64,000 nt of DNA, from assembly GCF_002000125.1 (NCBI RefSeq), contig NZ_MLHH01000010.1, positions 62,001-126,000 of the forward strand, in the 5' to 3' direction. The position numbers were made by a program, and so were the translations under genes. Positions 1 to 64,000 of this stretch are shown here, piece by piece. The notes under the pieces are model-generated. The model saw nothing but the letters and a program-made list of their open reading frames with translations, made no database searches and was not told the origin of the DNA. Position 1 is the stretch's first letter. Each line of letters starts with the position of its first letter. The stretch is from Rodentibacter heidelbergensis. Lineage in GTDB: Bacteria; Pseudomonadota; Gammaproteobacteria; Enterobacterales; Pasteurellaceae.

Positions 1-703
1 CACCGACTAACGCTCCGTCAATATCCGGCTGAGTAAATAATTCAGCCGCATTTGCATCGTTCACAGAACCGCCATATTGGATAATCACTTGATCTGCAAC
101 CGCTTGAGATTTCGCTGCAATGTGTCCACGAATAAAAGCGTGTACCGCTTGTGCTTGTGCCGGGGTTGCCGATTTTCCGGTACCGATTGCCCAAATAGGC
201 TCATAGGCAATCACCGCACCGTTAAAGGCATCTACGCCCAATGCATTAATAACAGCATCAATTTGACGGGCACATACCTCTTCGGTTTTTCCTGCTTCAT
301 TTTCTTCTTCAGACTCACCAATACACAATACGGGCACTAAACCCGCCGCTTTTAATGCAGCAAATTTTTTCGCAATAAATTCATCGCTTTCTTTATGATA
401 AGTACGACGCTCGGAGTGGCCGATAATAATGTATTTCGCGCCGAACTCTTTTAACATTTCCGTTGAAATATCACCGGTGAATGCCCCTTTTACATTCACA
501 TCCACATTTTGTGCGCCAAGGGCAATTTGGCTATTGGCTAATGCCGCTTCCGCCTCCGCCAAATACATCACCGGGGGAGCAATCGCCACATCACAGCCTG
601 TAACACCGGCTAACTCGTTTTTTAAACCTTCAATTAATTCTTTGGTAAAGGCTTTACTACCATTTAATTTCCAGTTTCCCATCACTAAAGGACGACGTGC
701 CAT
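1..703 (-). CDS. tpiA: Triosephosphate isomerase (partial, C-terminus cut by window edge)
   Basis: Interconverts dihydroxyacetone phosphate and glyceraldehyde 3-phosphate in cytoplasmic glycolysis. The reverse strand reads from an ATG at 703 (start [17 protein letters not shown]) without a stop to base 1, giving about 234 of the usual ~250-255 residues. The substrate-binding lysine is in GNWKLNG (K12), the catalytic histidine in IIIGHSERR, and the catalytic glutamate in [11 protein letters not shown], so the visible part is intact. A GGAGA ribosome-binding site precedes the ATG. It is divergent from the GNAT/xerC pair, the order I recall from Haemophilus influenzae. Only the last 15-20 residues are missing. 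Confidence 0.97.
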
Positions 704-876
704 TTTTGTTTCTCCATACTCAATTAATAAAACTTAATTACTATACCAAATTTTGTGCTTGATTCTTTGTTCAAAATCACGATTTTTAAAATTTTTTCCC
801 GAATGCGTGATTATTCTGTCTGAAAAAGCTACAATTCACTGTATAGATTCAATAAAAAATAACCAATTTTATTACA

Positions 877-1311
877 ATGAAGATTTTTAAAGCTGAACAA
901 TGGAATATCGAGGTGCTTTTACCCCTTTTTGAGCATTATCGCCTCGCCAATGGCATGACGGAAAATCCTGACCGCACTTTAACTTTCCTCACAAATCGTA
1001 TTCGTTTCAACGAAAGTATTTTCTTTATTGCAGTCAATTCACAAAGCCAAGCTATTGGGTTTATTCAACTCTATCCCCGTTTATCTTCATTACAATTACA
1101 ACGCTATTGGCAACTCACCGATATTTATGCAATTGATAGCGATAAAAAAAGCGATCTTTACAGTGCATTAATTTCTAAAGCAAAAGAATTTGTGCTTTAT
1201 ACACAGTCAAATCGCTTAGTGGCAGAATTAGGACAAGCCCAGCAGGATTTATTAGAGTCGGAAGGGTTTAAACTGAACCCGAAAAAAAGTCTGTTTGAAT
1301 TGAGTTTATAA
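877..1311 (+). CDS. GNAT-family N-acetyltransferase-like protein
   Basis: A 144-residue protein with the size and overall pattern of a small GNAT acetyltransferase: an N-terminal helix region, a central strand block ([19 protein letters not shown]) and a C-terminal LESEGFKL segment typical of GNAT ends. The acetyl-CoA loop (R/Q-x-x-G-x-G/A) is poorly conserved, so substrate and activity are unknown. Its stop codon overlaps the xerC start as TAATG at 1309-1313, which implies translational coupling. An uptake sequence lies inside it at 971-980. The family assignment is fairly likely; the function is open. Confidence 0.7.
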
Positions 1312-2198
1312 TGCATACGGATCTTCAAGCTTACTGGGATTATTTACGCATCGAGCGTCAACTCAGCCCCCATACGCTTACCAACTATCAACGACAACTG
1401 GATGCGGTGATAACGTTGCTGAGCGCACAAGGGATTCAACAATGGCAACAAATTACCCCCAGTGTTGTGCGTTTTATGTTGGCTGAAAGCAAAAAAGAGG
1501 GGCTGAAAGAAAAAAGCCTGGCCCTACGCCTTTCTGCCCTACGAATGTTTTTGAGTTATTTAGTCCAACAAGGGAAATTAAAAGCCAACCCGACCACGGG
1601 CATTTCCGCCCCTAAACTCAGTAAACGCTTACCTAAAAACATTGATGGCGACCAAATTCAACAACTCCTTGCCAATGACAGTAAAGAGCCGATTGATATT
1701 CGAGATCGGGCAATATTGGAATTAATGTACAGTTCCGGCCTACGCTTATCAGAACTACAAGGATTAGATTTAAGCAGTATCAATACCCGTACCCGTGAAG
1801 TTCGTGTATTAGGAAAAGGAAACAAAGAACGTATCGTCCCTTTTGGCCGCTACGCCTCACACGCCCTCCAACAATGGCTTAAAGTGCGGTTATTATTCAA
1901 TCCAAAAGATGATGCCTTATTTGTCAGCCAACTGGGAAATCGAATTTCTCATCGTTCTATCCAAAAACGCTTGGAAACCTGGGGTGTTCGCCAAGGGTTA
2001 AACAGCCACTTAAATCCGCACAAACTACGCCATTCATTTGCCACCCACATGCTCGAAGCCAGTTCCGATCTGCGCGCAGTGCAAGAATTACTTGGGCATA
2101 GCAACCTATCGACCACACAAATTTACACTCACCTTAACTTCCAACACCTCGCTGAGGTTTACGATCAAGCCCATCCCAGAGCAAAACGTAAAAAATAG
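1311..2198 (+). CDS. xerC: Tyrosine recombinase XerC
   Basis: Site-specific recombinase that works with XerD at dif to resolve chromosome dimers. The 295 residues show an N-terminal SAM-like core-binding domain (about 1-95) and a catalytic domain (about 110-290). Catalytic residues are visible: R145 in SGLRLSEL, K169 in LGKGNKER, H237 and R240 in HKLRHSF, H263 in LLGHS, and nucleophile Y272 in TTQIYTHL. The tail ([16 protein letters not shown]) matches XerC rather than XerD. The start overlaps the preceding GNAT gene by one base. An uptake sequence at 1881-1890 is read in frame. Confidence 0.96.
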
Positions 2199-2210
2199 AC
2201 AGTTGCTATC

Positions 2211-3053
2211 TTATCTTGGCACGCCACGCAAAAGTGGGATAGGCATATAAGGTGCAATGGAGGTAGGGGCGGGGATATCGTTAAAAAGTAAAATAAACGG
2301 TTTTGGCGGGACGATACGTTCATTTCGCCATAAGCTTCCCATCCCCACAAGTTGAATATCTGAAGGGAGATGGCGTAAGCCTTGTTGTAAAACAGCAACG
2401 GTATTTTTACGAGGGTGTCCAATGGCGATGGCCGTGCCGTGTTTTCTGGCATATTGAATTGCCGCTTGGAACTGGCGTTGAACATCCGCCAATTCATTAC
2501 TATCATCTAAAAAAATATGGCGATCGAGAGAAGCTACCTCCTGTTCTTTTGCCATTTTTCCGGCAACAGAACGTCCAATGGTTCGGCTATCTAAAAAGAA
2601 CAAATGTTGAGTATGAAGCGCACTCATCAGGTGACGCATTAATGCGCTGTCTGCCGTGGCAGCACTGCCCATGTGGTTATTCATTCCAATGGCATAACTC
2701 ACCACATTTTTCGCCTGTTGAACCCGCTCGGCAACCTGTTGTGCCGACATGCCCAAATGTACCCCACCTTCTTCAATTTTCATTTGCCCCATAGGCTGCA
2801 TTGGCATATGAATGAGAATATCACGCCCTTGCTTTTTGGCTTCTTGATTACGCGCTTTGGCATAGGGGGCGACAGGAATAATCGCCACCGAAATTTCACG
2901 GGGCATGGCAAAAATTGCAGCGTCTTCCTTAGGGTGATACCCCACATCATCAATGACAATCGCTAATTTACTTTGTGAAAACGCACTGATTGAAAAAAGC
3001 GTGAGGGAAAAAACAAGGAAAATTTTGACCGCACTTTTGAGTGAAACCGCCAT
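2211..3053 (-). CDS. Divergent polysaccharide deacetylase family protein (YibQ-like)
   Basis: A 280-residue exported protein of the divergent polysaccharide deacetylase family (DUF610), related to NodB-type carbohydrate deacetylases. After a signal peptide (about residues 1-27) comes the family opening LAIVIDDVGYH, and later MNNHMGS and AIGHPRKNT motifs. I chose the ATG at 3053 over the upstream in-frame GTG at 3065 because it overlaps the envC stop as TAATG, as expected for coupled genes. It is often found beside envC, which suggests a cell-wall role, but no substrate is established from sequence. Confidence 0.88.
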   Translation of the reverse strand: MAVSLKSAVKIFLVFSLTLFSISAFSQSKLAIVIDDVGYHPKEDAAIFAMPREISVAIIPVAPYAKARNQEAKKQGRDILIHMPMQPMGQMKIEEGGVHLGMSAQQVAERVQQAKNVVSYAIGMNNHMGSAATADSALMRHLMSALHTQHLFFLDSRTIGRSVAGKMAKEQEVASLDRHIFLDDSNELADVQRQFQAAIQYARKHGTAIAIGHPRKNTVAVLQQGLRHLPSDIQLVGMGSLWRNERIVPPKPFILLFNDIPAPTSIAPYMPIPLLRGVPR

Positions 3054-4285
3054 TATTTTATCCACCCCGCAGGATTAACCGGTGTCCCTTTACGGCTGAT
3101 CCCGAAATATAACGCCGGACGGGAAAGCTCCCCAGTATTACCAACCTGTGCAATGGTTTGACCGGCAGACACCAGCTGATTCGTTTTAACGAATACCGCT
3201 TGGTTAAAGCCGTATAAACTCAAATCACTGTCGCCGTGTTTGATAATCACCATATAGCCATATCCATTGAGCGGTCCGGCAAGAATAACCCGCCCACCGG
3301 CAATGGCACGCACCGGTGTGCCGTTTGGTGCCGCAATCACCATTCCTTTCCAACGCGCCTCTCCGGCTTGAGCAGAGCCAAAGGCATAGAGTGTTGAACC
3401 GTTCACCGGTTTATTATACTGGCGTTTTGCGCTTCCTAACCCACTGGTACTATTTATCAACTGACGCTCTTGCGCAGTAGGTTTATAAGGTTTGGCAGTG
3501 CGTTTTTCTTCTGCTTGTTTACGCAGTGCCAAGGCATCCCGCTCACGTTGTTCTTGCTGACGGGCGGCTTGTTCGGCACGTTGAATTTCTTGGCGTAATG
3601 CCGTTTCATTCGCACGCAAACGTTCTAATTTATTTTGATCTTGATTAATGGTTTTATTGATTTCATTTAATGTAGATTGGCGTTCACGCTGAACTTTTTC
3701 TAATTCTTGTTGCTGCTTTTTTTGGTTAGAAAGCTGATCTTTATGGGTTTGTTGCTGCCCCAAAATCGCCTCTTTCTGTTTCACAATTTGCATTTGTGTG
3801 GCTTGCAAATGATGAATCATCTCAATTCGGGTTTGGTTTAAATGTTCATAATACACTTTCATACGAGCCGCTTTTTTGGCATCTTCTGAAAGCATTCTCT
3901 CTAACACGGAAGGGTTTAATCCCGATCGATAAATCATATCCACTTGTTTGGCAAGTTTGGCTTTTTGCTCACGTTCTTGCTTTTCTAAAAGTTTGAGTTG
4001 TTTATCCGCATCGGCAATTTGTTTGCGAATTTCTTTCAAACTCAGCTCGGTTTCACGCAATTTTCCTGCCACAGAATTAATTTGGCTTTCTTGATTTTTT
4101 AAAGTGGATTGAAGCTTTGCCTGCGCCCGTTTTTGCTCTGCCAGTTTAGATTCTTGCTGTTTAATTTGTTGTTGAATTTGGTTGAGATCGGCACCTTGGC
4201 TACCGGCTGAAAACAGCAACGCTCCGCAGCAAAAAAGTGCGGTTAAAATCGCCGATGTTTTTGGGCGGAAGAGAGAAAACGACAT
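3053..4285 (-). CDS. envC: Murein hydrolase activator EnvC
   Basis: Periplasmic activator of the amidases AmiA/AmiB at the division septum. The 410 residues comprise a signal peptide (about 1-31), a long coiled coil rich in Q/K/E (about 32-270), and a C-terminal LytM (M23-like) domain (about 290-410). The LytM domain has the fold-defining sequences (GTPVRAIAGGRVI, YGYMVIIKHGD) but not the full set of zinc ligands, as expected for an activator rather than an enzyme. It is the first gene of a two-gene unit with the deacetylase-like gene. An uptake sequence lies in the signal-peptide region at 4234-4243. Confidence 0.94.
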   Translation of the reverse strand: MSFSLFRPKTSAILTALFCCGALLFSAGSQGADLNQIQQQIKQQESKLAEQKRAQAKLQSTLKNQESQINSVAGKLRETELSLKEIRKQIADADKQLKLLEKQEREQKAKLAKQVDMIYRSGLNPSVLERMLSEDAKKAARMKVYYEHLNQTRIEMIHHLQATQMQIVKQKEAILGQQQTHKDQLSNQKKQQQELEKVQRERQSTLNEINKTINQDQNKLERLRANETALRQEIQRAEQAARQQEQRERDALALRKQAEEKRTAKPYKPTAQERQLINSTSGLGSAKRQYNKPVNGSTLYAFGSAQAGEARWKGMVIAAPNGTPVRAIAGGRVILAGPLNGYGYMVIIKHGDSDLSLYGFNQAVFVKTNQLVSAGQTIAQVGNTGELSRPALYFGISRKGTPVNPAGWIK

Positions 4286-4460
4286 AATTCATCCTAATTC
4301 ACAAAACTGCACAAATCTTATCATATTTGTTGAAAGGCGAAAAAGTTTCACACTGATTTTTTGCGGAAGATCAGGAAATCCTGCCTTTTTGCTTTTAAAT
4401 AAAGGGATTTTTTGCTATAAAGTGCGCATTCTTTTTTACTTAAAATATTAGGAGATCCCT

Positions 4461-5144
4461 ATGGAATTAGTATTCATTCGTCACGGTTTCAGTGAATGGA
4501 ATGCGAAAAATTTATTCACCGGTTGGCGTGATGTGAATTTGACCGAACGTGGTGTGGAAGAAGCCAAAGCGGCAGGTAAAAAATTATTAGACGCCGGCTA
4601 TGAATTTGATATTGCCTTCACTTCCGTGTTAACCCGTGCCATTAAAACCTGTAATATCGTGTTGGAAGAATCCCATCAATTGTGGATTCCTCAAGTGAAA
4701 AACTGGCGTTTAAATGAGCGTCACTACGGTGCATTACAAGGTTTAGATAAAAAAGCCACCGCCGAACAATACGGTGATGAACAGGTTCATGTTTGGCGTC
4801 GTTCTTACGATATTTCTCCACCGGATTTAGATCCGCAAGATCCAAATTCAGCCCACAATGACCGCCGTTACGCTCATCTTCCATCAGATGTTGTACCTAA
4901 TGCGGAAAACTTAAAACTTACCTTAGAACGTGCGCTGCCATTCTGGGAAGATCAAATCGCACCGGCAATGCTTTCCGGCAAACGTGTTTTAGTGGTCGCT
5001 CACGGTAATTCACTTCGTGCTTTGGCAAAACACATTATCGGAATTTCTGATGAAGAAATTATGGATTTTGAAATTCCAACCGGCCAGCCATTAGTGTTAA
5101 AACTTGATGATAAATTAAACTATGTAGAACATTACTACCTTTAA
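4461..5144 (+). CDS. gpmA: 2,3-bisphosphoglycerate-dependent phosphoglycerate mutase
   Basis: Interconverts 3- and 2-phosphoglycerate in glycolysis. The 227 residues start [14 protein letters not shown], with the phosphorylated histidine H8 in the RHG motif and the second catalytic histidine in [11 protein letters not shown]. Length matches the cofactor-dependent family. The ribosome-binding site is TAGGAGAT. It is divergent from envC and monocistronic, ending in an inverted uptake-sequence terminator. Confidence 0.97.
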
Positions 5145-5159
5145 TTTTGAGTTTTGAGC

Positions 5160-5190
5160 AAAGTGCGGTTAGTTTTAGCCGCACTTTTTG
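5160..5190 (+). terminator. Intrinsic terminator made from an inverted uptake-sequence pair
   Basis: AAAGTGCGG and CCGCACTTT arms flank a short A/T-rich loop and run into a T tract directly after gpmA. Paired inverted uptake sequences of this kind commonly serve as terminators in Haemophilus-type genomes. Confidence 0.85.
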
Positions 5191-5205
5191 TTTAAGGAGA
5201 AAAAA

Positions 5206-5862
5206 ATGAAAAAATTAGCCACGCTTCTTTTTACGTTATTGCCATTTATGGCGACAAGCGTTATGGCAAATCCGTCCCATAAAAACACCTCAACCAAACA
5301 AACCGTCCAACAGGGAAAAAAATCACAAACGAAAAAAAGCGTTGAGAAAAACACAAAGAAAAATCACGCAGAAAATAAAAAAACGGCACAGAAAAAATCA
5401 GCCTTAAAAGCGGAGAAAAAGAAGGTTAAAAACCAACCTGCTATGAATAAAAAATCCACAGGATCACAAAAACAAACAACCGTTCAAAAAGCGATAACAA
5501 AATCGGAAAAAAACCCAAAATCGCAACAACATTCAGTGGAGAAAAAGGCAAAAAGCGAGGTATTAAAAGCCACGCCGGTGAGCCAAGCTCAAAAAGCTGT
5601 TGTGGTGCCAAAATGTCAAGATAAAAAAGTGACAGAAGTGCTTTCTGATGCCTTTAATCGACAAGGCAAAGCCATGAAGATACCGATGAGGGTAAAAAAT
5701 CTGAGCCAAATACAAGAAACCCAGCATTACCCTCAACAAGGCATTCGTAGTTGCTACGCTTTGGTAGAAACCAACGGTAAAAAATATCAGACAAATTACA
5801 GTGTGATTTTAAATGATAACGGCTTTTTTGTTCAGGTTGAAAATGCCCAAACCACGTTTTAA
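5206..5862 (+). CDS. Lysine-rich secreted protein of unknown function
   Basis: I do not recognise a named family. The ATG at 5206 follows AAGGAG; an upstream TTG reading adds six residues but lacks this spacing. The 218-residue product has a clear signal peptide (MKKLATLLFTLLPFMATSVMA), then about 120 residues of low-complexity Lys/Gln/Ser/Thr sequence, probably disordered and very basic. A C-terminal region of about 80 residues (from VPKCQDKKVTEVL) carries two cysteines (PKCQ and RSCYAL) and looks folded. Its position between terminators makes it monocistronic. A periplasmic or surface polymer-binding role (DNA, peptidoglycan or LPS) is only inference. Confidence 0.75.
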   Translation: MKKLATLLFTLLPFMATSVMANPSHKNTSTKQTVQQGKKSQTKKSVEKNTKKNHAENKKTAQKKSALKAEKKKVKNQPAMNKKSTGSQKQTTVQKAITKSEKNPKSQQHSVEKKAKSEVLKATPVSQAQKAVVVPKCQDKKVTEVLSDAFNRQGKAMKIPMRVKNLSQIQETQHYPQQGIRSCYALVETNGKKYQTNYSVILNDNGFFVQVENAQTTF

Positions 5863-5870
5863 ATGGTAAT

Positions 5871-5897
5871 AAGGTGCAATCACTGCACCTTATTTTC
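5871..5897. terminator. Bidirectional terminator hairpin
   Basis: AAGGTGCA and TGCACCTT arms form an 8-bp perfect stem with a 5-base loop followed by ATTTT. It lies between the convergent lysine-rich protein gene and the YqhA-RluE fusion and overlaps the end of the latter. Confidence 0.75.
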
Positions 5898-7122
5898 GTT
5901 GAAAAAATAGTGTCTCAATTTCCCTTTCCGATAGCTCACGATATTCGCCATTTGCGATACCCTCAATGGAAAGTTGTCCAATCGCATACCGAACCAAACG
6001 CAACGTAGGAAAACCAATGTGGGCGGTCATTCGTCTGACTTGGCGATTTCGCCCCTCGCTAATTTTAATTTCTAACCATGAAGTAGGAATGGATTTCCGC
6101 TCTCGGATAGGCGGTATGCGGGGCCATAAATTGGGTGCTGAAATCAACCGCACTTTTGCCGGCTTTGTAATACCGTCTTTCAGCATGACCCCTTGTCGTA
6201 ATCGTGCGAGATCTGGCTCGGCCGGTTCTCCCTCCACCTGCACCCAGTAGGTTTTCTCGGTTTTAAATTGAGGATCGGCAAGGCGATGTTGTAATGCACC
6301 GTTGTTGGTCAGAATAAGTAATCCCTCACTATCCCGATCCAATCGCCCAGCCGAATAAATATGTGCAATAGGAATAAAATCCTTAAGGGTGGCTCTTCCG
6401 TTTTCATCGGTAAACTGCGTGAGAACATCAAAGGGTTTATTAAACAAAATCACACGGGTTTGAGCCAACCCTTTCACCTTGGGTTTTGGCGCTTTTGATA
6501 AACGAAAAGAAACACCAACCTGTTTTTTGGTTGCGTTTCTTCGAGGGAAAGTATTGCGCATAAATGATGGGTTAATGATTTTATGGCTGGTGCTGTATAA
6601 AATTTTATCCGTATAAGCCAAGGCAATAGCCGATATAAGAAAACCAAGGTGGATTAATAATTCCCACATTATGGTTTTTTCAGGAATTTTTGCCGCATTA
6701 ACAAAGGTTTGAAGCAAATGGATAGAGGAAATACTAATGATGGACATCGACAGTTTGACTTTGAGTACTGTCGCATTCACATGACTCATCCATTCCGGTT
6801 GATCGGGGTGGTTTCGAGTGCGTAATTTTGAAACGAAAATCTCATAACCACCAAGAGTAACCATCACTAATAAGTTGGCGATCATCACCACATCAATCAG
6901 GTTTAACACTGCCAACATAATGGTTTCCGAATCCATTTCATTGACGTTAATAATCAAATGCCAAAGGGATTTTAAAAATTTATAGGCATAAATGCCTTGT
7001 ACGACAATCAAGCCCAAATAAATCGGCAATTGCAACCAACGACTGGCGAAAATAATTTTACTTAATGCATTAGATTGTCGATTATACTTGGCATAAAGAT
7101 CAGGTGATTTTTGCTGTTCCAT
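5890..7122 (-). CDS. Fusion of YqhA/UPF0114 membrane protein with RluE-type 23S rRNA pseudouridine synthase
   Basis: One 410-residue frame joins two proteins normally separate in gamma-proteobacteria. Residues about 20-180 match the YqhA (UPF0114) inner-membrane family, with hydrophobic segments near 32-50, 68-92, 125-142 and 152-172. Residues about 220-410 match RluE, which modifies U2457 of 23S r[19 protein letters not shown], catalytic D262 in [12 protein letters not shown], and [12 protein letters not shown]. The junction (about 181-220) is basic and linker-like. An internal ATG at codon 188 (base 6561) resembles a native RluE start but lacks a clear ribosome-binding site, so two products cannot be excluded. 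The 5' start has AGGA upstream. Family assignments are firm; whether the fused protein is what the cell makes is inference. Confidence 0.9.
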
Positions 7123-7214
7123 TCATTTTTCCTAACTTGTTGTAAAAATTAATCAATAAAAAAACGGTCAAAAAATAGCAGTTTTTTTGAAAATAGCAAT
7201 AGAAAAGATAAGGA

Positions 7215-8831
7215 TTATTTTTCTTCCTCAATCATTAAAGACAAACGGCTTAAATCCACACCATTATTTAATAATTCGACATTTGGCATCGTTTTATTGG
7301 CTTTGGCGGAGAGATCTTTAAAACGTTCAATTTTCCCCACTAATCCTTGCTGTCCCACAAGGGCTGTCACCGTACTGTTATATTGGTTGCTGACGGTAGA
7401 AAGGGTATTACCCAATTTCCCCAAGCGTTCTGCCACCAAACAAATTTGATTATAAATCTCACCAGCCTTTTCAGCGATTTCTCTGGCTTCAGCATTGCCC
7501 CGCTCAATCCGCCACAAATTCGCCACCGTACGCAAAATGGGCATCAACGTGGTGTGAGAAACCATAATGACATTTTTTTCATAACCATAATTAAACAGGT
7601 TCGGATCTTGTTTTAACGCCTCGATATAAGCCGGCTCAAGTGCAATAAACATCAGCACAAAATTGGGGCTACGCATCCCAATTAAGTTGCTGTAATCTTT
7701 TCTGTGTAAATCATCCATATGATTTTTTAAAGCTTTCAGATGCTCTCGAAGTAGGCGTTCACGATCAACATCGTCTTTAGAATTGACCGCACTTTCATAG
7801 GCATTTAACGACATTTTGCTGTCAATAATCAGGTGCTTTTCATCGGGTAAATTCAACACGAAATCAGGGTAATTCCGTCCGCCTTGCTCATCTTTGAAAT
7901 GGGCTTGGGCGCTGTAATGCACATTTTCAATCAAACCGGCAAGTTCTAATGCCCGTTCTAATTGCACCTCCCCCCAATTCCCTAGGGTTTTCTTTTCCCC
8001 TTTTAAAGCAGAAGTTAAATTGTTCGCCTCTTGCGACATAGTTAAACCAATTTCCAACACCTTTTTAATTTCCGCTTCTAAACCCGCATTGCCTTTTAAG
8101 GATTCCGAATGAATTTCATTCACCCGTTTTTGGAAACCTTCAATTTGTTCACGGAAAGGTTTGAGCAACGTTTCTAGGGCCGTTTGGTTGGTTTGATTAA
8201 AAGACCGACTTTTTTCATCCAAAATACGATTGGCGAGATTTTGAAATTCAATGCTAAGTTGCTGTTTCGATTGCTCAATATTTTGTTGCTGTTCGGCAAA
8301 ATGTTTTTCTTTTTCCGCCAAGGTGGTTTTTAACCCTGTCAACTCTTGTGAAAGTGCGGTCAATTTTTCCGTTAAATGTTGTTGTTCCTCTTCTTTGCGT
8401 AATAGATGAGTTTGGCTCTGTTGTAGCTGATTTTGTAAACTTTCCGCTTGGGCAGAGGCAATACCAAAACGCTCTTTCAACGCCGTGATCTGTGCCGCAA
8501 TCTGCTCGTTGCGAGCTTGCTCCTCATCCAATTCTTTGGTGAGATAGGCCATTTTTTCATCCCTCTCACTTAAACGGATTTGCAGCCCCTCACTTTCTGT
8601 TTGGGCTTTCACCGCTTTCTGTTCCAACAGATTTTTTTGTTGATTGAGTAAATCAAAACGTTCGGCAAGTTGATTAAAATCGCTATTGGTTTTATTCAAA
8701 TCTTGCTGTAATTCTTGCACATCGCGCGAACGGCGGGCGAGCAAAAAACAAAGGATAATCAGAATAAAAAGCGATATACCAAGAAGAATAAGAAAAGAAG
8801 GGGTCATCCACATTGTCATAATAAGCCTCAA
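7215..8831 (-). CDS. rmuC: DNA recombination protein RmuC
   Basis: RmuC limits DNA inversions at short inverted repeats and is related to nuclease folds. The 538 residues contain one N-terminal membrane anchor (about 10-32), a long coiled coil (about 35-230) and the conserved RmuC domain (about 250-510, including LGNWGEVQLERAL, NYPDFVLNLP and IIDSKMSLNAYE). Two nearby in-frame ATGs (8831 and 8819) make the start uncertain by four residues. It carries uptake sequences at 7786-7795 and 8351-8360. It appears monocistronic. Confidence 0.94.
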   Translation of the reverse strand: MRLIMTMWMTPSFLILLGISLFILIILCFLLARRSRDVQELQQDLNKTNSDFNQLAERFDLLNQQKNLLEQKAVKAQTESEGLQIRLSERDEKMAYLTKELDEEQARNEQIAAQITALKERFGIASAQAESLQNQLQQSQTHLLRKEEEQQHLTEKLTALSQELTGLKTTLAEKEKHFAEQQQNIEQSKQQLSIEFQNLANRILDEKSRSFNQTNQTALETLLKPFREQIEGFQKRVNEIHSESLKGNAGLEAEIKKVLEIGLTMSQEANNLTSALKGEKKTLGNWGEVQLERALELAGLIENVHYSAQAHFKDEQGGRNYPDFVLNLPDEKHLIIDSKMSLNAYESAVNSKDDVDRERLLREHLKALKNHMDDLHRKDYSNLIGMRSPNFVLMFIALEPAYIEALKQDPNLFNYGYEKNVIMVSHTTLMPILRTVANLWRIERGNAEAREIAEKAGEIYNQICLVAERLGKLGNTLSTVSNQYNSTVTALVGQQGLVGKIERFKDLSAKANKTMPNVELLNNGVDLSRLSLMIEEEK

Positions 8832-9035
8832 ATTTTTATAAATTTTACCACAGAGGATATTGAGGGAGAAAACTGACTGTAAGGTGCTAGTGCGACAACC
8901 CCATTTATTTACTTATTTATTTTCCTTATGTATCAGCCCTTTACTTGGGCAATTATTTTAGCTTAGACATCTAACTATCTAGCGATAGCTATATAACAAG
9001 TATAGACAAAAGATAAATAATCGATATTCCGGTAT

Positions 9036-9083
9036 AAAAAATCTACCCCCAAAAGTTGAAATTTAATCCAACTTTTTGGGGGC
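9036..9083 (-). terminator. Terminator downstream of the TSUP permease gene
   Basis: CCCCCAAAAGTTG pairs with CAACTTTTTGGGGG (one bulged base) around a 10-base A/T loop. On the minus strand the stem is followed by TAGATTTTTT, a good intrinsic terminator for the gene at 9108-9887. Confidence 0.8.
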
Positions 9084-9107
9084 AGATTTAAACAGCGGTT
9101 TTTCTAA

Positions 9108-9887
9108 TTATTTTAGCGTTTGATATAACAGTGTTACCATCATAAAAAATACAGTGATAATTAAAACCTTTCTAACAATTTCACCATTTGTTTTTATTGC
9201 GTGAATACTCCCAATATGGTTCCCTAATAGACTGGCAATAATCATTGGAATCCCTATCAAAAAAGCCATATTTCCAGAAATAAAAAAAGCAATAAAAGCA
9301 CCTATATTCGAAGAAAAGTTAAATATCTTTGATGTTGCAGATGCTTGCAATAATGTTAAGTTATTAAACAACGATAACACGATTATAAAAAGACTTCCTG
9401 TACCCGGACCAAAAAAACCATCATAAAATCCAACGACAAAACAAACTAAAAAAGTGGTGAAAACAGAATATTTCAGTTCATTTTTGTTATCTTGCATTTT
9501 ACCTTTAATAAAAGCGGCGAGGAGACCTACAGGGAGTAATACAACGATAACGTATGATATTATTTCTGTAGGAAGGTACAAAATTGTCTTTGCACCAAAA
9601 TAAGCACCAATAAGTCCAGATACAATGCCGGCAGGAACAATTTTCCAAACAATAGCATTGTTTTTAAAGAAATTTTTTATCGCAGCGACGGTTCCTATTG
9701 TACTGACTAACTTTTCTTGCCCTAATGCGAGCTGAGGAGGTAAGCCTGTCAGGATAAATGCAGGTATCAATATCAATCCCGCCCCACCAGATATAGAATC
9801 AATATAACCTGCCACAAATGAGGCTACAATTAGAATAACTAGTCCTAGAACTAGACTTGTTTGAATTATACTGCCATCAATAAACAT
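9108..9887 (-). CDS. TSUP family (TauE/SafE) membrane permease
   Basis: A 259-residue polytopic inner-membrane protein of the sulfite exporter TauE/SafE family, which moves sulfur-containing or organic anions. It has about eight hydrophobic segments, the N-terminal family pattern GYIDSISGGAGLILIPA (about 28-44) and the second-half pattern FYDGFFGPGTGS. The family is clear; the substrate is unknown. The coding sequence looks AT-richer than its neighbours and contains no uptake sequence, which may reflect later acquisition, though I did not compute statistics. About 100 bases separate it from ydfG upstream. Confidence 0.88.
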   Translation of the reverse strand: MFIDGSIIQTSLVLGLVILIVASFVAGYIDSISGGAGLILIPAFILTGLPPQLALGQEKLVSTIGTVAAIKNFFKNNAIVWKIVPAGIVSGLIGAYFGAKTILYLPTEIISYVIVVLLPVGLLAAFIKGKMQDNKNELKYSVFTTFLVCFVVGFYDGFFGPGTGSLFIIVLSLFNNLTLLQASATSKIFNFSSNIGAFIAFFISGNMAFLIGIPMIIASLLGNHIGSIHAIKTNGEIVRKVLIITVFFMMVTLLYQTLK

Positions 9888-9993
9888 ACTTAACCTCTCA
9901 CTATACTTTTAACATGATGATTACAATCATTTAAACCAATGAAATAACTTTCTCATACAAAGTGTTATTATGCATTTTTTCCTCCTTATTAAA

Positions 9994-10749
9994 TTATTCT
10001 TTTGAAACATGAAGCGCTGAAAATGTTTGTGCAGTTGGCATAACTTCAATGCGGTTCACATTGACATGTTCCGGTTGTTGGTTAAGCCACAATACAATAT
10101 TGGCAATATCTTGTGGACGGATATAATCTACATTTTCATAGAGCTTCTCGGCTTTTTCACTATCCCCTTTAAAACGCACATTGGAAAACTCCGTGCCACC
10201 GCAAAGCCCCGGTTCAACATTGCTCACCCTCACTTTAGTGCCGGACAGATCGGCGCGTAAGTTCAAACTAAACTGCTTAACAAAAGCCTTTGTACCACCG
10301 TAAACATTGCCTCCCGGGTAAGGATAATTGCCGGCAATCGATCCTAAATTGATGATATGCCCGCTATTGCGTTCAACCATTTCAGGAAGAATGAGGCGGG
10401 TTACCGTCACAAGGCCTTTTATATTGGTGTCGATCATTTGCATCCAATCGGCAAGCTCTACCCGATGAGCAGGCTCGAGGCCCAATGCCAGACCTGCATT
10501 ATTCACCAATAAATCCACCGTTTGCCAGCCTGAAGGACGTGAATTTAGTACTGCTTCCGTTTGGCTCATATCACTGACATCAAACGCCAAAGGTAAGAAA
10601 TTTTCGCCAAACTCGGCTTGGAGTGCCGCCAGACGCTCGGCACGTCTTCCTGTACCGATAACTTTATACCCATGTTGAATTAAGGTTTTGCAAATGGCTA
10701 AGCCAAAACCGGCTGTTGCCCCTGTTACTAATGCGGTTTTCATATTCAT
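9994..10749 (-). CDS. ydfG: NADP-dependent short-chain dehydrogenase YdfG
   Basis: Oxidises L-allo-threonine, serine and 3-hydroxy acids with NADP, and is implicated in malonic semialdehyde reduction. The 251 residues form a classical SDR: nucleotide-binding GATAGFG (10-16), NNAG (83-86), catalytic S137, Y150 and K154. The end (IEVMPTAQTFSALHVSKE) is typical of YdfG. A possible second start lies two codons in (MKTALVTG); the first ATG is used here. It is divergent from hslV. Confidence 0.93.
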   Translation of the reverse strand: MNMKTALVTGATAGFGLAICKTLIQHGYKVIGTGRRAERLAALQAEFGENFLPLAFDVSDMSQTEAVLNSRPSGWQTVDLLVNNAGLALGLEPAHRVELADWMQMIDTNIKGLVTVTRLILPEMVERNSGHIINLGSIAGNYPYPGGNVYGGTKAFVKQFSLNLRADLSGTKVRVSNVEPGLCGGTEFSNVRFKGDSEKAEKLYENVDYIRPQDIANIVLWLNQQPEHVNVNRIEVMPTAQTFSALHVSKE

Positions 10750-10914
10750 GCTGTCCTCATATTCAGAAATAGAGGCGGATAATTATATCTGTTATGTTAT
10801 TTTTAAAAACCATTTTTTAACACAAATTTAACAATCGTTTTTTTTGAGGGCAAACGTGGCTAAATGAAAGTGTTATGATTTTTATGATGTTTTTGACGCA
10901 TCGCACTTTTATCA

Positions 10915-10943
10915 CTTGAATTTCTCAAACCCTGCCGCCATAT
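10915..10943 (+). promoter_or_regulatory. Sigma-32-like heat-shock promoter for hslVU
   Basis: CTTGAA at 10915-10920 and GCCATAT at 10937-10943, separated by 16 bases, match the RpoH consensus (CTTGAA, then CCCATnT) with one mismatch in the -10. It lies about 35 bases before the hslV start. HslVU is heat-shock controlled in relatives. This is a pattern match by eye. Confidence 0.6.
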
Positions 10944-10976
10944 AACGGGCAAGTTTTTTCAAAAAAGGACAGAAGA

Positions 10977-11504
10977 ATGACAACAATCGTCAGTGTGCGC
11001 CGTAACGGGCAAGTGGTCGTTGGGGGGGATGGACAAGTTTCCCTCGGCAATACAGTCATGAAAGGTAATGCAAGAAAAGTACGCCGTTTATACAATGGTA
11101 AGGTATTAGCCGGTTTTGCTGGTGGCACGGCCGATGCCTTCACGCTGTTTGAATTGTTTGAGCGTAAATTGGAAATGCATCAAGGGCATTTGCTAAAAAG
11201 TGCGGTGGAATTAGCAAAAGATTGGCGAACCGATCGAGCATTGCGTAAATTAGAAGCCATGCTGATTGTAGCGGATGAAAAAGAAAGCCTGATCATCACA
11301 GGGATTGGCGATGTGGTGCAACCGGAGGAAGATCAAATTTTAGCCATTGGTTCAGGGGGGAATTATGCCCTCTCTGCCGCCCGTGCTTTAGTGGAAAATA
11401 CGGATCTTTCCGCCCGTGAAATTGTGGAAAAATCATTACAAATTGCCGGTGATATTTGTGTGTTCACCAACACGAATTTCACTATTGAAGAATTACCGAA
11501 TTAA
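10977..11504 (+). CDS. hslV: ATP-dependent protease peptidase subunit HslV
   Basis: Proteolytic core of the HslUV (ClpQY) cytoplasmic protease. The 175 residues begin [20 protein letters not shown]; removal of Met exposes the catalytic N-terminal Thr. Conserved [15 protein letters not shown] and [13 protein letters not shown] segments are present and the length matches the family. hslU follows after 10 bases, so the two are cotranscribed. An uptake sequence at 11197-11206 encodes part of the KSAVEL helix. Confidence 0.97.
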
Positions 11505-11514
11505 GGAAAAAATT

Positions 11515-12849
11515 ATGTCTGAAATGACTCCACGCGAAATTGTTTCTGAATTAGATCAACATATTATTGGGCAAGCCGATGCGAAAAGAGCGGTTGCTAT
11601 TGCACTGAGAAATCGTTGGCGTCGTATGCAACTTCAAGAGCCGCTACGCCACGAGGTTACCCCAAAAAATATCCTGATGATTGGACCAACCGGGGTGGGT
11701 AAAACAGAAATTGCCCGCCGTTTGGCAAAATTAGCCAATGCTCCTTTCATTAAAGTGGAGGCCACTAAATTTACCGAGGTGGGTTATGTGGGCAAAGAGG
11801 TGGATTCCATCATTCGTGATTTAACGGATAGTGCAATGAAATTGGTTCGCCAACAAGAAATTGCCAAAAATCGTGCGAAAGCGGAAGATGCAGCAGAAGA
11901 ACGTATTCTGGATGCGTTATTACCACCGGCCAAAAACCAATGGGGCGAGGTGGAAAACCACGATAGCAACAGTAGTACACGTCAGGCATTTCGTAAAAAA
12001 TTGCGTGAAGGTCAATTAGATGACAAAGAAATCGAAATTGATGTATCCGCCGGCGTTTCTATGGGCGTGGAAATTATGGCACCGCCGGGAATGGAAGAAA
12101 TGACAAGCCAGCTCCAATCTATGTTTCAAAACCTTGGTAGCGATAAGACCAAAAAACGCAAAATGAAAATCAAAGAGGCATTAAAAACCTTGATTGATGA
12201 TGAAGCGGCAAAATTGATTAATCCGGAAGAATTGAAACAAAAAGCCATTGAAGCGGTGGAACAAAACGGTATCGTGTTCATTGATGAGATTGATAAAATC
12301 TGTAAAAAAGGCGAATACAGCGGCGCCGATGTTTCCCGTGAGGGGGTACAGCGTGATTTACTCCCGTTGGTGGAAGGCTCAACGGTCAGCACCAAACATG
12401 GCATGGTGAAAACAGATCATATTTTGTTTATTGCCTCCGGTGCATTCCAAGTGGCACGCCCTTCAGATTTAATCCCTGAACTACAAGGACGTTTGCCGAT
12501 TCGTGTGGAACTTTCCGCCCTAAGTGCGGCTGATTTTGAGCGAATTTTAACAGAGCCTAATGCTTCCTTAACCGAGCAATATAAAGCCTTAATGGCAACA
12601 GAAGGGGTGAATATTGAATTTACCCAAGAGGCCGTGAAAAAAATCGCCGAAGCAGCATTTCGTGTTAATGAGAAAACGGAAAATATCGGTGCCCGCCGTT
12701 TACATACGGTGATGGAGCGTTTGATGGATAAAATCTCCTTTAATGCCAGCGATATGAACGGTCAAACCGTCAATATTGATGAAGCCTATGTGGCAGAGGC
12801 ACTGGGCGAAGTGGTCGAAAACGAGGATTTGAGCCGCTTTATTCTTTAA
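11515..12849 (+). CDS. hslU: HslU ATPase (ClpY)
   Basis: AAA+ unfoldase that feeds substrates to HslV. I placed the start at 11515 ([20 protein letters not shown]), after AAGGAAAAA; the frame stays open upstream over hslV but is not HslU-like there. The 444 residues show Walker A GPTGVGKT (57-64), the intermediate I-domain (about 110-240) with [13 protein letters not shown], Walker [10 protein letters not shown], and sensor [13 protein letters not shown]. The C-terminal EDLSRFIL inserts into HslV. It ends before a strong terminator. Confidence 0.97.
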
Positions 12850-12864
12850 TTAGTGGTGAAAGAC

Positions 12865-12896
12865 AAGGTCCGGTATTTGCCGGACCTTTGTATTTA
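12865..12896. terminator. Terminator between convergent hslU and zinc metallopeptidase gene
   Basis: A 9-bp perfect stem (AAGGTCCGG, loop TATTTG, CCGGACCTT) is followed by TGTATTT. It ends hslVU and may also serve the convergent gene, whose stop it overlaps. Confidence 0.8.
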
Positions 12897-13724
12897 GTTG
12901 AAGGTATCACATTGACTTGGATTACCGGTTTGCAATCCTTTTCTAAACCACATCAAACGCTGGGCGGAAGTGCCATGGGTAAAACTATCCGGCACCACAT
13001 AGCCTTGACCACGTTTTTGTAGGCGATCATCCCCCACTGCTTCTGCGGCATTAAAGGCCTTTTCTTCATCCCCCCGTTCAAATAAACCGCTTTTCACCGC
13101 TTGATTGGCCCAAACTCCGGCAAAGCAATCTGCTTGTAATTCTAATTTTACGGAAAGTTGATTGGCGGTTTTGCGATCGGTACTTTGTTGCGCACGATGA
13201 ACTTGCCCTAATACTCCGAGCAGATTTTGTACATGATGCCCCACTTCATGGGCAATAACATAAGCAAAAGCAGAATCCCCCGCAGCACCCAGTTTGTTTT
13301 TCATATCATTATAAAAAGAGAGATCGAGGTAAACTTTGCGATCATTGGGGCAGTAAAACGGCCCCATTGCCGATTGTCCTGTGCCACAGGCTGTCGAGGT
13401 TGCACCGTTATAAAGCACCATAACCGGCTCTTGATATTGGTATCCCATTTGTTTGAAATAGCTTCCCCAAACGGCTTCTGTATCCGCCAACACAACTTTT
13501 GATAAACCGGCAAGTTGTTGCTCTTCTTGGCTTTCTAACCGTTGCGAGGATTGACCTGAAAAGTCAGGAGTGCCGACTAATCCGGACAAATCAACACCAT
13601 AATAAGCACCCACTAATAAAATAATGAAACCTAAAATTCCCGTGCCTTTGCCGCCGCCAAAATTGCCACCGGAACCCCGTCTATCCTCAATATTTGAACT
13701 TTCTCTTCTGCCCTGCCAACGCAT
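12894..13724 (-). CDS. ypfJ: Neutral zinc metallopeptidase (YpfJ family)
   Basis: A 276-residue membrane-anchored protein of the putative neutral zinc metallopeptidase family. The start MRWQGRRESSNIEDRRG and the glycine-rich stretch precede one transmembrane segment (about 29-46). The zinc site HEVGH is at 159-163, and a distal E in LQADCFAGVWA likely completes the metal site. Cysteines in TACGTG and FYCPND are typical. The physiological substrate is unknown. It appears monocistronic, with an uptake sequence upstream at 13768-13777. Confidence 0.9.
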   Translation of the reverse strand: MRWQGRRESSNIEDRRGSGGNFGGGKGTGILGFIILLVGAYYGVDLSGLVGTPDFSGQSSQRLESQEEQQLAGLSKVVLADTEAVWGSYFKQMGYQYQEPVMVLYNGATSTACGTGQSAMGPFYCPNDRKVYLDLSFYNDMKNKLGAAGDSAFAYVIAHEVGHHVQNLLGVLGQVHRAQQSTDRKTANQLSVKLELQADCFAGVWANQAVKSGLFERGDEEKAFNAAEAVGDDRLQKRGQGYVVPDSFTHGTSAQRLMWFRKGLQTGNPSQCDTFN

Positions 13725-13895
13725 AACTGCCTCTTTTATTTGTCGTTAAAAATGCCCGCATTCTATCAAAGTGCGGTCATCTTTAAAGCTTTTTTGCAAA
13801 AAGATTTACAGTAATTTACATTGTATTTTCTAGACATTCCCACTGCTTTTCAGTATGGTAGCAGGCGAATTTCATCACTAAAAAAGGAATAAAAA

Positions 13896-14336
13896 ATGGG
13901 ATTATTTGATTTTGTTGGCGATATTGGCAAAAAACTTTTTTCGAAAGAAGAAGATGCATCAAAAGCCGTCACACAACACATTGCAGAAGATAACCCTGGG
14001 GTAGAAAATCTTTCTGTTACCGTTGAAAATGGGGTCGCCAATATTCAAGGTGTGGCGTCTACCGCAGCCGCATTAGAAAAAGCCGTATTAATGGCGGGTA
14101 ATATTCAAGGTATTAGCGCGGTGACAAGTGATGCCACCATCAGCAACGGTGAAACGCTCGCCTCTGATGAAACCTTCTATGTCATTCAAAAAGGCGATAC
14201 CCTTTGGAAAATTGCAGAAAAAGCTTACGGCAATGGTGCAAAATACACAGCCATTGTTGAAGCGAACAAAGAAGTCATTAAAGATGCAGATAAAATCTTC
14301 CCGGGGCAAAAAATTCGCTTACCGAAAGGATTATAA
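13896..14336 (+). CDS. kbp: LysM/BON-domain protein Kbp (YgaU)
   Basis: A 146-residue cytoplasmic-type protein (no signal peptide) with a BON domain (about 22-90) and a C-terminal LysM domain (about 93-145, FYVIQKGDTLWKIAEKAYG to FPGQKIRLP). In Escherichia coli the homologue binds K+ ions. Length and the opening MGLFDFVGDIGKKLF match that family. It is followed by its own terminator. The K+ role is inherited from the family, not shown here. Confidence 0.9.
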   Translation: MGLFDFVGDIGKKLFSKEEDASKAVTQHIAEDNPGVENLSVTVENGVANIQGVASTAAALEKAVLMAGNIQGISAVTSDATISNGETLASDETFYVIQKGDTLWKIAEKAYGNGAKYTAIVEANKEVIKDADKIFPGQKIRLPKGL

Positions 14337-14359
14337 AAATATCATCAATGTGAAAATGG

Positions 14360-14391
14360 AAAGTGTGGTGCGAAACAACCACACTTTTTTT
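14360..14391 (+). terminator. Terminator after kbp
   Basis: AAAGTGTGGT and ACCACACTTT form a 10-bp stem with an 8-base loop and a T7 tail. The arms are one base off the uptake-sequence core (GTGTGG for GTGCGG), as if a decayed uptake-sequence pair. Confidence 0.85.
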
Positions 14392-14570
14392 GTGCCAAAA
14401 TTTTGTTGATAAAATCATCGAAATAAGACAGATTTTTGTTGATTTATTGTGTATCTATCGACTGGCTGATTTTATTTCGCTATAATTTGCCCGTTTTTTT
14501 ATCACTATTATTTTTTAATAACGTGTTCGGTGTGAATTTGACCGAGTGCAAAAATAAATTGAGGTTACAA

Positions 14571-15869
14571 ATGGCATTAAATATTGAAACCACCCAAGGT
14601 TTAGAACGTCGTGTGGCAATCACTGTTCCTGCGGAAACGGTTGAAAAAGCGACGCGTGAAGAATTTAAACGTGCGGCAAAAAATGTTCGAGTAGACGGCT
14701 TCCGTAAAGGGAAAGTTCCGGCTCACATTGTTGAACAACGTTTTGGCGCATCAATTCGTCAAGATGTATTAAATGATTTATTACCACGTCATTTCTTTGA
14801 TGCGGTAATTGCAGAAAAAATCAACATCGCAGGTCGTCCGACTTTTGCAATCGAAACCTTTGAGCAAGGCAAAGATTTAGTTTTCAATGCTACTTTTGAA
14901 GTGTATCCGGAAGTGCAATTACAAGGTTTAGAAAACATCAAAGTGGAAAAACCAACGGTTGAAATCACAGAAGCAGACATTGATAAGATGATCGATGTAT
15001 TGCGTAAACAACAAGCCACTTGGACAGAAAGCCAAGATGCTGCAAAAGCTGATGATCGTGTAACCATTGATTTTGTGGGTTCTATCGATGGTGAGGAATT
15101 TGAAGGCGGCAAAGCCTCCGATTTCGTTTTATTCATGGGTCAAGGTCGTATGATCCCGGGTTTTGAAGAGGGTATCGTAGGTCATAAAGCAGGTGAGCAA
15201 TTTGATATCGATGTGACCTTCCCGGCGGAATATCATGCAGAAAACTTAAAAGGCAAAGCGGCAAAATTTGCTATTACGTTGAAAAAAGTAGAGAACATGG
15301 TATTGCCTGAATTAACCGATGAGTTTGTGGCTAAATTCGGTCCTAACACAAAAACGGTTGAAGATTTACGCACAGAAATCCGTAAAAATATGGAACGTGA
15401 ATTGAAAAACGCCTTAGTTTCTCGTGTGAAACAACAGGTTATCAATGGTTTGATCGAACAAAATCCAATTGATGTGCCTTCTTCTGCCGTTGAAGAAGAA
15501 ATTAACGTGTTGCGTAACCAAGCGGCACAACGTTTTGGTGGTAATGCACAACAGGCAGCACAATTGCCGCGTGAATTATTTGAAGCCGATGCAAAACGCC
15601 GTGTACAAGTTGGTTTGTTATTCTCTGAAGTGATTAAATCCAACGAATTGAAAGCAGATGATGAACGTGTGAAAACCATGATCGCAGATATCGCTTCTGC
15701 TTACGAACAACCGGCTGAAGTGGTTGAGTATTACAGCAAAAATGAAGAATTAATGAACAACATCCGCAATGTTGTGTTAGAAGAACAAGCGGTTGATGCG
15801 GTTCTTGCAAAAGCACAAGTGACCGAAAAAGCGTCTTCATTTGATGAAATTATGAATCCACAAGCTTAA
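14571..15869 (+). CDS. tig: Trigger factor
   Basis: Ribosome-associated chaperone and peptidyl-prolyl isomerase. I chose ATG 14571 ([20 protein letters not shown]); the upstream open frame is non-homologous. The 432 residues contain the ribosome-binding domain with the signature [17 protein letters not shown] (about 44-60), the FKBP-type domain (about 150-245, [20 protein letters not shown]) and a helical C-terminal chaperone domain. It precedes clpP and clpX in the common tig-clpP-clpX order but is separated from them by a terminator. Confidence 0.97.
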
Positions 15870-15882
15870 TTTTCGTTGATTA

Positions 15883-15927
15883 AAAGTGCGGTCGTTATTT
15901 TCAATAAAAACGACCGCATTTTTATTT
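15883..15927 (+). terminator. Terminator after tig built on an uptake sequence
   Basis: GTGCGGTCG and CGACCGCAT arms with an A/T loop and a TTTTTATTT tail. The left arm is a full uptake sequence at 15883-15892. It likely separates tig from clpPX. Confidence 0.75.
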
Positions 15928-15981
15928 GTAGTGGTTTCAGGTAAAATAGCGAAAATTTTTTTATACATAATAGGTGAGAAA

Positions 15982-16563
15982 ATGGCTTTAGTTCCTATGG
16001 TTGTAGAACAAACTTCACGAGGAGAGCGTTCTTACGATATTTATTCCCGTTTATTAAAAGAGCGTGTGATTTTTTTAACCGGCGAAGTTGAAGATCGCAT
16101 GGCAAATTTAATTGTTGCCCAATTACTGTTTTTAGAATCGGAAGATCCGACAAAAGATATTAATATTTATATTAACTCCCCGGGTGGCTCGGTCACCGCC
16201 GGCATGGCAATTTATGACACGATGCAATTCATTAAACCTGATGTGCGTACCCTTTGTATTGGACAAGCCTGTTCAATGGGAGCGTTTTTATTAGCAGGAG
16301 GCACCAAAGGTAAACGTGCAGCCTTACCCCATTCTCGAGTGATGATTCATCAACCTTTGGGCGGATTTAGAGGGCAGGCCTCAGATATTCAAATTCACGC
16401 TCAAGAAATTTTAAAAATTAAGCACACCTTAAATGATCGCTTAGCCTTCCACACAGGACAAAGTATTGAACGAATTGAACAAGATACGGATCGTGATAAC
16501 TTTATGTCTGCCGAAGAAGCAAAAGCCTATGGCTTAGTGGATGAGGTATTGATTAAACGTTAA
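15982..16563 (+). CDS. clpP: ATP-dependent Clp protease proteolytic subunit ClpP
   Basis: Serine protease core of ClpXP. The start at 15982 ([19 protein letters not shown]) follows TAGGTGAGAA. The 193 residues contain the catalytic triad S98 (GQACSMGAF), H123 (MIHQP) and D172, plus [16 protein letters not shown]. It lies 9 bases before clpX, so the two are cotranscribed. Confidence 0.97.
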
Positions 16564-16572
16564 GGACTCAAG

Positions 16573-17823
16573 ATGACAACAGATAATAAAGATTTACATT
16601 GTTCTTTCTGTGGTAAAGAAAAAAGTGAAGTCGATAAGTTAATTGCCGGAACAGAGGGCTATATCTGTAACGAATGTATCGAACTTTGCCACACGATGTT
16701 GGAAGAAAGTCATGAAACAGATAATGAAGAGGAAGGGGAAAGTGCGGTTGAAAATGAAGCAAAATTACCTACCCCTCACGAAATTCGTGCACATTTAGAT
16801 GATTATGTCATCGGTCAGGACTATGCCAAAAAAGTCCTTTCTGTGGCGGTATATAATCATTATAAACGCTTGCGTACCAATCATGACAATCATGAGGTTG
16901 AATTAGGCAAAAGTAATATTTTGCTGATTGGCCCGACAGGAAGCGGTAAAACCTTACTTGCACAAACCTTAGCCCGTCAGCTCAATGTGCCTTTTGCCAT
17001 GGCTGATGCCACCACGTTGACCGAAGCAGGCTATGTGGGGGAAGATGTGGAAAATGTTCTCCAAAAACTGTTACAAAATTGCGACTATGACACGGAAAAA
17101 GCCGAGCAAGGCATCATTTATATTGATGAAATTGACAAGATCAGTCGTAAATCGGAAGGGGCATCCATCACTCGGGATGTTTCCGGTGAAGGGGTACAAC
17201 AAGCCTTATTGAAATTAATTGAAGGCACGATTGCTTCTGTCCCCCCACAAGGCGGACGTAAGCACCCTCAACAAGAAATGTTGAAAGTGGATACCTCAAA
17301 AATTTTATTTATCTGTGGCGGGGCATTTGCCGGCTTGGATAAAATTATTTCCAAACGTACTCAAACAGCAACAAGTATCGGTTTTGATGCTAAAGTGGAA
17401 AAAGAAACGGAAGATCAATCTTTGTCCGAATTATTCCGTCAGGTAGAACCGGATGATTTAATGAAATTTGGGTTAATTCCTGAATTTATCGGACGTTTAC
17501 CGATGATTGCGCCGTTAAGTGAATTGGATGAAGAGGCGTTGGTACAAATTCTTACCCAACCTAAAAATGCGTTAACAAAACAATATCAAGCCTTATTTGG
17601 ATTAGAAAATGTGGAATTAGAATTCACACCGGAAGCCTTAAAAGCCATGGCTAAAAAAGCCCTTGAACGGAAAACCGGTGCGCGTGGCTTACGTTCTATC
17701 GTTGAGGCATTGCTACTTGATACCATGTATGATTTACCGTCCATTGAAAACTTGGAAAAAGTTGTGGTGGGAGAAGAAACAGTCATGGAAAACCACGCAC
17801 CGAAGTTAGTTTATCGTTCTTAG
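16573..17823 (+). CDS. clpX: ATP-dependent Clp protease ATPase subunit ClpX
   Basis: AAA+ unfoldase partner of ClpP. The 416 residues have the N-terminal zinc-binding domain (C10, C13, C32, C35), Walker A GPTGSGKT (120-127), Walker [11 protein letters not shown], the sensor region [14 protein letters not shown], and a ClpP-docking IGF-type loop ([12 protein letters not shown]). An uptake sequence at 16739-16748 falls in the linker after the zinc domain. Length and motifs are standard. Confidence 0.97.
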
Positions 17824-17952
17824 TCTTTGCTTTATAAGAAAGTGCGGTTGATTTTCTGTATTTTTACGTTTCCTATTTTTCAATAGGAAATTAACAAAGA
17901 AAATGCTACAATCGCACGTTCTTAATTTTCCCCTTTTTAAACGGATTCAATT

Positions 17953-18366
17953 ATGACAACTGAAATTGTTGATAAAAAGAAAAAAACAGAAGAGCCGGTG
18001 GAAGGTAAATCAAAGGGTCTAAATACATTACTTTGGATTTTAGTCGTGGTTTTCTTTGCGGCTGCCGCTATCGGTAATGTCTATTTCCAAAAAGTTTATT
18101 CAACACCGGTTCGTGTGATCGGCATGGCAGTGGCACTGGTGTTAGCCCTCATTTTTGCGGCCATCACCAATCAAGGTGTAAAAGCACGCAACTTCTTTAA
18201 AGAAGCAAGAAATGAAGCGCGTAAAGTGGTCTGGCCAAACCGTTCAGAAACCCGCCAAACCACACTAATCGTTATCGGTGTGACCATTATCGCTTCCTTG
18301 TTCTTTTGGGCGGCGGACTCTATTATTGTGTCAATTATTAACTTCTTAACCGATTTGAGATTCTAA
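17953..18366 (+). CDS. secE: Preprotein translocase subunit SecE
   Basis: Essential subunit of the SecYEG inner-membrane translocon. The 137-residue protein has three hydrophobic segments (about 24-44, 50-70 and 100-130), as in enterobacteria, and the conserved cytoplasmic region [20 protein letters not shown] before the last segment. nusG begins one base after its stop, the classic secE-nusG pair. Confidence 0.95.
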
Positions 18367-18367
18367 A

Positions 18368-18925
18368 ATGACGGAAGAAACAACAGTATCAAAAAAACGT
18401 TGGTATGTTCTGCAAGCGTTTTCCGGTTTTGAAAGCCGTGTTGCATTAACTTTGCGTGAATATATTAAACAACACCAAATGGAAGATCAGTTTGGTGAAG
18501 TCCTTGTGCCAACTGAAGAAGTGGTCGAAAATGTCGCAGGAAAACGCCGTAAAAGCGAGCGTAAATTCTTTCCGGGCTATGTGCTTGTTGAAATGGAAAT
18601 GAACGATGATACATGGCATTTAGTGAAAAGTGTGCCACGCGTGATGGGCTTTATCGGTGGAACACCGGATAAACCGGCTCCTATTTCCAAACGTGAAGCG
18701 GATATTATCTTAAACCGCTTGGAACAAACGGCAGATAAACCTCGCCACCGTAATGAATATCACCCGGGTGAAGAAGTGCGTGTTACCGAAGGGCCATTTG
18801 CTGATTTCAATGGTACCGTAGAAGAAGTCGATTATGATAAAGGTCGATTGAAAGTATCCGTTTCTATCTTCGGTCGAGCCACGCCGGTTGAGTTGGAATT
18901 TGGTCAAGTGGAAAAGAGCGCATAA
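18368..18925 (+). CDS. nusG: Transcription termination/antitermination protein NusG
   Basis: Transcription elongation factor that binds RNA polymerase and links it to Rho or the ribosome. The 185 residues comprise the NGN domain (about 10-125, [19 protein letters not shown]) and a C-terminal KOW domain (about 130-185, [20 protein letters not shown]). It directly follows secE and is closed by a terminator, so the downstream unknown gene and rplKA probably use other promoters. Confidence 0.97.
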
Positions 18926-18942
18926 TTAAAAAATTTATATTG

Positions 18943-18978
18943 AAATAGGGGAAGACAAAATCTTTCCCTATTTTTATA
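18943..18978 (+). terminator. Terminator after nusG
   Basis: AAATAGGGGAAGA and TCTTTCCCTATTT form a 13-bp stem (one G-T pair) with loop CAAAA and a TTTTTA end. Confidence 0.8.
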
Positions 18979-19023
18979 TGTTTCTTTTAAACAAGAAAAC
19001 AAACATTAATTAATAGATATTTT

Positions 19024-19539
19024 ATGAGTAAATTTTTAATCGCAATCTTGTTTGGTTTATCCATCTTTTCTCTTTCTGCAAAGGATATTGATACTTTTAT
19101 TACTGACAATTACCCTAATGTCAGTGAAATGGACAAAAGCTGTCGTTTTATGAGAACAGAGCGTTCAGATTTTGCTCCCTCCCTGTGTATTGAAGATGTT
19201 ATCTCAAAAGATTTTCGCTCAAAAAATGATAATCTTTATATCATTGTATTAGGAGGGGAAAACAGTAGTGGATGCCATTTATGCCCTGGTCTAATTGATC
19301 TCTATGCTTACACTAAAGAGGGAAAATATATTGTCGAAAAAGGAATTGAGATCGGTAGCTGGGGTTCTCCCCCGAAACTTTGGTCATTTAGCAAATTGAA
19401 AAATGGTCAAGTTCTTATCTCGGTTGAGGATCTCTTTTTTCAGGGAGGAGAATTTTCTTGTAGTAAATATACTTTTACCGTATCCAATTCAAAATTTATT
19501 CGTAAAACAACAGAAGTCTGCTCCCCTACTTCTCCTTAA
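19024..19539 (+). CDS. Secreted protein of unknown function between nusG and rplK
   Basis: I do not recognise this family. The 171 residues start with a signal peptide (MSKFLIAILFGLSIFSLSA, likely cut near residue 19). Six cysteines (40, 55, 84, 87, 146, 166), two in a CHLC cluster, suggest disulfide bonds in the periplasm. The rest looks like a small beta-rich domain (LYIIVLGGEN, VLISVEDLFFQGG). The ribosome-binding region is weak (no strong GGAG before the ATG). It sits between the nusG terminator and the rplK promoter, a place often occupied by nothing in other gamma-proteobacteria. The base composition looks AT-rich and there is no uptake sequence. Confidence 0.7.
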   Translation: MSKFLIAILFGLSIFSLSAKDIDTFITDNYPNVSEMDKSCRFMRTERSDFAPSLCIEDVISKDFRSKNDNLYIIVLGGENSSGCHLCPGLIDLYAYTKEGKYIVEKGIEIGSWGSPPKLWSFSKLKNGQVLISVEDLFFQGGEFSCSKYTFTVSNSKFIRKTTEVCSPTSP

Positions 19540-19613
19540 TATTTTTTACAAGATTACTCTGTAGCAAAGTGAGAACCAAAGTATTTGAATGTAGTGAAAA
19601 ATAAAATTTCTGT

Positions 19614-19642
19614 TTGAAATCTATACCTTTATTCTATATAAT
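19614..19642 (+). promoter_or_regulatory. Sigma-70 promoter for rplKA
   Basis: TTGAAA at 19614-19619 and TATAAT at 19637-19642 with a 17-base spacer, close to consensus, about 120 bases before rplK. It fits a strong ribosomal-protein promoter. Confidence 0.75.
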
Positions 19643-19710
19643 CCGCATCCTATTTATAAGCCGTTCATCGGCTTATATTTTTGTGTGGCACTTTTATGAT
19701 AGGTGTCAAA

Positions 19711-19746
19711 ATCATCGGGGAGCTATTTTATAGCGTGATTACCCAA
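19711..19746 (+). promoter_or_regulatory. Candidate L1-binding mRNA leader for autogenous control of rplKA
   Basis: The leader can fold with GCTAT pairing ATAGC and a GGGG side pairing ACCC, leaving an asymmetric GTGATTA bulge. This resembles the L1-binding site of the rplK leader and 23S rRNA helix 76-78 in other bacteria. It ends about 17 bases before the rplK start. The match is by eye and memory of the motif. Confidence 0.5.
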
Positions 19747-19762
19747 CTAGAGGAAAATTAAA

Positions 19763-20191
19763 ATGGCAAAAAAAGTCCAAGCCTACGTTAAGTTGCAAGT
19801 TGCAGCGGGTATGGCAAACCCATCACCACCGGTTGGTCCTGCATTAGGTCAACAAGGTGTGAACATTATGGAATTCTGTAAAGCATTCAACGCTCGTACT
19901 GAGAGCTTAGAAAAAGGTTTACCAATTCCTGTTGTGATCACGGTTTATGCAGACCGTTCATTTACCTTCGTTACAAAAACCCCACCGGCAGCCGTATTAT
20001 TGAAAAAAGCTGCAGGGATCAAGTCCGGTTCAGGTAAACCGAACAAAGATAAAGTAGGTAAAGTGACTTTAGATCAAATCCGTCAAATCGCTGAAACTAA
20101 AGCTGTTGATATGACCGGTGCGACTATTGAAACGAAAATGAAATCAATCGCTGGTACAGCTCGTTCTATGGGCTTAGTAGTGGAGGAATAA
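19763..20191 (+). CDS. rplK: 50S ribosomal protein L11
   Basis: Part of the ribosomal GTPase-associated centre. The 142 residues begin [20 protein letters not shown] and contain the proline-rich [19 protein letters not shown] segment and the C-terminal rRNA-binding half ([14 protein letters not shown]). RBS AGAGGAAAA precedes it. rplA follows after 4 bases. Codon use is biased, as for highly expressed genes. Confidence 0.98.
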
Positions 20192-20195
20192 TACG

Positions 20196-20885
20196 ATGGC
20201 TAAATTGACTAAAAAAATGAAAGCAATCAAAGCTGGCGTAGATTCTACTAAAGCATATGAAATCAACGAAGCCATTGCATTGTTAAAACAATTCGCAACA
20301 GCTAAATTCGTTGAAAGCGTTGATGTCGCAGTAAACTTAGGTATCGATCCTCGTAAATCTGATCAAAACGTGCGTGGCGCAACCGTGTTACCACATGGTA
20401 CTGGCCGTGAAGTTCGTGTTGCTGTGTTCACCCAAGGTGCTAACGCAGATGCGGCTAAAGAAGCAGGTGCTGATTTAGTGGGTATGGAAGATTTAGCAGA
20501 GCAAATCAAAAAAGGCGAAATGAATTTCGATGTGGTTATCGCTTCACCTGATGCAATGCGTGTTGTTGGTCAATTAGGTCAAGTATTAGGCCCTCGTGGT
20601 TTAATGCCAAACCCTAAAGTTGGTACCGTAACACCAAACGTTGCAGAAGCAGTGAAAAATGCTAAATCTGGTCAGATCCGTTATCGTAACGATAAAAACG
20701 GTATCATCCACACCACAATTGGTAAAGCAAACTTCTCTGAAGCGCAATTAAAAGAAAACCTTCAAGCATTATTGGCTGCTTTAGCGAAAGCAAAACCAAG
20801 CACAGCAAAAGGTATCTTTATCAAGAAAGTTAGCATTTCTACCACCATGGGTGCAGGTGTTGCAGTTGATCAAACCTCACTATAA
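20196..20885 (+). CDS. rplA: 50S ribosomal protein L1
   Basis: Binds 23S rRNA at the L1 stalk and, in relatives, represses its own operon through the leader. The 229 residues include the signature [17 protein letters not shown] and [12 protein letters not shown]. Length is standard. It is followed by a terminator and mazG, not by rplJL, so the two halves of the usual rplKAJL cluster are separated here. Confidence 0.98.
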
Positions 20886-20929
20886 TGGTGATAAAAACCT
20901 TATGAAATTCATAAGTGACGAATAAAATA

Positions 20930-20962
20930 TTGAGCTCTGTATATACAGGGCTCAAATTTTTT
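20930..20962 (+). terminator. Terminator after rplA
   Basis: TTGAGCTCTGT and ACAGGGCTCAA form an 11-bp stem (one T-G pair) with loop ATAT, followed by ATTTTTT. Confidence 0.88.
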
Positions 20963-21004
20963 GAGCTTAAGTCTATTCCCCCCCTTTTTACCTAGAGCTT
21001 ATTT

Positions 21005-21802
21005 ATGACATATTCAATTGAAGACTTCATCCGATTAATCGCACAGCTTCGCCATCCTGAAAAAGGTTGCCCTTGGGATTTAAAACAAAATTATGAATCA
21101 ATGATCCCTTGTCTTATCGAAGAAACCTATGAAGTGGTTGATGCCATTCAGAAAAAAGACATCCGCAATTTACGCGAAGAATTGGGCGATTTACTGCTCC
21201 AAGTGGTTTTCTTTAGTCAGCTCGCTTCAGAAGATCAGTATTTTAATTTTAATGATGTGTTAAATGACGTGGCCGAAAAAATTGTTCGCCGTCATCCACA
21301 TGTTTTTGCAGATGCGACAGCCGGAAATGAAGAGGAAGCCCTTGCCCGCTGGAATAGCATTAAAGCCTTAGAAAAATCCAAAACACAAAATCAATCCATT
21401 TTAGATAAAATTCCCTCTGCTTTTCCTACACTAATGAGAGCGCAAAAATTGCAGAAACAATGTTCAAAAATAGGTTTTGACTGGACTGAAATTTCCCCTG
21501 TTTTTGAAAAAATTGAAGAAGAATTGCAAGAAGTAAAAGAGGAAGTGAATAAAAATCCACAAAATAGGGAAAGTCTTGAAGAAGAAATCGGCGATTTGTT
21601 CTTTGCCACCGTCAATTTATCCCGTCACTTAAAATGCAATGCTGAAGAAAGCTTACGCAAAGCAAATCATAAGTTTGAACAACGTTTCCGTAAGGTTGAA
21701 CAAAAAGCCAAAGAAATGGGAAAAGAATTGACCGCACTTTCTTTAATCGAAATGGATGTGTTGTGGGATGAGGTAAAAAAAGAAGAGAAAATAGCGAGCT
21801 AA
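21005..21802 (+). CDS. mazG: Nucleoside triphosphate pyrophosphohydrolase MazG
   Basis: Hydrolyses NTPs to NMP and pyrophosphate, affecting (p)ppGpp levels and nucleotide hygiene. The 265 residues hold two MazG repeats. The first has [22 protein letters not shown] and [13 protein letters not shown] (about 20-75), and the second [11 protein letters not shown] and [13 protein letters not shown] (about 170-205). The acidic EExxE/EExxD metal ligands are intact in the first repeat. An uptake sequence near the end (21731-21740) encodes LTAL. Confidence 0.95.
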
Positions 21803-21819
21803 TGCTCGCTATTTTTTAT
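21788..21819. terminator. Terminator between convergent mazG and deoC
   Basis: AATAGCGAGC and GCTCGCTATT form a 10-bp perfect stem with loop TAAT and a T6 tail. It overlaps the end of mazG. Confidence 0.85.
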
Positions 21820-21822
21820 GGT

Positions 21823-22494
21823 TTAATAATCGCTTTGTGTATGATTTTCCTCACCAATAATCGCAATGCTGGCACTGGCACCAATTCGTGTTGCGCCGGC
21901 ATCAATCATCGCTAAAGCAGTTTGGGTATCACGCACGCCACCGGAGGCTTTTACGCCGATATGTCCCACTGTTTTTTTCATGAGTGCCACATCTTCCACG
22001 GTTGCCCCACCTTTGCTAAATCCTGTAGAGGTTTTGACAAAGGCTACACCTAATTCTTTGCAGATTTCACAGGCTTTAACAATTTCATCTTTGGTGAGTA
22101 GGCAGGTTTCTAAAATGACTTTCAAAGGCACAGTATTACAAGCCTTCAATACTGCTTGGATATCTTCTTTTACCGCTTGCCATTGGTTCGATTTAATCCA
22201 GCCCACATTAATCACCATATCAATTTCGTTCGCCCCGGCTTTGATGGCTTCTTGGGTTTCAAAGGCTTTTACCGAGGTGAGATTAGCCCCAAGAGGAAAA
22301 CCCACAACAGTACAAATTTTCACGGCCGTTCCTGCCAATTTTTCTTTTGCTAAAGGGATATAACCCGAGTTGATACACACAGAATAAAAACCATATTTTA
22401 TGGCTTCATCACAAAGCGTTAAAATATCTTGCTCGTTTTTTTCAGCAGTCAATGCGGTGTGGTCGATATATTTTGCCAGCGTTTTACTGTCCAT
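21823..22494 (-). CDS. deoC: Deoxyribose-phosphate aldolase
   Basis: Cleaves 2-deoxyribose 5-phosphate to glyceraldehyde 3-phosphate and acetaldehyde in deoxynucleoside catabolism. The 223-residue length is that of the shorter DeoC subgroup rather than the 259-residue enterobacterial form. The Schiff-base lysine is in FVKTSTGF, and IKASGG-type sequence (HIGVKASGGVRD) supplies the second lysine. EIDMVINVGW is conserved. It stands alone, without other deo genes, next to the thioredoxin-like gene. Confidence 0.96.
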   Translation of the reverse strand: MDSKTLAKYIDHTALTAEKNEQDILTLCDEAIKYGFYSVCINSGYIPLAKEKLAGTAVKICTVVGFPLGANLTSVKAFETQEAIKAGANEIDMVINVGWIKSNQWQAVKEDIQAVLKACNTVPLKVILETCLLTKDEIVKACEICKELGVAFVKTSTGFSKGGATVEDVALMKKTVGHIGVKASGGVRDTQTALAMIDAGATRIGASASIAIIGEENHTQSDY

Positions 22495-22604
22495 TTTCCT
22501 TCTCCTTATAATGAAAATTTTGCCGAGCTATGATAACAAAATATGCTGAAAATTGACCGCACTTTTATGATAAATTATCGCTATTCTTTTTTATCGAGCC
22601 GATT

Positions 22605-23108
22605 ATGAAATTCACCGCCTTACTCAAAAATAGCGTTTCACTCCTATTTACCTTCATTATCGTCAGCCATCTTTTAGATGTTATCCGTCAACCTGAAATC
22701 CCGCCCGAAATCAATGCAACGGCACTCTATGATTTACAGGGCAATGGTTTTTTCCTCCCACAAATCCCCCAAGATAAACCCACATTGATTTATTTTTGGG
22801 GAACTTGGTGCGGGTATTGTCGATACACCTCACCTGCCATCAATGATCTGGCAAAAGAAGGGTACCCGGTGGTTTCGATAGCCTTACGTTCAGGAACGGA
22901 AAAAGAAGTTGGAGATTATTTAACCCAACACAATTATCGCTTCACCACAGTCAATGATCCCCAAGGGACTATCGCACAAAAATGGCAAGTGAATGTCACC
23001 CCTACGATCATCATTTTAAATAAAGGAAAAATGAGTCTTGCGACAACCGGGTGGACGAGCTATTGGGGGTTAAAAGTGCGGTTATTTTTCACTGAGTTTT
23101 TAAGTTAA
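22605..23108 (+). CDS. Membrane-anchored thioredoxin-like protein (ScsD/TlpA type)
   Basis: A 167-residue protein with an N-terminal hydrophobic anchor (about 8-26) and a periplasmic thioredoxin fold. The redox motif is C69-G-Y-C72 in FWGTWCGYC, with a cis-proline in VTPTIIIL. It resembles the TlpA/ScsD disulfide oxidoreductases, so it likely reduces or exchanges disulfides in the periplasm. Its partner is not evident. It lies upstream of hldD with no terminator obvious. An uptake sequence is at 23073-23082. Confidence 0.88.
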   Translation: MKFTALLKNSVSLLFTFIIVSHLLDVIRQPEIPPEINATALYDLQGNGFFLPQIPQDKPTLIYFWGTWCGYCRYTSPAINDLAKEGYPVVSIALRSGTEKEVGDYLTQHNYRFTTVNDPQGTIAQKWQVNVTPTIIILNKGKMSLATTGWTSYWGLKVRLFFTEFLS

Positions 23109-23186
23109 GGGCCGTGTGGCTTTTACCTTATTCTGAAAATCCATTACAATGACAACATATTTATACATCTAAAAAAGGACAAGATT

Positions 23187-24116
23187 ATGATTATAGTAAC
23201 CGGTGGCGCCGGCATGATTGGCAGCAACATTGTCAAAGCATTAAATGAAATGGGACGTAAAGATATTTTAGTCGTCGATAATTTAAAAGATGGGACGAAA
23301 TTTATTAATTTAGTGGATTTGGATATTGCCGATTATTGCGACAAAGAAGATTTTATCGCCTCTATTATTGCCGGTGATGATTTTGGTGAAATTGATGCAG
23401 TTTTCCATGAGGGCGCTTGTTCAGCCACCACAGAATGGGATGGCAAATATTTAATGCAAAACAATTATGAATATTCGAAAGAATTATTACATTATTGTGT
23501 CGATCGCCACATTCCGTTTTTTTATGCCTCCAGTGCCGCCACTTATGGCGGGCGTACCGAGAATTTTATTGAAAAACGAGAATTTGAAAGTCCGCTTAAT
23601 GCCTACGGCTACTCAAAATTCTTATTTGATGAATATGTGAGAAAAGTCTTACCGACAGCAAACTCACCGATTTGTGGCTTCAAATATTTCAATGTGTATG
23701 GGCCAAGAGAGCAACATAAAGGCTCCATGGCCAGTGTGGCATTCCACCTCAATAATCAAATGTTGAAAGGGGAAAATCCAAAATTATTTGCCGGCTCAGA
23801 AACCTTCTTGCGTGATTTTGTTTATGTGGAAGATGTGGCAAAAGTCAATATTTGGGCATGGCAAAATGGCATTTCCGGTATTTACAATCTGGGGACAGGC
23901 CGTGCGGAATCCTTCCAAGCGGTTGCCCAAGCGGTGATCAAATTCCACGGTAAAGGACACATTGAAACCATTCCTTTCCCTGATCATCTCAAATCCCGCT
24001 ATCAAACCTTTACTCAGGCGGATTTAACGGCATTACGCGCCGCCGGTTACAAAGGCGAATTTAAATCTGTTGCCGAAGGGACGGCTGAGTATATGGCATG
24101 GCTCAATAAAAAGTAA
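23187..24116 (+). CDS. hldD: ADP-L-glycero-D-manno-heptose-6-epimerase
   Basis: Last step of ADP-heptose synthesis for the LPS inner core (also called rfaD). The 309 residues begin with the nucleotide-binding [14 protein letters not shown], and contain the SDR-type YGYSKF active-site pair and [19 protein letters not shown], typical of HldD. It precedes the two heptosyltransferase genes, which use its product. Confidence 0.97.
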
Positions 24117-24169
24117 TCGATGATGAGTTAAATATATTGGGATAGTTAGAAAACAAAGTGCGGTGAAAT

Positions 24170-25216
24170 ATGAATATTCTCGTTATCGGCCCCTCTTGGG
24201 TAGGCGACATGATGATGTCGCACAGTTTGTATCAACAACTCAAAATCCAATATCCTCAATGTAATATTGATGTAATGGCACCGAATTGGTGTAAACCGTT
24301 GCTCGCCCGTATGCCGGAGGTTCGAAATGCCCTTGAAATGCCTTTAGGGCACGGTGCATTGGCACTCGGTACACGTTATCGTTTAGGGAAAAGTCTCCGT
24401 CATCAATATGATATGGCCATTGTTTTACCCAACTCATTAAAATCTGCTTTTATTCCCTTTTTCGCCAACATTCCTTTACGACGTGGCTGGAAAGGGGAAA
24501 GCCGCTATCTTTTATTAAATGATTTGCGATCCAACAAAAAAGAGTACCCGATGATGGTGCAACGTTATGTTGCGCTCGCCTTTGAAAAAAATCGTGTTCC
24601 AAAAGCAGCAACGATTCCGGTATTAACGCCTTATTTAACCGTCAATCAAACACAGCAGGCAGAAACCTTAAAAACCTTTGAAAAACAGACCGCACTTTTA
24701 GCAGACCGCCCGATTATCGGCTTTTGCCCCGGGGCGGAATTTGGGCCTGCAAAACGTTGGCCTCATTATCATTATGCGAAACTGGCGGAAATGCTCATTG
24801 AGCGAGGTTATGCAATAGAAATTTTCGGTTCGCCGAAAGATGTGGAAGCCGGAGAAAGCATCCGCAACGCCTTACCGCAAGCACAGCAAGTGTTTTGTTT
24901 AAATTTAGCCGGGCAAACCAATCTCAATCAAGCGGTTGATCTCATTGCAAATTGTACGGCGGTGGTGAGCAATGACAGCGGTTTAATGCATATCGCCGCC
25001 GCAACCCAACGTCCACTCATTGCCCTTTACGGCCCAACCAGCCCAACTTATACCCCACCACTTTCCGATAAAGCGGTGATTATTCGGTTAATTGAGGGGG
25101 ATTTAATCAAAGTGCGGAAAAGTAAAGACAGTGCAGAGGGATATCATCAAAGTTTGATCGATATTACACCTCAAAAGGTGATAGAAAAATTGGATGAATT
25201 ATTAGCAAAATCATGA
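24170..25216 (+). CDS. waaF: ADP-heptose:LPS heptosyltransferase II
   Basis: Glycosyltransferase family 9 enzyme adding the second heptose to the LPS inner core at the inner membrane. The 348 residues begin NILVIGPSWVGDMMMSHSLY, with the later CPGAEFGPAKRWP and VVSNDSGLMHIAAA motifs that bind ADP-heptose. Its stop overlaps the waaC start by four bases (ATGA). A uptake sequence lies just upstream (24155-24164) and another inside (24689-24698). Confidence 0.96.
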   Translation: MNILVIGPSWVGDMMMSHSLYQQLKIQYPQCNIDVMAPNWCKPLLARMPEVRNALEMPLGHGALALGTRYRLGKSLRHQYDMAIVLPNSLKSAFIPFFANIPLRRGWKGESRYLLLNDLRSNKKEYPMMVQRYVALAFEKNRVPKAATIPVLTPYLTVNQTQQAETLKTFEKQTALLADRPIIGFCPGAEFGPAKRWPHYHYAKLAEMLIERGYAIEIFGSPKDVEAGESIRNALPQAQQVFCLNLAGQTNLNQAVDLIANCTAVVSNDSGLMHIAAATQRPLIALYGPTSPTYTPPLSDKAVIIRLIEGDLIKVRKSKDSAEGYHQSLIDITPQKVIEKLDELLAKS

Positions 25217-26172
25217 AAATTTGTTTAGTAAAAACCTCCTCAATGGGCGATGTTATCCACACCCTGCCGGCCTTAACAGACGCCCTTCAGGCTATACCAA
25301 ACTTGCAAGTCGATTGGGTGGTAGAGGAAGCTTTTGCAGAAATTCCCCAATGGCACCCTGCAGTAAACCAAGTGATCCCTATTGCTCTTCGCCGTTGGCG
25401 AAAATCCCCTTTTTCAGCCAACACGAGGAAGGAATGGAAAACCTACCGCACGCGCCTTCAACAATCCCACTATGATGCCGTGATTGATGCTCAAGGATTA
25501 TTAAAAAGTGCTTTTTTCGCTACCCGCCTGCCCCATGGCATGAAGCATGGCTATGATCGCCACAGTATCCGAGAGCCTATCGCCTCATTCTTCTATGATA
25601 AAAAATATGCCATTTCCTATCAGCAACATGCGGTGGAGCGTATTCGACAACTCTTTGCGCTCAGCCTAAATTATGCATTGCCGACTTCGCAAGGTGATTA
25701 TGGTATCGCACAGCATTTTGCCTCCACCACACCCTCTCTCATAGAACCTTATGTGATTTTTTTTCATTCCACCACCCGAGAGGATAAACATTGGCCTGAA
25801 CAGGAATGGCAAAATTTAATCGAAAAAATGACCGCACTTTCCCTGCAAATCCGTTTACCTTGGGGCAATGAAAGGGAACAAGCCCGAGCAGTGCGTTTAG
25901 CTCAAGGTAACACCAATGTAGTAGTGCTTCCCCGATTATCCTTAAGCGAACTTGCACAGCAAATTGCCACTTCGCAAGCCGTCGTTTCTGTTGATACGGG
26001 ATTAGCGCATTTAACCGCCGCCTTAGATAAACCCAACATCACACTTTATGGTGCAACGGATCCTAAACTCATTGGCTGTTATGGTAAAAACCAACATTAT
26101 CTCTCTGCGAATTCCATGAATAACATTTCTGCGCCGCAGGTTTTTGAACTTCTTAATACCTTAATGAGCTAA
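25213..26172 (+). CDS. waaC: LPS heptosyltransferase I
   Basis: Adds the first heptose to Kdo of the LPS inner core. The 319 residues open KICLVKTSSMGDVIHTLPAL and include VDWVVEEAFAEIPQWHPAV, IPIALRRWRK and VVSVDTGLAHLTAAL, which match WaaC (RfaC) rather than WaaF. It overlaps waaF by 4 bases, forming hldD-waaF-waaC. In H. influenzae, as I recall, these genes are not all adjacent. An uptake sequence is at 25831-25840. Confidence 0.94.
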   Translation: MKICLVKTSSMGDVIHTLPALTDALQAIPNLQVDWVVEEAFAEIPQWHPAVNQVIPIALRRWRKSPFSANTRKEWKTYRTRLQQSHYDAVIDAQGLLKSAFFATRLPHGMKHGYDRHSIREPIASFFYDKKYAISYQQHAVERIRQLFALSLNYALPTSQGDYGIAQHFASTTPSLIEPYVIFFHSTTREDKHWPEQEWQNLIEKMTALSLQIRLPWGNEREQARAVRLAQGNTNVVVLPRLSLSELAQQIATSQAVVSVDTGLAHLTAALDKPNITLYGATDPKLIGCYGKNQHYLSANSMNNISAPQVFELLNTLMS

Positions 26173-26294
26173 AACAAAACCGGAATATTCTTTTTAGTTA
26201 TAAAATAGATTAAAAATTGCTTGATTACCACCGCTTGAACAGATAAACTCCAAAAGTTCAATTTTCCTCCCTGTTTTTTTATAAGGAATGTATT

Positions 26295-27401
26295 ATGAAA
26301 AAAACACTTCTTGCATTAACCGTAGCAGCCTTCGCTGCAGGTTCAGCCCAAGCTTACCAATTCAACATTGAAGAAACCGGTACTGAAATAGATTTCAGCG
26401 GTTCACTTCGTTTGAAATGGGAAAGTACATCAAATAAAAAAAACTATGTAAATGGCGCAGAAACCAAAGAGCATATCAATCATGCTGTGGATAACAATGG
26501 TTCACGTTTTGGCTTCAAAGTAAAACAAAATCTTGGCGGTGATTTCTATGCGCTAGGTCGTGTTGAGTGGCGTTTCCGTGGTGAGGCTGCATCACAACAT
26601 GATTTTGATCATATTTATACCCGTCAGCTTTACGCCGGTTTTGGTCATAAACGATTCGGTGAATTGGTTTACGGTAATATGACAACAATCACTGATGAAG
26701 TGAAACAAACCGATTTGCCGAACACCTATAGCTTATCCGATGGTTTATTAAATTCCGTAGCCCGCCGCGTACTTCAATATACCTATCGCGGTAACTATGG
26801 TGATAATAAAGTAAAATTTGGCGTGTACTACGGTGGTGCAAGTAAACGTGATAATACAAATTTAGACTTAAAAAATCACCGTAAAAATGTGTGGGGTACC
26901 GCATTTATTTTCAATCACAAAATTGATGATATCCAAAATTTCACTGTTGCAACCGGGTTTACTCGTGAAATTTCCGAAAATCAATCGATTGCACCATCAT
27001 TCTCACAAAACGCCTATGCGCTAGGCTTAGCTTATAATTTTGCTCACACCACTTATGGTTTGGATATTGAGCAACAAGTAACCAAAAATAAAGGGGCAAT
27101 TGGCAATAAACAAACTAAAAATGAAGTTCGTGCCGTTGTTCGTCAAGGGTTGAATGAAGATTGGAATGTTTATGCGATGTACGCTTATAAAACAGATAAG
27201 GAAGAACCAGCTTCCGGTTTAGAAACCAAGACGACAAAACGTCAATTTATGGTGGGAACCGAATATTATCTTTATCAGCAGGGTTCTCTGAAAGTAAAAC
27301 CATTCTTAGAATGGCAAGCGACACGCACAAAATATGAAAATAGAAGTGTTGATCGTAGCCGTGATTTAAAAACAGTCATTGGTTTACGAGCATACTGGTA
27401 A
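26295..27401 (+). CDS. General porin (OmpP2-like)
   Basis: Outer-membrane trimeric porin for small solutes. The 368-residue precursor has a signal peptide (MKKTLLALTVAAFAAGSAQA), then a beta-barrel with alternating hydrophobic strands, the early FSGSLRLKWES strand, RVEWRFRG, and a final strand ending in aromatic-rich LRAYW. It resembles Pasteurellaceae OmpP2-type porins; surface loops vary, so orthology to a named porin is uncertain. RBS AAGGAATG precedes it and its own terminator follows. Confidence 0.9.
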   Translation: MKKTLLALTVAAFAAGSAQAYQFNIEETGTEIDFSGSLRLKWESTSNKKNYVNGAETKEHINHAVDNNGSRFGFKVKQNLGGDFYALGRVEWRFRGEAASQHDFDHIYTRQLYAGFGHKRFGELVYGNMTTITDEVKQTDLPNTYSLSDGLLNSVARRVLQYTYRGNYGDNKVKFGVYYGGASKRDNTNLDLKNHRKNVWGTAFIFNHKIDDIQNFTVATGFTREISENQSIAPSFSQNAYALGLAYNFAHTTYGLDIEQQVTKNKGAIGNKQTKNEVRAVVRQGLNEDWNVYAMYAYKTDKEEPASGLETKTTKRQFMVGTEYYLYQQGSLKVKPFLEWQATRTKYENRSVDRSRDLKTVIGLRAYW

Positions 27402-27419
27402 TCATTAAATTTATCTCTT

Positions 27420-27449
27420 AAAGCGAGTCAGAAATGGCTCGCTTTTTCT
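27420..27449 (+). terminator. Terminator after porin gene
   Basis: AAAGCGAG and CTCGCTTT arms (extended by a G-T pair) with a T5 tail. Confidence 0.85.
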
Positions 27450-27631
27450 TTGGGATTGTAATTGTCTAAAATGCCCCCATAATAAAGCCCAAGCTAAAAG
27501 TGCGGTGGCGATTATTCATCAATCACTAAAGTGATTTATTCACGCCTTTGGTGCTGTTGGGCAGACCCCTGTTCAAAACACCTTATTTTTTGACCGCACT
27601 TTTTAGTTCACTAAAATTAAAGGAACAAACA

Positions 27632-28507
27632 ATGAATGACACACAAGACAATGACAAACTTTACCGCTATCTTTTCCAAAATCGTGCCGTTCGTGGGGAA
27701 TGGGTACGCCTAAATCAAAGCTTTGCCGATACTTTAAATACTCATCATTATCCAGAACCCATACAAAATTTGTTGGGTGAAATGATGGTCGCCACCACAT
27801 TACTCACGGCAACATTAAAATTTGAAGGGAATATCACCGTACAAATTCAAGGTGACGGCCCCCTTCGATTGGCATTAGTCAATGGCAACGATCAGCAACA
27901 AATTCGTGCTTTAGCACGCGTGGAAGGGGAAATATCACCTGAAATGACCTTGCATGAGATGATCGGCAAAGGGGTATTAGTGATCACCATTGCTCCCAAA
28001 GAGGGTGAGCGTTATCAAGGGGTAATCGGATTAGATAAACCCACCATTACCGAATGTTTGGAAGATTATTTTGCCCGTTCTGAGCAACTTCAAACCCAGT
28101 TAATTATTCGCACAGGGGCGTATGCCGGCAAACCGGTGGCGGCAGGAATGTTATTGCAAATTATGCCGGATGGTGAAGGCTCGCCAGAGGATTTTGAACA
28201 TCTCGCCACTTTAGCGGCAACAGCAAAAAACGAAGAACTCTTCGGCTTACCAGCAGAAGAAATGCTCTATCGTCTTTACCATGAAGAAACGGTGGAAGTA
28301 TATGAACCACAAAACATTCAGTTTTTCTGTGGTTGCTCCGCTGAACGTTCAGGCGCTGCCCTCTTATTAATTCCTGAGGCAGAGATTGATGAAATTTTGG
28401 AAGAACACAAAGGCAGTATTGATATGCAATGCGAATGTTGTGGCACCCATTATTTCTTTAATAAAGAAGCCATTAATAAATTAAAAGCAAACGCACAGGC
28501 AGAATAG
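27632..28507 (+). CDS. hslO: Hsp33 redox-regulated chaperone HslO
   Basis: Holding chaperone activated by oxidation. I used ATG 27632 (MNDTQDNDKLYRYLFQN) after AAAGGAAC; an upstream extension is non-homologous. The 291 residues include the family opening and the C-terminal zinc switch FFCGCSAER (CxC) with QCECCGTHY (containing CxxC). Uptake sequences lie just upstream at 27497-27506 and 27593-27602. Confidence 0.96.
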   Translation: MNDTQDNDKLYRYLFQNRAVRGEWVRLNQSFADTLNTHHYPEPIQNLLGEMMVATTLLTATLKFEGNITVQIQGDGPLRLALVNGNDQQQIRALARVEGEISPEMTLHEMIGKGVLVITIAPKEGERYQGVIGLDKPTITECLEDYFARSEQLQTQLIIRTGAYAGKPVAAGMLLQIMPDGEGSPEDFEHLATLAATAKNEELFGLPAEEMLYRLYHEETVEVYEPQNIQFFCGCSAERSGAALLLIPEAEIDEILEEHKGSIDMQCECCGTHYFFNKEAINKLKANAQAE

Positions 28508-28508
28508 C

Positions 28509-28537
28509 AAAAATCCCCGTTTATGCGGGGATTTTTC
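28509..28537 (+). terminator. Terminator after hslO
   Basis: AAAAATCCCCG and CGGGGATTTTT form an 11-bp perfect stem with loop TTTATG. Confidence 0.9.
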
Positions 28538-28564
28538 TAAAGTGCGGTTAAATTCCGCTTTGTT

Positions 28565-29410
28565 TTATTCCGGCGTAATCCATTCCACCGTCCATCTGCC
28601 GGTTCCTTCCGGTATAAGGGTTTTCGCTAAATAAGGCAAAATGGCTTTCATTTGGTTTTCTAATGTCCAAGGCGGGTTAATCACAATCATACCGCTTGCG
28701 GTCATTCCTCTCTGCTCGCTATCCGGGCGAACAGCTAATTCGATTTTTAGAATTTTCCGAATACCGGTGGCTTCCAATCCTTTAAAAATCCGTTTCGTTT
28801 GTTGGCGTAGCACCACGGGATACCAAATGGCATAAGTCCCGGTGGCAAAACGTTTATAGCCCTCCTCAATAGCTTTAACCACTAAATCGTAATCTTCTTT
28901 AAGCTCATAAGGAGGATCAATTAGTACAAGCCCACGGCGTTCTTTCGGTGGCAGGGTGGCTTTAAGCTGTTGGAAACCGTTATCACGTTTTACGCTGATA
29001 TTTTTAAATTCTTTAAAATTATTTCGTAATAATGGGAAATCGCTAGGGTGTAATTCAGTCAGCAACGCACGATCTTGTGGGCGTAATAATTGTGCGGCAA
29101 TCATTGGCGAACCGGCGTAATAACGCAGGGCCTTTCCGCCATAATTGAGCCTTTTAATTAATTCCACATAACGGCCTACCGCTTCCGGTAAATCCGTTTG
29201 TTCCCACAAACGCCCAATGCCCTCTTTGTATTCCCCGGTTTTTTCCGCCTCATCCGAGGATAAACGATAACGCCCCACGCCCGAGTGCGTATCCAAATAA
29301 TAAAACCCTTTTTCTTTCAGTTTCATGCTTTCCAAAATGAGCATAAGCACAAGATGTTTTAACACATCGGCATGATTGCCGGCATGAAAGGAATGGCGAT
29401 AACTCAGCAT
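28565..29410 (-). CDS. rlmJ: 23S rRNA (adenine(2030)-N6)-methyltransferase RlmJ
   Basis: Methylates A2030 of 23S rRNA using S-adenosylmethionine. The 281 residues begin MLSYRHSFHAGNHADVLKH, characteristic of the YhiR/RlmJ family, and the catalytic DPPY motif is in LVLIDPPYELKEDY. Homologues matter for using external DNA as a nutrient in E. coli (the ComJ name). Here it is near the competence operon, downstream of mrcA. Confidence 0.95.
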   Translation of the reverse strand: MLSYRHSFHAGNHADVLKHLVLMLILESMKLKEKGFYYLDTHSGVGRYRLSSDEAEKTGEYKEGIGRLWEQTDLPEAVGRYVELIKRLNYGGKALRYYAGSPMIAAQLLRPQDRALLTELHPSDFPLLRNNFKEFKNISVKRDNGFQQLKATLPPKERRGLVLIDPPYELKEDYDLVVKAIEEGYKRFATGTYAIWYPVVLRQQTKRIFKGLEATGIRKILKIELAVRPDSEQRGMTASGMIVINPPWTLENQMKAILPYLAKTLIPEGTGRWTVEWITPE

Positions 29411-29461
29411 AGTTGTCCTTTTTCGTTAAAAAGTGCGGTCAAAATTCACCGCATTTTAGAT

Positions 29462-29493
29462 AAATAAACCTTGCACAGAGCGTACAAGGTTTA
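29462..29493 (-). terminator. Terminator after mrcA
   Basis: AAACCTTG and CAAGGTTT arms with an 11-base loop; on the minus strand the stem is followed by ATTTATCT. An 8-bp stem, so moderate strength. Confidence 0.6.
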
Positions 29494-29519
29494 TTGGTTT
29501 GCAACATCATCCCTGATGA

Positions 29520-32138
29520 TTAGAATAATTCTTCCGGTTGTGCAACGGGGGTCGCATCTTGAATTTTGCCTGTACCGCCATTTAAGCGTTGTTGCAATTC
29601 AGGTGGAACATAATAACCACGCTCTTTCATTTCCGCCACATAGGTGCGTTTTGGTTCTGTACCGACAATAAAATATTCTTTACGCCCACCATATTCTGAA
29701 AGCAATCCCGAATTGCTATCAATGGTTTTCTCCATAATATTTGGCGGTAGCTCAAGATTTCGTTCAGGGATATCGGAAAGGGCAACTTTCATATAGGCAA
29801 TCCAAGCCGGCATGGCCGTTTTCCCACCGGATTCGCCCCGCCCCAGTACCCGTTTATTATCATCAAAGCCTACATAGGTCGTGGTGACGAGATTCGCACC
29901 AAACCCGGCATACCAAGCCACTTTTGAACTATTTGTTGTACCGGTTTTACCGCCAATATCACTGCGGTATTTAATTTCTTTCGACATCCGCCAGCTAGTT
30001 CCTTTCCAGCCTAATCCTTGCTCACCATAAATAGCGGTATTTAAGGCACTACGAATTAAAAAGGCCAGTTCTCCACTGATTACCCGAGGGGCATATTGCA
30101 CTTGGCTATTGCCCTCTTTGGCATCTGCCATAAGGTTTACCGAACCATCGTTTAACATACCGCTTTGGGCTTGTAGCTCCGGTAAATCAGGCACGTTTTC
30201 CGGTTGAACATCTTCTTCCGTATCCGTGTTAGTATTGCCTTTTGCCGCTTTTAAATCATCCGGTTTGGCCACTTCGGCAATGTTTTGGAAACCATCAATT
30301 TTGTCTTTGGTTTCACCGTAAATAACCGGAATATCATGACAGGTGATACAAGCAATTTTCGGGTTGGCAATAAATAAATCCTTACCATTATTGTCTTGAA
30401 TTTTTTCAATAATATAAGGATCGATTAAAAATCCACCATTATCAAATACCGCATAAGCCCGAGCCATTTCAAGAGGAGTAAAAGAGGCTGCCCCCAAAGC
30501 TAACGCTTCGCTGGCAAAATATTGTTCCCGATTAAAACCAAAACGTTGTAAGAAATCAGCGGTAAACCCGATACCGGCAGTTTGTAAGGCTCGAATTGCA
30601 ATCATATTTTTTGATTGACCTAACCCCACTCGTAAACGCATCGGGCCATCATAACGATCCGGTGAGTTTTTCGGGTTCCATACTTTTTGCCCCGGTTTGG
30701 AAATAGAAATCGGGCTGTCTTGCAAAACACTGGAAAGGGTTAACCCTTTTTCCAATGCGGCCGCATAAATAAAGGGTTTAAAAGACGATCCCACTTGTAC
30801 CAATGATTGCGTTGCACGGTTAAATTTGCTTTGTTCAAAACTAAATCCACCCACTAACGCTTCAATAGCCCCATTATCGGAATTTAAAGAAACCAAAGCC
30901 GAATTGGCCGCCGGAATTTGTCCTAAAATCCATTCACCGTTATCACGTTGGCGAATCCAAATTTGATCGCCCACTTTAACCGGGGATTTTCCGGCCCAAC
31001 GCATTGCATTAAATGAAAGGGTCATGGTTTGATGATTAGCCAACAATAATTCCGCCCCATTTTTACCCAATGCAGTCACTGCCGCAGGAATAAAAGGATC
31101 GGAATTGGGTAATTGTTTCAGAAAAGCAACAATGCGTTCAGCCTCCCATGCCGCTTCGCCTTTTTTCCACAAAGGCGCACCGCCACGCCAGCCATGACGC
31201 ATATCATAGTTGATTAAATTTTGACGCACCGCTTTTTGGGCTTCCGCTTGATCTTTAGACAATACGGTGGTGAACACTTTATACCCTCGGGTATAAGCAT
31301 TTTCTTCACCAAAACGTTTTACCATTTCTTGGCGTACCATTTCTGTTACATAATCTGCACGAAAATCAAATTTTGCCCCATGATAGCTTGCAGTGATCGG
31401 CTCTTTAACCGCCGCATCATATTTTTCTTTTGTGATGTATTTTTCATCAAGCATGCGTGCTAAAACAATATTTCGGCGTTCTTCCGCACGTTTTGGGGAA
31501 TATAACGGGTTCATTGTGGAAGGCGCTTTAGGCAAGCCTGCAATCATTGCCATTTCGGACAATGTCAATTCCTCTAAGGATTTTCCAAAATAGGTTTGAG
31601 CTGCCGCCGCAATCCCATAAGAACGGTAACCTAAGAAAATTTTGTTTAAATAAAGTTCGAGAATTTCCTGTTTGTTTAAGGCATTTTCAATTTCGATAGC
31701 CAGCACCGCTTCCCGCGCTTTACGAATCAAGGTTTTTTCCGGTGTTAAGAAAAAATTACGCGCTAATTGCTGCGTGATCGTACTTGCCCCTTGGGAAGCG
31801 CCACCACTGCTTAATGCAACAAACAATGCACGGCCAATACCGATGGGATCAATCCCATGGTGGTCATAAAAACGGCTGTCCTCTGTGGCTAAAAACGCTT
31901 CAATTAAGCGAGGAGGAACGTTTTCTAATTTCACCGGAATACGGCGTTGTTCCCCCACCTCTCCGATTAATTTTCCATCGGCAGTGTAAATCTGCATCGG
32001 TTGTTGTAATTCCACCTCTTTCAACGTTTCCACTGATGGTAATTCGGATTTTAAGTGGAGATAAAATACGCCCCCTGCCACAAGACCTAAAATGCACAGG
32101 GTTAACAGGCTACTGAATATTAATTTTGCGATCCTCAT
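29520..32138 (-). CDS. mrcA: Penicillin-binding protein 1A (bifunctional transglycosylase/transpeptidase)
   Basis: Inner-membrane peptidoglycan polymerase and crosslinker. I chose ATG 32138 (MRIAKLIFSSLLTLCILGLV) after GAGAG rather than a TTG twelve codons upstream. The 872 residues have a membrane anchor (about 5-27), the GT51 transglycosylase domain (EDSRFYDHHGIDPIG, GASTITQQLARNFFL), and the transpeptidase domain with GSSFKPFIYA (catalytic Ser), a SxN-type site and KTGTTNSSK. An acidic insert near residue 660 resembles the usual PBP1A loop. The start overlaps the competence element shared with comA, from which it is divergent. Confidence 0.95.
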   Translation of the reverse strand: MRIAKLIFSSLLTLCILGLVAGGVFYLHLKSELPSVETLKEVELQQPMQIYTADGKLIGEVGEQRRIPVKLENVPPRLIEAFLATEDSRFYDHHGIDPIGIGRALFVALSSGGASQGASTITQQLARNFFLTPEKTLIRKAREAVLAIEIENALNKQEILELYLNKIFLGYRSYGIAAAAQTYFGKSLEELTLSEMAMIAGLPKAPSTMNPLYSPKRAEERRNIVLARMLDEKYITKEKYDAAVKEPITASYHGAKFDFRADYVTEMVRQEMVKRFGEENAYTRGYKVFTTVLSKDQAEAQKAVRQNLINYDMRHGWRGGAPLWKKGEAAWEAERIVAFLKQLPNSDPFIPAAVTALGKNGAELLLANHQTMTLSFNAMRWAGKSPVKVGDQIWIRQRDNGEWILGQIPAANSALVSLNSDNGAIEALVGGFSFEQSKFNRATQSLVQVGSSFKPFIYAAALEKGLTLSSVLQDSPISISKPGQKVWNPKNSPDRYDGPMRLRVGLGQSKNMIAIRALQTAGIGFTADFLQRFGFNREQYFASEALALGAASFTPLEMARAYAVFDNGGFLIDPYIIEKIQDNNGKDLFIANPKIACITCHDIPVIYGETKDKIDGFQNIAEVAKPDDLKAAKGNTNTDTEEDVQPENVPDLPELQAQSGMLNDGSVNLMADAKEGNSQVQYAPRVISGELAFLIRSALNTAIYGEQGLGWKGTSWRMSKEIKYRSDIGGKTGTTNSSKVAWYAGFGANLVTTTYVGFDDNKRVLGRGESGGKTAMPAWIAYMKVALSDIPERNLELPPNIMEKTIDSNSGLLSEYGGRKEYFIVGTEPKRTYVAEMKERGYYVPPELQQRLNGGTGKIQDATPVAQPEELF

Positions 32139-32147
32139 CGTAAAATT
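32122..32147. promoter_or_regulatory. CRP-S (competence regulatory element) in the mrcA/comA divergent region
   Basis: A 26-bp imperfect palindrome with arms AATTTTGCGAT and ATCGTAAAATT. The core is TGCGA-N6-TCGTA; the Haemophilus CRP-S consensus, activated by CRP plus Sxy, is TGCGA-N6-TCGCA, so one base differs. It overlaps the mrcA start codon and lies about 100 bases before comA. A TATGAT hexamer at 32182-32187 would put a comA start near 32195, about 60 bases from the element's centre, the spacing expected for this class. Confidence 0.75.
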
Positions 32148-32236
32148 CTCTCTTGATTGATGATAATAACTCAAACCACATTATGATTTGGCTGCTAAGT
32201 ATAAAAGATTAACCGTCTAAATAATAGGAAAAGCAT

Positions 32237-33070
32237 ATGCCAATACTTCATAAAAAACAGCAAATTATACAAATTGGCGTTCATCAACAACAAAACCAAT
32301 TTCAATTCGTTTGGTTAAATGGTACAAACCAAGTTCAATCTTTTCTACTTTCCGCAGATAAACCAAATATTGAAACGCGATTAATCGCCCGCCTAACCCA
32401 AGATTTTCCCCAAACCCGTTTTAAATTACGTTATATCGGCTGTCTTTTGCCTCATTTGATTTGGTCAAAAACCTTCGTTTTACCTCACAAATTAACCCCT
32501 CAAGAATGTGAACAACAATGCCGTTTTATATTACAAAAAGAATTGCCTATTCCCTTTGAAGAACTTTGGTTTGATTATCTCTCAACCCCGCTAAAACAAG
32601 GTTTTCAGTTAGAAATCTATGCGGTTCGCAGGCAGGTGGCTCAGCAAGCTCAAACCGCTTATACGGGTTTATCCCTAGATGTGTTGGATATTGCCTATCA
32701 TGCTATTTTACGCACATTCCGTTTTCTTTTAGGGGAAGTGCAAAACGATGCCTTATATTTATACCAAGATCAATCCTATTGTTTAGCTCTCAGCCCCTCT
32801 TCCCAAGGCATTAAAACACGACAAACACAAGAAAATTTAACCGCACTTTACCACCAATTTTGCCAACACTTTGAGGTGGAAATCACCAGTGTTTATGTCT
32901 ATCAAACCCCTGATATCGCACAACGGGATATCCCCCAAAGTTGGCAAAGGGTTACCACAACTTTTCCTTTCATCGCCTTAGGCAATGCACTATGGCAAAA
33001 GGATTTACAGCAAAACCCGATTGATTTTTCAACCCTATGCTTAAGTGAAAAGCACAATGAACAGCATTAA
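32237..33070 (+). CDS. comA: Competence protein ComA (PilM-like)
   Basis: First gene of the competence operon. The 277-residue product resembles the actin-like PilM component of type IV pilus assembly on the cytoplasmic side of the inner membrane, though strongly diverged. Identity rests on gene order (comABCDEF divergent from mrcA, followed by nfuA), the competence promoter element and size. RBS TAGGAAAAG precedes the ATG. comB starts within its last codons. An uptake sequence is at 32840-32849. Confidence 0.88.
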   Translation: MPILHKKQQIIQIGVHQQQNQFQFVWLNGTNQVQSFLLSADKPNIETRLIARLTQDFPQTRFKLRYIGCLLPHLIWSKTFVLPHKLTPQECEQQCRFILQKELPIPFEELWFDYLSTPLKQGFQLEIYAVRRQVAQQAQTAYTGLSLDVLDIAYHAILRTFRFLLGEVQNDALYLYQDQSYCLALSPSSQGIKTRQTQENLTALYHQFCQHFEVEITSVYVYQTPDIAQRDIPQSWQRVTTTFPFIALGNALWQKDLQQNPIDFSTLCLSEKHNEQH

Positions 33071-33572
33071 TTTACTTCCTTGGCGGTTAACACAGTATCG
33101 GCAATTATTGCTGTTATTTTTGCTCAAACTCGTTGCCGTATTCAGCCTTGCTTTTTTGCTCTATGCGATATTGACTTGGTTTCAACACCAACAAAAAGCA
33201 GCACTCAATCAGAAAATACAAACCTTTGAGCAACAAAAAGCCCGTTTAATGAAAACCGTTCAACATGTCAGCCAAATGAAACAAAGCATGCAAGATTTAA
33301 CCACATTACAAGCCATTAAACCCGATAGCGTTGCACAGGTTTTATCTTTATTACCTCAATTTCCTTTTCAACAAGGGGAGTTATCCACATTTCATCTTAA
33401 TGACGAGGGAATACAGTTGAGCGGATTTTGTTTGTCACAGCAGGAATTTGAATCATTACACGAATTTCTCAGTTCATCTTTCAGCACGGTCAAATTAACG
33501 CAGTTTAAAACAGAGCAAGGACGTTTGCTTTTTCAGTTTGACCTTCCTTTAGAAAGCGAGAAATCACGATGA
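33057..33572 (+). CDS. comB: Competence protein ComB (PilN-like)
   Basis: A 171-residue inner-membrane protein like PilN: short cytoplasmic start MNSINLLPWRL (the conserved INLLPWR motif that contacts PilM), one transmembrane segment (about 17-41), then a coiled-coil periplasmic part. ATG 33057 is used; it overlaps comA by 14 bases. It overlaps comC by 4 bases. Role: alignment subcomplex of the DNA-uptake pilus. Confidence 0.9.
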   Translation: MNSINLLPWRLTQYRQLLLLFLLKLVAVFSLAFLLYAILTWFQHQQKAALNQKIQTFEQQKARLMKTVQHVSQMKQSMQDLTTLQAIKPDSVAQVLSLLPQFPFQQGELSTFHLNDEGIQLSGFCLSQQEFESLHEFLSSSFSTVKLTQFKTEQGRLLFQFDLPLESEKSR

Positions 33573-34084
33573 AATCAATTATTAAACAGCGTATCCCACT
33601 CGTGGAGAAATGGCTCACTCTGCCCCCAATTTATCACTGGGGATTTTTTATTTGCTGTTTAAGTGCGGTCAATTTTACAGTGGTTTTGGAAAGCTGGGAT
33701 ACCTATCAACAAGAGCTGACCTTAACACAAAATATCACCCAACAATCCGCAGAATTAACCCACCAAGAAAAATGGCTTACGACCTTAAAAAAACATTCTG
33801 AACAACGAGAGTTATCCCCTCAGCTAACAAAGCAAATTGTGGCATTAGATGAACACCTTCACCAATTATTAACGGGTAAAATCGAACTCATTGAATATCA
33901 ATGGGATTTTTCCTCTCAACCAATTTTACAAGTGCAATTAATGGGGCAATTCCATGCTTTATCTCATTTTCTCAACGCAGTTTTAGAACAGCAATCCCTT
34001 TCTTTTGTGCAATTAGTGATAGAAAAAACAGAAAAAGGGAAGCTGCAAAGTCATCTTGTTTTACAACTGAAAAGGAAAGCATAA
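33569..34084 (+). CDS. comC: Competence protein ComC (PilO-like)
   Basis: A 171-residue PilO-like inner-membrane protein with one hydrophobic segment (about 22-40), a coiled-coil region and a C-terminal small domain (QPILQVQLMGQFHALSHFL). It overlaps comB by ATGA and is followed by comD after 2 bases. It probably dimerises with ComB in the periplasm. An uptake sequence core at 33661-33669 lies inside the transmembrane coding part. Confidence 0.88.
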   Translation: MKSIIKQRIPLVEKWLTLPPIYHWGFFICCLSAVNFTVVLESWDTYQQELTLTQNITQQSAELTHQEKWLTTLKKHSEQRELSPQLTKQIVALDEHLHQLLTGKIELIEYQWDFSSQPILQVQLMGQFHALSHFLNAVLEQQSLSFVQLVIEKTEKGKLQSHLVLQLKRKA

Positions 34085-34086
34085 AG

Positions 34087-34479
34087 ATGAAGATATCAGG
34101 TTATTTTTTAGGGCTATATTGCCTCTTGTTCTGTTTTAACGCACAAGCCACCGATCCCTTTGACTATCACCAACGTCAAACAGGAGAAAACCACCTCAGT
34201 ATTCCCAAAATACAGAAAGAAAAATGTGTTTTTAAAGAGCCAGCCTTTGCCACGGAAACCGCTTTTATCCAGCTCAAATTAGTGGGGGTGGTGCTTTATA
34301 AAAATAGACCAGAAGCCCTGTTTTTAGATCCAAATCAACAATTGATCGTTGCCAAATCTGGTTATCGCTTGGGGCAAGAAGGCTATTTAATAAAACAGAT
34401 TGGAAAAAATGGTGTGGAACTGTTGCATTCAAAAATAGGGCAATGTGAACAGACAGACCCCTTAGTATTGAGATTTTAG
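34087..34479 (+). CDS. comD: Competence protein ComD (PilP-like)
   Basis: A 130-residue secreted protein like PilP, the periplasmic link between the inner-membrane complex and the secretin. I used ATG 34087 (MKISGYFLGLYCLLFCFNAQA), which gives a signal peptide; a longer frame upstream is a shadow of comC. The C-terminal half (FIQLKLVGVVLYKNRPEALFL, KIGQCEQTDPLVLRF) fits the beta-sandwich domain. It contains a cysteine pair (KEKCVF, GQCEQ). comE follows after 8 bases. Confidence 0.87.
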   Translation: MKISGYFLGLYCLLFCFNAQATDPFDYHQRQTGENHLSIPKIQKEKCVFKEPAFATETAFIQLKLVGVVLYKNRPEALFLDPNQQLIVAKSGYRLGQEGYLIKQIGKNGVELLHSKIGQCEQTDPLVLRF

Positions 34480-34487
34480 GAGGAGAA

Positions 34488-35876
34488 ATGAAAAGAGGAC
34501 TTAAAAAGTGCGGTGTCTTTTTGCTCAGTTTTTATTGTGCTGATTTGTTATCGGCGCAATTGAAAGAAAACCCAATATTTGATCTTCGATTAAAACAAGC
34601 GCCTCTCGTTTCAACCTTACAAGAACTGGCATTGATGCAAGAAACCAATTTAATTATTGATGATGAATTGGAGGGATCCCTTTCCTTACAACTCGACAAT
34701 GTTGATTTTGACCTTGTGTTACGTTCTGTCGCCCAAATGAAAGGCCTTTCTTTACGGCAGGAAGAAGGCATTTATTATTTAGGGAAAAAAACATTATCCT
34801 CTGTGGCAATCTCATCGTTGCCTAGTGGGCAAGATATTTTAGAGCAACTCAAACCTCCGCCCCCCACGCTTGTGAGCAAAACCATTAAACTCCATTTTGC
34901 GAAAGCCTCAGAGGTAATGAAATCGCTCACAACAGGAACCGGTTCGTTGCTTTCTCCTGTAGGAAGCATTGCTTTTGATGAACGGAGTAACCGGTTGATT
35001 ATTCAAGATGAAACCCAATCCGTCAAAAACCTTGTGAAACTCATTAAAGAACTGGATAAACCCATTGAACAAATTGCCATTGAAGCCCGAATTGTCACCA
35101 TCACCGATGAAAGCCTTAAAGAATTAGGTGTACGTTGGGGGATTTTTTCACCAGCAGAAAATGCTCACCGAGTGAGTGGAAGCCTTGAGGCAAAGGGCTT
35201 TACAAATTTAACGGATAATTTGAATGTGAATTTTGCAACCAATATCACCCCGGCAGGCTCGCTCGCATTACAGGTTGCCAAAATTAATGGTCGGTTACTG
35301 GATTTAGAACTCACCGCCCTTGAGCGTGAAAACAATGTCGAAATTATTGCCAGCCCAAGGTTGCTGACAACCAATAAAAAAAGCGCCAGCATAAAACAAG
35401 GCACAGAAATTCCCTATGTAGTCACAAATGGAAAGAGTGAAACCCAATCTGTTGAATTTCGTGAAGCTGTGTTAGGGCTGGAGGTTACCCCCCATATTTC
35501 TAAAGACAATCATATTCTGCTGGATTTATTAGTCAGCCAAAATTCACCGGGAAGCCGTGTGTCCTACGGGAAACAAAATAATGAAGTGGTATCCATCGAT
35601 AAACAAGAAATCAATACACAAGTTTTTGCCAAAGATGGAGAAACCATTGTATTAGGCGGGGTATTTCACGACACCATTGCCAAAGTGGTGGATAAAGTTC
35701 CCCTATTGGGAGATATCCCTTTGATAAAACGCTTATTTAGCAAAGAAAGCGAACGCCACCAAAAACGAGAGTTAGTCATTTTTGTGACACCTCATATTAT
35801 CAAACCAAGGAAAACTGCTGACAATGCAAGCCAACATAGGGAAATAAAAGTAGGGGAAATAAAAGTAGGGAAATAA
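34488..35876 (+). CDS. comE: Competence secretin ComE (PilQ-like)
   Basis: Outer-membrane secretin through which the competence pilus and DNA pass. The 462 residues have a signal peptide (about 1-23), N-terminal N0/N1-like domains (to about 185) and a secretin barrel (about 200-440) with VPLLGDIPLIKRLFSKES and LVIFVTPHIIKPR at the end. The last twelve residues are a repeat (EIKVGEIKVGK) encoded by a tandem DNA repeat that also forms the comF ribosome-binding site. An uptake sequence is at 34505-34514. Confidence 0.94.
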   Translation: MKRGLKKCGVFLLSFYCADLLSAQLKENPIFDLRLKQAPLVSTLQELALMQETNLIIDDELEGSLSLQLDNVDFDLVLRSVAQMKGLSLRQEEGIYYLGKKTLSSVAISSLPSGQDILEQLKPPPPTLVSKTIKLHFAKASEVMKSLTTGTGSLLSPVGSIAFDERSNRLIIQDETQSVKNLVKLIKELDKPIEQIAIEARIVTITDESLKELGVRWGIFSPAENAHRVSGSLEAKGFTNLTDNLNVNFATNITPAGSLALQVAKINGRLLDLELTALERENNVEIIASPRLLTTNKKSASIKQGTEIPYVVTNGKSETQSVEFREAVLGLEVTPHISKDNHILLDLLVSQNSPGSRVSYGKQNNEVVSIDKQEINTQVFAKDGETIVLGGVFHDTIAKVVDKVPLLGDIPLIKRLFSKESERHQKRELVIFVTPHIIKPRKTADNASQHREIKVGEIKVGK

Positions 35877-35879
35877 AAG
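35837..35879 (+). repeat. Tandem TAGGG(G)AAATAAAAG repeat at the comE/comF junction
   Basis: Three head-to-tail units of 14, 15 and 14 bases: 35837-35850, 35851-35865 and 35866-35879. The middle unit has an extra G. The units encode the comE tail; the last supplies the comE stop (TAA) and, as AGGG before GTG, the likely ribosome-binding site for comF. The third merges into the uptake sequence at 35876-35885. Confidence 0.85.
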
Positions 35880-36577
35880 TGCGGTTAAATTTCAGTGCGT
35901 TTTTTCAATTTAATTGTGTGTTATGTCAATCCACGTTAAAACAAGGGAGAAATGGGTTGTGTTCAAGGTGTCAAAAACAAATTCAACGCACGCCCTATTG
36001 TGGAGGCTGCGGTGCAGCATTGCAATATGCCGCCCATTATTGTGGAAATTGTCACCGCCATGCATATATTTGGGATCGAATGGTTATCATCGGTCGTTAT
36101 CATGCTCCGCTTTCACAGCTCATTCATCGTTTTAAATTTCAAAAACAATTTTGGCTTGATCATACCTTAGCCCGCTTGTTATTACTGGCACTTTATGAAG
36201 CAAGGCGAATAAACGGATTAACTTTCCCTCAAGCGATCATTCCCATTCCACTTCATCATTTTCGACATTGGCAACGGGGTTATAATCAAGCAGATTTATT
36301 AGCGAAAATCCTCAGCCGGTGGCTTGAAATTCCTTGTTTATCCCATATTGTTAAGCGAACAAAGCATACGCCGACCCAACGGGGCTTAACCGCCACCGCT
36401 CGCCGTCAAAATTTAAAAAACGCCTTTAACATTGAATATGATGCCCCGTTTCCTTATCAACGGGTTGCCTTAGTTGATGATGTGATCACAACCGGCAGCA
36501 CCGTCAATGAGGTAGCAAAATTACTACGTCAATTAGGCGTTCAGGAAATACAAGTATGGGGGCTGGCACGGGTTTAA
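35879..36577 (+). CDS. comF: Competence protein ComF (phosphoribosyltransferase-like)
   Basis: Needed in Haemophilus for moving DNA across the inner membrane. The frame opens with GTG at 35879 inside an uptake sequence, 8 bases after AGGG, and gives 232 residues; no early ATG exists, though a later alternative start is possible. It has an N-terminal zinc-finger-like set of CxxC pairs (CVLC, CSRC, CGGCG, CGNC) and a PRPP-type loop VALVDDVITTGSTVNEVA. It is the last gene of the operon. Confidence 0.92.
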   Translation: MRLNFSAFFQFNCVLCQSTLKQGRNGLCSRCQKQIQRTPYCGGCGAALQYAAHYCGNCHRHAYIWDRMVIIGRYHAPLSQLIHRFKFQKQFWLDHTLARLLLLALYEARRINGLTFPQAIIPIPLHHFRHWQRGYNQADLLAKILSRWLEIPCLSHIVKRTKHTPTQRGLTATARRQNLKNAFNIEYDAPFPYQRVALVDDVITTGSTVNEVAKLLRQLGVQEIQVWGLARV

Positions 36578-36675
36578 TCAGATTGAACAATAAGTGTAAT
36601 TCTGATAAAAAAGTGGAAAAAAGAGCAGGCTAGGCGTATCATCTGACAAATTTTCTCAAGTATTAAGGAATTTTT

Positions 36676-37260
36676 ATGGAACAAATTGCGATTTCCGAAG
36701 CTGCACAGGCACATTTTCGTAAATTATTAGCCACCCAAGAAGAAGGCACGAATATCCGTATTTTTGTGGTTAATCCCGGCACACCCAATGCCGAGTGTGG
36801 CGTATCTTATTGCCCGCCAAGTGCCGTGGAAGAAAGTGATATTGAAATGAAATACGACGGTTTTTCCGCCTTTATCGATGAAATCAGTCTACCTTTTTTA
36901 GAAGAGGCCGAAATTGATTATGTGACAGAAGAATTGGGCGCACAGCTCACCTTAAAAGCACCCAATGCCAAAATGCGTAAAGTGGCCGATGATGCACCGC
37001 TGATTGAACGGGTTGAGTATGTCATTCAAACTCAAATTAACCCACAGTTAGCCAGCCATGGTGGACGCATCACCCTGATTGAAATTACAGAAGACGGCTA
37101 TGCCGTTTTACAATTTGGCGGTGGGTGCAATGGTTGCTCAATGGTCGATGTCACCTTGAAAGATGGCGTGGAAAAACAATTAATCAGCCTATTCCCGGAT
37201 GAATTAAAAGGGGCGAAAGACATCACAGAACATCAACGTGGTGAACATTCTTATTATTAA
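36676..37260 (+). CDS. nfuA: Fe-S biogenesis protein NfuA
   Basis: Carrier that delivers 4Fe-4S clusters. The 194 residues combine an A-type-like N-terminal domain (about 1-95, degenerate) and a C-terminal Nfu domain with the cluster-binding CxxC in [28 protein letters not shown] precedes the ATG. It follows comF after about 100 bases, an order shared with H. influenzae as I recall, and may be partly cotranscribed. Confidence 0.96.
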
Positions 37261-37274
37261 CCCTCTCGTCTTAT

Positions 37275-37301
37275 GGGACATCGATTGATGTCCCTTTACT
37301 T
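37275..37301 (+). terminator. Terminator after nfuA
   Basis: GGGACATC and GATGTCCC form an 8-bp perfect stem with loop GATT followed by TTTACTT. The T tract is weak, so efficiency is uncertain. Confidence 0.65.
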
Positions 37302-37353
37302 CCCCCCAATACTTGAGCAATTTCCTCGCTATATTGTTTATTCTCTCATCTTT

Positions 37354-37375
37354 CACTGTGATCCCAATCACAAAT
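37354..37375 (+). promoter_or_regulatory. CRP-binding site upstream of hel
   Basis: TGTGA (37357-37361), N6, TCACA (37368-37372) is a perfect canonical CRP core within a CA-TTTCAC...AATT context. A GATAAACT stretch at 37393-37400 could be a -10, which would place the site near -41, the class II position. It implies cAMP-CRP control of hel. Confidence 0.7.
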
Positions 37376-37397
37376 TCATGAGAATTTTCTCTGATAA

Positions 37398-38291
<894 letters not shown>

Positions 38292-38309
38292 TTCTTAATG
38301 AAATCAATC

Positions 38310-38337
38310 AAGCGTTGCCAAAAGCAACGCTTTTTTA
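38310..38337 (+). terminator. Terminator after hel
   Basis: AAGCGTTGC and GCAACGCTT form a 9-bp perfect stem with loop CAAAA and a T6 end. It lies between convergent hel and fabR. Confidence 0.88.
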
Positions 38338-38339
38338 TG

Positions 38340-38966
38340 TTATTTTTGTTGAGATTGTTTTTCTTTCAAATTGGCAAAATCGGCCCCTTTTGCCATCATA
38401 CGGAGTTGTAAAATCACCCGTTGTTTAAGTTGTTCACGCTCTTGTTTTGTCATATCCAACGCATTCGCACCGGCGGTAAAAACAATAGTAACAATGCCTT
38501 CGGCCTGCACATAAGCAATGTAGGGGGAATATTGATGTTTTTGTGTGATGTATTCGGCTAATTCATCAACAAAATGTTTGATTTCCCGTGCGGCGGCTGT
38601 GCGAAATGCCTGAGAAGTGCCAGAACTTTCCCGCAAAAGTAAGCGGAATACGTTCGTGCTGTTGGTGATAAATTCAAAAAACGTATCAACCGATACGCTA
38701 ATCACACTCCCGCCGGCATCAATCCGCTTGCGGGCTTGGCGCATCAGTTGGCGTAAAATTAATCCCGCCTCATCCACCATTTCCAAGCCCAATTCATCCA
38801 TATCACTAAAATGGCGATAAAAAGAAGTGGGTGCAATACCTGCTTCTCTTGCCACTTCCCGTAAACTCAGATTAGAAAAACTTTTTTCTGCGCTCAATTG
38901 GTTAAAGGCGGCATCGACCAAAGCTCTGCGTGTTTTTTCTTTCTGAATTGCACGAATACCGGCCAT
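38340..38966 (-). CDS. fabR: TetR-family repressor of unsaturated fatty acid synthesis FabR
   Basis: Represses fabA/fabB in response to the balance of saturated and unsaturated acyl thioesters. The 208-residue protein has the N-terminal helix-turn-helix (about 20-65, [21 protein letters not shown]) and an opening [20 protein letters not shown] typical of FabR. Its start overlaps the oxyR stop as TAATG, so it is translated as the second gene of an oxyR-fabR unit. Confidence 0.9.
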
Positions 38967-39871
38967 TATTTTTCTCCCGCAAGAATAGATTTCACTTCGC
39001 CACTCACAGCTTTTGCCACACGTTCATAACGACTACGCAATGGCGATCCCGGTCGATACACCAAAGCAATACTGCGAGCCGGTTCCGGTGAATGGCAAGG
39101 AAGGTATTTCACACCGGTGCGGGTGCCTTCATTTTTCACTGCTAATTCCGGCATAAAGGTGATCCCCGCATTGGCGGCAACCATATTGCGGAGTGTTTCA
39201 AGACTGGTTGCTTGAAAGTGCGAATTCTCCCTTGCGCCTGCGGCAAAACAATAATCCAACGCCTGATTACGCAAACAATGGCCATCATCTAACATGAGCA
39301 TTTCCTGCCCCATCAATTGATTCATGGAAATGCTTTTTTCTTTTGCCCAAGGGTGATCTTCAGAAACCGCCAATAACATTCTTTCTTCAAAAATAGGCAC
39401 TTCAATAAAGGCCTCAGTTTTTTGCTCACGAGCTAAAATGGCACAATCTAAACGGCCGGTTTCAAGTTGTTCCAACAGCTGTTGGGTTTGTGCTTCATAA
39501 AGGAAAATTTCTAAATCAGGGAAAGCCGCTTTTAGGGTTGGCACAATATAAGGAAGCAAATAAGGCCCAACCGTTGGGATTAAACCGATATGCAAAGGGC
39601 CGGTCATTTCTTTACCCTGATTACTTGCCATTTCTTTTAACAATTTCACTTCGCGTAAAACCGTACGGGCTTGTTCCACAAGCAACATACCGGATTGGGT
39701 AAATAACACTTTGCGACTGGTTCGCTCCAATAAAATAATCCCCAGTTCATCTTCCAGCTTACGAATTTGTCCACTCAATGTGGGTTGACTTACATTACAG
39801 GAATCTGCCGCACGGCGAAAATGCTTATGTTCAGATAATGCCACCAAGTATTCTAAATCACGAATATTCAT
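38966..39871 (-). CDS. oxyR: Peroxide-sensing LysR regulator OxyR
   Basis: Redox-switched activator of peroxide defence. The 301-residue LysR protein has an N-terminal winged HTH ([22 protein letters not shown]) and the disulfide cysteines C199 and C208 in [14 protein letters not shown], at exactly the E. coli positions. It is divergent from the hybrid peroxiredoxin gene, its expected target, and overlaps fabR downstream. Confidence 0.96.
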
Positions 39872-39915
39872 TCCAATCTTCCCTCATAGAAAAAGTCAAT
39901 AAAAAAAACAAAATT

Positions 39916-39951
39916 AATTGGTTGCAACTATATCATAAGTTTTACTATAAT
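39916..39951 (+). promoter_or_regulatory. OxyR site and promoter for the hybrid peroxiredoxin gene
   Basis: ATTGGTTGCAACTAT (39917-39931) resembles an OxyR half-site (ATAGGTTnAACCTAT). It overlaps a -35 hexamer TTGCAA (39922-39927). TATAAT at 39946-39951 follows with an 18-base spacer. The placement beside oxyR fits activation of the peroxidase gene and autoregulation of oxyR. Confidence 0.6.
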
Positions 39952-39995
39952 CCACGCCCGAATAAAATCTGTACACTAACAACTAAGGAGAAAAT

Positions 39996-40727
39996 ATGGC
40001 TCTCACTGATATGACCGGTAAAAAAGTACCGAATGTCACTTTCCATACCCGTCAAGGCGATGCTTGGGTTGATGTTACCACCAGCGAATTGTTTGATAAC
40101 AAAACCGTTGTGGTCTTCTCACTTCCAGGCGCATTTACCCCAACTTGTTCATCAACCCACCTACCACGTTATAACGAGCTTGCTTGTGAATTTAAAGCGG
40201 CAGGTGTTGACGATATTATCTGTATTTCTGTTAACGATACTTTCGTTATGAATGCTTGGAAAGCAGATCAAGAATCTGAAAATATCACGGTTATTCCGGA
40301 TGGTAACGGCGAATTTACTGAAGGCATGGGTATGCTTGTTGGTAAAGAAGATTTAGGTTTTGGCAAACGTTCTTGGCGTTATTCTATGCTCGTTAAAAAT
40401 GGCGTTGTAGAAAAAATGTTCATTGAACCGGAAGAGCCGGGCGACCCATTCAAAGTATCTGATGCCGACACCATGATCAAATATTTAAAACCAAATTGGG
40501 AAGCCAAACCTTCTGTGAGTGTCTTCACTAAACCGGGCTGCCCATTCTGTGCAAAAGCAAAAGCATTATTAAAAGCGAAAGATTATACTTTTGAAGAAAT
40601 CGTTTTAGGTCGTGATGCCAGCACCATTTCTGTGCGTGCGATCACCGGTAAAACCAGTGTGCCACAAGTCTTTATCGGTGGTCAGTACATTGGCGGAAGC
40701 GAAGATTTAGAAAAATATTTCGCTTAA
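39996..40727 (+). CDS. Hybrid peroxiredoxin-glutaredoxin (PGdx)
   Basis: Peroxidase whose fused glutaredoxin domain recycles it with glutathione. The 243 residues hold a Prx5-type domain (about 1-165) with peroxidatic C51 in [11 protein letters not shown], and a glutaredoxin domain (about 172-243) with CPFC at 182-185 and [25 protein letters not shown]. This fusion is known from Haemophilus. It is next to oxyR. Confidence 0.96.
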
Positions 40728-40770
40728 TAGGAATGTGATTAGCTGATTAATTTTATTTTGGAACATGAAT

Positions 40771-40807
40771 AAAAAAGCCAAATGCCGTCAGGGATTTGGC
40801 TTTTTTG
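40771..40807 (+). terminator. Terminator after the hybrid peroxiredoxin gene
   Basis: AAAAAAGCCAAAT and ATTTGGCTTTTTT form a 13-bp perfect stem with a 10-base loop. Confidence 0.9.
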
Positions 40808-40869
40808 TTTCTACAATTTGCACCGGAAGAAAGCCCATAGGCTTTTAGAGAAACGCTCCTTATTAATGC

Positions 40870-41343
40870 TTATCCTTTCATTAACACAAGGATTTTATCG
40901 CCAAAGAAATAGAAAACCAATCCGAATACCAGTATGGCTAATCCGATAAGTTTCGTGATATTGACCTCCCGTACCGGCATACCGATTAATCCAAAGTGAT
41001 CAATGACAGAGGCGGCAAGCAATTGCCCAATGACAATGAAAAACAGCATGGCGGTAATTCCCAATTTAGGGGCAAGGAGTATGGTAGTAAACACCGCTAA
41101 TGCCCCCAATGCGCCGCCCAATAATTTCCACCAAGGTTGATGGGGAAGTGCCGTTAAACCTTGCCATAAATCCGCTTTAAATAAGGCAATAAAAAAGAGC
41201 AGAACCGTCCCGACTGCAAAGGAAATAAACGTGGCGATAACCGGCTCTCCGCCTACGGCTTTTGCAAGTTGAGTATTAATCGCCGATTGAGAGGCAAGTG
41301 CAACACCGGCGATAAAGGCAATGAAAATATAAATGAAAAACAT
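40870..41343 (-). CDS. DMT-superfamily membrane protein (YdcZ/DUF606)
   Basis: A 157-residue inner-membrane protein with about five hydrophobic segments, of the DUF606/YdcZ family in the drug/metabolite transporter superfamily. I chose ATG 41343 because GGAGGGAG lies just upstream; a frame extends five codons further. Typical sequences are GEPVIATFISFAVGT and LIGLAILVFGLVFYF. Substrate unknown. It is divergent from brnQ. Confidence 0.8.
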   Translation of the reverse strand: MFFIYIFIAFIAGVALASQSAINTQLAKAVGGEPVIATFISFAVGTVLLFFIALFKADLWQGLTALPHQPWWKLLGGALGALAVFTTILLAPKLGITAMLFFIVIGQLLAASVIDHFGLIGMPVREVNITKLIGLAILVFGLVFYFFGDKILVLMKG

Positions 41344-41488
41344 ACTCCCTCCGAACAAAGAAAATTATAAAATGTTTCCCCTCACCGTCAAATAAGAAAA
41401 TTCCCCGAATATTGACCGCACTTTATTTTTCATACGGGAAGGTAACTCTCGTGCTATACTCACCGCTTATTATTTACACAGAGAAAAA

Positions 41489-42805
41489 ATGATGATTAAA
41501 AAAGCAGGCTTAACAGGACTTCTGTTATTCGGTATGTTTTTTGGTGCCGGCAATCTGATTTTTCCACCGAGTTTAGGAGCATTATCCGGCGAACAATTTT
41601 GGCCGGCGATTTGGGGGTTTGTGTTGTCCGGTGTCGGCATTGCCGTACTCACGCTCATTATAGGTATGCTAAATCCCAAAGGTTATGTGGAAGAAATTTC
41701 GCAAAAAATTTCACCTTGGTTTGCCACACTTTATTTAGTGATGCTCTATCTTTCAATCGGGCCATTCTTTGCTATCCCCCGCACAGCAACAGTGGCCTAT
41801 GAAGTGGGGGTTGCACCGATGTTATCGTCCAATATAGGGGCGATGGGATTAGGTCTGTTCACCCTATGTTATTTTCTTGCCGCTTATTTTATCGCACTCA
41901 ATCCTTCTAAAATTTTAGATAGTATTGGTCGAATTCTCACCCCTATTTTTGCCTTATTAATTGTCATTCTGATGGGGCTTGGGGTGGCACAATATGGCGA
42001 AAATATCCCTCAATCCAGTGCCACAGACTATGCTCAAAATGCGTTTGGAACAGGTTTTATTGAAGGCTACAACACCTTAGATGCCTTGGCTGCGGTGGCA
42101 TTTAGTTTGGTTGCCATTCAAACCCTAAAACAATTGGGATTTCGTTCGCGTAAAGAATATGTGTCAACCATTTGGTTAGTCGGTATTGTTGTGGCATTAG
42201 GTTTTAGCGTACTCTACATTGGATTGGCTTACCTTGGAAACCGTTTCCCCGTCCCTGCAGAGGTGATGAACGCCGATATCAACAAAGGGGTCTATATTTT
42301 ATCCCAAGCTACGCAGGCTATTTTTGGTCAATCCGCTCAATGGTTTTTAGCGATCATGGTTGCTATGACCTGTTTCACCACCACCGCGGGATTAATTGTT
42401 TCTACTGCTGAATTTTTTGCCCTCCGTTTCCCTCGTTTTTCCTACAAACACTATGCCACGCTGTTCACTTTAATCGGATTAGCTATTGCGAATTTAGGGT
42501 TGAATACGATTATTCGCTTCTCACTTCCCGTATTGCTCATTCTTTACCCGATCACAATTACAATAGTCATGTTGGTGATAGTGAATAAAGGTTTTGCTTT
42601 ATCAAAAGTGGGAATGCAATTGACTATCGTGCTGGTGACGTTTGTGTCATTCGCTGGGGTCGTGGGTGAGCAATGCCAAATTTTATTTATCACTGAATGG
42701 ATAAATCGCCTACCCTTTGCCCACCTTTCTTTACCTTGGCTTATGCCAGCCTTGGTAGGACTAGCACTTGCGTTGATTTTGCCTCATCGTCAAAGGGATA
42801 TATAG
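41489..42805 (+). CDS. brnQ: Branched-chain amino acid transporter BrnQ
   Basis: Sodium-coupled inner-membrane carrier for leucine, isoleucine and valine. The 438 residues contain about twelve hydrophobic segments and the family opening GLLLFGMFFGAGNLIFPPSL, with YLSIGPFFAIPRTATVAYE after it. The C-terminus is complete. Its start has two in-frame ATGs in a row. It converges on sdhE. Confidence 0.95.
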   Translation: MMIKKAGLTGLLLFGMFFGAGNLIFPPSLGALSGEQFWPAIWGFVLSGVGIAVLTLIIGMLNPKGYVEEISQKISPWFATLYLVMLYLSIGPFFAIPRTATVAYEVGVAPMLSSNIGAMGLGLFTLCYFLAAYFIALNPSKILDSIGRILTPIFALLIVILMGLGVAQYGENIPQSSATDYAQNAFGTGFIEGYNTLDALAAVAFSLVAIQTLKQLGFRSRKEYVSTIWLVGIVVALGFSVLYIGLAYLGNRFPVPAEVMNADINKGVYILSQATQAIFGQSAQWFLAIMVAMTCFTTTAGLIVSTAEFFALRFPRFSYKHYATLFTLIGLAIANLGLNTIIRFSLPVLLILYPITITIVMLVIVNKGFALSKVGMQLTIVLVTFVSFAGVVGEQCQILFITEWINRLPFAHLSLPWLMPALVGLALALILPHRQRDI

Positions 42806-42884
42806 TGAATAAAAGTGCGGTCAATTTCAGGAGAGTTTTCGGTGTGATGTAGCAATGACACAAGTTGTTTTTTGCTCGCTTGTG

Positions 42885-42909
42885 GGGACATACTGAGTAT
42901 GTCCCTTTG
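42885..42909. terminator. Hairpin between convergent brnQ and sdhE
   Basis: GGGACATAC and GTATGTCCC form a 9-bp perfect stem with loop TGA, followed by TTTGCC. The T tract is poor, so it may be a weak terminator or RNA stabiliser. The arms share the GGGACAT/ATGTCCCTTT sequence with the hairpin after nfuA. Confidence 0.5.
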
Positions 42910-42962
42910 CCACCTATTGAAATCATTTGATTTTATGAGGATATTCCTATTGATTAGGCAAA

Positions 42963-43220
42963 TTAAGCCGTCGGTATTTTTTGCATGGTTTGGATATATT
43001 CCACCATACTTTGCAATTCCTCATCATCGGCTATGCCACGGTTAAAAAACCAAGAGAAAAGTTGTAAATCCGTACAAGCAAGTAAACGAATAAACTGATC
43101 TTTTTGTGCCTCAGTAAGATTTTCAAAATGCTGTTTGTAAAACGGCATAATGATGTTATCCAATTCCAACATTCCCCGGCGACAATCCCATTCGATACGA
43201 AGTTTGTTATATTTTTCCAT
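42963..43220 (-). CDS. sdhE: FAD assembly factor SdhE
   Basis: Small protein that promotes covalent FAD attachment to succinate dehydrogenase and fumarate reductase. The 85 residues include the functional RRGMLELD motif (the RGxxE loop), then the helical FENLTEAQKDQFIRLLACTDLQLFSWF. Length matches the family. It is monocistronic here. Confidence 0.93.
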   Translation of the reverse strand: MEKYNKLRIEWDCRRGMLELDNIIMPFYKQHFENLTEAQKDQFIRLLACTDLQLFSWFFNRGIADDEELQSMVEYIQTMQKIPTA

Positions 43221-43373
43221 ATAGCCCTCTGCAGATCAAAAGTGCGGTCAATTTTTCAAAAATTTTTTGAGGTTTTGTAACAGACACACAGTATGTCCCT
43301 GCGTTTTTCATGTTGTACATTAACGACATCGTGTTAAAAAAACACCCGAAAAACCAACCGCACTTTAAATTAA

Positions 43374-45044
43374 CTATTCCGTTGCTTTCGGTTTGATGAC
43401 GGCATAAATGACACCGGTAACCAACGCCCCCGCCGCAATCGCCGCTAAATAACGCAATGGTTCAGAAACAAACGGAATGACAAATAAGCCTCCGTGTGGC
43501 GCTTGCAAAGTGATATCTGAAGCCATGGATATCGCCCCCGCTGTTGCCCCACCAATCACAGAACTGACAATCACACGAAGAGGATCGGCCGCCACAAAAG
43601 GCAATGCCCCTTCAGAAATGAAACAAAGCCCTAATACAAAAGACGCTTTACCCGCATCCCGTTGGTTAGCAGTAAATTTATTGCGGGCAATCCAAGTGGC
43701 AATGGCCATACCGATTGGTGGCACCATACCTGCCGCCATTGCGGCTGCCATCGGCGTGTAAACTTGTGAAGCAATCATCCCCACGGAGAAAGTATAAGCG
43801 GCTTTATTGACCGGCCCACCCATATCAATACACATCATCGCACCAATTAGCGTTCCTAATACAATGGCATTCACCTCACCCATGGATTTTAACCATTCGC
43901 TCAACGCATTCATCACCTGTGAAACCGGGGGATTAATCACATAGATCATCGCCAAGCCCACAATCAATGCGCCTAAAAGCGGTAAAATTAAAATCGGTTT
44001 TAGGGAGGTTAAACTTGCCGGTAATTTAATAGCCGCGTTCAATCCTTTCACCACATAACCGGCAAGGAAGCCGGCAACAATACCGCCTAAAATCCCCGCT
44101 CCGGCAGTGGTGGCAAGCATGCCGCCAATTAAGCCCACAGCAAGCCCCGGGCGGTCAGCAATGGAAAATGCCACATAACCGGCAAACACCGCAATCATTA
44201 AATGGAAAGCTGCACCGCCGCCGATATCCATTAACGCTTTTGGCAAGCCATGGAAAAGGGTTTCATCTTTAAAGGCTTCAATTCCAAACATAAAGGAAAT
44301 AGCGATAAGCAATCCCCCTGCCACCACCAAAGGTAACATATGGGATACACCGGTCATTAAGTGTTTGTAAATGCCTTTTTTCTCTGCCTTTTCCTCAGCG
44401 TTTGAGGATTTGCTGCTTCCCCCTTCAAATACTTTGGCTTCTTTAAAGGCTTTATCAAATTCTTGTGCCGTTTTCTTTAAGGCTAAACCGGTGGAAGTAC
44501 GGTACATTGGTTTGCCTTTGAATTTATCCAATGGCACATCAATATCTGCCGCCACAAATACCAAATCAGCTGCTGCCACTTCTTCAGGGGTAATTTCGTT
44601 GCCAGCCCCGACCTGACCTCGGGTTTCCACTTTAACATTCCAACCCTGTTTTTTCGCATAAGCTTCAATCGCCTCTGCAGACATAAACGTATGCGCCACA
44701 CCTGTTGGGCAAGCGGTCACCGCAACAATATTTTTCACATTGGAAACGCCGTCAAAACCGACCGCACTTTCCGGCATAACATAATCCACCGCATTCGCTT
44801 GTGCATTGGCAAGGGTCGCTTCCGGATTGTTCATCACCGTTTCTTCGCTCACCAAATAGACTTTTTTACCCACAAAAGCGGTATTGTTTGGTAATGATGA
44901 TCCCACAACCAAAATCACTTCCGCTTCAGCAGCATTTTCAAGGAGCAGAACATTCGTTTTTTGTGCGGCGTTATGAAGCACTTCGCTTAATAAATAGGCT
45001 TTAGCTTTACCTACATGGGATGATGGGGTTAAAAATAACTTCAT
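43374..45044 (-). CDS. fruA: PTS fructose transporter subunit EIIBC (FruA)
   Basis: Membrane component that imports fructose as fructose 1-phosphate. I used ATG 45044 (MKLFLTPSSH), 8 bases after a GAAGGA sequence, rather than the TTG at 45059 that overlaps fruK. The 556 residues hold an N-terminal IIB-like domain (1-100), the phosphorylated IIB domain with C112 in VTACPTGVAHTF, and IIC (about 225-550) with eight or more hydrophobic segments. It is third in fruB-fruK-fruA. Confidence 0.95.
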   Translation of the reverse strand: MKLFLTPSSHVGKAKAYLLSEVLHNAAQKTNVLLLENAAEAEVILVVGSSLPNNTAFVGKKVYLVSEETVMNNPEATLANAQANAVDYVMPESAVGFDGVSNVKNIVAVTACPTGVAHTFMSAEAIEAYAKKQGWNVKVETRGQVGAGNEITPEEVAAADLVFVAADIDVPLDKFKGKPMYRTSTGLALKKTAQEFDKAFKEAKVFEGGSSKSSNAEEKAEKKGIYKHLMTGVSHMLPLVVAGGLLIAISFMFGIEAFKDETLFHGLPKALMDIGGGAAFHLMIAVFAGYVAFSIADRPGLAVGLIGGMLATTAGAGILGGIVAGFLAGYVVKGLNAAIKLPASLTSLKPILILPLLGALIVGLAMIYVINPPVSQVMNALSEWLKSMGEVNAIVLGTLIGAMMCIDMGGPVNKAAYTFSVGMIASQVYTPMAAAMAAGMVPPIGMAIATWIARNKFTANQRDAGKASFVLGLCFISEGALPFVAADPLRVIVSSVIGGATAGAISMASDITLQAPHGGLFVIPFVSEPLRYLAAIAAGALVTGVIYAVIKPKATE

Positions 45045-45048
45045 TTTA

Positions 45049-45990
45049 TTATCCTTCAATCTCTGTCATCTTCACTTGGTTTAAAATTGGCTCAAGTAAT
45101 GCGGGATCACTCACCCCAACATTACTTTGTGATACGGCAAACGCAGACACTGCACTGGCAAAAGCTAAGGTTTCTGATTTTGATAAGCCTTTTTCAATGC
45201 CATAAATTAGTCCGGCTACCATGGAATCGCCCGCCCCTACGGTGCTGACCACCTGTTCACATTTTGGCGGTTGGGCTTTGATCACCCCTTCATTGTTAAT
45301 CCACAAAGATCCCTCTGCCCCCATGGAAATGATCACATTTTCAATCCCCTGTGCTTTTAACTGTTGTGCGGCATTGATAATCTCTTCTTGCGTATTCAGT
45401 GGATAGCCAATCCAAGCTTCTAATTCTCGATGATTCGGCTTCACCAACCAAGGGTGAGCGGTCAACCCCGCATTCAGTGCGGCATTGCTGGTATCTAATA
45501 CCACTTTTATGCCTTCTTGGTGTAATTGGTTTAACCAGTCGGCAAACAATTGTGGCGTAACCCCGCGTGGTAAGCTGCCACACACGGCAACAATATCGTA
45601 ATCCAAACAATAGGCTAGCGAATCTGCTGCAAATTGTTGCCAATCCTGTGGGGCAATGTCATAACCGAGAAAATTCAAATCCGTCACATCGGCTTCGGTT
45701 TCCGTAATTTTGACATTAATACGGGTTTTTCCGGCGACACGGTGGAATTTATCCTGCAAACCTTGTTTTTTGAACATTTGCTCAAAATCACCGGCGTTAT
45801 CTTCCCCTAGAAATCCTCCCACAGCGACATCAACCCCCAAATCTTTCAGCACCTTTGCCACATTAATTCCTTTACCGGCAGGAAAAAGCCCGAGGGTTTC
45901 AACGGTATTGACCTCACCTAATTCGATGCGGGATAGGCGACCGACTAAATCATAGGCGGTGTTTAACGTAATGGTTGCGACCTTTGCCAT
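45049..45990 (-). CDS. fruK: 1-phosphofructokinase
   Basis: Phosphorylates the imported fructose 1-phosphate to the 1,6-bisphosphate with ATP. The 313-residue PfkB-family protein starts MAKVATITLNTAYDLVGRL and contains GGFLGEDNAGDF and the catalytic-Asp motif TVGAGDSMVAGLI. It lies 2 bases after fruB and 4 bases before fruA, so the three are one operon. Confidence 0.96.
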   Translation of the reverse strand: MAKVATITLNTAYDLVGRLSRIELGEVNTVETLGLFPAGKGINVAKVLKDLGVDVAVGGFLGEDNAGDFEQMFKKQGLQDKFHRVAGKTRINVKITETEADVTDLNFLGYDIAPQDWQQFAADSLAYCLDYDIVAVCGSLPRGVTPQLFADWLNQLHQEGIKVVLDTSNAALNAGLTAHPWLVKPNHRELEAWIGYPLNTQEEIINAAQQLKAQGIENVIISMGAEGSLWINNEGVIKAQPPKCEQVVSTVGAGDSMVAGLIYGIEKGLSKSETLAFASAVSAFAVSQSNVGVSDPALLEPILNQVKMTEIEG

Positions 45991-45992
45991 GA

Positions 45993-47516
45993 TTATTCCC
46001 CTTTTCCTTCACCCAGCCCGGATTCAATCGCCACACGGATACCTTCAATGGCTTCTTTTGCTTGTTCACCCGTTGCCACAAAACGTAGCCGAGCCCCTTT
46101 CACCACCCCAAGCGCGACAATTTTCATCAGGCTTTTTGCACTCACTAATTGGGAATCACGATCTAAATTTTGCACCGCCACCGATGCATTGTATTTTTTC
46201 ACCTCGTTCACTAATACGGCACTTGGACGAGCATGTAAGCCGTGTTCGTTATTAATCACAAACACCGCTTCAATGGCATCGGAAGGTAAACCATTTTCTT
46301 CCGTCACCACCGGTGAATGAGTTGGTTCACCCATCACTTCTATCGTATCCGATTCTTTCGGCTGCACAGCAGAAACATCTTCGCCCAATCCTTCAGCAAT
46401 GGCCTTAGCAAGCGCTTCTATCGCTTGTTTGGCATCTTCGCCCTCAGCCACAAAACGCAGGCGATGGCCTTGTGTCACCCCAAGGGCGACAATTTTCATC
46501 AAACTTTTTGCACTCACTGCCTCACTGCCACGGGTGAGGTTTTGGACGGTAATTTTTGCAGCAAACTTTTTCACCTCATTGACTAACACCGCACTCGGAC
46601 GGGCGTGCAATCCATGTTCATTACGAATAGTAAACGTCCCCACCACGGTATTTGCCGCTTGCGTTGACTGAGTTTGATCAGAAACCGCCACTTCACCGCC
46701 TAAAAGTGCGGTCAAAATTTCCTGAGAATTTCCCTCTAATAAGGTCGTTTGTACATTTTCATCCAACAAACGGGTTAATACCGGATTGATTGCCTCATTG
46801 ACACTAGAAACCGTGATCACGCCTTTCACCGGTTTACTATGATGGCTAAAAATGGTTTTTGCACGGCTAAATGCCAGGGCATTTTTCAGATTACCGGAAA
46901 GCGCATCGGTCACCCATAACCCTTTCCCCAATGGCAAAGCGGCATTGCCAATGACTTCAGAAACAAAGGCATTTTCCACTGCATTTTGTGCCTGCAATTG
47001 CCCGGCATTGATGGCGACTAAGGTGAGTAAACTTGAGGTATCAACATCTAAACGAATGTTTTCTTGAGGGAGTGTAAAATCTTCCGTTCTTTCGCCCATT
47101 AAAATCGCACGGAACTGTGCTACATCGGTTAATGTCGCTAATTTTGCTGCGGTTTCTTCCTCGCCAAGGACATGGGTTAATTGACGCAATAATGCCAAAT
47201 GTTCATCGGAACGGGCAGCAATGCCAATCACCACATGGGCAATATTGCCCTCACCCCATTCAATCCCTTTTGGAAATTGGAATACCTGCACACCGGTTTT
47301 TTTCACCTTATCACGGGTTTCTAATGTGCCGTGGGGAATGGCAATACCATTTCCCAAAAAGGTGGAGGTTTGCTGTTCACGCGCCAACATCCCCTGCAAA
47401 TAACCCGCTTCTACATTGCCGGCCTTTTCCAAGGCTCTCGCTGCCATTTCAATGGCTTGTTGTTTGGTTTGAGCATTAGCATTTAAATGAATGTTGCTTT
47501 CCGAAAGTTCTAACAT
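45993..47516 (-). CDS. fruB: PTS fructose EIIA/FPr multiphosphoryl transfer protein with two HPr-like domains
   Basis: Passes phosphate from Enzyme I to FruA. The 507 residues contain EIIA (about 1-145, phospho-His H62 in IPHGT), a central linker domain (about 155-280), and two tandem HPr/FPr domains (about 290-380 and 415-505), each with a phospho-His in EHGLHARPSAV (H304 and H428). The E. coli protein has a single FPr. The two domains are highly alike, so a recent duplication is likely. RBS AAGGAG. Uptake sequence at 46703-46712. Confidence 0.95.
   Translation of the reverse strand: MLELSESNIHLNANAQTKQQAIEMAARALEKAGNVEAGYLQGMLAREQQTSTFLGNGIAIPHGTLETRDKVKKTGVQVFQFPKGIEWGEGNIAHVVIGIAARSDEHLALLRQLTHVLGEEETAAKLATLTDVAQFRAILMGERTEDFTLPQENIRLDVDTSSLLTLVAINAGQLQAQNAVENAFVSEVIGNAALPLGKGLWVTDALSGNLKNALAFSRAKTIFSHHSKPVKGVITVSSVNEAINPVLTRLLDENVQTTLLEGNSQEILTALLGGEVAVSDQTQSTQAANTVVGTFTIRNEHGLHARPSAVLVNEVKKFAAKITVQNLTRGSEAVSAKSLMKIVALGVTQGHRLRFVAEGEDAKQAIEALAKAIAEGLGEDVSAVQPKESDTIEVMGEPTHSPVVTEENGLPSDAIEAVFVINNEHGLHARPSAVLVNEVKKYNASVAVQNLDRDSQLVSAKSLMKIVALGVVKGARLRFVATGEQAKEAIEGIRVAIESGLGEGKGE
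46021..46647 (-). repeat. Intragenic duplication encoding the two HPr domains of FruB
   Basis: Two segments of about 0.26 kb, near 46021-46275 and 46393-46647, both encode HPr domains with nearly the same residues, including NEHGLHARPSAVLVNEVKK and SAKSLMKIVALGV. The DNA copies have diverged at many synonymous sites. Confidence 0.8.
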
Positions 47517-47538
47517 TCTTACTCCTTAGTCTAAGATG

Positions 47539-47579
47539 AAAAAAGAAAACTGTTGATGAAATCACTCCATCAACAGTTT
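47539..47579 (-). terminator. Terminator after the lipoprotein gene, 30 bases before fruB
   Basis: AAACTGTTGATG and CATCAACAGTTT form a 12-bp perfect stem with a 9-base loop. On the minus strand it is followed by TCTTTTTTC, a strong intrinsic terminator placed right before the fruB start. Confidence 0.88.
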
Positions 47580-47590
47580 CGTTTAATGAT

Positions 47591-48112
47591 TTAGCGAGAG
47601 GTACAAACTTTTAATAACTCATCACTTCCTTTGGCGATATATTCATCGTCATCAGTGCGTACTTTGCCTTCTTTCAGATCACGCATGGCATCATAAATCC
47701 CTTGGGTGAGGCTCGGTGAGTCTAATTTGCTCCAGCAACTTGAGCTTAAACGATTGAAGTTATTTTGCAGTGCTTCGGCGTGTAATACCCCACTGTAATA
47801 GGCATATACATCAGAATCATGCCCACCGGTATAAAGTTTGTCTTGAATTTGCTTAATCGGTACAAGAATACGTCCCAAGTACCAATCATTTGCGCCGCTG
47901 GCAAAATTATCCACATAGAAATTTTCATTCACACGGCCTTTATAAGTGGCGACCGTTGCCTCATAAGCGGCAGCATAAGATTTTTGATCAATCTTATCTT
48001 TATCCAAATTAATCACTTTTTTGTCATCGCCCATAAAAGGAATATAGGAGCTGACAGAAGAACAAGCGGTTAAAATAATAGAAAACAGTAATATTGAGAT
48101 TTTTTTTAACAT
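47591..48112 (-). CDS. Predicted lipoprotein of unknown function
   Basis: A 173-residue lipoprotein: signal ending in LTAC with acylated C17 in IILTACSS. I used ATG 48112, because the ATG at 48118 lies too close to the AGGA. The mature part is soluble, rich in D/K/Y, with two cysteines (SSCWSKL and KVCTSR) that may pair. I recall a similar protein next to fruB in Haemophilus but no known function. It ends before a strong terminator. Confidence 0.82.
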   Translation of the reverse strand: MLKKISILLFSIILTACSSVSSYIPFMGDDKKVINLDKDKIDQKSYAAAYEATVATYKGRVNENFYVDNFASGANDWYLGRILVPIKQIQDKLYTGGHDSDVYAYYSGVLHAEALQNNFNRLSSSCWSKLDSPSLTQGIYDAMRDLKEGKVRTDDDEYIAKGSDELLKVCTSR

Positions 48113-48192
48113 AATCATTCCTTTTATTAGGGTCCGAAATTAATCGCCGCCATTATACTGGCTATGGGCGATTACGCAAGAAAAGCCCCCGG

Positions 48193-49485
48193 CTATTCCG
48201 TTTCTTTGACAAGCGATACTAAAATTTGATCGATCTTGAAATTTTCCGTGTCAATCACTTCAAACTTATAGTGACCATAAATCACAAAATCGGTTTTTTT
48301 CGGGATTTTACGCAACATATACATCATAAAACCACTGATGGTTTCATAATTTTCCTCATCAGGGAAAGACTCAATATCCAACACACGCATTACATCTTCA
48401 AGAGGCGTTGCGCCGTCAATTAACCAAGAATGTTCATCACGGCTGACAATTTGTTCTTCTTCGCTCGACACCAGCTCACCCATCACAATACTCATCACAT
48501 CATTGAGGGTAACAATGCCCACCACCAAAGCATATTCATTAACAATAATGGCAAAATCCTCACCGGTGGATTTAAAAAGTTCCAACACTTCATAAAGGGA
48601 GAGGGTATCCGGCACAAATAAGGCTTTGCGGAGTAATTTTGGATCGGTCAAAGACACATCGGCATTTTGCAAATACATTGTCAGCAAAGTATGGGATTCC
48701 ACATAGCCTAAAATTTTATCCAACCCATTATCACAAATCACAATTTTGGAGTGGGAATCACGAGAGAGGGTATCCATCACTTCCTGACGGCTAAAAGTGC
48801 GGTCTAAATACACAATGTTTTCACGGGTTGTCATGGTGGAGGTCACCGTGCGTTCCTGCATATCAAAAATATTTTCAATGAGATAATGCTGTTGGGTTTT
48901 TAACACGCCTGCCTCCGCCCCCGCTTCGACCACTGCGACAATATCTTCCGGTGTCATATTGTCATCACGCAAGGTTGATACGCCAAAAAGCTTGAACAGT
49001 AGATTTGATAATCCGTCAAACACCCAAACGATAGGTTTGAGTAAAAAAATCAACACCTGCATAATGCCGACCGTACGCAATGCCACCGCTTCGGGATTAA
49101 TCAATGCAAGGCGTTTTGGAATTAAATCCGCTAAAAGAATAAAAGAACAGGTTACCAATAAAAAAGCGATCCAAGATGAGGCAGAATCCACCCAAACCTC
49201 CGGGATACGGCCGGTTAAAAAATGCTGTAAATGAAGACTTAGGTTTGCCTCACCAATCATCCCGCCGAGTACGGCCACCATATTTAAACCAATTTGTACC
49301 ACGGTGATAAAGCGCCCAGGCTGTTCTTGTAATTTCAACACCTGTGCCGCTTTATGGTTTCCCTCATTGGCCATATTTTGTAATTTGATACGGCGAGCGC
49401 CGGCAAGGGAAATTTCCGCAGAGGAAACAATAGCACTCACAATAATTAAAGCGATAATCACCAAGATCGCTGCAAATAAACTCAT
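48193..49485 (-). CDS. CNNM/CBS-domain membrane protein (YtfL/hemolysin C-like)
   Basis: A 430-residue protein with an N-terminal CNNM (DUF21) membrane domain (about 1-190, four hydrophobic segments, SSAEISLAGARRIKLQNMA), a CBS-domain pair (about 210-335) and a CorC/HlyC-type C-terminal domain (about 345-425). Close E. coli relatives (YtfL, PaeA) export polyamines; other family members handle Mg2+ or Co2+. The exact substrate here is unknown. Uptake sequence at 48794-48803. Confidence 0.85.
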   Translation of the reverse strand: MSLFAAILVIIALIIVSAIVSSAEISLAGARRIKLQNMANEGNHKAAQVLKLQEQPGRFITVVQIGLNMVAVLGGMIGEANLSLHLQHFLTGRIPEVWVDSASSWIAFLLVTCSFILLADLIPKRLALINPEAVALRTVGIMQVLIFLLKPIVWVFDGLSNLLFKLFGVSTLRDDNMTPEDIVAVVEAGAEAGVLKTQQHYLIENIFDMQERTVTSTMTTRENIVYLDRTFSRQEVMDTLSRDSHSKIVICDNGLDKILGYVESHTLLTMYLQNADVSLTDPKLLRKALFVPDTLSLYEVLELFKSTGEDFAIIVNEYALVVGIVTLNDVMSIVMGELVSSEEEQIVSRDEHSWLIDGATPLEDVMRVLDIESFPDEENYETISGFMMYMLRKIPKKTDFVIYGHYKFEVIDTENFKIDQILVSLVKETE

Positions 49486-49986
49486 GATATTCCTATTAAC
49501 GTTGATTAAATAAATTAAAGTGCGGTCAAAATTTCTTTTATTTTTCTAAAAAGCCACTTTGATCTTTAAATCTTGATCCTTAAATTTCGGTTCTTAAATT
49601 TTACCCTAAAATAAACGGACTTTTCATCGTATTCCTTATTTTTCTTCTTTTCATTCATCACACTTTCGATGCTTCAACCGCTAGATCTGAGCGTTTTAAT
49701 ATCATTTATTATTCAGATACCCCCAGCCATCACTGGTAGAACCAATGCAACATAGTAATTCTTCCAAAATCCGTTAGAATCAAAACGATGATCGAAAGTC
49801 GTGATATTTCTGATTGTAGCCTTCTTAGTTCGCAAGCACCTGCCCACATTGCCACTCTGAATCGTAGTGAAATAATCTTCAATCACCGTATTTCCAATCC
49901 ATTCAACAAAGCTGAATGGGTTGGCTGATCGTCTTGGGCAAAAATATTTAACAATAATGATTACTACATTTTATTAAGGAGAACTT
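49486..49986. other. Gene-free stretch with a remnant-like open frame
   Basis: No complete gene is visible. It contains an uptake sequence (49517-49526) and the ribosome-binding site of the next gene (AAGGAG, about 49978). On the minus strand, 49713 to about 49970 is open for about 85 codons without a good start and would encode a protein-like sequence (for example FVEWIGNTVIEDYFTTIQSG and GFWKNYYVALVLPVMAGG). It could be the tail of a decayed gene, but I do not recognise it and chance is possible. Confidence 0.35.
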
Positions 49987-51531
49987 ATGTCTAGTTGGTC
50001 GGACGGTTATGTTAGTAATATAAATTATACTTATGGTTATTATTCGGAGCTTAACCCCAATAATGCCGTTATTCCTTTTTTAATGGCTGGATTAGCCTTA
50101 CCCGAATCGATCTTACAAGGTCAATATAATGCTTGTGAACTCGGCTTTGGCCAAGGGGTTTCATTAAATATTCATGCAACCGCCGGTTATGCCAAATGGT
50201 ATGCCACCGATTTTAACCCTTCCCATACCAATTTTGCCCGCCACCTTTCTGATGCCGCCGGCAATAGCACAATGATTGCTGACCAAGGATTTAATGAATT
50301 TTGTCAACGTGATGATTTACCGGAATTTGATTTTATCGCCCTGCATGGGATTTGGTCTTGGATTTCCAATGAAAACCGTACCATTGTGGTGGATTTTATC
50401 CGCCGTAAATTAAAAGTCGGCGGCATCTTATATATTAGCTATAACACTTTGCCAGGCTGGTCTGCCGCCTCACCATTACGTCATCTTTTGGCAGAACATC
50501 ATCAAGCGATGACATCCTCTTCAAATGAATATCTGCAAAATGTTCAGCAAAGTTTAGAATTTGTCGAGAAAATATTTCAGCAATGCGCAAGACTCACCCA
50601 AAATGCTCCCAATTTGATACCTCGAATTCAAGACTTGAAAGAGAAAAATTTAACTTATGTTGCCCATGAATATTTGAATCAAAACTGGCAACCCCAGTAT
50701 TTTTCCGATATACAAAAGTGGCTAGAGCCAGCCAAACTCACCTTTGCTTGTTCCAGTTGTTATTTAGATGATTTCCCACAGACCGTCTATTCCCAAGAAC
50801 AACGCCAATTAATCGAGGGTTTTACCGATCCGACCTTTACTCAAACGGTGAAAGATTTTATTTTGAACACCCAATTCCGTAAGGATTATTGGGTAAAAGG
50901 TGCGCGTCAATTAAATCATTATGAACAGGTGGAAACATGGAAAAAATTGCGGGTGTTACTCCATACCCCACGAGAAAAAATCGAAATGAAGGTTTCCCGC
51001 TACTTAACGGTGGGGTTAAACGCAAACTTATTTAATCCGGTATTAGATCTTTTGCAAGATAATAAAATCCATTCAGTTAAAGCAATCATTGAAAAATTAA
51101 AAAATCATCTCACTGAAACGGATATTTTTAGTGTGTTAGCGATACTTCAAGCGAAAATGCATTTAGTGATGGTGCAATCTGATGAAGCCATTGAGCAAGC
51201 CCGTCCACATTGCGAGGCATTTAACCGCTATATTTTACAACAATCCCGCTCTGCGCAATTTCCTGCCAGTTACCTTGCCAGCCCTATTACCGGCGGCGCA
51301 TGCCATCTTGGCACCATCGAGAATTGGTTCTTACTTGCTCATTTAGAAGGCATTGCTAAAAATAAACATATTGATTTTGCTTGGGATTTATTAAAAGCCA
51401 ATGGGTTAAATATGGTAAAAGACGGTAAGACCCTTCATGATGATAAGAAAGGTAAACTAAGAATGGAGGAATGTTACTACGAGTTTATGGAAAACCAAAT
51501 GCCTTATCTCAAACGCATGGGGATTATTTAA
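49987..51531 (+). CDS. SAM-dependent methyltransferase with methyltransferase regulatory domain
   Basis: A 514-residue protein with an N-terminal class I methyltransferase fold and a C-terminal regulatory-domain region typical of a family annotated as methyltransferase regulatory domain proteins. The S-adenosylmethionine motif ELGFGQGVSL is at 51-60 and FDFIALHGIWSWI follows. The C-terminal ~250 residues (from about residue 240) are helical. RBS AAGGAG. In other bacteria such genes lie in polysaccharide or phage regions, but here there is no such context. The substrate is unknown. Confidence 0.8.
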   Translation: MSSWSDGYVSNINYTYGYYSELNPNNAVIPFLMAGLALPESILQGQYNACELGFGQGVSLNIHATAGYAKWYATDFNPSHTNFARHLSDAAGNSTMIADQGFNEFCQRDDLPEFDFIALHGIWSWISNENRTIVVDFIRRKLKVGGILYISYNTLPGWSAASPLRHLLAEHHQAMTSSSNEYLQNVQQSLEFVEKIFQQCARLTQNAPNLIPRIQDLKEKNLTYVAHEYLNQNWQPQYFSDIQKWLEPAKLTFACSSCYLDDFPQTVYSQEQRQLIEGFTDPTFTQTVKDFILNTQFRKDYWVKGARQLNHYEQVETWKKLRVLLHTPREKIEMKVSRYLTVGLNANLFNPVLDLLQDNKIHSVKAIIEKLKNHLTETDIFSVLAILQAKMHLVMVQSDEAIEQARPHCEAFNRYILQQSRSAQFPASYLASPITGGACHLGTIENWFLLAHLEGIAKNKHIDFAWDLLKANGLNMVKDGKTLHDDKKGKLRMEECYYEFMENQMPYLKRMGII

Positions 51532-51537
51532 TTCAAC

Positions 51538-51571
51538 AAAAAATAAGGGAAATCAATTTCCCTTATTTTTT
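51538..51571. terminator. Terminator between methyltransferase and DUF1523 genes
   Basis: AAATAAGGGAAAT and ATTTCCCTTATTT arms with loop CA and a T tail. It serves the methyltransferase and, inverted, the convergent DUF1523 gene. Confidence 0.88.
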
Positions 51572-51591
51572 ACTTCAATGAAAATGAAAAT

Positions 51592-52116
51592 TTAATTTTC
51601 GCTATCAAACCAACCACGAACGAATTGAATGGAAAGAAATAATGTTATTAGTAAGAACGCATAAAACACCCAAGATAAAATTGGGTGGCTTGGGGTGACA
51701 TCGCCGCTGATTTCTTTCACCGAAACCGCATTACGAAACTCATCAAACATGGTTAAACGCCAACCATAGTATTTGATTTGTACCAGTTTATTTTCATTTC
51801 CCATGGCTTGAGCTTCAGCCTGTAAATTGGCTGAACCGAATTTAAAATAGAAAGGAAAACCCCAACGGGTGTCTTCGTTACGGTAAACCATAATTTTCCC
51901 TTCATCATTTTGTGTATTAATGTAATACACATCACGCGTTGGGCCATCTGCCGGATTGGATTTGGTGATTGGGCCGTCTTTATCAACACGTTTGACTTCT
52001 ACGCCGGTGACACGGGTGACATCGTAGTGGGGGAAAACATAGTTCACCACAGAAAACATAAAACCGTGGAAAGCAAACACCACTAAAAATAGAAAATATT
52101 TAAAAAATTTACGCAT
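51592..52116 (-). CDS. DUF1523 family membrane-anchored protein
   Basis: A 174-residue protein with an N-terminal hydrophobic segment (about 5-27), a soluble middle and a C-terminal hydrophobic segment (about 148-166). The middle, including HYDVTRVTGVEVKRVDKDG and IKYYGWRLTMFDEFRNAV, matches the DUF1523 family. Function unknown; the topology suggests a periplasmic domain held by two membrane segments. It is the last gene of a mltG-tmk-holB-tatD string with about 25 bases to tatD. Confidence 0.85.
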   Translation of the reverse strand: MRKFFKYFLFLVVFAFHGFMFSVVNYVFPHYDVTRVTGVEVKRVDKDGPITKSNPADGPTRDVYYINTQNDEGKIMVYRNEDTRWGFPFYFKFGSANLQAEAQAMGNENKLVQIKYYGWRLTMFDEFRNAVSVKEISGDVTPSHPILSWVFYAFLLITLFLSIQFVRGWFDSEN

Positions 52117-52143
52117 TAGGTTTACCTCTTGAATATTGGGTAT

Positions 52144-52926
52144 TTATTGTACATTAATTTTAAATAAACGCTCAAAATTTTGTGTGGTGATTTGGGCAAA
52201 GGCTTCCATTGATAACCCTTTTAACGCTGCTACATATTCACACACTTCCCTTGTATAGGCCGGTTGATTTTCCTTACCCCGATAAGGCACCGGTGCGAGA
52301 TAAGGCGAATCTGTTTCCACCAATAAACGATCGACCGGGACATAACGAATGGCTTCACGAATAGCTTCGGCATTTTTAAAGGTAATGATGCCGGAACAAG
52401 AAATATAAAAATCTAAATCTAACGCTTTTTTGGCGAAATCCAAGGTTTCGGTAAAACAATGAATCACCCCGCCACATTTTTCTGCTTGATGCTCACGCAA
52501 CATAGAAATCGTATCATCGCCGGCGGAGCGGGTATGGATAATCACCGGTTTATTGAGCTGGTTTGCAATGTTGATTTGACTGGCAAAGATGGCTTGCTGT
52601 TCTGTTTTATTCTCAGCACTGTAATAGTAATCCAAACCAATTTCACCAATGGCGATGACTTTTTTATCTTTCGCCAAATGTCGCAAACGTTCTGCATCAT
52701 AGGGTTCTTCTTCAAAATCCAAGGGATGCACACCGCAGGCCAATGAGATGTTGTCAAACCCTTTTAATTCTTCATAGGCCTTTTCAAATCGGCTCAATGT
52801 TACCCCAATGGCGAGCAGATGTTTCACCTCCCGTGCGTAGGCTTTTTCCACCACATCTGCGATGTTTTTGTGTAAATTATCATAATCCAATGCATCTAAA
52901 TGGCAGTGGGAATCAACGATAAACAT
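52144..52926 (-). CDS. TatD-family metal-dependent hydrolase (YcfH)
   Basis: A 260-residue TIM-barrel hydrolase. The metal ligands are visible as [14 protein letters not shown] (H7, H9), GEIGLDYYY (Glu), [10 protein letters not shown] and [12 protein letters not shown] (His), and [11 protein letters not shown] (Asp). TatD enzymes are DNases/exonucleases or deacylases; the YcfH subgroup is conserved next to holB. It lies about 15 bases downstream of holB. Confidence 0.93.
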
Positions 52927-52940
52927 AGCTTATTCTTTCC

Positions 52941-53924
52941 TTATTTTTCAAATACTTCTGTGATAAGTTTGGTCAAACCGTCTAACAGGATTAATTCCAC
53001 ATTCACACCATTAATTGAGTGTAAATCTGACCGCACTTTTTGCATGATTTGAATGGCTTGTAGCAATCCTAGAGCCGTTTGCTCATCACTAAATTGTTCC
53101 ACACCACGCACTAAATCCGTCACTTGACGATGAGCGCTAATGTGAAGTTTATGTTTTAGGCTATCGGCAAGAAATGCTAAAATCCAATCAAGTTGGCGAA
53201 GATAATGCACTTTATCAAACAAAGGGAGCAGTTCCAAAGGGGAGCGGCGGCGATAAAAACGCCAAAATTGGCGAAGAAAATCTTTCCGCTGTTCAATTAA
53301 CCCTTGTTGTAATATCTCTAAAGCAAACAATGGACGACCGAACCCCATTGAAAGTGCGGTAACAATTTCCTGTTTTTCTGCTTCACATTGCGTTTGTAAC
53401 CAAGCCTGTGCCATTTCCGTTGGGGGGGCTGACAAATTCCACACCTGACAACGGCTGTAAATTGTCGCTAACAAACTTGCAGCGCTGTCTGCTTGCAATA
53501 AAAAATAGGTTTTTGGACGAGGCTCTTCCAAGGTTTTAAGCAGTGCATTGGCCGCCGCTTCCGTTAAGCGTTCAGCGCCTTTCACATAAACCACTTTATT
53601 GCCATTTTGCTGGGCATGCTGTGCCACAATCTCATTAATTTCACGCACTTGATCCACCCCGATATCTTTGCCTTCTATGGGGCTTAATTCATGGTAGTCC
53701 GGGTGGCTGTGCGCCTGCATTAAATGGCAAGCATGGCACTGCCCACAGGGTGCGGTATCTTGCGGGGTAAGGCACATAATACGGCGAGAAAGTGCTTCAA
53801 AGAGGTGTTCTACACCTAATCCAACATCCGATTTTATAAGCACGGCATGATGTCCCAAACCTTCTGAAAAGGTTTGGGCTATTTGGGTATAAGTGGGGGT
53901 GAGCCAAGGATAAAGTGCGGTCAT
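52941..53924 (-). CDS. holB: DNA polymerase III subunit delta'
   Basis: Clamp-loader subunit that opens the sliding clamp at replication forks. I used ATG 53924 ([12 protein letters not shown]), which overlaps the tmk stop as ATGA. The 327 residues include the zinc-type [17 protein letters not shown] region (about 50-65) and lack an intact Walker A, as expected for delta prime. The start codon is immediately followed by an uptake-sequence core (ACCGCACTTT at 53912-53921, read MTAL). Another uptake sequence is at 53351-53360. Confidence 0.94.
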
Positions 53925-54553
53925 TTTTCGATATGTTTCCACCAATTTTTAACCGCACTTTCAATATCTGCCCGCACCTGTTCAATGGATTGTTCTGCGT
54001 TAATAATCACCGCTTTTGGGCTGTCTTTAACTAACTCAAGATAACGGGCTCGGGTGCGGTAGAAAAAATCAAGATCCATTTGTTCAATACGATCTAACTC
54101 GCCCCGCCCACGGGCACGGGCTAATCCTACTTTCGGATCAATATCTAAATAAAGGGTGAGATCCGGCTCAAAATTCCCTAAAACCATTTCTTTTAAGGTT
54201 TTCATAAAATGCGGATCGAGCTGACGCCCCCCACCTTGATAAGCCTGTGATGACATATCATGGCGGTCGCCCACCACCCATTTTCCTTGGCTAAGTGCCG
54301 GTTTAATCACATTTTCTACCAATTGGACACGAGCGGCATAAAGCATTAGTAATTCCGCTTTATCGGTTACCTGTTCTTCTTTTTCGTGTTTAATAAGCTG
54401 ACGTAATTTTTCCGCCAAAGGCGTTCCCCCCGGTTCTCGGGTAAACACGACATCATCGATTCCCAATTCATTTAATATCTTCACCACCGATTGATGAGCG
54501 GTGCTTTTTCCTGCCCCTTCTAACCCTTCAATAACAATAAATTTTCCCATCAT
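53921..54553 (-). CDS. tmk: Thymidylate kinase
   Basis: Phosphorylates dTMP to dTDP. The P-loop GLEGAGKST is at the N-terminus ([17 protein letters not shown]); the DR motif [20 protein letters not shown] and the LID are present. The start is ambiguous between adjacent ATGs (54553, 54550) and another at 54565 that overlaps mltG; length then is 210-214. It overlaps holB by 4 bases. Uptake sequence at 53952-53961. Confidence 0.94.
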
Positions 54554-54554
54554 A

Positions 54555-55604
54555 TTATTTCCCATTCTTTTGGCTACGATACCAACGCAGATAGTCTTGC
54601 ACCGCTTTATTATGTTCGTTTAAGTTGCGTGTAAATTTATGCCCGCCACTTCCGTCTGCCACAAAGTAGTAAAAATCGGTTTTTTCAGGATGCGCCACTG
54701 CCTGCAAAGCACTTTCACTCACCATGGCAATAGGCGTTGGGGGTAATCCGTCAATAATATAGGTATTATAAGGGGTAGGTGTTTCCAAATCTTTTTTACG
54801 GATATTTCCCTGATAATTTTCACCCATACCGTAAATGACAGTAGGATCGGTTTGTAATTTCATTTTTGCATTGAGGCGATTAATAAACACTGAAGCCACC
54901 TTAGCCCTTTCTGCCGCAATGCCTGTTTCTTTTTCTACTATGGAAGCCAGCACTAACATCTCGTGAGGGTTTGCTAACGGAAGGTTCTCATCACGTTCAT
55001 TCCATGCTTTATCTAAGGCTTTTTTCAACCGTTCGGCAGCCCGTTGAAGCAAGGCTAAATCGGTTGAATTAGGTGCATAATTATAGGTATCCGGATATAG
55101 CCAACCATCAAGATTTTTATATTCACCAATACTTTTTGGGATACTCGGGATATCGAGTAACTTGAAAATTTCTTGATCGCTTTTGTCTTTTAAGGTTTGG
55201 ATTAAGTGCGGTGCATTTTCGAGGTTTTTTCGCCACTCTTTGAAAGTTTTTCCCTCAATAAACTGCACGTTAAATTGAACCTCTTTTCCCGAATTAAGCA
55301 ATGTTAAGAGATCGCCTACGGTATGAATTCCATTTAGCGAATAGACCCCTGCTTTAATTTTGTTCAGCGCCGGTTTTAATTTTAATAAATAGGGAAGAAG
55401 CTGTGCATTTTCGATCAATTTTTCTTGTTCAAAAAGTGCGGCCAATTTTTTACCTGTTGTACCACGTTCAACAAACAGAAGCTGATCAGGCTGTGTATTG
55501 ATGCTTTCTTGCTGAAAAGCCTTGAGTTTTTGATAACCAAAAAAGCCGCCTCCTATAGCAATCAGCAGAAGAAGAAATAGGCTAACTAAACATTTTTTCA
55601 TCAT
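54555..55604 (-). CDS. mltG: Endolytic murein transglycosylase MltG
   Basis: Inner-membrane lytic transglycosylase that cleaves nascent glycan strands and sets their length. I used ATG 55604 ([20 protein letters not shown]). The ~349 residues have a transmembrane anchor (about 5-25), a LysM-like part and the YceG domain with catalytic Glu in [19 protein letters not shown]. MltG-tmk-holB-tatD is a widespread order. An uptake-sequence core occurs at 55204-55212. Confidence 0.95.
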
Positions 55605-55620
55605 GGTACTCAACAAAATA

Positions 55621-55650
55621 AAAACAACAAAAGGGGCAAAACGCCCCTCT
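55621..55650 (-). terminator. Terminator after surA
   Basis: AGGGGC and GCCCCT arms with a 5-base loop, followed on the minus strand by TTTGTTGTTTT. A short stem, but placed right after surA and before mltG. Confidence 0.7.
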
Positions 55651-55666
55651 CACACAAAATATGAAT

Positions 55667-56599
55667 TTATTGATTAAAATACTGAATATCCGCTGTCTTA
55701 CGCAATGCTTTTACCCAATCTTTGGTGGCATCTTGTAACTGGCTATTCACAATTTTTTCATAGGCTTTTTGGCGATAGGCATCTTCTGTGCGATCCCCAT
55801 CACGGGTTCCCGTTACCTCTAAAATATGCCAACCAAACTCTGATTTAAACGGCGCAGAAATTACGCCCGGCTTAGTGGTTTGTACCACTTTAGCGAAAGG
55901 CCCCACATAGGCTTCAGGGAAAGCATAGCCTAAGCTTCCGCCATTGGCACCGGATAAATAATCTTTAGAATATTTTAATGCCGCATCCGCAAAAGTTGTT
56001 TTACCGGAAAGAATATCGGCACGAATTTGATTAAGCTCTGCTTTTGCTTGCGCATCGTTTAAAAGAGGGGTGAGCTTTAACAGAATATGGCGAACTTCAT
56101 ATTCTTTGCCGGTCACTTTTTTCTCTGTACCACTCGCTTTTGCTTCATTCAGCATTTTTTCCCCAAGGGCATCCACTTCTTCACGAGTTACTTGAATACT
56201 GTTACTAATGGCATGATTACGCACCCCGGACATCATCATTTGATTAGCAATTTGCTGACGAAATGCCTTCAGTGAAATCCCTTGATAATCCAATGCATCT
56301 AAAAACTGACCGTAGGTCAAACCATTTCTTGCGGCAATATCCTCTACGATTCGATCAATCTCACGAGGATTCACTTTCACACCGGATTCTTTAATGGCTT
56401 TTTGTACTAAAATATCATCAATCACTTTATCTAAAGCGGTTTGATAATTACCTTTTTTACCCATCACTGAACGCACTTGACTTTCTAATATCGGCATACC
56501 ATCGACAGTTGCAACAACTCGTTCTGCGGCCTGAATAGAAGAAAATGCGAATACACCTAATAGCGTAATAAAAAGCGATTTTAGTCCTAATTTTTTCAT
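55667..56599 (-). CDS. surA: Periplasmic peptidyl-prolyl isomerase / chaperone SurA (short form)
   Basis: Chaperone for outer-membrane proteins. The 310-residue precursor has a signal peptide (to about residue 24, SSIQA), an N-terminal SurA domain (about 25-165, RVVATVDGMPILESQVRSVMG) and one parvulin domain (about 170-270, YEVRHILLKLTPLL, GGSLGYAFPEAYVGPF, SEFGWHILEV). The final DWVKALRKTADIQYFNQ is SurA-like. Enterobacterial SurA has two parvulin domains and about 430 residues; a single one seems normal for this family. Confidence 0.88.
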   Translation of the reverse strand: MKKLGLKSLFITLLGVFAFSSIQAAERVVATVDGMPILESQVRSVMGKKGNYQTALDKVIDDILVQKAIKESGVKVNPREIDRIVEDIAARNGLTYGQFLDALDYQGISLKAFRQQIANQMMMSGVRNHAISNSIQVTREEVDALGEKMLNEAKASGTEKKVTGKEYEVRHILLKLTPLLNDAQAKAELNQIRADILSGKTTFADAALKYSKDYLSGANGGSLGYAFPEAYVGPFAKVVQTTKPGVISAPFKSEFGWHILEVTGTRDGDRTEDAYRQKAYEKIVNSQLQDATKDWVKALRKTADIQYFNQ

Positions 56600-56673
56600 C
56601 TTTATCGTTCTTTAATAAGTCAATAACTTTCGTTAGAGTATCAATTTTAAACAAGGTTCACAATAGCTTAGGA

Positions 56674-57213
56674 TTATTTTGATAATAATGCCACTTCATC
56701 GCACCCATCATATTTTTGAGTGCGAACTTGAATTTTTTCTTCACGGCTGGTGGGGACATTTTTCCCTACATAATCTGCCCGAATAGGAAGCTCACGATGT
56801 CCACGATCGACAAAGATGACTAATTCAATTTTTGCCGCACGACCAAAATCCGTCAGTGCATCCATCGCGGCACGAATGGTTCGTCCGGTAAATAAAACAT
56901 CATCAATTAAAATCACTTCTTTATCTTTAATATTGAGATATTGTGATGCACCACGATACACCGGCATTGAATTTTCGAGTTCTATATGCTCTAAATCATC
57001 ACGATAAAAGGTGATATCCAACTCCATAGAAGGAACGTCCACATCAATCAAATCCCTAATTTTTCGTTTGATTAATGTCGCAATTTCCGCACCACGGCGT
57101 TTAATACCAACAATCACAACGTTGTCTAAACTCGCATGCTTTTCAATAATTTCATGGGAAATACGAGAAATAGTGCGATGAAACTGATTTTCATCAATAA
57201 TGATCTTTTCCAT
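56674..57213 (-). CDS. pyrR: Bifunctional pyrimidine regulatory protein / uracil phosphoribosyltransferase PyrR
   Basis: Phosphoribosyltransferase-fold protein: in Gram-positives it binds pyr mRNA for attenuation and also makes UMP from uracil. The 179 residues show the PRPP loop VILIDDVLFTGRTIRAAMDAL (read in two parts) and HRELPIRADYVGKNVPTS, typical of PyrR. No pyr genes or attenuator are visible beside it, so an mRNA target here is unclear. It is between surA and the atp operon. Confidence 0.93.
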   Translation of the reverse strand: MEKIIIDENQFHRTISRISHEIIEKHASLDNVVIVGIKRRGAEIATLIKRKIRDLIDVDVPSMELDITFYRDDLEHIELENSMPVYRGASQYLNIKDKEVILIDDVLFTGRTIRAAMDALTDFGRAAKIELVIFVDRGHRELPIRADYVGKNVPTSREEKIQVRTQKYDGCDEVALLSK

Positions 57214-57303
57214 AATTCATCCAAATAAACGCTGAAACAGCCGGTAAAATACCACAAAAAACAAGGAAATTTAATTGCTTTTGATAAATGACAACCCACA
57301 AAC

Positions 57304-57336
57304 AAAAAGTGCGGTTAAATTTAACCGCACTTTTTA
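57304..57336 (-). terminator. Terminator of the atp operon, an inverted uptake-sequence pair
   Basis: AAAGTGCGGTTAAA and TTTAACCGCACTTT form a near-perfect 14-bp stem, with uptake sequences at 57306-57315 and 57324-57333, followed by a T or A run on each strand. It closes atpC. Confidence 0.9.
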
Positions 57337-57765
57337 TTATCTTTTTGATTTCACAAGTTTTTCTGTTAATTCGTAGGCTCGAAGTTTTGCCAATTCTTTG
57401 GAAAGTTTTGCCACCAGTAGCTCATGATCAACATCAGCAACCTGTGCCACAATATTTTCCTCAGCTTTGCGTTTTGCTTCACGAATACGATCCGCATCTA
57501 ACTCACTACCACGAATTGCTACATCAGCAAGCACAGTCACAACCTTCGGCTGAACTTCTAAAAAGCCACCCGATACATAGATGACTTCTTCTTTATCATC
57601 TTCAAGGGTAAATTTCACAATTCCCGGTTTAATCGCCGTTAGCAACGGTGTATGATTAGGTAAAATACCGAGTTCACCCTCCACCCCTGTTGCTTGAATT
57701 TGCTTAACAGCCCCTTCAAAGATTTTTTGCTCTGCGCTCACTATTGTTAGGTTAAATGTCGCCAT
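57337..57765 (-). CDS. atpC: ATP synthase epsilon subunit
   Basis: Regulatory subunit of F1 with a beta-sandwich and a C-terminal helical hairpin. The 142 residues open [21 protein letters not shown] and include [20 protein letters not shown]. It is the last gene of the operon, 30 bases after atpD, and ends at the inverted uptake-sequence terminator. Confidence 0.97.
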
Positions 57766-57795
57766 TTTTGTTCTCCTTCAAATGACTTGAAGTGA

Positions 57796-60055
<2,260 letters not shown>

Positions 60056-60072
60056 CTTCTTTCTCCGTTATC

Positions 60073-61614
60073 TTACCAAGCACTATTGGCTTTAAAATTA
60101 TCCAAAATCGTTTTCAATGTGTCTTTTATCTCATCATTGTAATTACCGGTTTTGGTTAATTCTGCCATAAAGTCGCCATGGTTACGGTGAGCATAGTCTA
60201 AAAGTGCGGTCTCAAAACTTGCAATTTTTTGCAATTCTACGTCTTCTAAATAGCCAAACTCAACAGCGAAAAGCAACACAGATTGCTCTGCAACACTCAG
60301 CGGTGCATATTGTTTTTGTTTCAATAATTCAGTCACTTTTTCACCGTGAGAAAGCTGTTTACGGGTTGCATCATCAAGATCAGAGGCAAATTGCGCAAAC
60401 GCTGCTAATTCACGATATTGTGCTAATGCGGTACGAATCCCACCGGCGAGTTTTTTCACTACTTTAGTTTGTGCCGCACCCCCTACACGAGAAACCGAAA
60501 TACCTGGGTTTACCGCAGGACGAATACCTGAGTTAAACAAGTTAGATTCTAAGAAAATCTGACCATCGGTAATGGAAATCACGTTGGTTGGTACGAAAGC
60601 AGAAACGTCACCTGCTTGGGTTTCGATAATAGGAAGGGCAGTTAAAGAACCGGTTTTTCCTTTTACTTCACCATTAGTGAATTTTTCTACATATTCTTCG
60701 TTAACCCGTGCTGCACGCTCAAGTAAACGTGAGTGTAAATAGAAAACATCGCCAGGGTAAGCTTCACGACCCGGTGGACGGCGTAATAATAATGAAATTT
60801 GACGGTAAGCTACCGCTTGTTTTGATAAATCATCATAAACAATTAACGCATCTTCACCACGATCACGGAAATATTCACCCATTGCACAACCGGCATAAGG
60901 GGCAAGATATTGTAATGCGGCAGATTCAGAGGCTGATGCAGCAACCACAATGGTATTTGCCAAAGCACCATGTTCTTCTAATTTACGCACAACGTTTGCA
61001 ATAGTTGATGCTTTTTGACCAATGGCAACATAGATACATTTAATTCCTGAATCACGTTGGTTAATGATCGCATCAATCGCTAATGCAGTTTTACCGGTTT
61101 GGCGGTCTCCGATGATCAATTCACGCTGACCTCGGCCGATCGGCACCATAGAGTCCACCGCTTTATAACCGGTTTGTACCGGTTGATCCACCGATTTACG
61201 TTCGATAACACCCGGTGCGATCACTTCAACCGGTGAAAAGCCATCATTTTCGATTTCACCTTTACCGTCAATCGGTTGACCAAGAGTATTGACCACACGA
61301 CCTAATAAACCACGGCCTACCGGTACTTCTAGAATACGTCCGGTACATTGAACTTCCATGCCTTCCGCTAAATCAGCATAAGGCCCCATGACTACCGCAC
61401 CTACCGAGTCACGCTCAAGGTTAAGTGCCATAGCATAGCGATTTCCAGGTAATGCTATCATTTCCCCTTGCATTACATCGCTCAAACCGTGAATACGAAT
61501 AATACCGTCACTTACGGAAACAATTGTCCCAGTGTTGCGGGCTTCACTTACCACATCAAACTGCGCAATTCGTTTTTTAATCAATTCACTAATTTCAGTT
61601 GAATTTAGTTGCAT
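60073..61614 (-). CDS. atpA: ATP synthase alpha subunit
   Basis: Non-catalytic nucleotide-binding subunit of F1. The 513 residues begin [19 protein letters not shown] and contain Walker A GDRQTGKT and [20 protein letters not shown], with [20 protein letters not shown] after it. Standard length. Uptake sequence at 60201-60210 in the 3' part. Confidence 0.98.
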
Positions 61615-61629
61615 CTTTTATTCCTCTTA

Positions 61630-62175
61630 TCATTGCAACTCATTTGCAAGACGGTCGAGCTGTCCACGGCTACTTCCATCAATTACAAAATCTTCTGTAC
61701 GGATAATAACACCGGCAATGAGTGAATCATCCACGTTGCAATTTACTTTCACTTTGCGAGCTAATCTTTTTTCCATTGCCGCAGCAATTTTTTCAATTTG
61801 AGTTGCATTCAATGGTTGTGCAGAAGTGACTTGTACCTCTGCAATGGCTTGATGTTCTTCCACATAACGGGTAAATTCGGAAAATACCGCAGGAATAGCA
61901 CTCAAACGCTTATTTTCAGCCATTAACCGAATAAGATTTTGCCCATATTGATCGAGCTGTTCACCACAAATTGAAATAACCGTATCCGCAACTTTTTGAG
62001 AAGAAAGCGAACTTACAAGAAAGGCTTCCATTTGTTCGTTTTCCACAAGTGCGGTCAAAAATTTCAACATTTCTGTCCATTTTTCTACCGCACTTTTATC
62101 GTTTGCGGATTGCTCCACGGCAAAATCAAATGCTGCTTTTGCATAAGGGCGAGCTATCGTAGTTAATTCTGACAT
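61630..62175 (-). CDS. atpH: ATP synthase delta subunit
   Basis: Peripheral-stalk protein linking F1 to the b subunits. The 181 residues begin [20 protein letters not shown] and end [17 protein letters not shown], both typical. Two uptake sequences (62047-62055 and 62087-62096) lie in the first half, encoding FLTALVEN and KSAVEKW. Confidence 0.97.
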
Positions 62176-62188
62176 AAGCTAAAGCCTC

Positions 62189-62659
62189 TTATAGTTCTGC
62201 AACTAATTTATCAATAATGTCATTGTTTGCCGCTTCATCAATCGTGCGACCCACAATTTTCTCAGCACCGGCAATTGCTAATGAAGCCACTTTAAGACGT
62301 AATTCCTCTTGAACACGTTTACGTTCAGCTTCGACTTCTGCATAACCTTGTTCAATAATTTTCGCTTTAAGCTCTTCTGCTTCGGTTTTGACTTCGTCAA
62401 GCACTTCATTACGTCGCTTGTTTGCAGCATCGATAATTTCTTGAGCTTGAATTCTCGCTTTTGAAATTTCTTCTTCTGCAAGTAACTTAGTATCTGCTTG
62501 CTCTTTTTTGGCAGCTTCTGCAGATGCTAAGGCATTGGCAATTTGGCTTTGACGTGTTTCAATTGCTTTAATAATTGGTGGCCACACAAATTTCATACAG
62601 AACCATACGAACAGTGCGAATGAAACGAGTTGACCAATTAATGTTGCATTTAAATTCAC
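62189..62659 (-). CDS. atpF: ATP synthase subunit b
   Basis: Membrane-anchored stalk of Fo. The 156 residues have one transmembrane helix (about 5-26, [21 protein letters not shown]), then a long charged coiled coil (about 30-155). Standard enterobacterial length. Thirteen bases before atpH. Confidence 0.97.
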
Positions 62660-62707
62660 AACGTCCTCCTTAAAATGCTTGTTTTACGTTGATAAGCAAA
62701 TAAGGGA

Positions 62708-62980
<273 letters not shown>

Positions 62981-63018
62981 TTAAGTTTTAGCCCTAGAGC
63001 TGGTTAATAAAAAAATGA

Positions 63019-63816
<798 letters not shown>

Positions 63817-63833
63817 TTAGAATGTAGTAAAAA

Positions 63834-64000
63834 TCAAACTCGGCGAAGCAAAAATGGAATTAAATTATTCAACATTAACGCTATAAAAAAGCCACTAAAG
63901 AAAATGACGAAGTTTGTTACCAAAAGCCATTTAAAGGATAGGATAATGAGCGCAATGGTTAATACAAACTTGATAGCTTCCCCTCTATAAAAAGTGCTTA
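63834..64000 (-). CDS. atpI: ATP synthase protein I (partial, N-terminus beyond window)
   Basis: The reverse strand is open from the window edge to a TGA at 63834-63836. The last residues read YRGEAIKFVLTIALIILSF..., with two hydrophobic helices, as in the C-terminal part of AtpI, a small assembly helper of the c ring. It is just upstream of atpB. Only about 55 of ~125 residues are present. Confidence 0.85.
   Translation of the reverse strand, partial: STFYRGEAIKFVLTIALIILSFKWLLVTNFVIFFSGFFIALMLNNLIPFLLRRV

Follow-up and report, generated by a model that had tools for sequence, protein, structure and literature searches.

Three known systems come closest to the repeat described here. Minisatellites in bacterial coding tails resemble it in having head-to-tail units of 14–15 bases, in lying within an unconserved C-terminal tail, and in being found in one genome of those examined; unlike them, the present array carries in its last unit the probable ribosome-binding site of the next gene, and overlaps an uptake signal sequence (USS). 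Phase-variable simple-repeat (contingency) loci of the Pasteurellaceae, which are built from many short units or from a homopolymer of about 7 or more, also have a reading frame that depends on repeat length, whereas the array consists of three 14–15-base units of mixed length, with a longest G run of 4 and no long tetranucleotide or homopolymer tract. The closely spaced comE-comF pair of Rodentibacter has its stop and start two bases apart (9 of 14 congeners), as does the locus studied here, which differs in having two extra copies of the junction segment upstream.

The locus lies in a stretch of 64,000 nucleotides from Rodentibacter heidelbergensis, analysed as a whole and referred to below as the window. 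The array very probably represents a tandem duplication, private to this lineage and probably recent, of the segment joining comE to comF, with comF still started from the last unit.

Anatomy of the array and the ComE tail

The following features were assigned, in window coordinates.

34488–35876, plus strand: comE, PilQ-type secretin, 462 aa (TIGR02515, E 3.2e-123, above cut-off, residues 32–439; Pfam Secretin, residues 277–439)
35805–35876, plus strand: unconserved ComE tail, residues 440–462, and stop (residue 439 is the last in both the PilQ and the Secretin match)
35837–35850, plus strand: unit 1, 14 bases, within comE
35851–35865, plus strand: unit 2, 15 bases (four G), within comE
35866–35879, plus strand: unit 3, 14 bases, with the comE stop (35874–35876) and the probable comF Shine-Dalgarno (duplex −5.8 kcal/mol)
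35877–35885, plus strand: USS AAGTGCGGT, overlapping the comF start
35879–36577, plus strand: comF (ComF/GntX-like), GTG start, 232 aa (NCBIfam GntX, E 6.2e-70; comF, E 6.7e-65)

The array occupies 43 bases (35837–35879), and its three head-to-tail units are near-identical but imperfect copies. The unit lengths of 14, 15 and 14 bases given in the initial annotation were confirmed both by the positions and by Tandem Repeats Finder (TRF; period 14, 3.1 copies, score 79, the highest in the window), the TRF match running on to 35880 and unit 3 itself ending at 35879. The span originally assigned to the repeat, 35837–35885, was retained as far as 35879; positions 35881–35885 are non-repeat, and 35877–35885 form the USS, which overlaps the last three bases of unit 3. 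Dinucleotide-preserving shuffles of the window (n = 40) gave best scores of 36–62, and since none (0/40) reached 79, the array is well beyond chance, its head-to-tail copies making it a tandem repeat array (minisatellite). It is not exceptional for the genome, because a 464-kb sample of this genome, made up of the window and a further 400 kb, contained stronger arrays at six other places, with top scores of 128–1438 and units of 18 to 284 bases, longer than those at comE/comF.

The unit was also considered as a dispersed repeat, and this was rejected: the only occurrence of its pattern elsewhere in the genome was a lone variant copy, which lies on a different contig and has no comE tail nearby. 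Other matches of the array region in its own genome sit on the USS part of the query. Viral contigs were also searched, and gave 0 hits to the array.

ComE was placed among the PilQ secretins by a score of 411.9 bits against TIGR02515 (cut-off 284.35); two HofQ models also matched, below their cut-offs (411 of 554; 336.6 of 598), and a Pfam STN match was below its cut-off. As first proposed, the repeat codes for the ComE tail: the array supplies the last residues of the protein, translation entering unit 1 as CAT AGG and continuing as HREIKV-GEIKV-GK to the stop within unit 3. On comparison with 19 sequences (14 congeners and 5 Haemophilus), the tail past residue 439 had 2–5 identities over 17–22 aligned positions, compared with 90–94% identity over the preceding ~177 residues.

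Start of comF and ribosome-binding potential of the units

The comF product scored 218.6 bits against the NCBIfam comF model, under the curated cut-off of 233.55, and its GntX match was likewise under cut-off; DZR_2 (double zinc ribbon) and Pribosyltran (phosphoribosyltransferase) domains both passed their Pfam cut-offs, and this ComF-like gene lies downstream of comE, in the same order as in relatives. A start upstream of 35879 was ruled out by the absence of any ATG, GTG or TTG in the comF frame between the stop at 35837 and that position; from this, and from the position of the start in relatives, comF is predicted to begin at GTG 35879. The last unit does lead into a USS holding this GTG, as originally described (AAGTGCGGT at 35877–35885), and the start codon of comF is probably supplied by the USS. 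Loci of the H. parainfluenzae group have an ATG in frame a few codons past the position of the comF GTG, and two of them with identical junctions (L008 and L084) are without that GTG.

Exact copies of the USS numbered 46 in the window, compared with 0.37 expected. The only other USS GTG serving as the first start of an open reading frame of more than 90 aa in the window is at 15886, where a later ATG is the likely start of a putative clpP.

Each unit had been held to look like a ribosome-binding site, which is correct in that all three pair with the anti-Shine-Dalgarno sequence (at best −5.9, −6.4 and −5.8 kcal/mol for units 1, 2 and 3, respectively). Neither unit 1 nor unit 2 is a start signal, as ATG, GTG and TTG are absent from every frame over 35825–35878; a functional ribosome-binding site with a start codon behind it is therefore not duplicated, only the G run of unit 3 having such a codon. 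The Shine-Dalgarno of comF, −5.8 kcal/mol here, was at −4.3 to −7.0 kcal/mol in 9 named Rodentibacter loci (−4.3 to −6.2 without L010, the source of the −7.0 value, whose scored GTG may not be the comF start), and at −1.8 to −2.3 kcal/mol in four H. parainfluenzae-group loci; that of comE itself pairs at −10.2 kcal/mol. comF can be served only by the last unit, whose strength is inside the range of its relatives. The expectation that changes in the repeat would move the comF start signal was not upheld: this signal is confined to the last unit together with the USS, and would therefore stay in place if copies were gained or lost upstream.

Extra ribosome-binding units might instead increase the translation of comF by serving as a standby or loading site. 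This is unlikely, although all three units pair with the anti-Shine-Dalgarno sequence (−5.8 to −6.4 kcal/mol at best) and the RNA around them (35800–35930, 131 bases) is less structured than its shuffles (z +1.75), since units 1 and 2 are translated as ComE with no start behind them, and one unit of similar strength suffices in the named relatives. A stable RNA structure at the array was considered separately and rejected, 197 of 200 shuffles folding at least as well.

Over 32100–36700, 12 promoter-like sites were found (shuffle mean 10.9), as were 8 terminator-like sites (shuffle mean 5.0), both counts being close to the shuffled level. One terminator-like site lies on the minus strand directly before the array (35836–35816). 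Upstream of comA, TTGCGATCCTCATCGTAAAA at 32126–32145 resembles a CRP-S competence site.

The comE-comF junction in related genomes

The exact two-unit pattern (units next to each other, with the TA of the first left off) was found in 0 of 139 other Pasteurellaceae genomes and in 1 of 140 overall, the genome of the array itself, in a search for exact matches only, which diverged arrays would escape. For the closest comparison, 14 congeners were used (genomes grouped in one genus with the array genome, one per species), which match the array region at 71–84% across aligned stretches; their junctions were read directly, and the array was present in none (0/14). The duplicated signal had been called unusual, and its exact form was indeed absent from every other genome searched.

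Most congeners have a one-unit junction (GGAAATAAAAGTGCGG and similar), comprising a weak Shine-Dalgarno, the comE stop and the comF start. The gap from comE stop to comF match, 2 bases in the nine congeners noted above, is 1 base in G007 and 14 bases in G014. The comF match starts 74, 95 and 96 bases past the comE stop in G005, G003 and G001, respectively (in the L060, L061, L062 set), so that these genomes may have either an insertion at the junction or a moved comF start; in G001 and G003 the comF match begins only at residue 6, and the true start may therefore be nearer.

A further 29 loci of the family were examined, of which 8 had no comE tail and were left out of the count; the array was present in none of the 21 with a readable tail. 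The tail motif was recovered in 14 of the 27 loci L001–L027, and those that gave none (L013, L014, L016–L026) were excluded. Other, weaker TRF repeats were found within 300-base stretches in 6 of the 21 loci, the strongest with a score of 61 (L098, period 25, 49–96 bases past the comE stop). Application of TRF to 20 junction stretches of 500 bases gave scores of 79 in the array genome (G000; the array), 35 and 40 in G014 (ComE tail), 37 in G005 (ComE tail), and 44 in one H. parainfluenzae locus (after the stop). These scores are at most a weak sign that the comE/comF spot is prone to repeats, because shuffled 64-kb windows also peak at 36–62.

The ComE tail of G014 has a short in-frame repeat of its own, KPKPKPKPK. 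In R. trehalosifermentans (L001, L056), a six-base in-frame repeat in the ComE tail gives KPKPKPKPK. Several congeners have ComE tails identical to those of named Rodentibacter strains, for example L056 and L001 of this species, and L057 and L002 of R. rarus, which probably places the group in Rodentibacter.

Confinement to one genome, and a draft assembly of 33 contigs, could point to an assembly or sequencing artefact. This is almost certainly not the explanation, as the comE and comF frames are both intact around the array, and 43 bases is shorter than a typical read.

Reading frame and origin of the array

Each 14-base unit shifts the phase by one, and the 15-base unit is neutral. By hand arithmetic with a stop table, the ComE frame closes in the second 14-base unit met, however many 15-base units intervene. 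If there were one 14-base unit or none, ComE would continue in the frame of comF, which has no stop between 35840 and the GTG. The proposal that the G count decides the frame was correct for units 2 and 3 as read by ComE, and failed for unit 1, where ComE arrives in a different phase and so reads on despite a run of three G. Slippage would change the ComE tail, or decide whether ComE stays separate from ComF or reads on into comF.

These frame relations, with shifting by 14-base units, preservation by the 15-base unit and an open comF frame from 35840 to the GTG, speak for a slippage switch, in which ComE would alternate between an independent protein and read-on into comF as 14-base units are gained or lost. 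Such a switch is very improbable: there are only three imperfect copies, the G runs of just 3–4 are short for homopolymer switching, and the array is missing in all 14 congeners read. To our knowledge, a switch that fuses two competence proteins is without precedent. Scarcely likely, too, is a reading-frame switch based on the mixed 14- and 15-base units, by which ComE would read into comF or stop earlier, and the secretin tail and the coupling to comF would vary within the population. Nothing in the results favours either slippage switching or enhanced translation.

For the favoured explanation, tandem duplication of the joining segment, the ancestral state would have been one copy, with a weak Shine-Dalgarno, the comE stop, and the comF GTG inside the USS. 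Duplication would have placed two more units upstream of the original copy, in the unconserved tail of ComE, adding REIKVGEIKV to the protein; the comE stop would have stayed two bases ahead of the comF GTG, with comF initiating from the last unit, probably by translational coupling from comE. The duplication is probably neutral, and tolerated because its position in the unconserved tail leaves the comE stop, the ribosome-binding site and the comF start downstream of it. Its most likely effect is a few extra residues in the unconserved ComE tail, the signal of the next gene being ordinary. The near-identity of the three copies could reflect either a recent origin or selection.

As it stands, the array matters little and is a minor curiosity. 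It hints that insertions are tolerated at the comE/comF junction when they lie ahead of the comE stop, ribosome-binding site and uptake sequence; if the number of units varied among strains, the competence operon would contain a repeat that affects reading frame, and this would merit further attention. No earlier report of this array was found in the available portions of the literature on comE/comF, Rodentibacter competence or phase variation (PMC1626085 included), and no wider claim is made.

Other repeats were noted at further loci. A 95-bp tandem array on a CTCCCCTAACCCCTC...AAGAGGGG element was found at L123:19129–20000 (9.2 copies) and in the adjacent L124:1–216 (2.3 copies). Repeats with periods of 87, 123 and 210 bases at L117:452–2224 are perhaps, as a guess, coding repeats of a putative surface protein. 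At L109:8724–8872, an 18-base unit is repeated in 8.3 copies (score 256).
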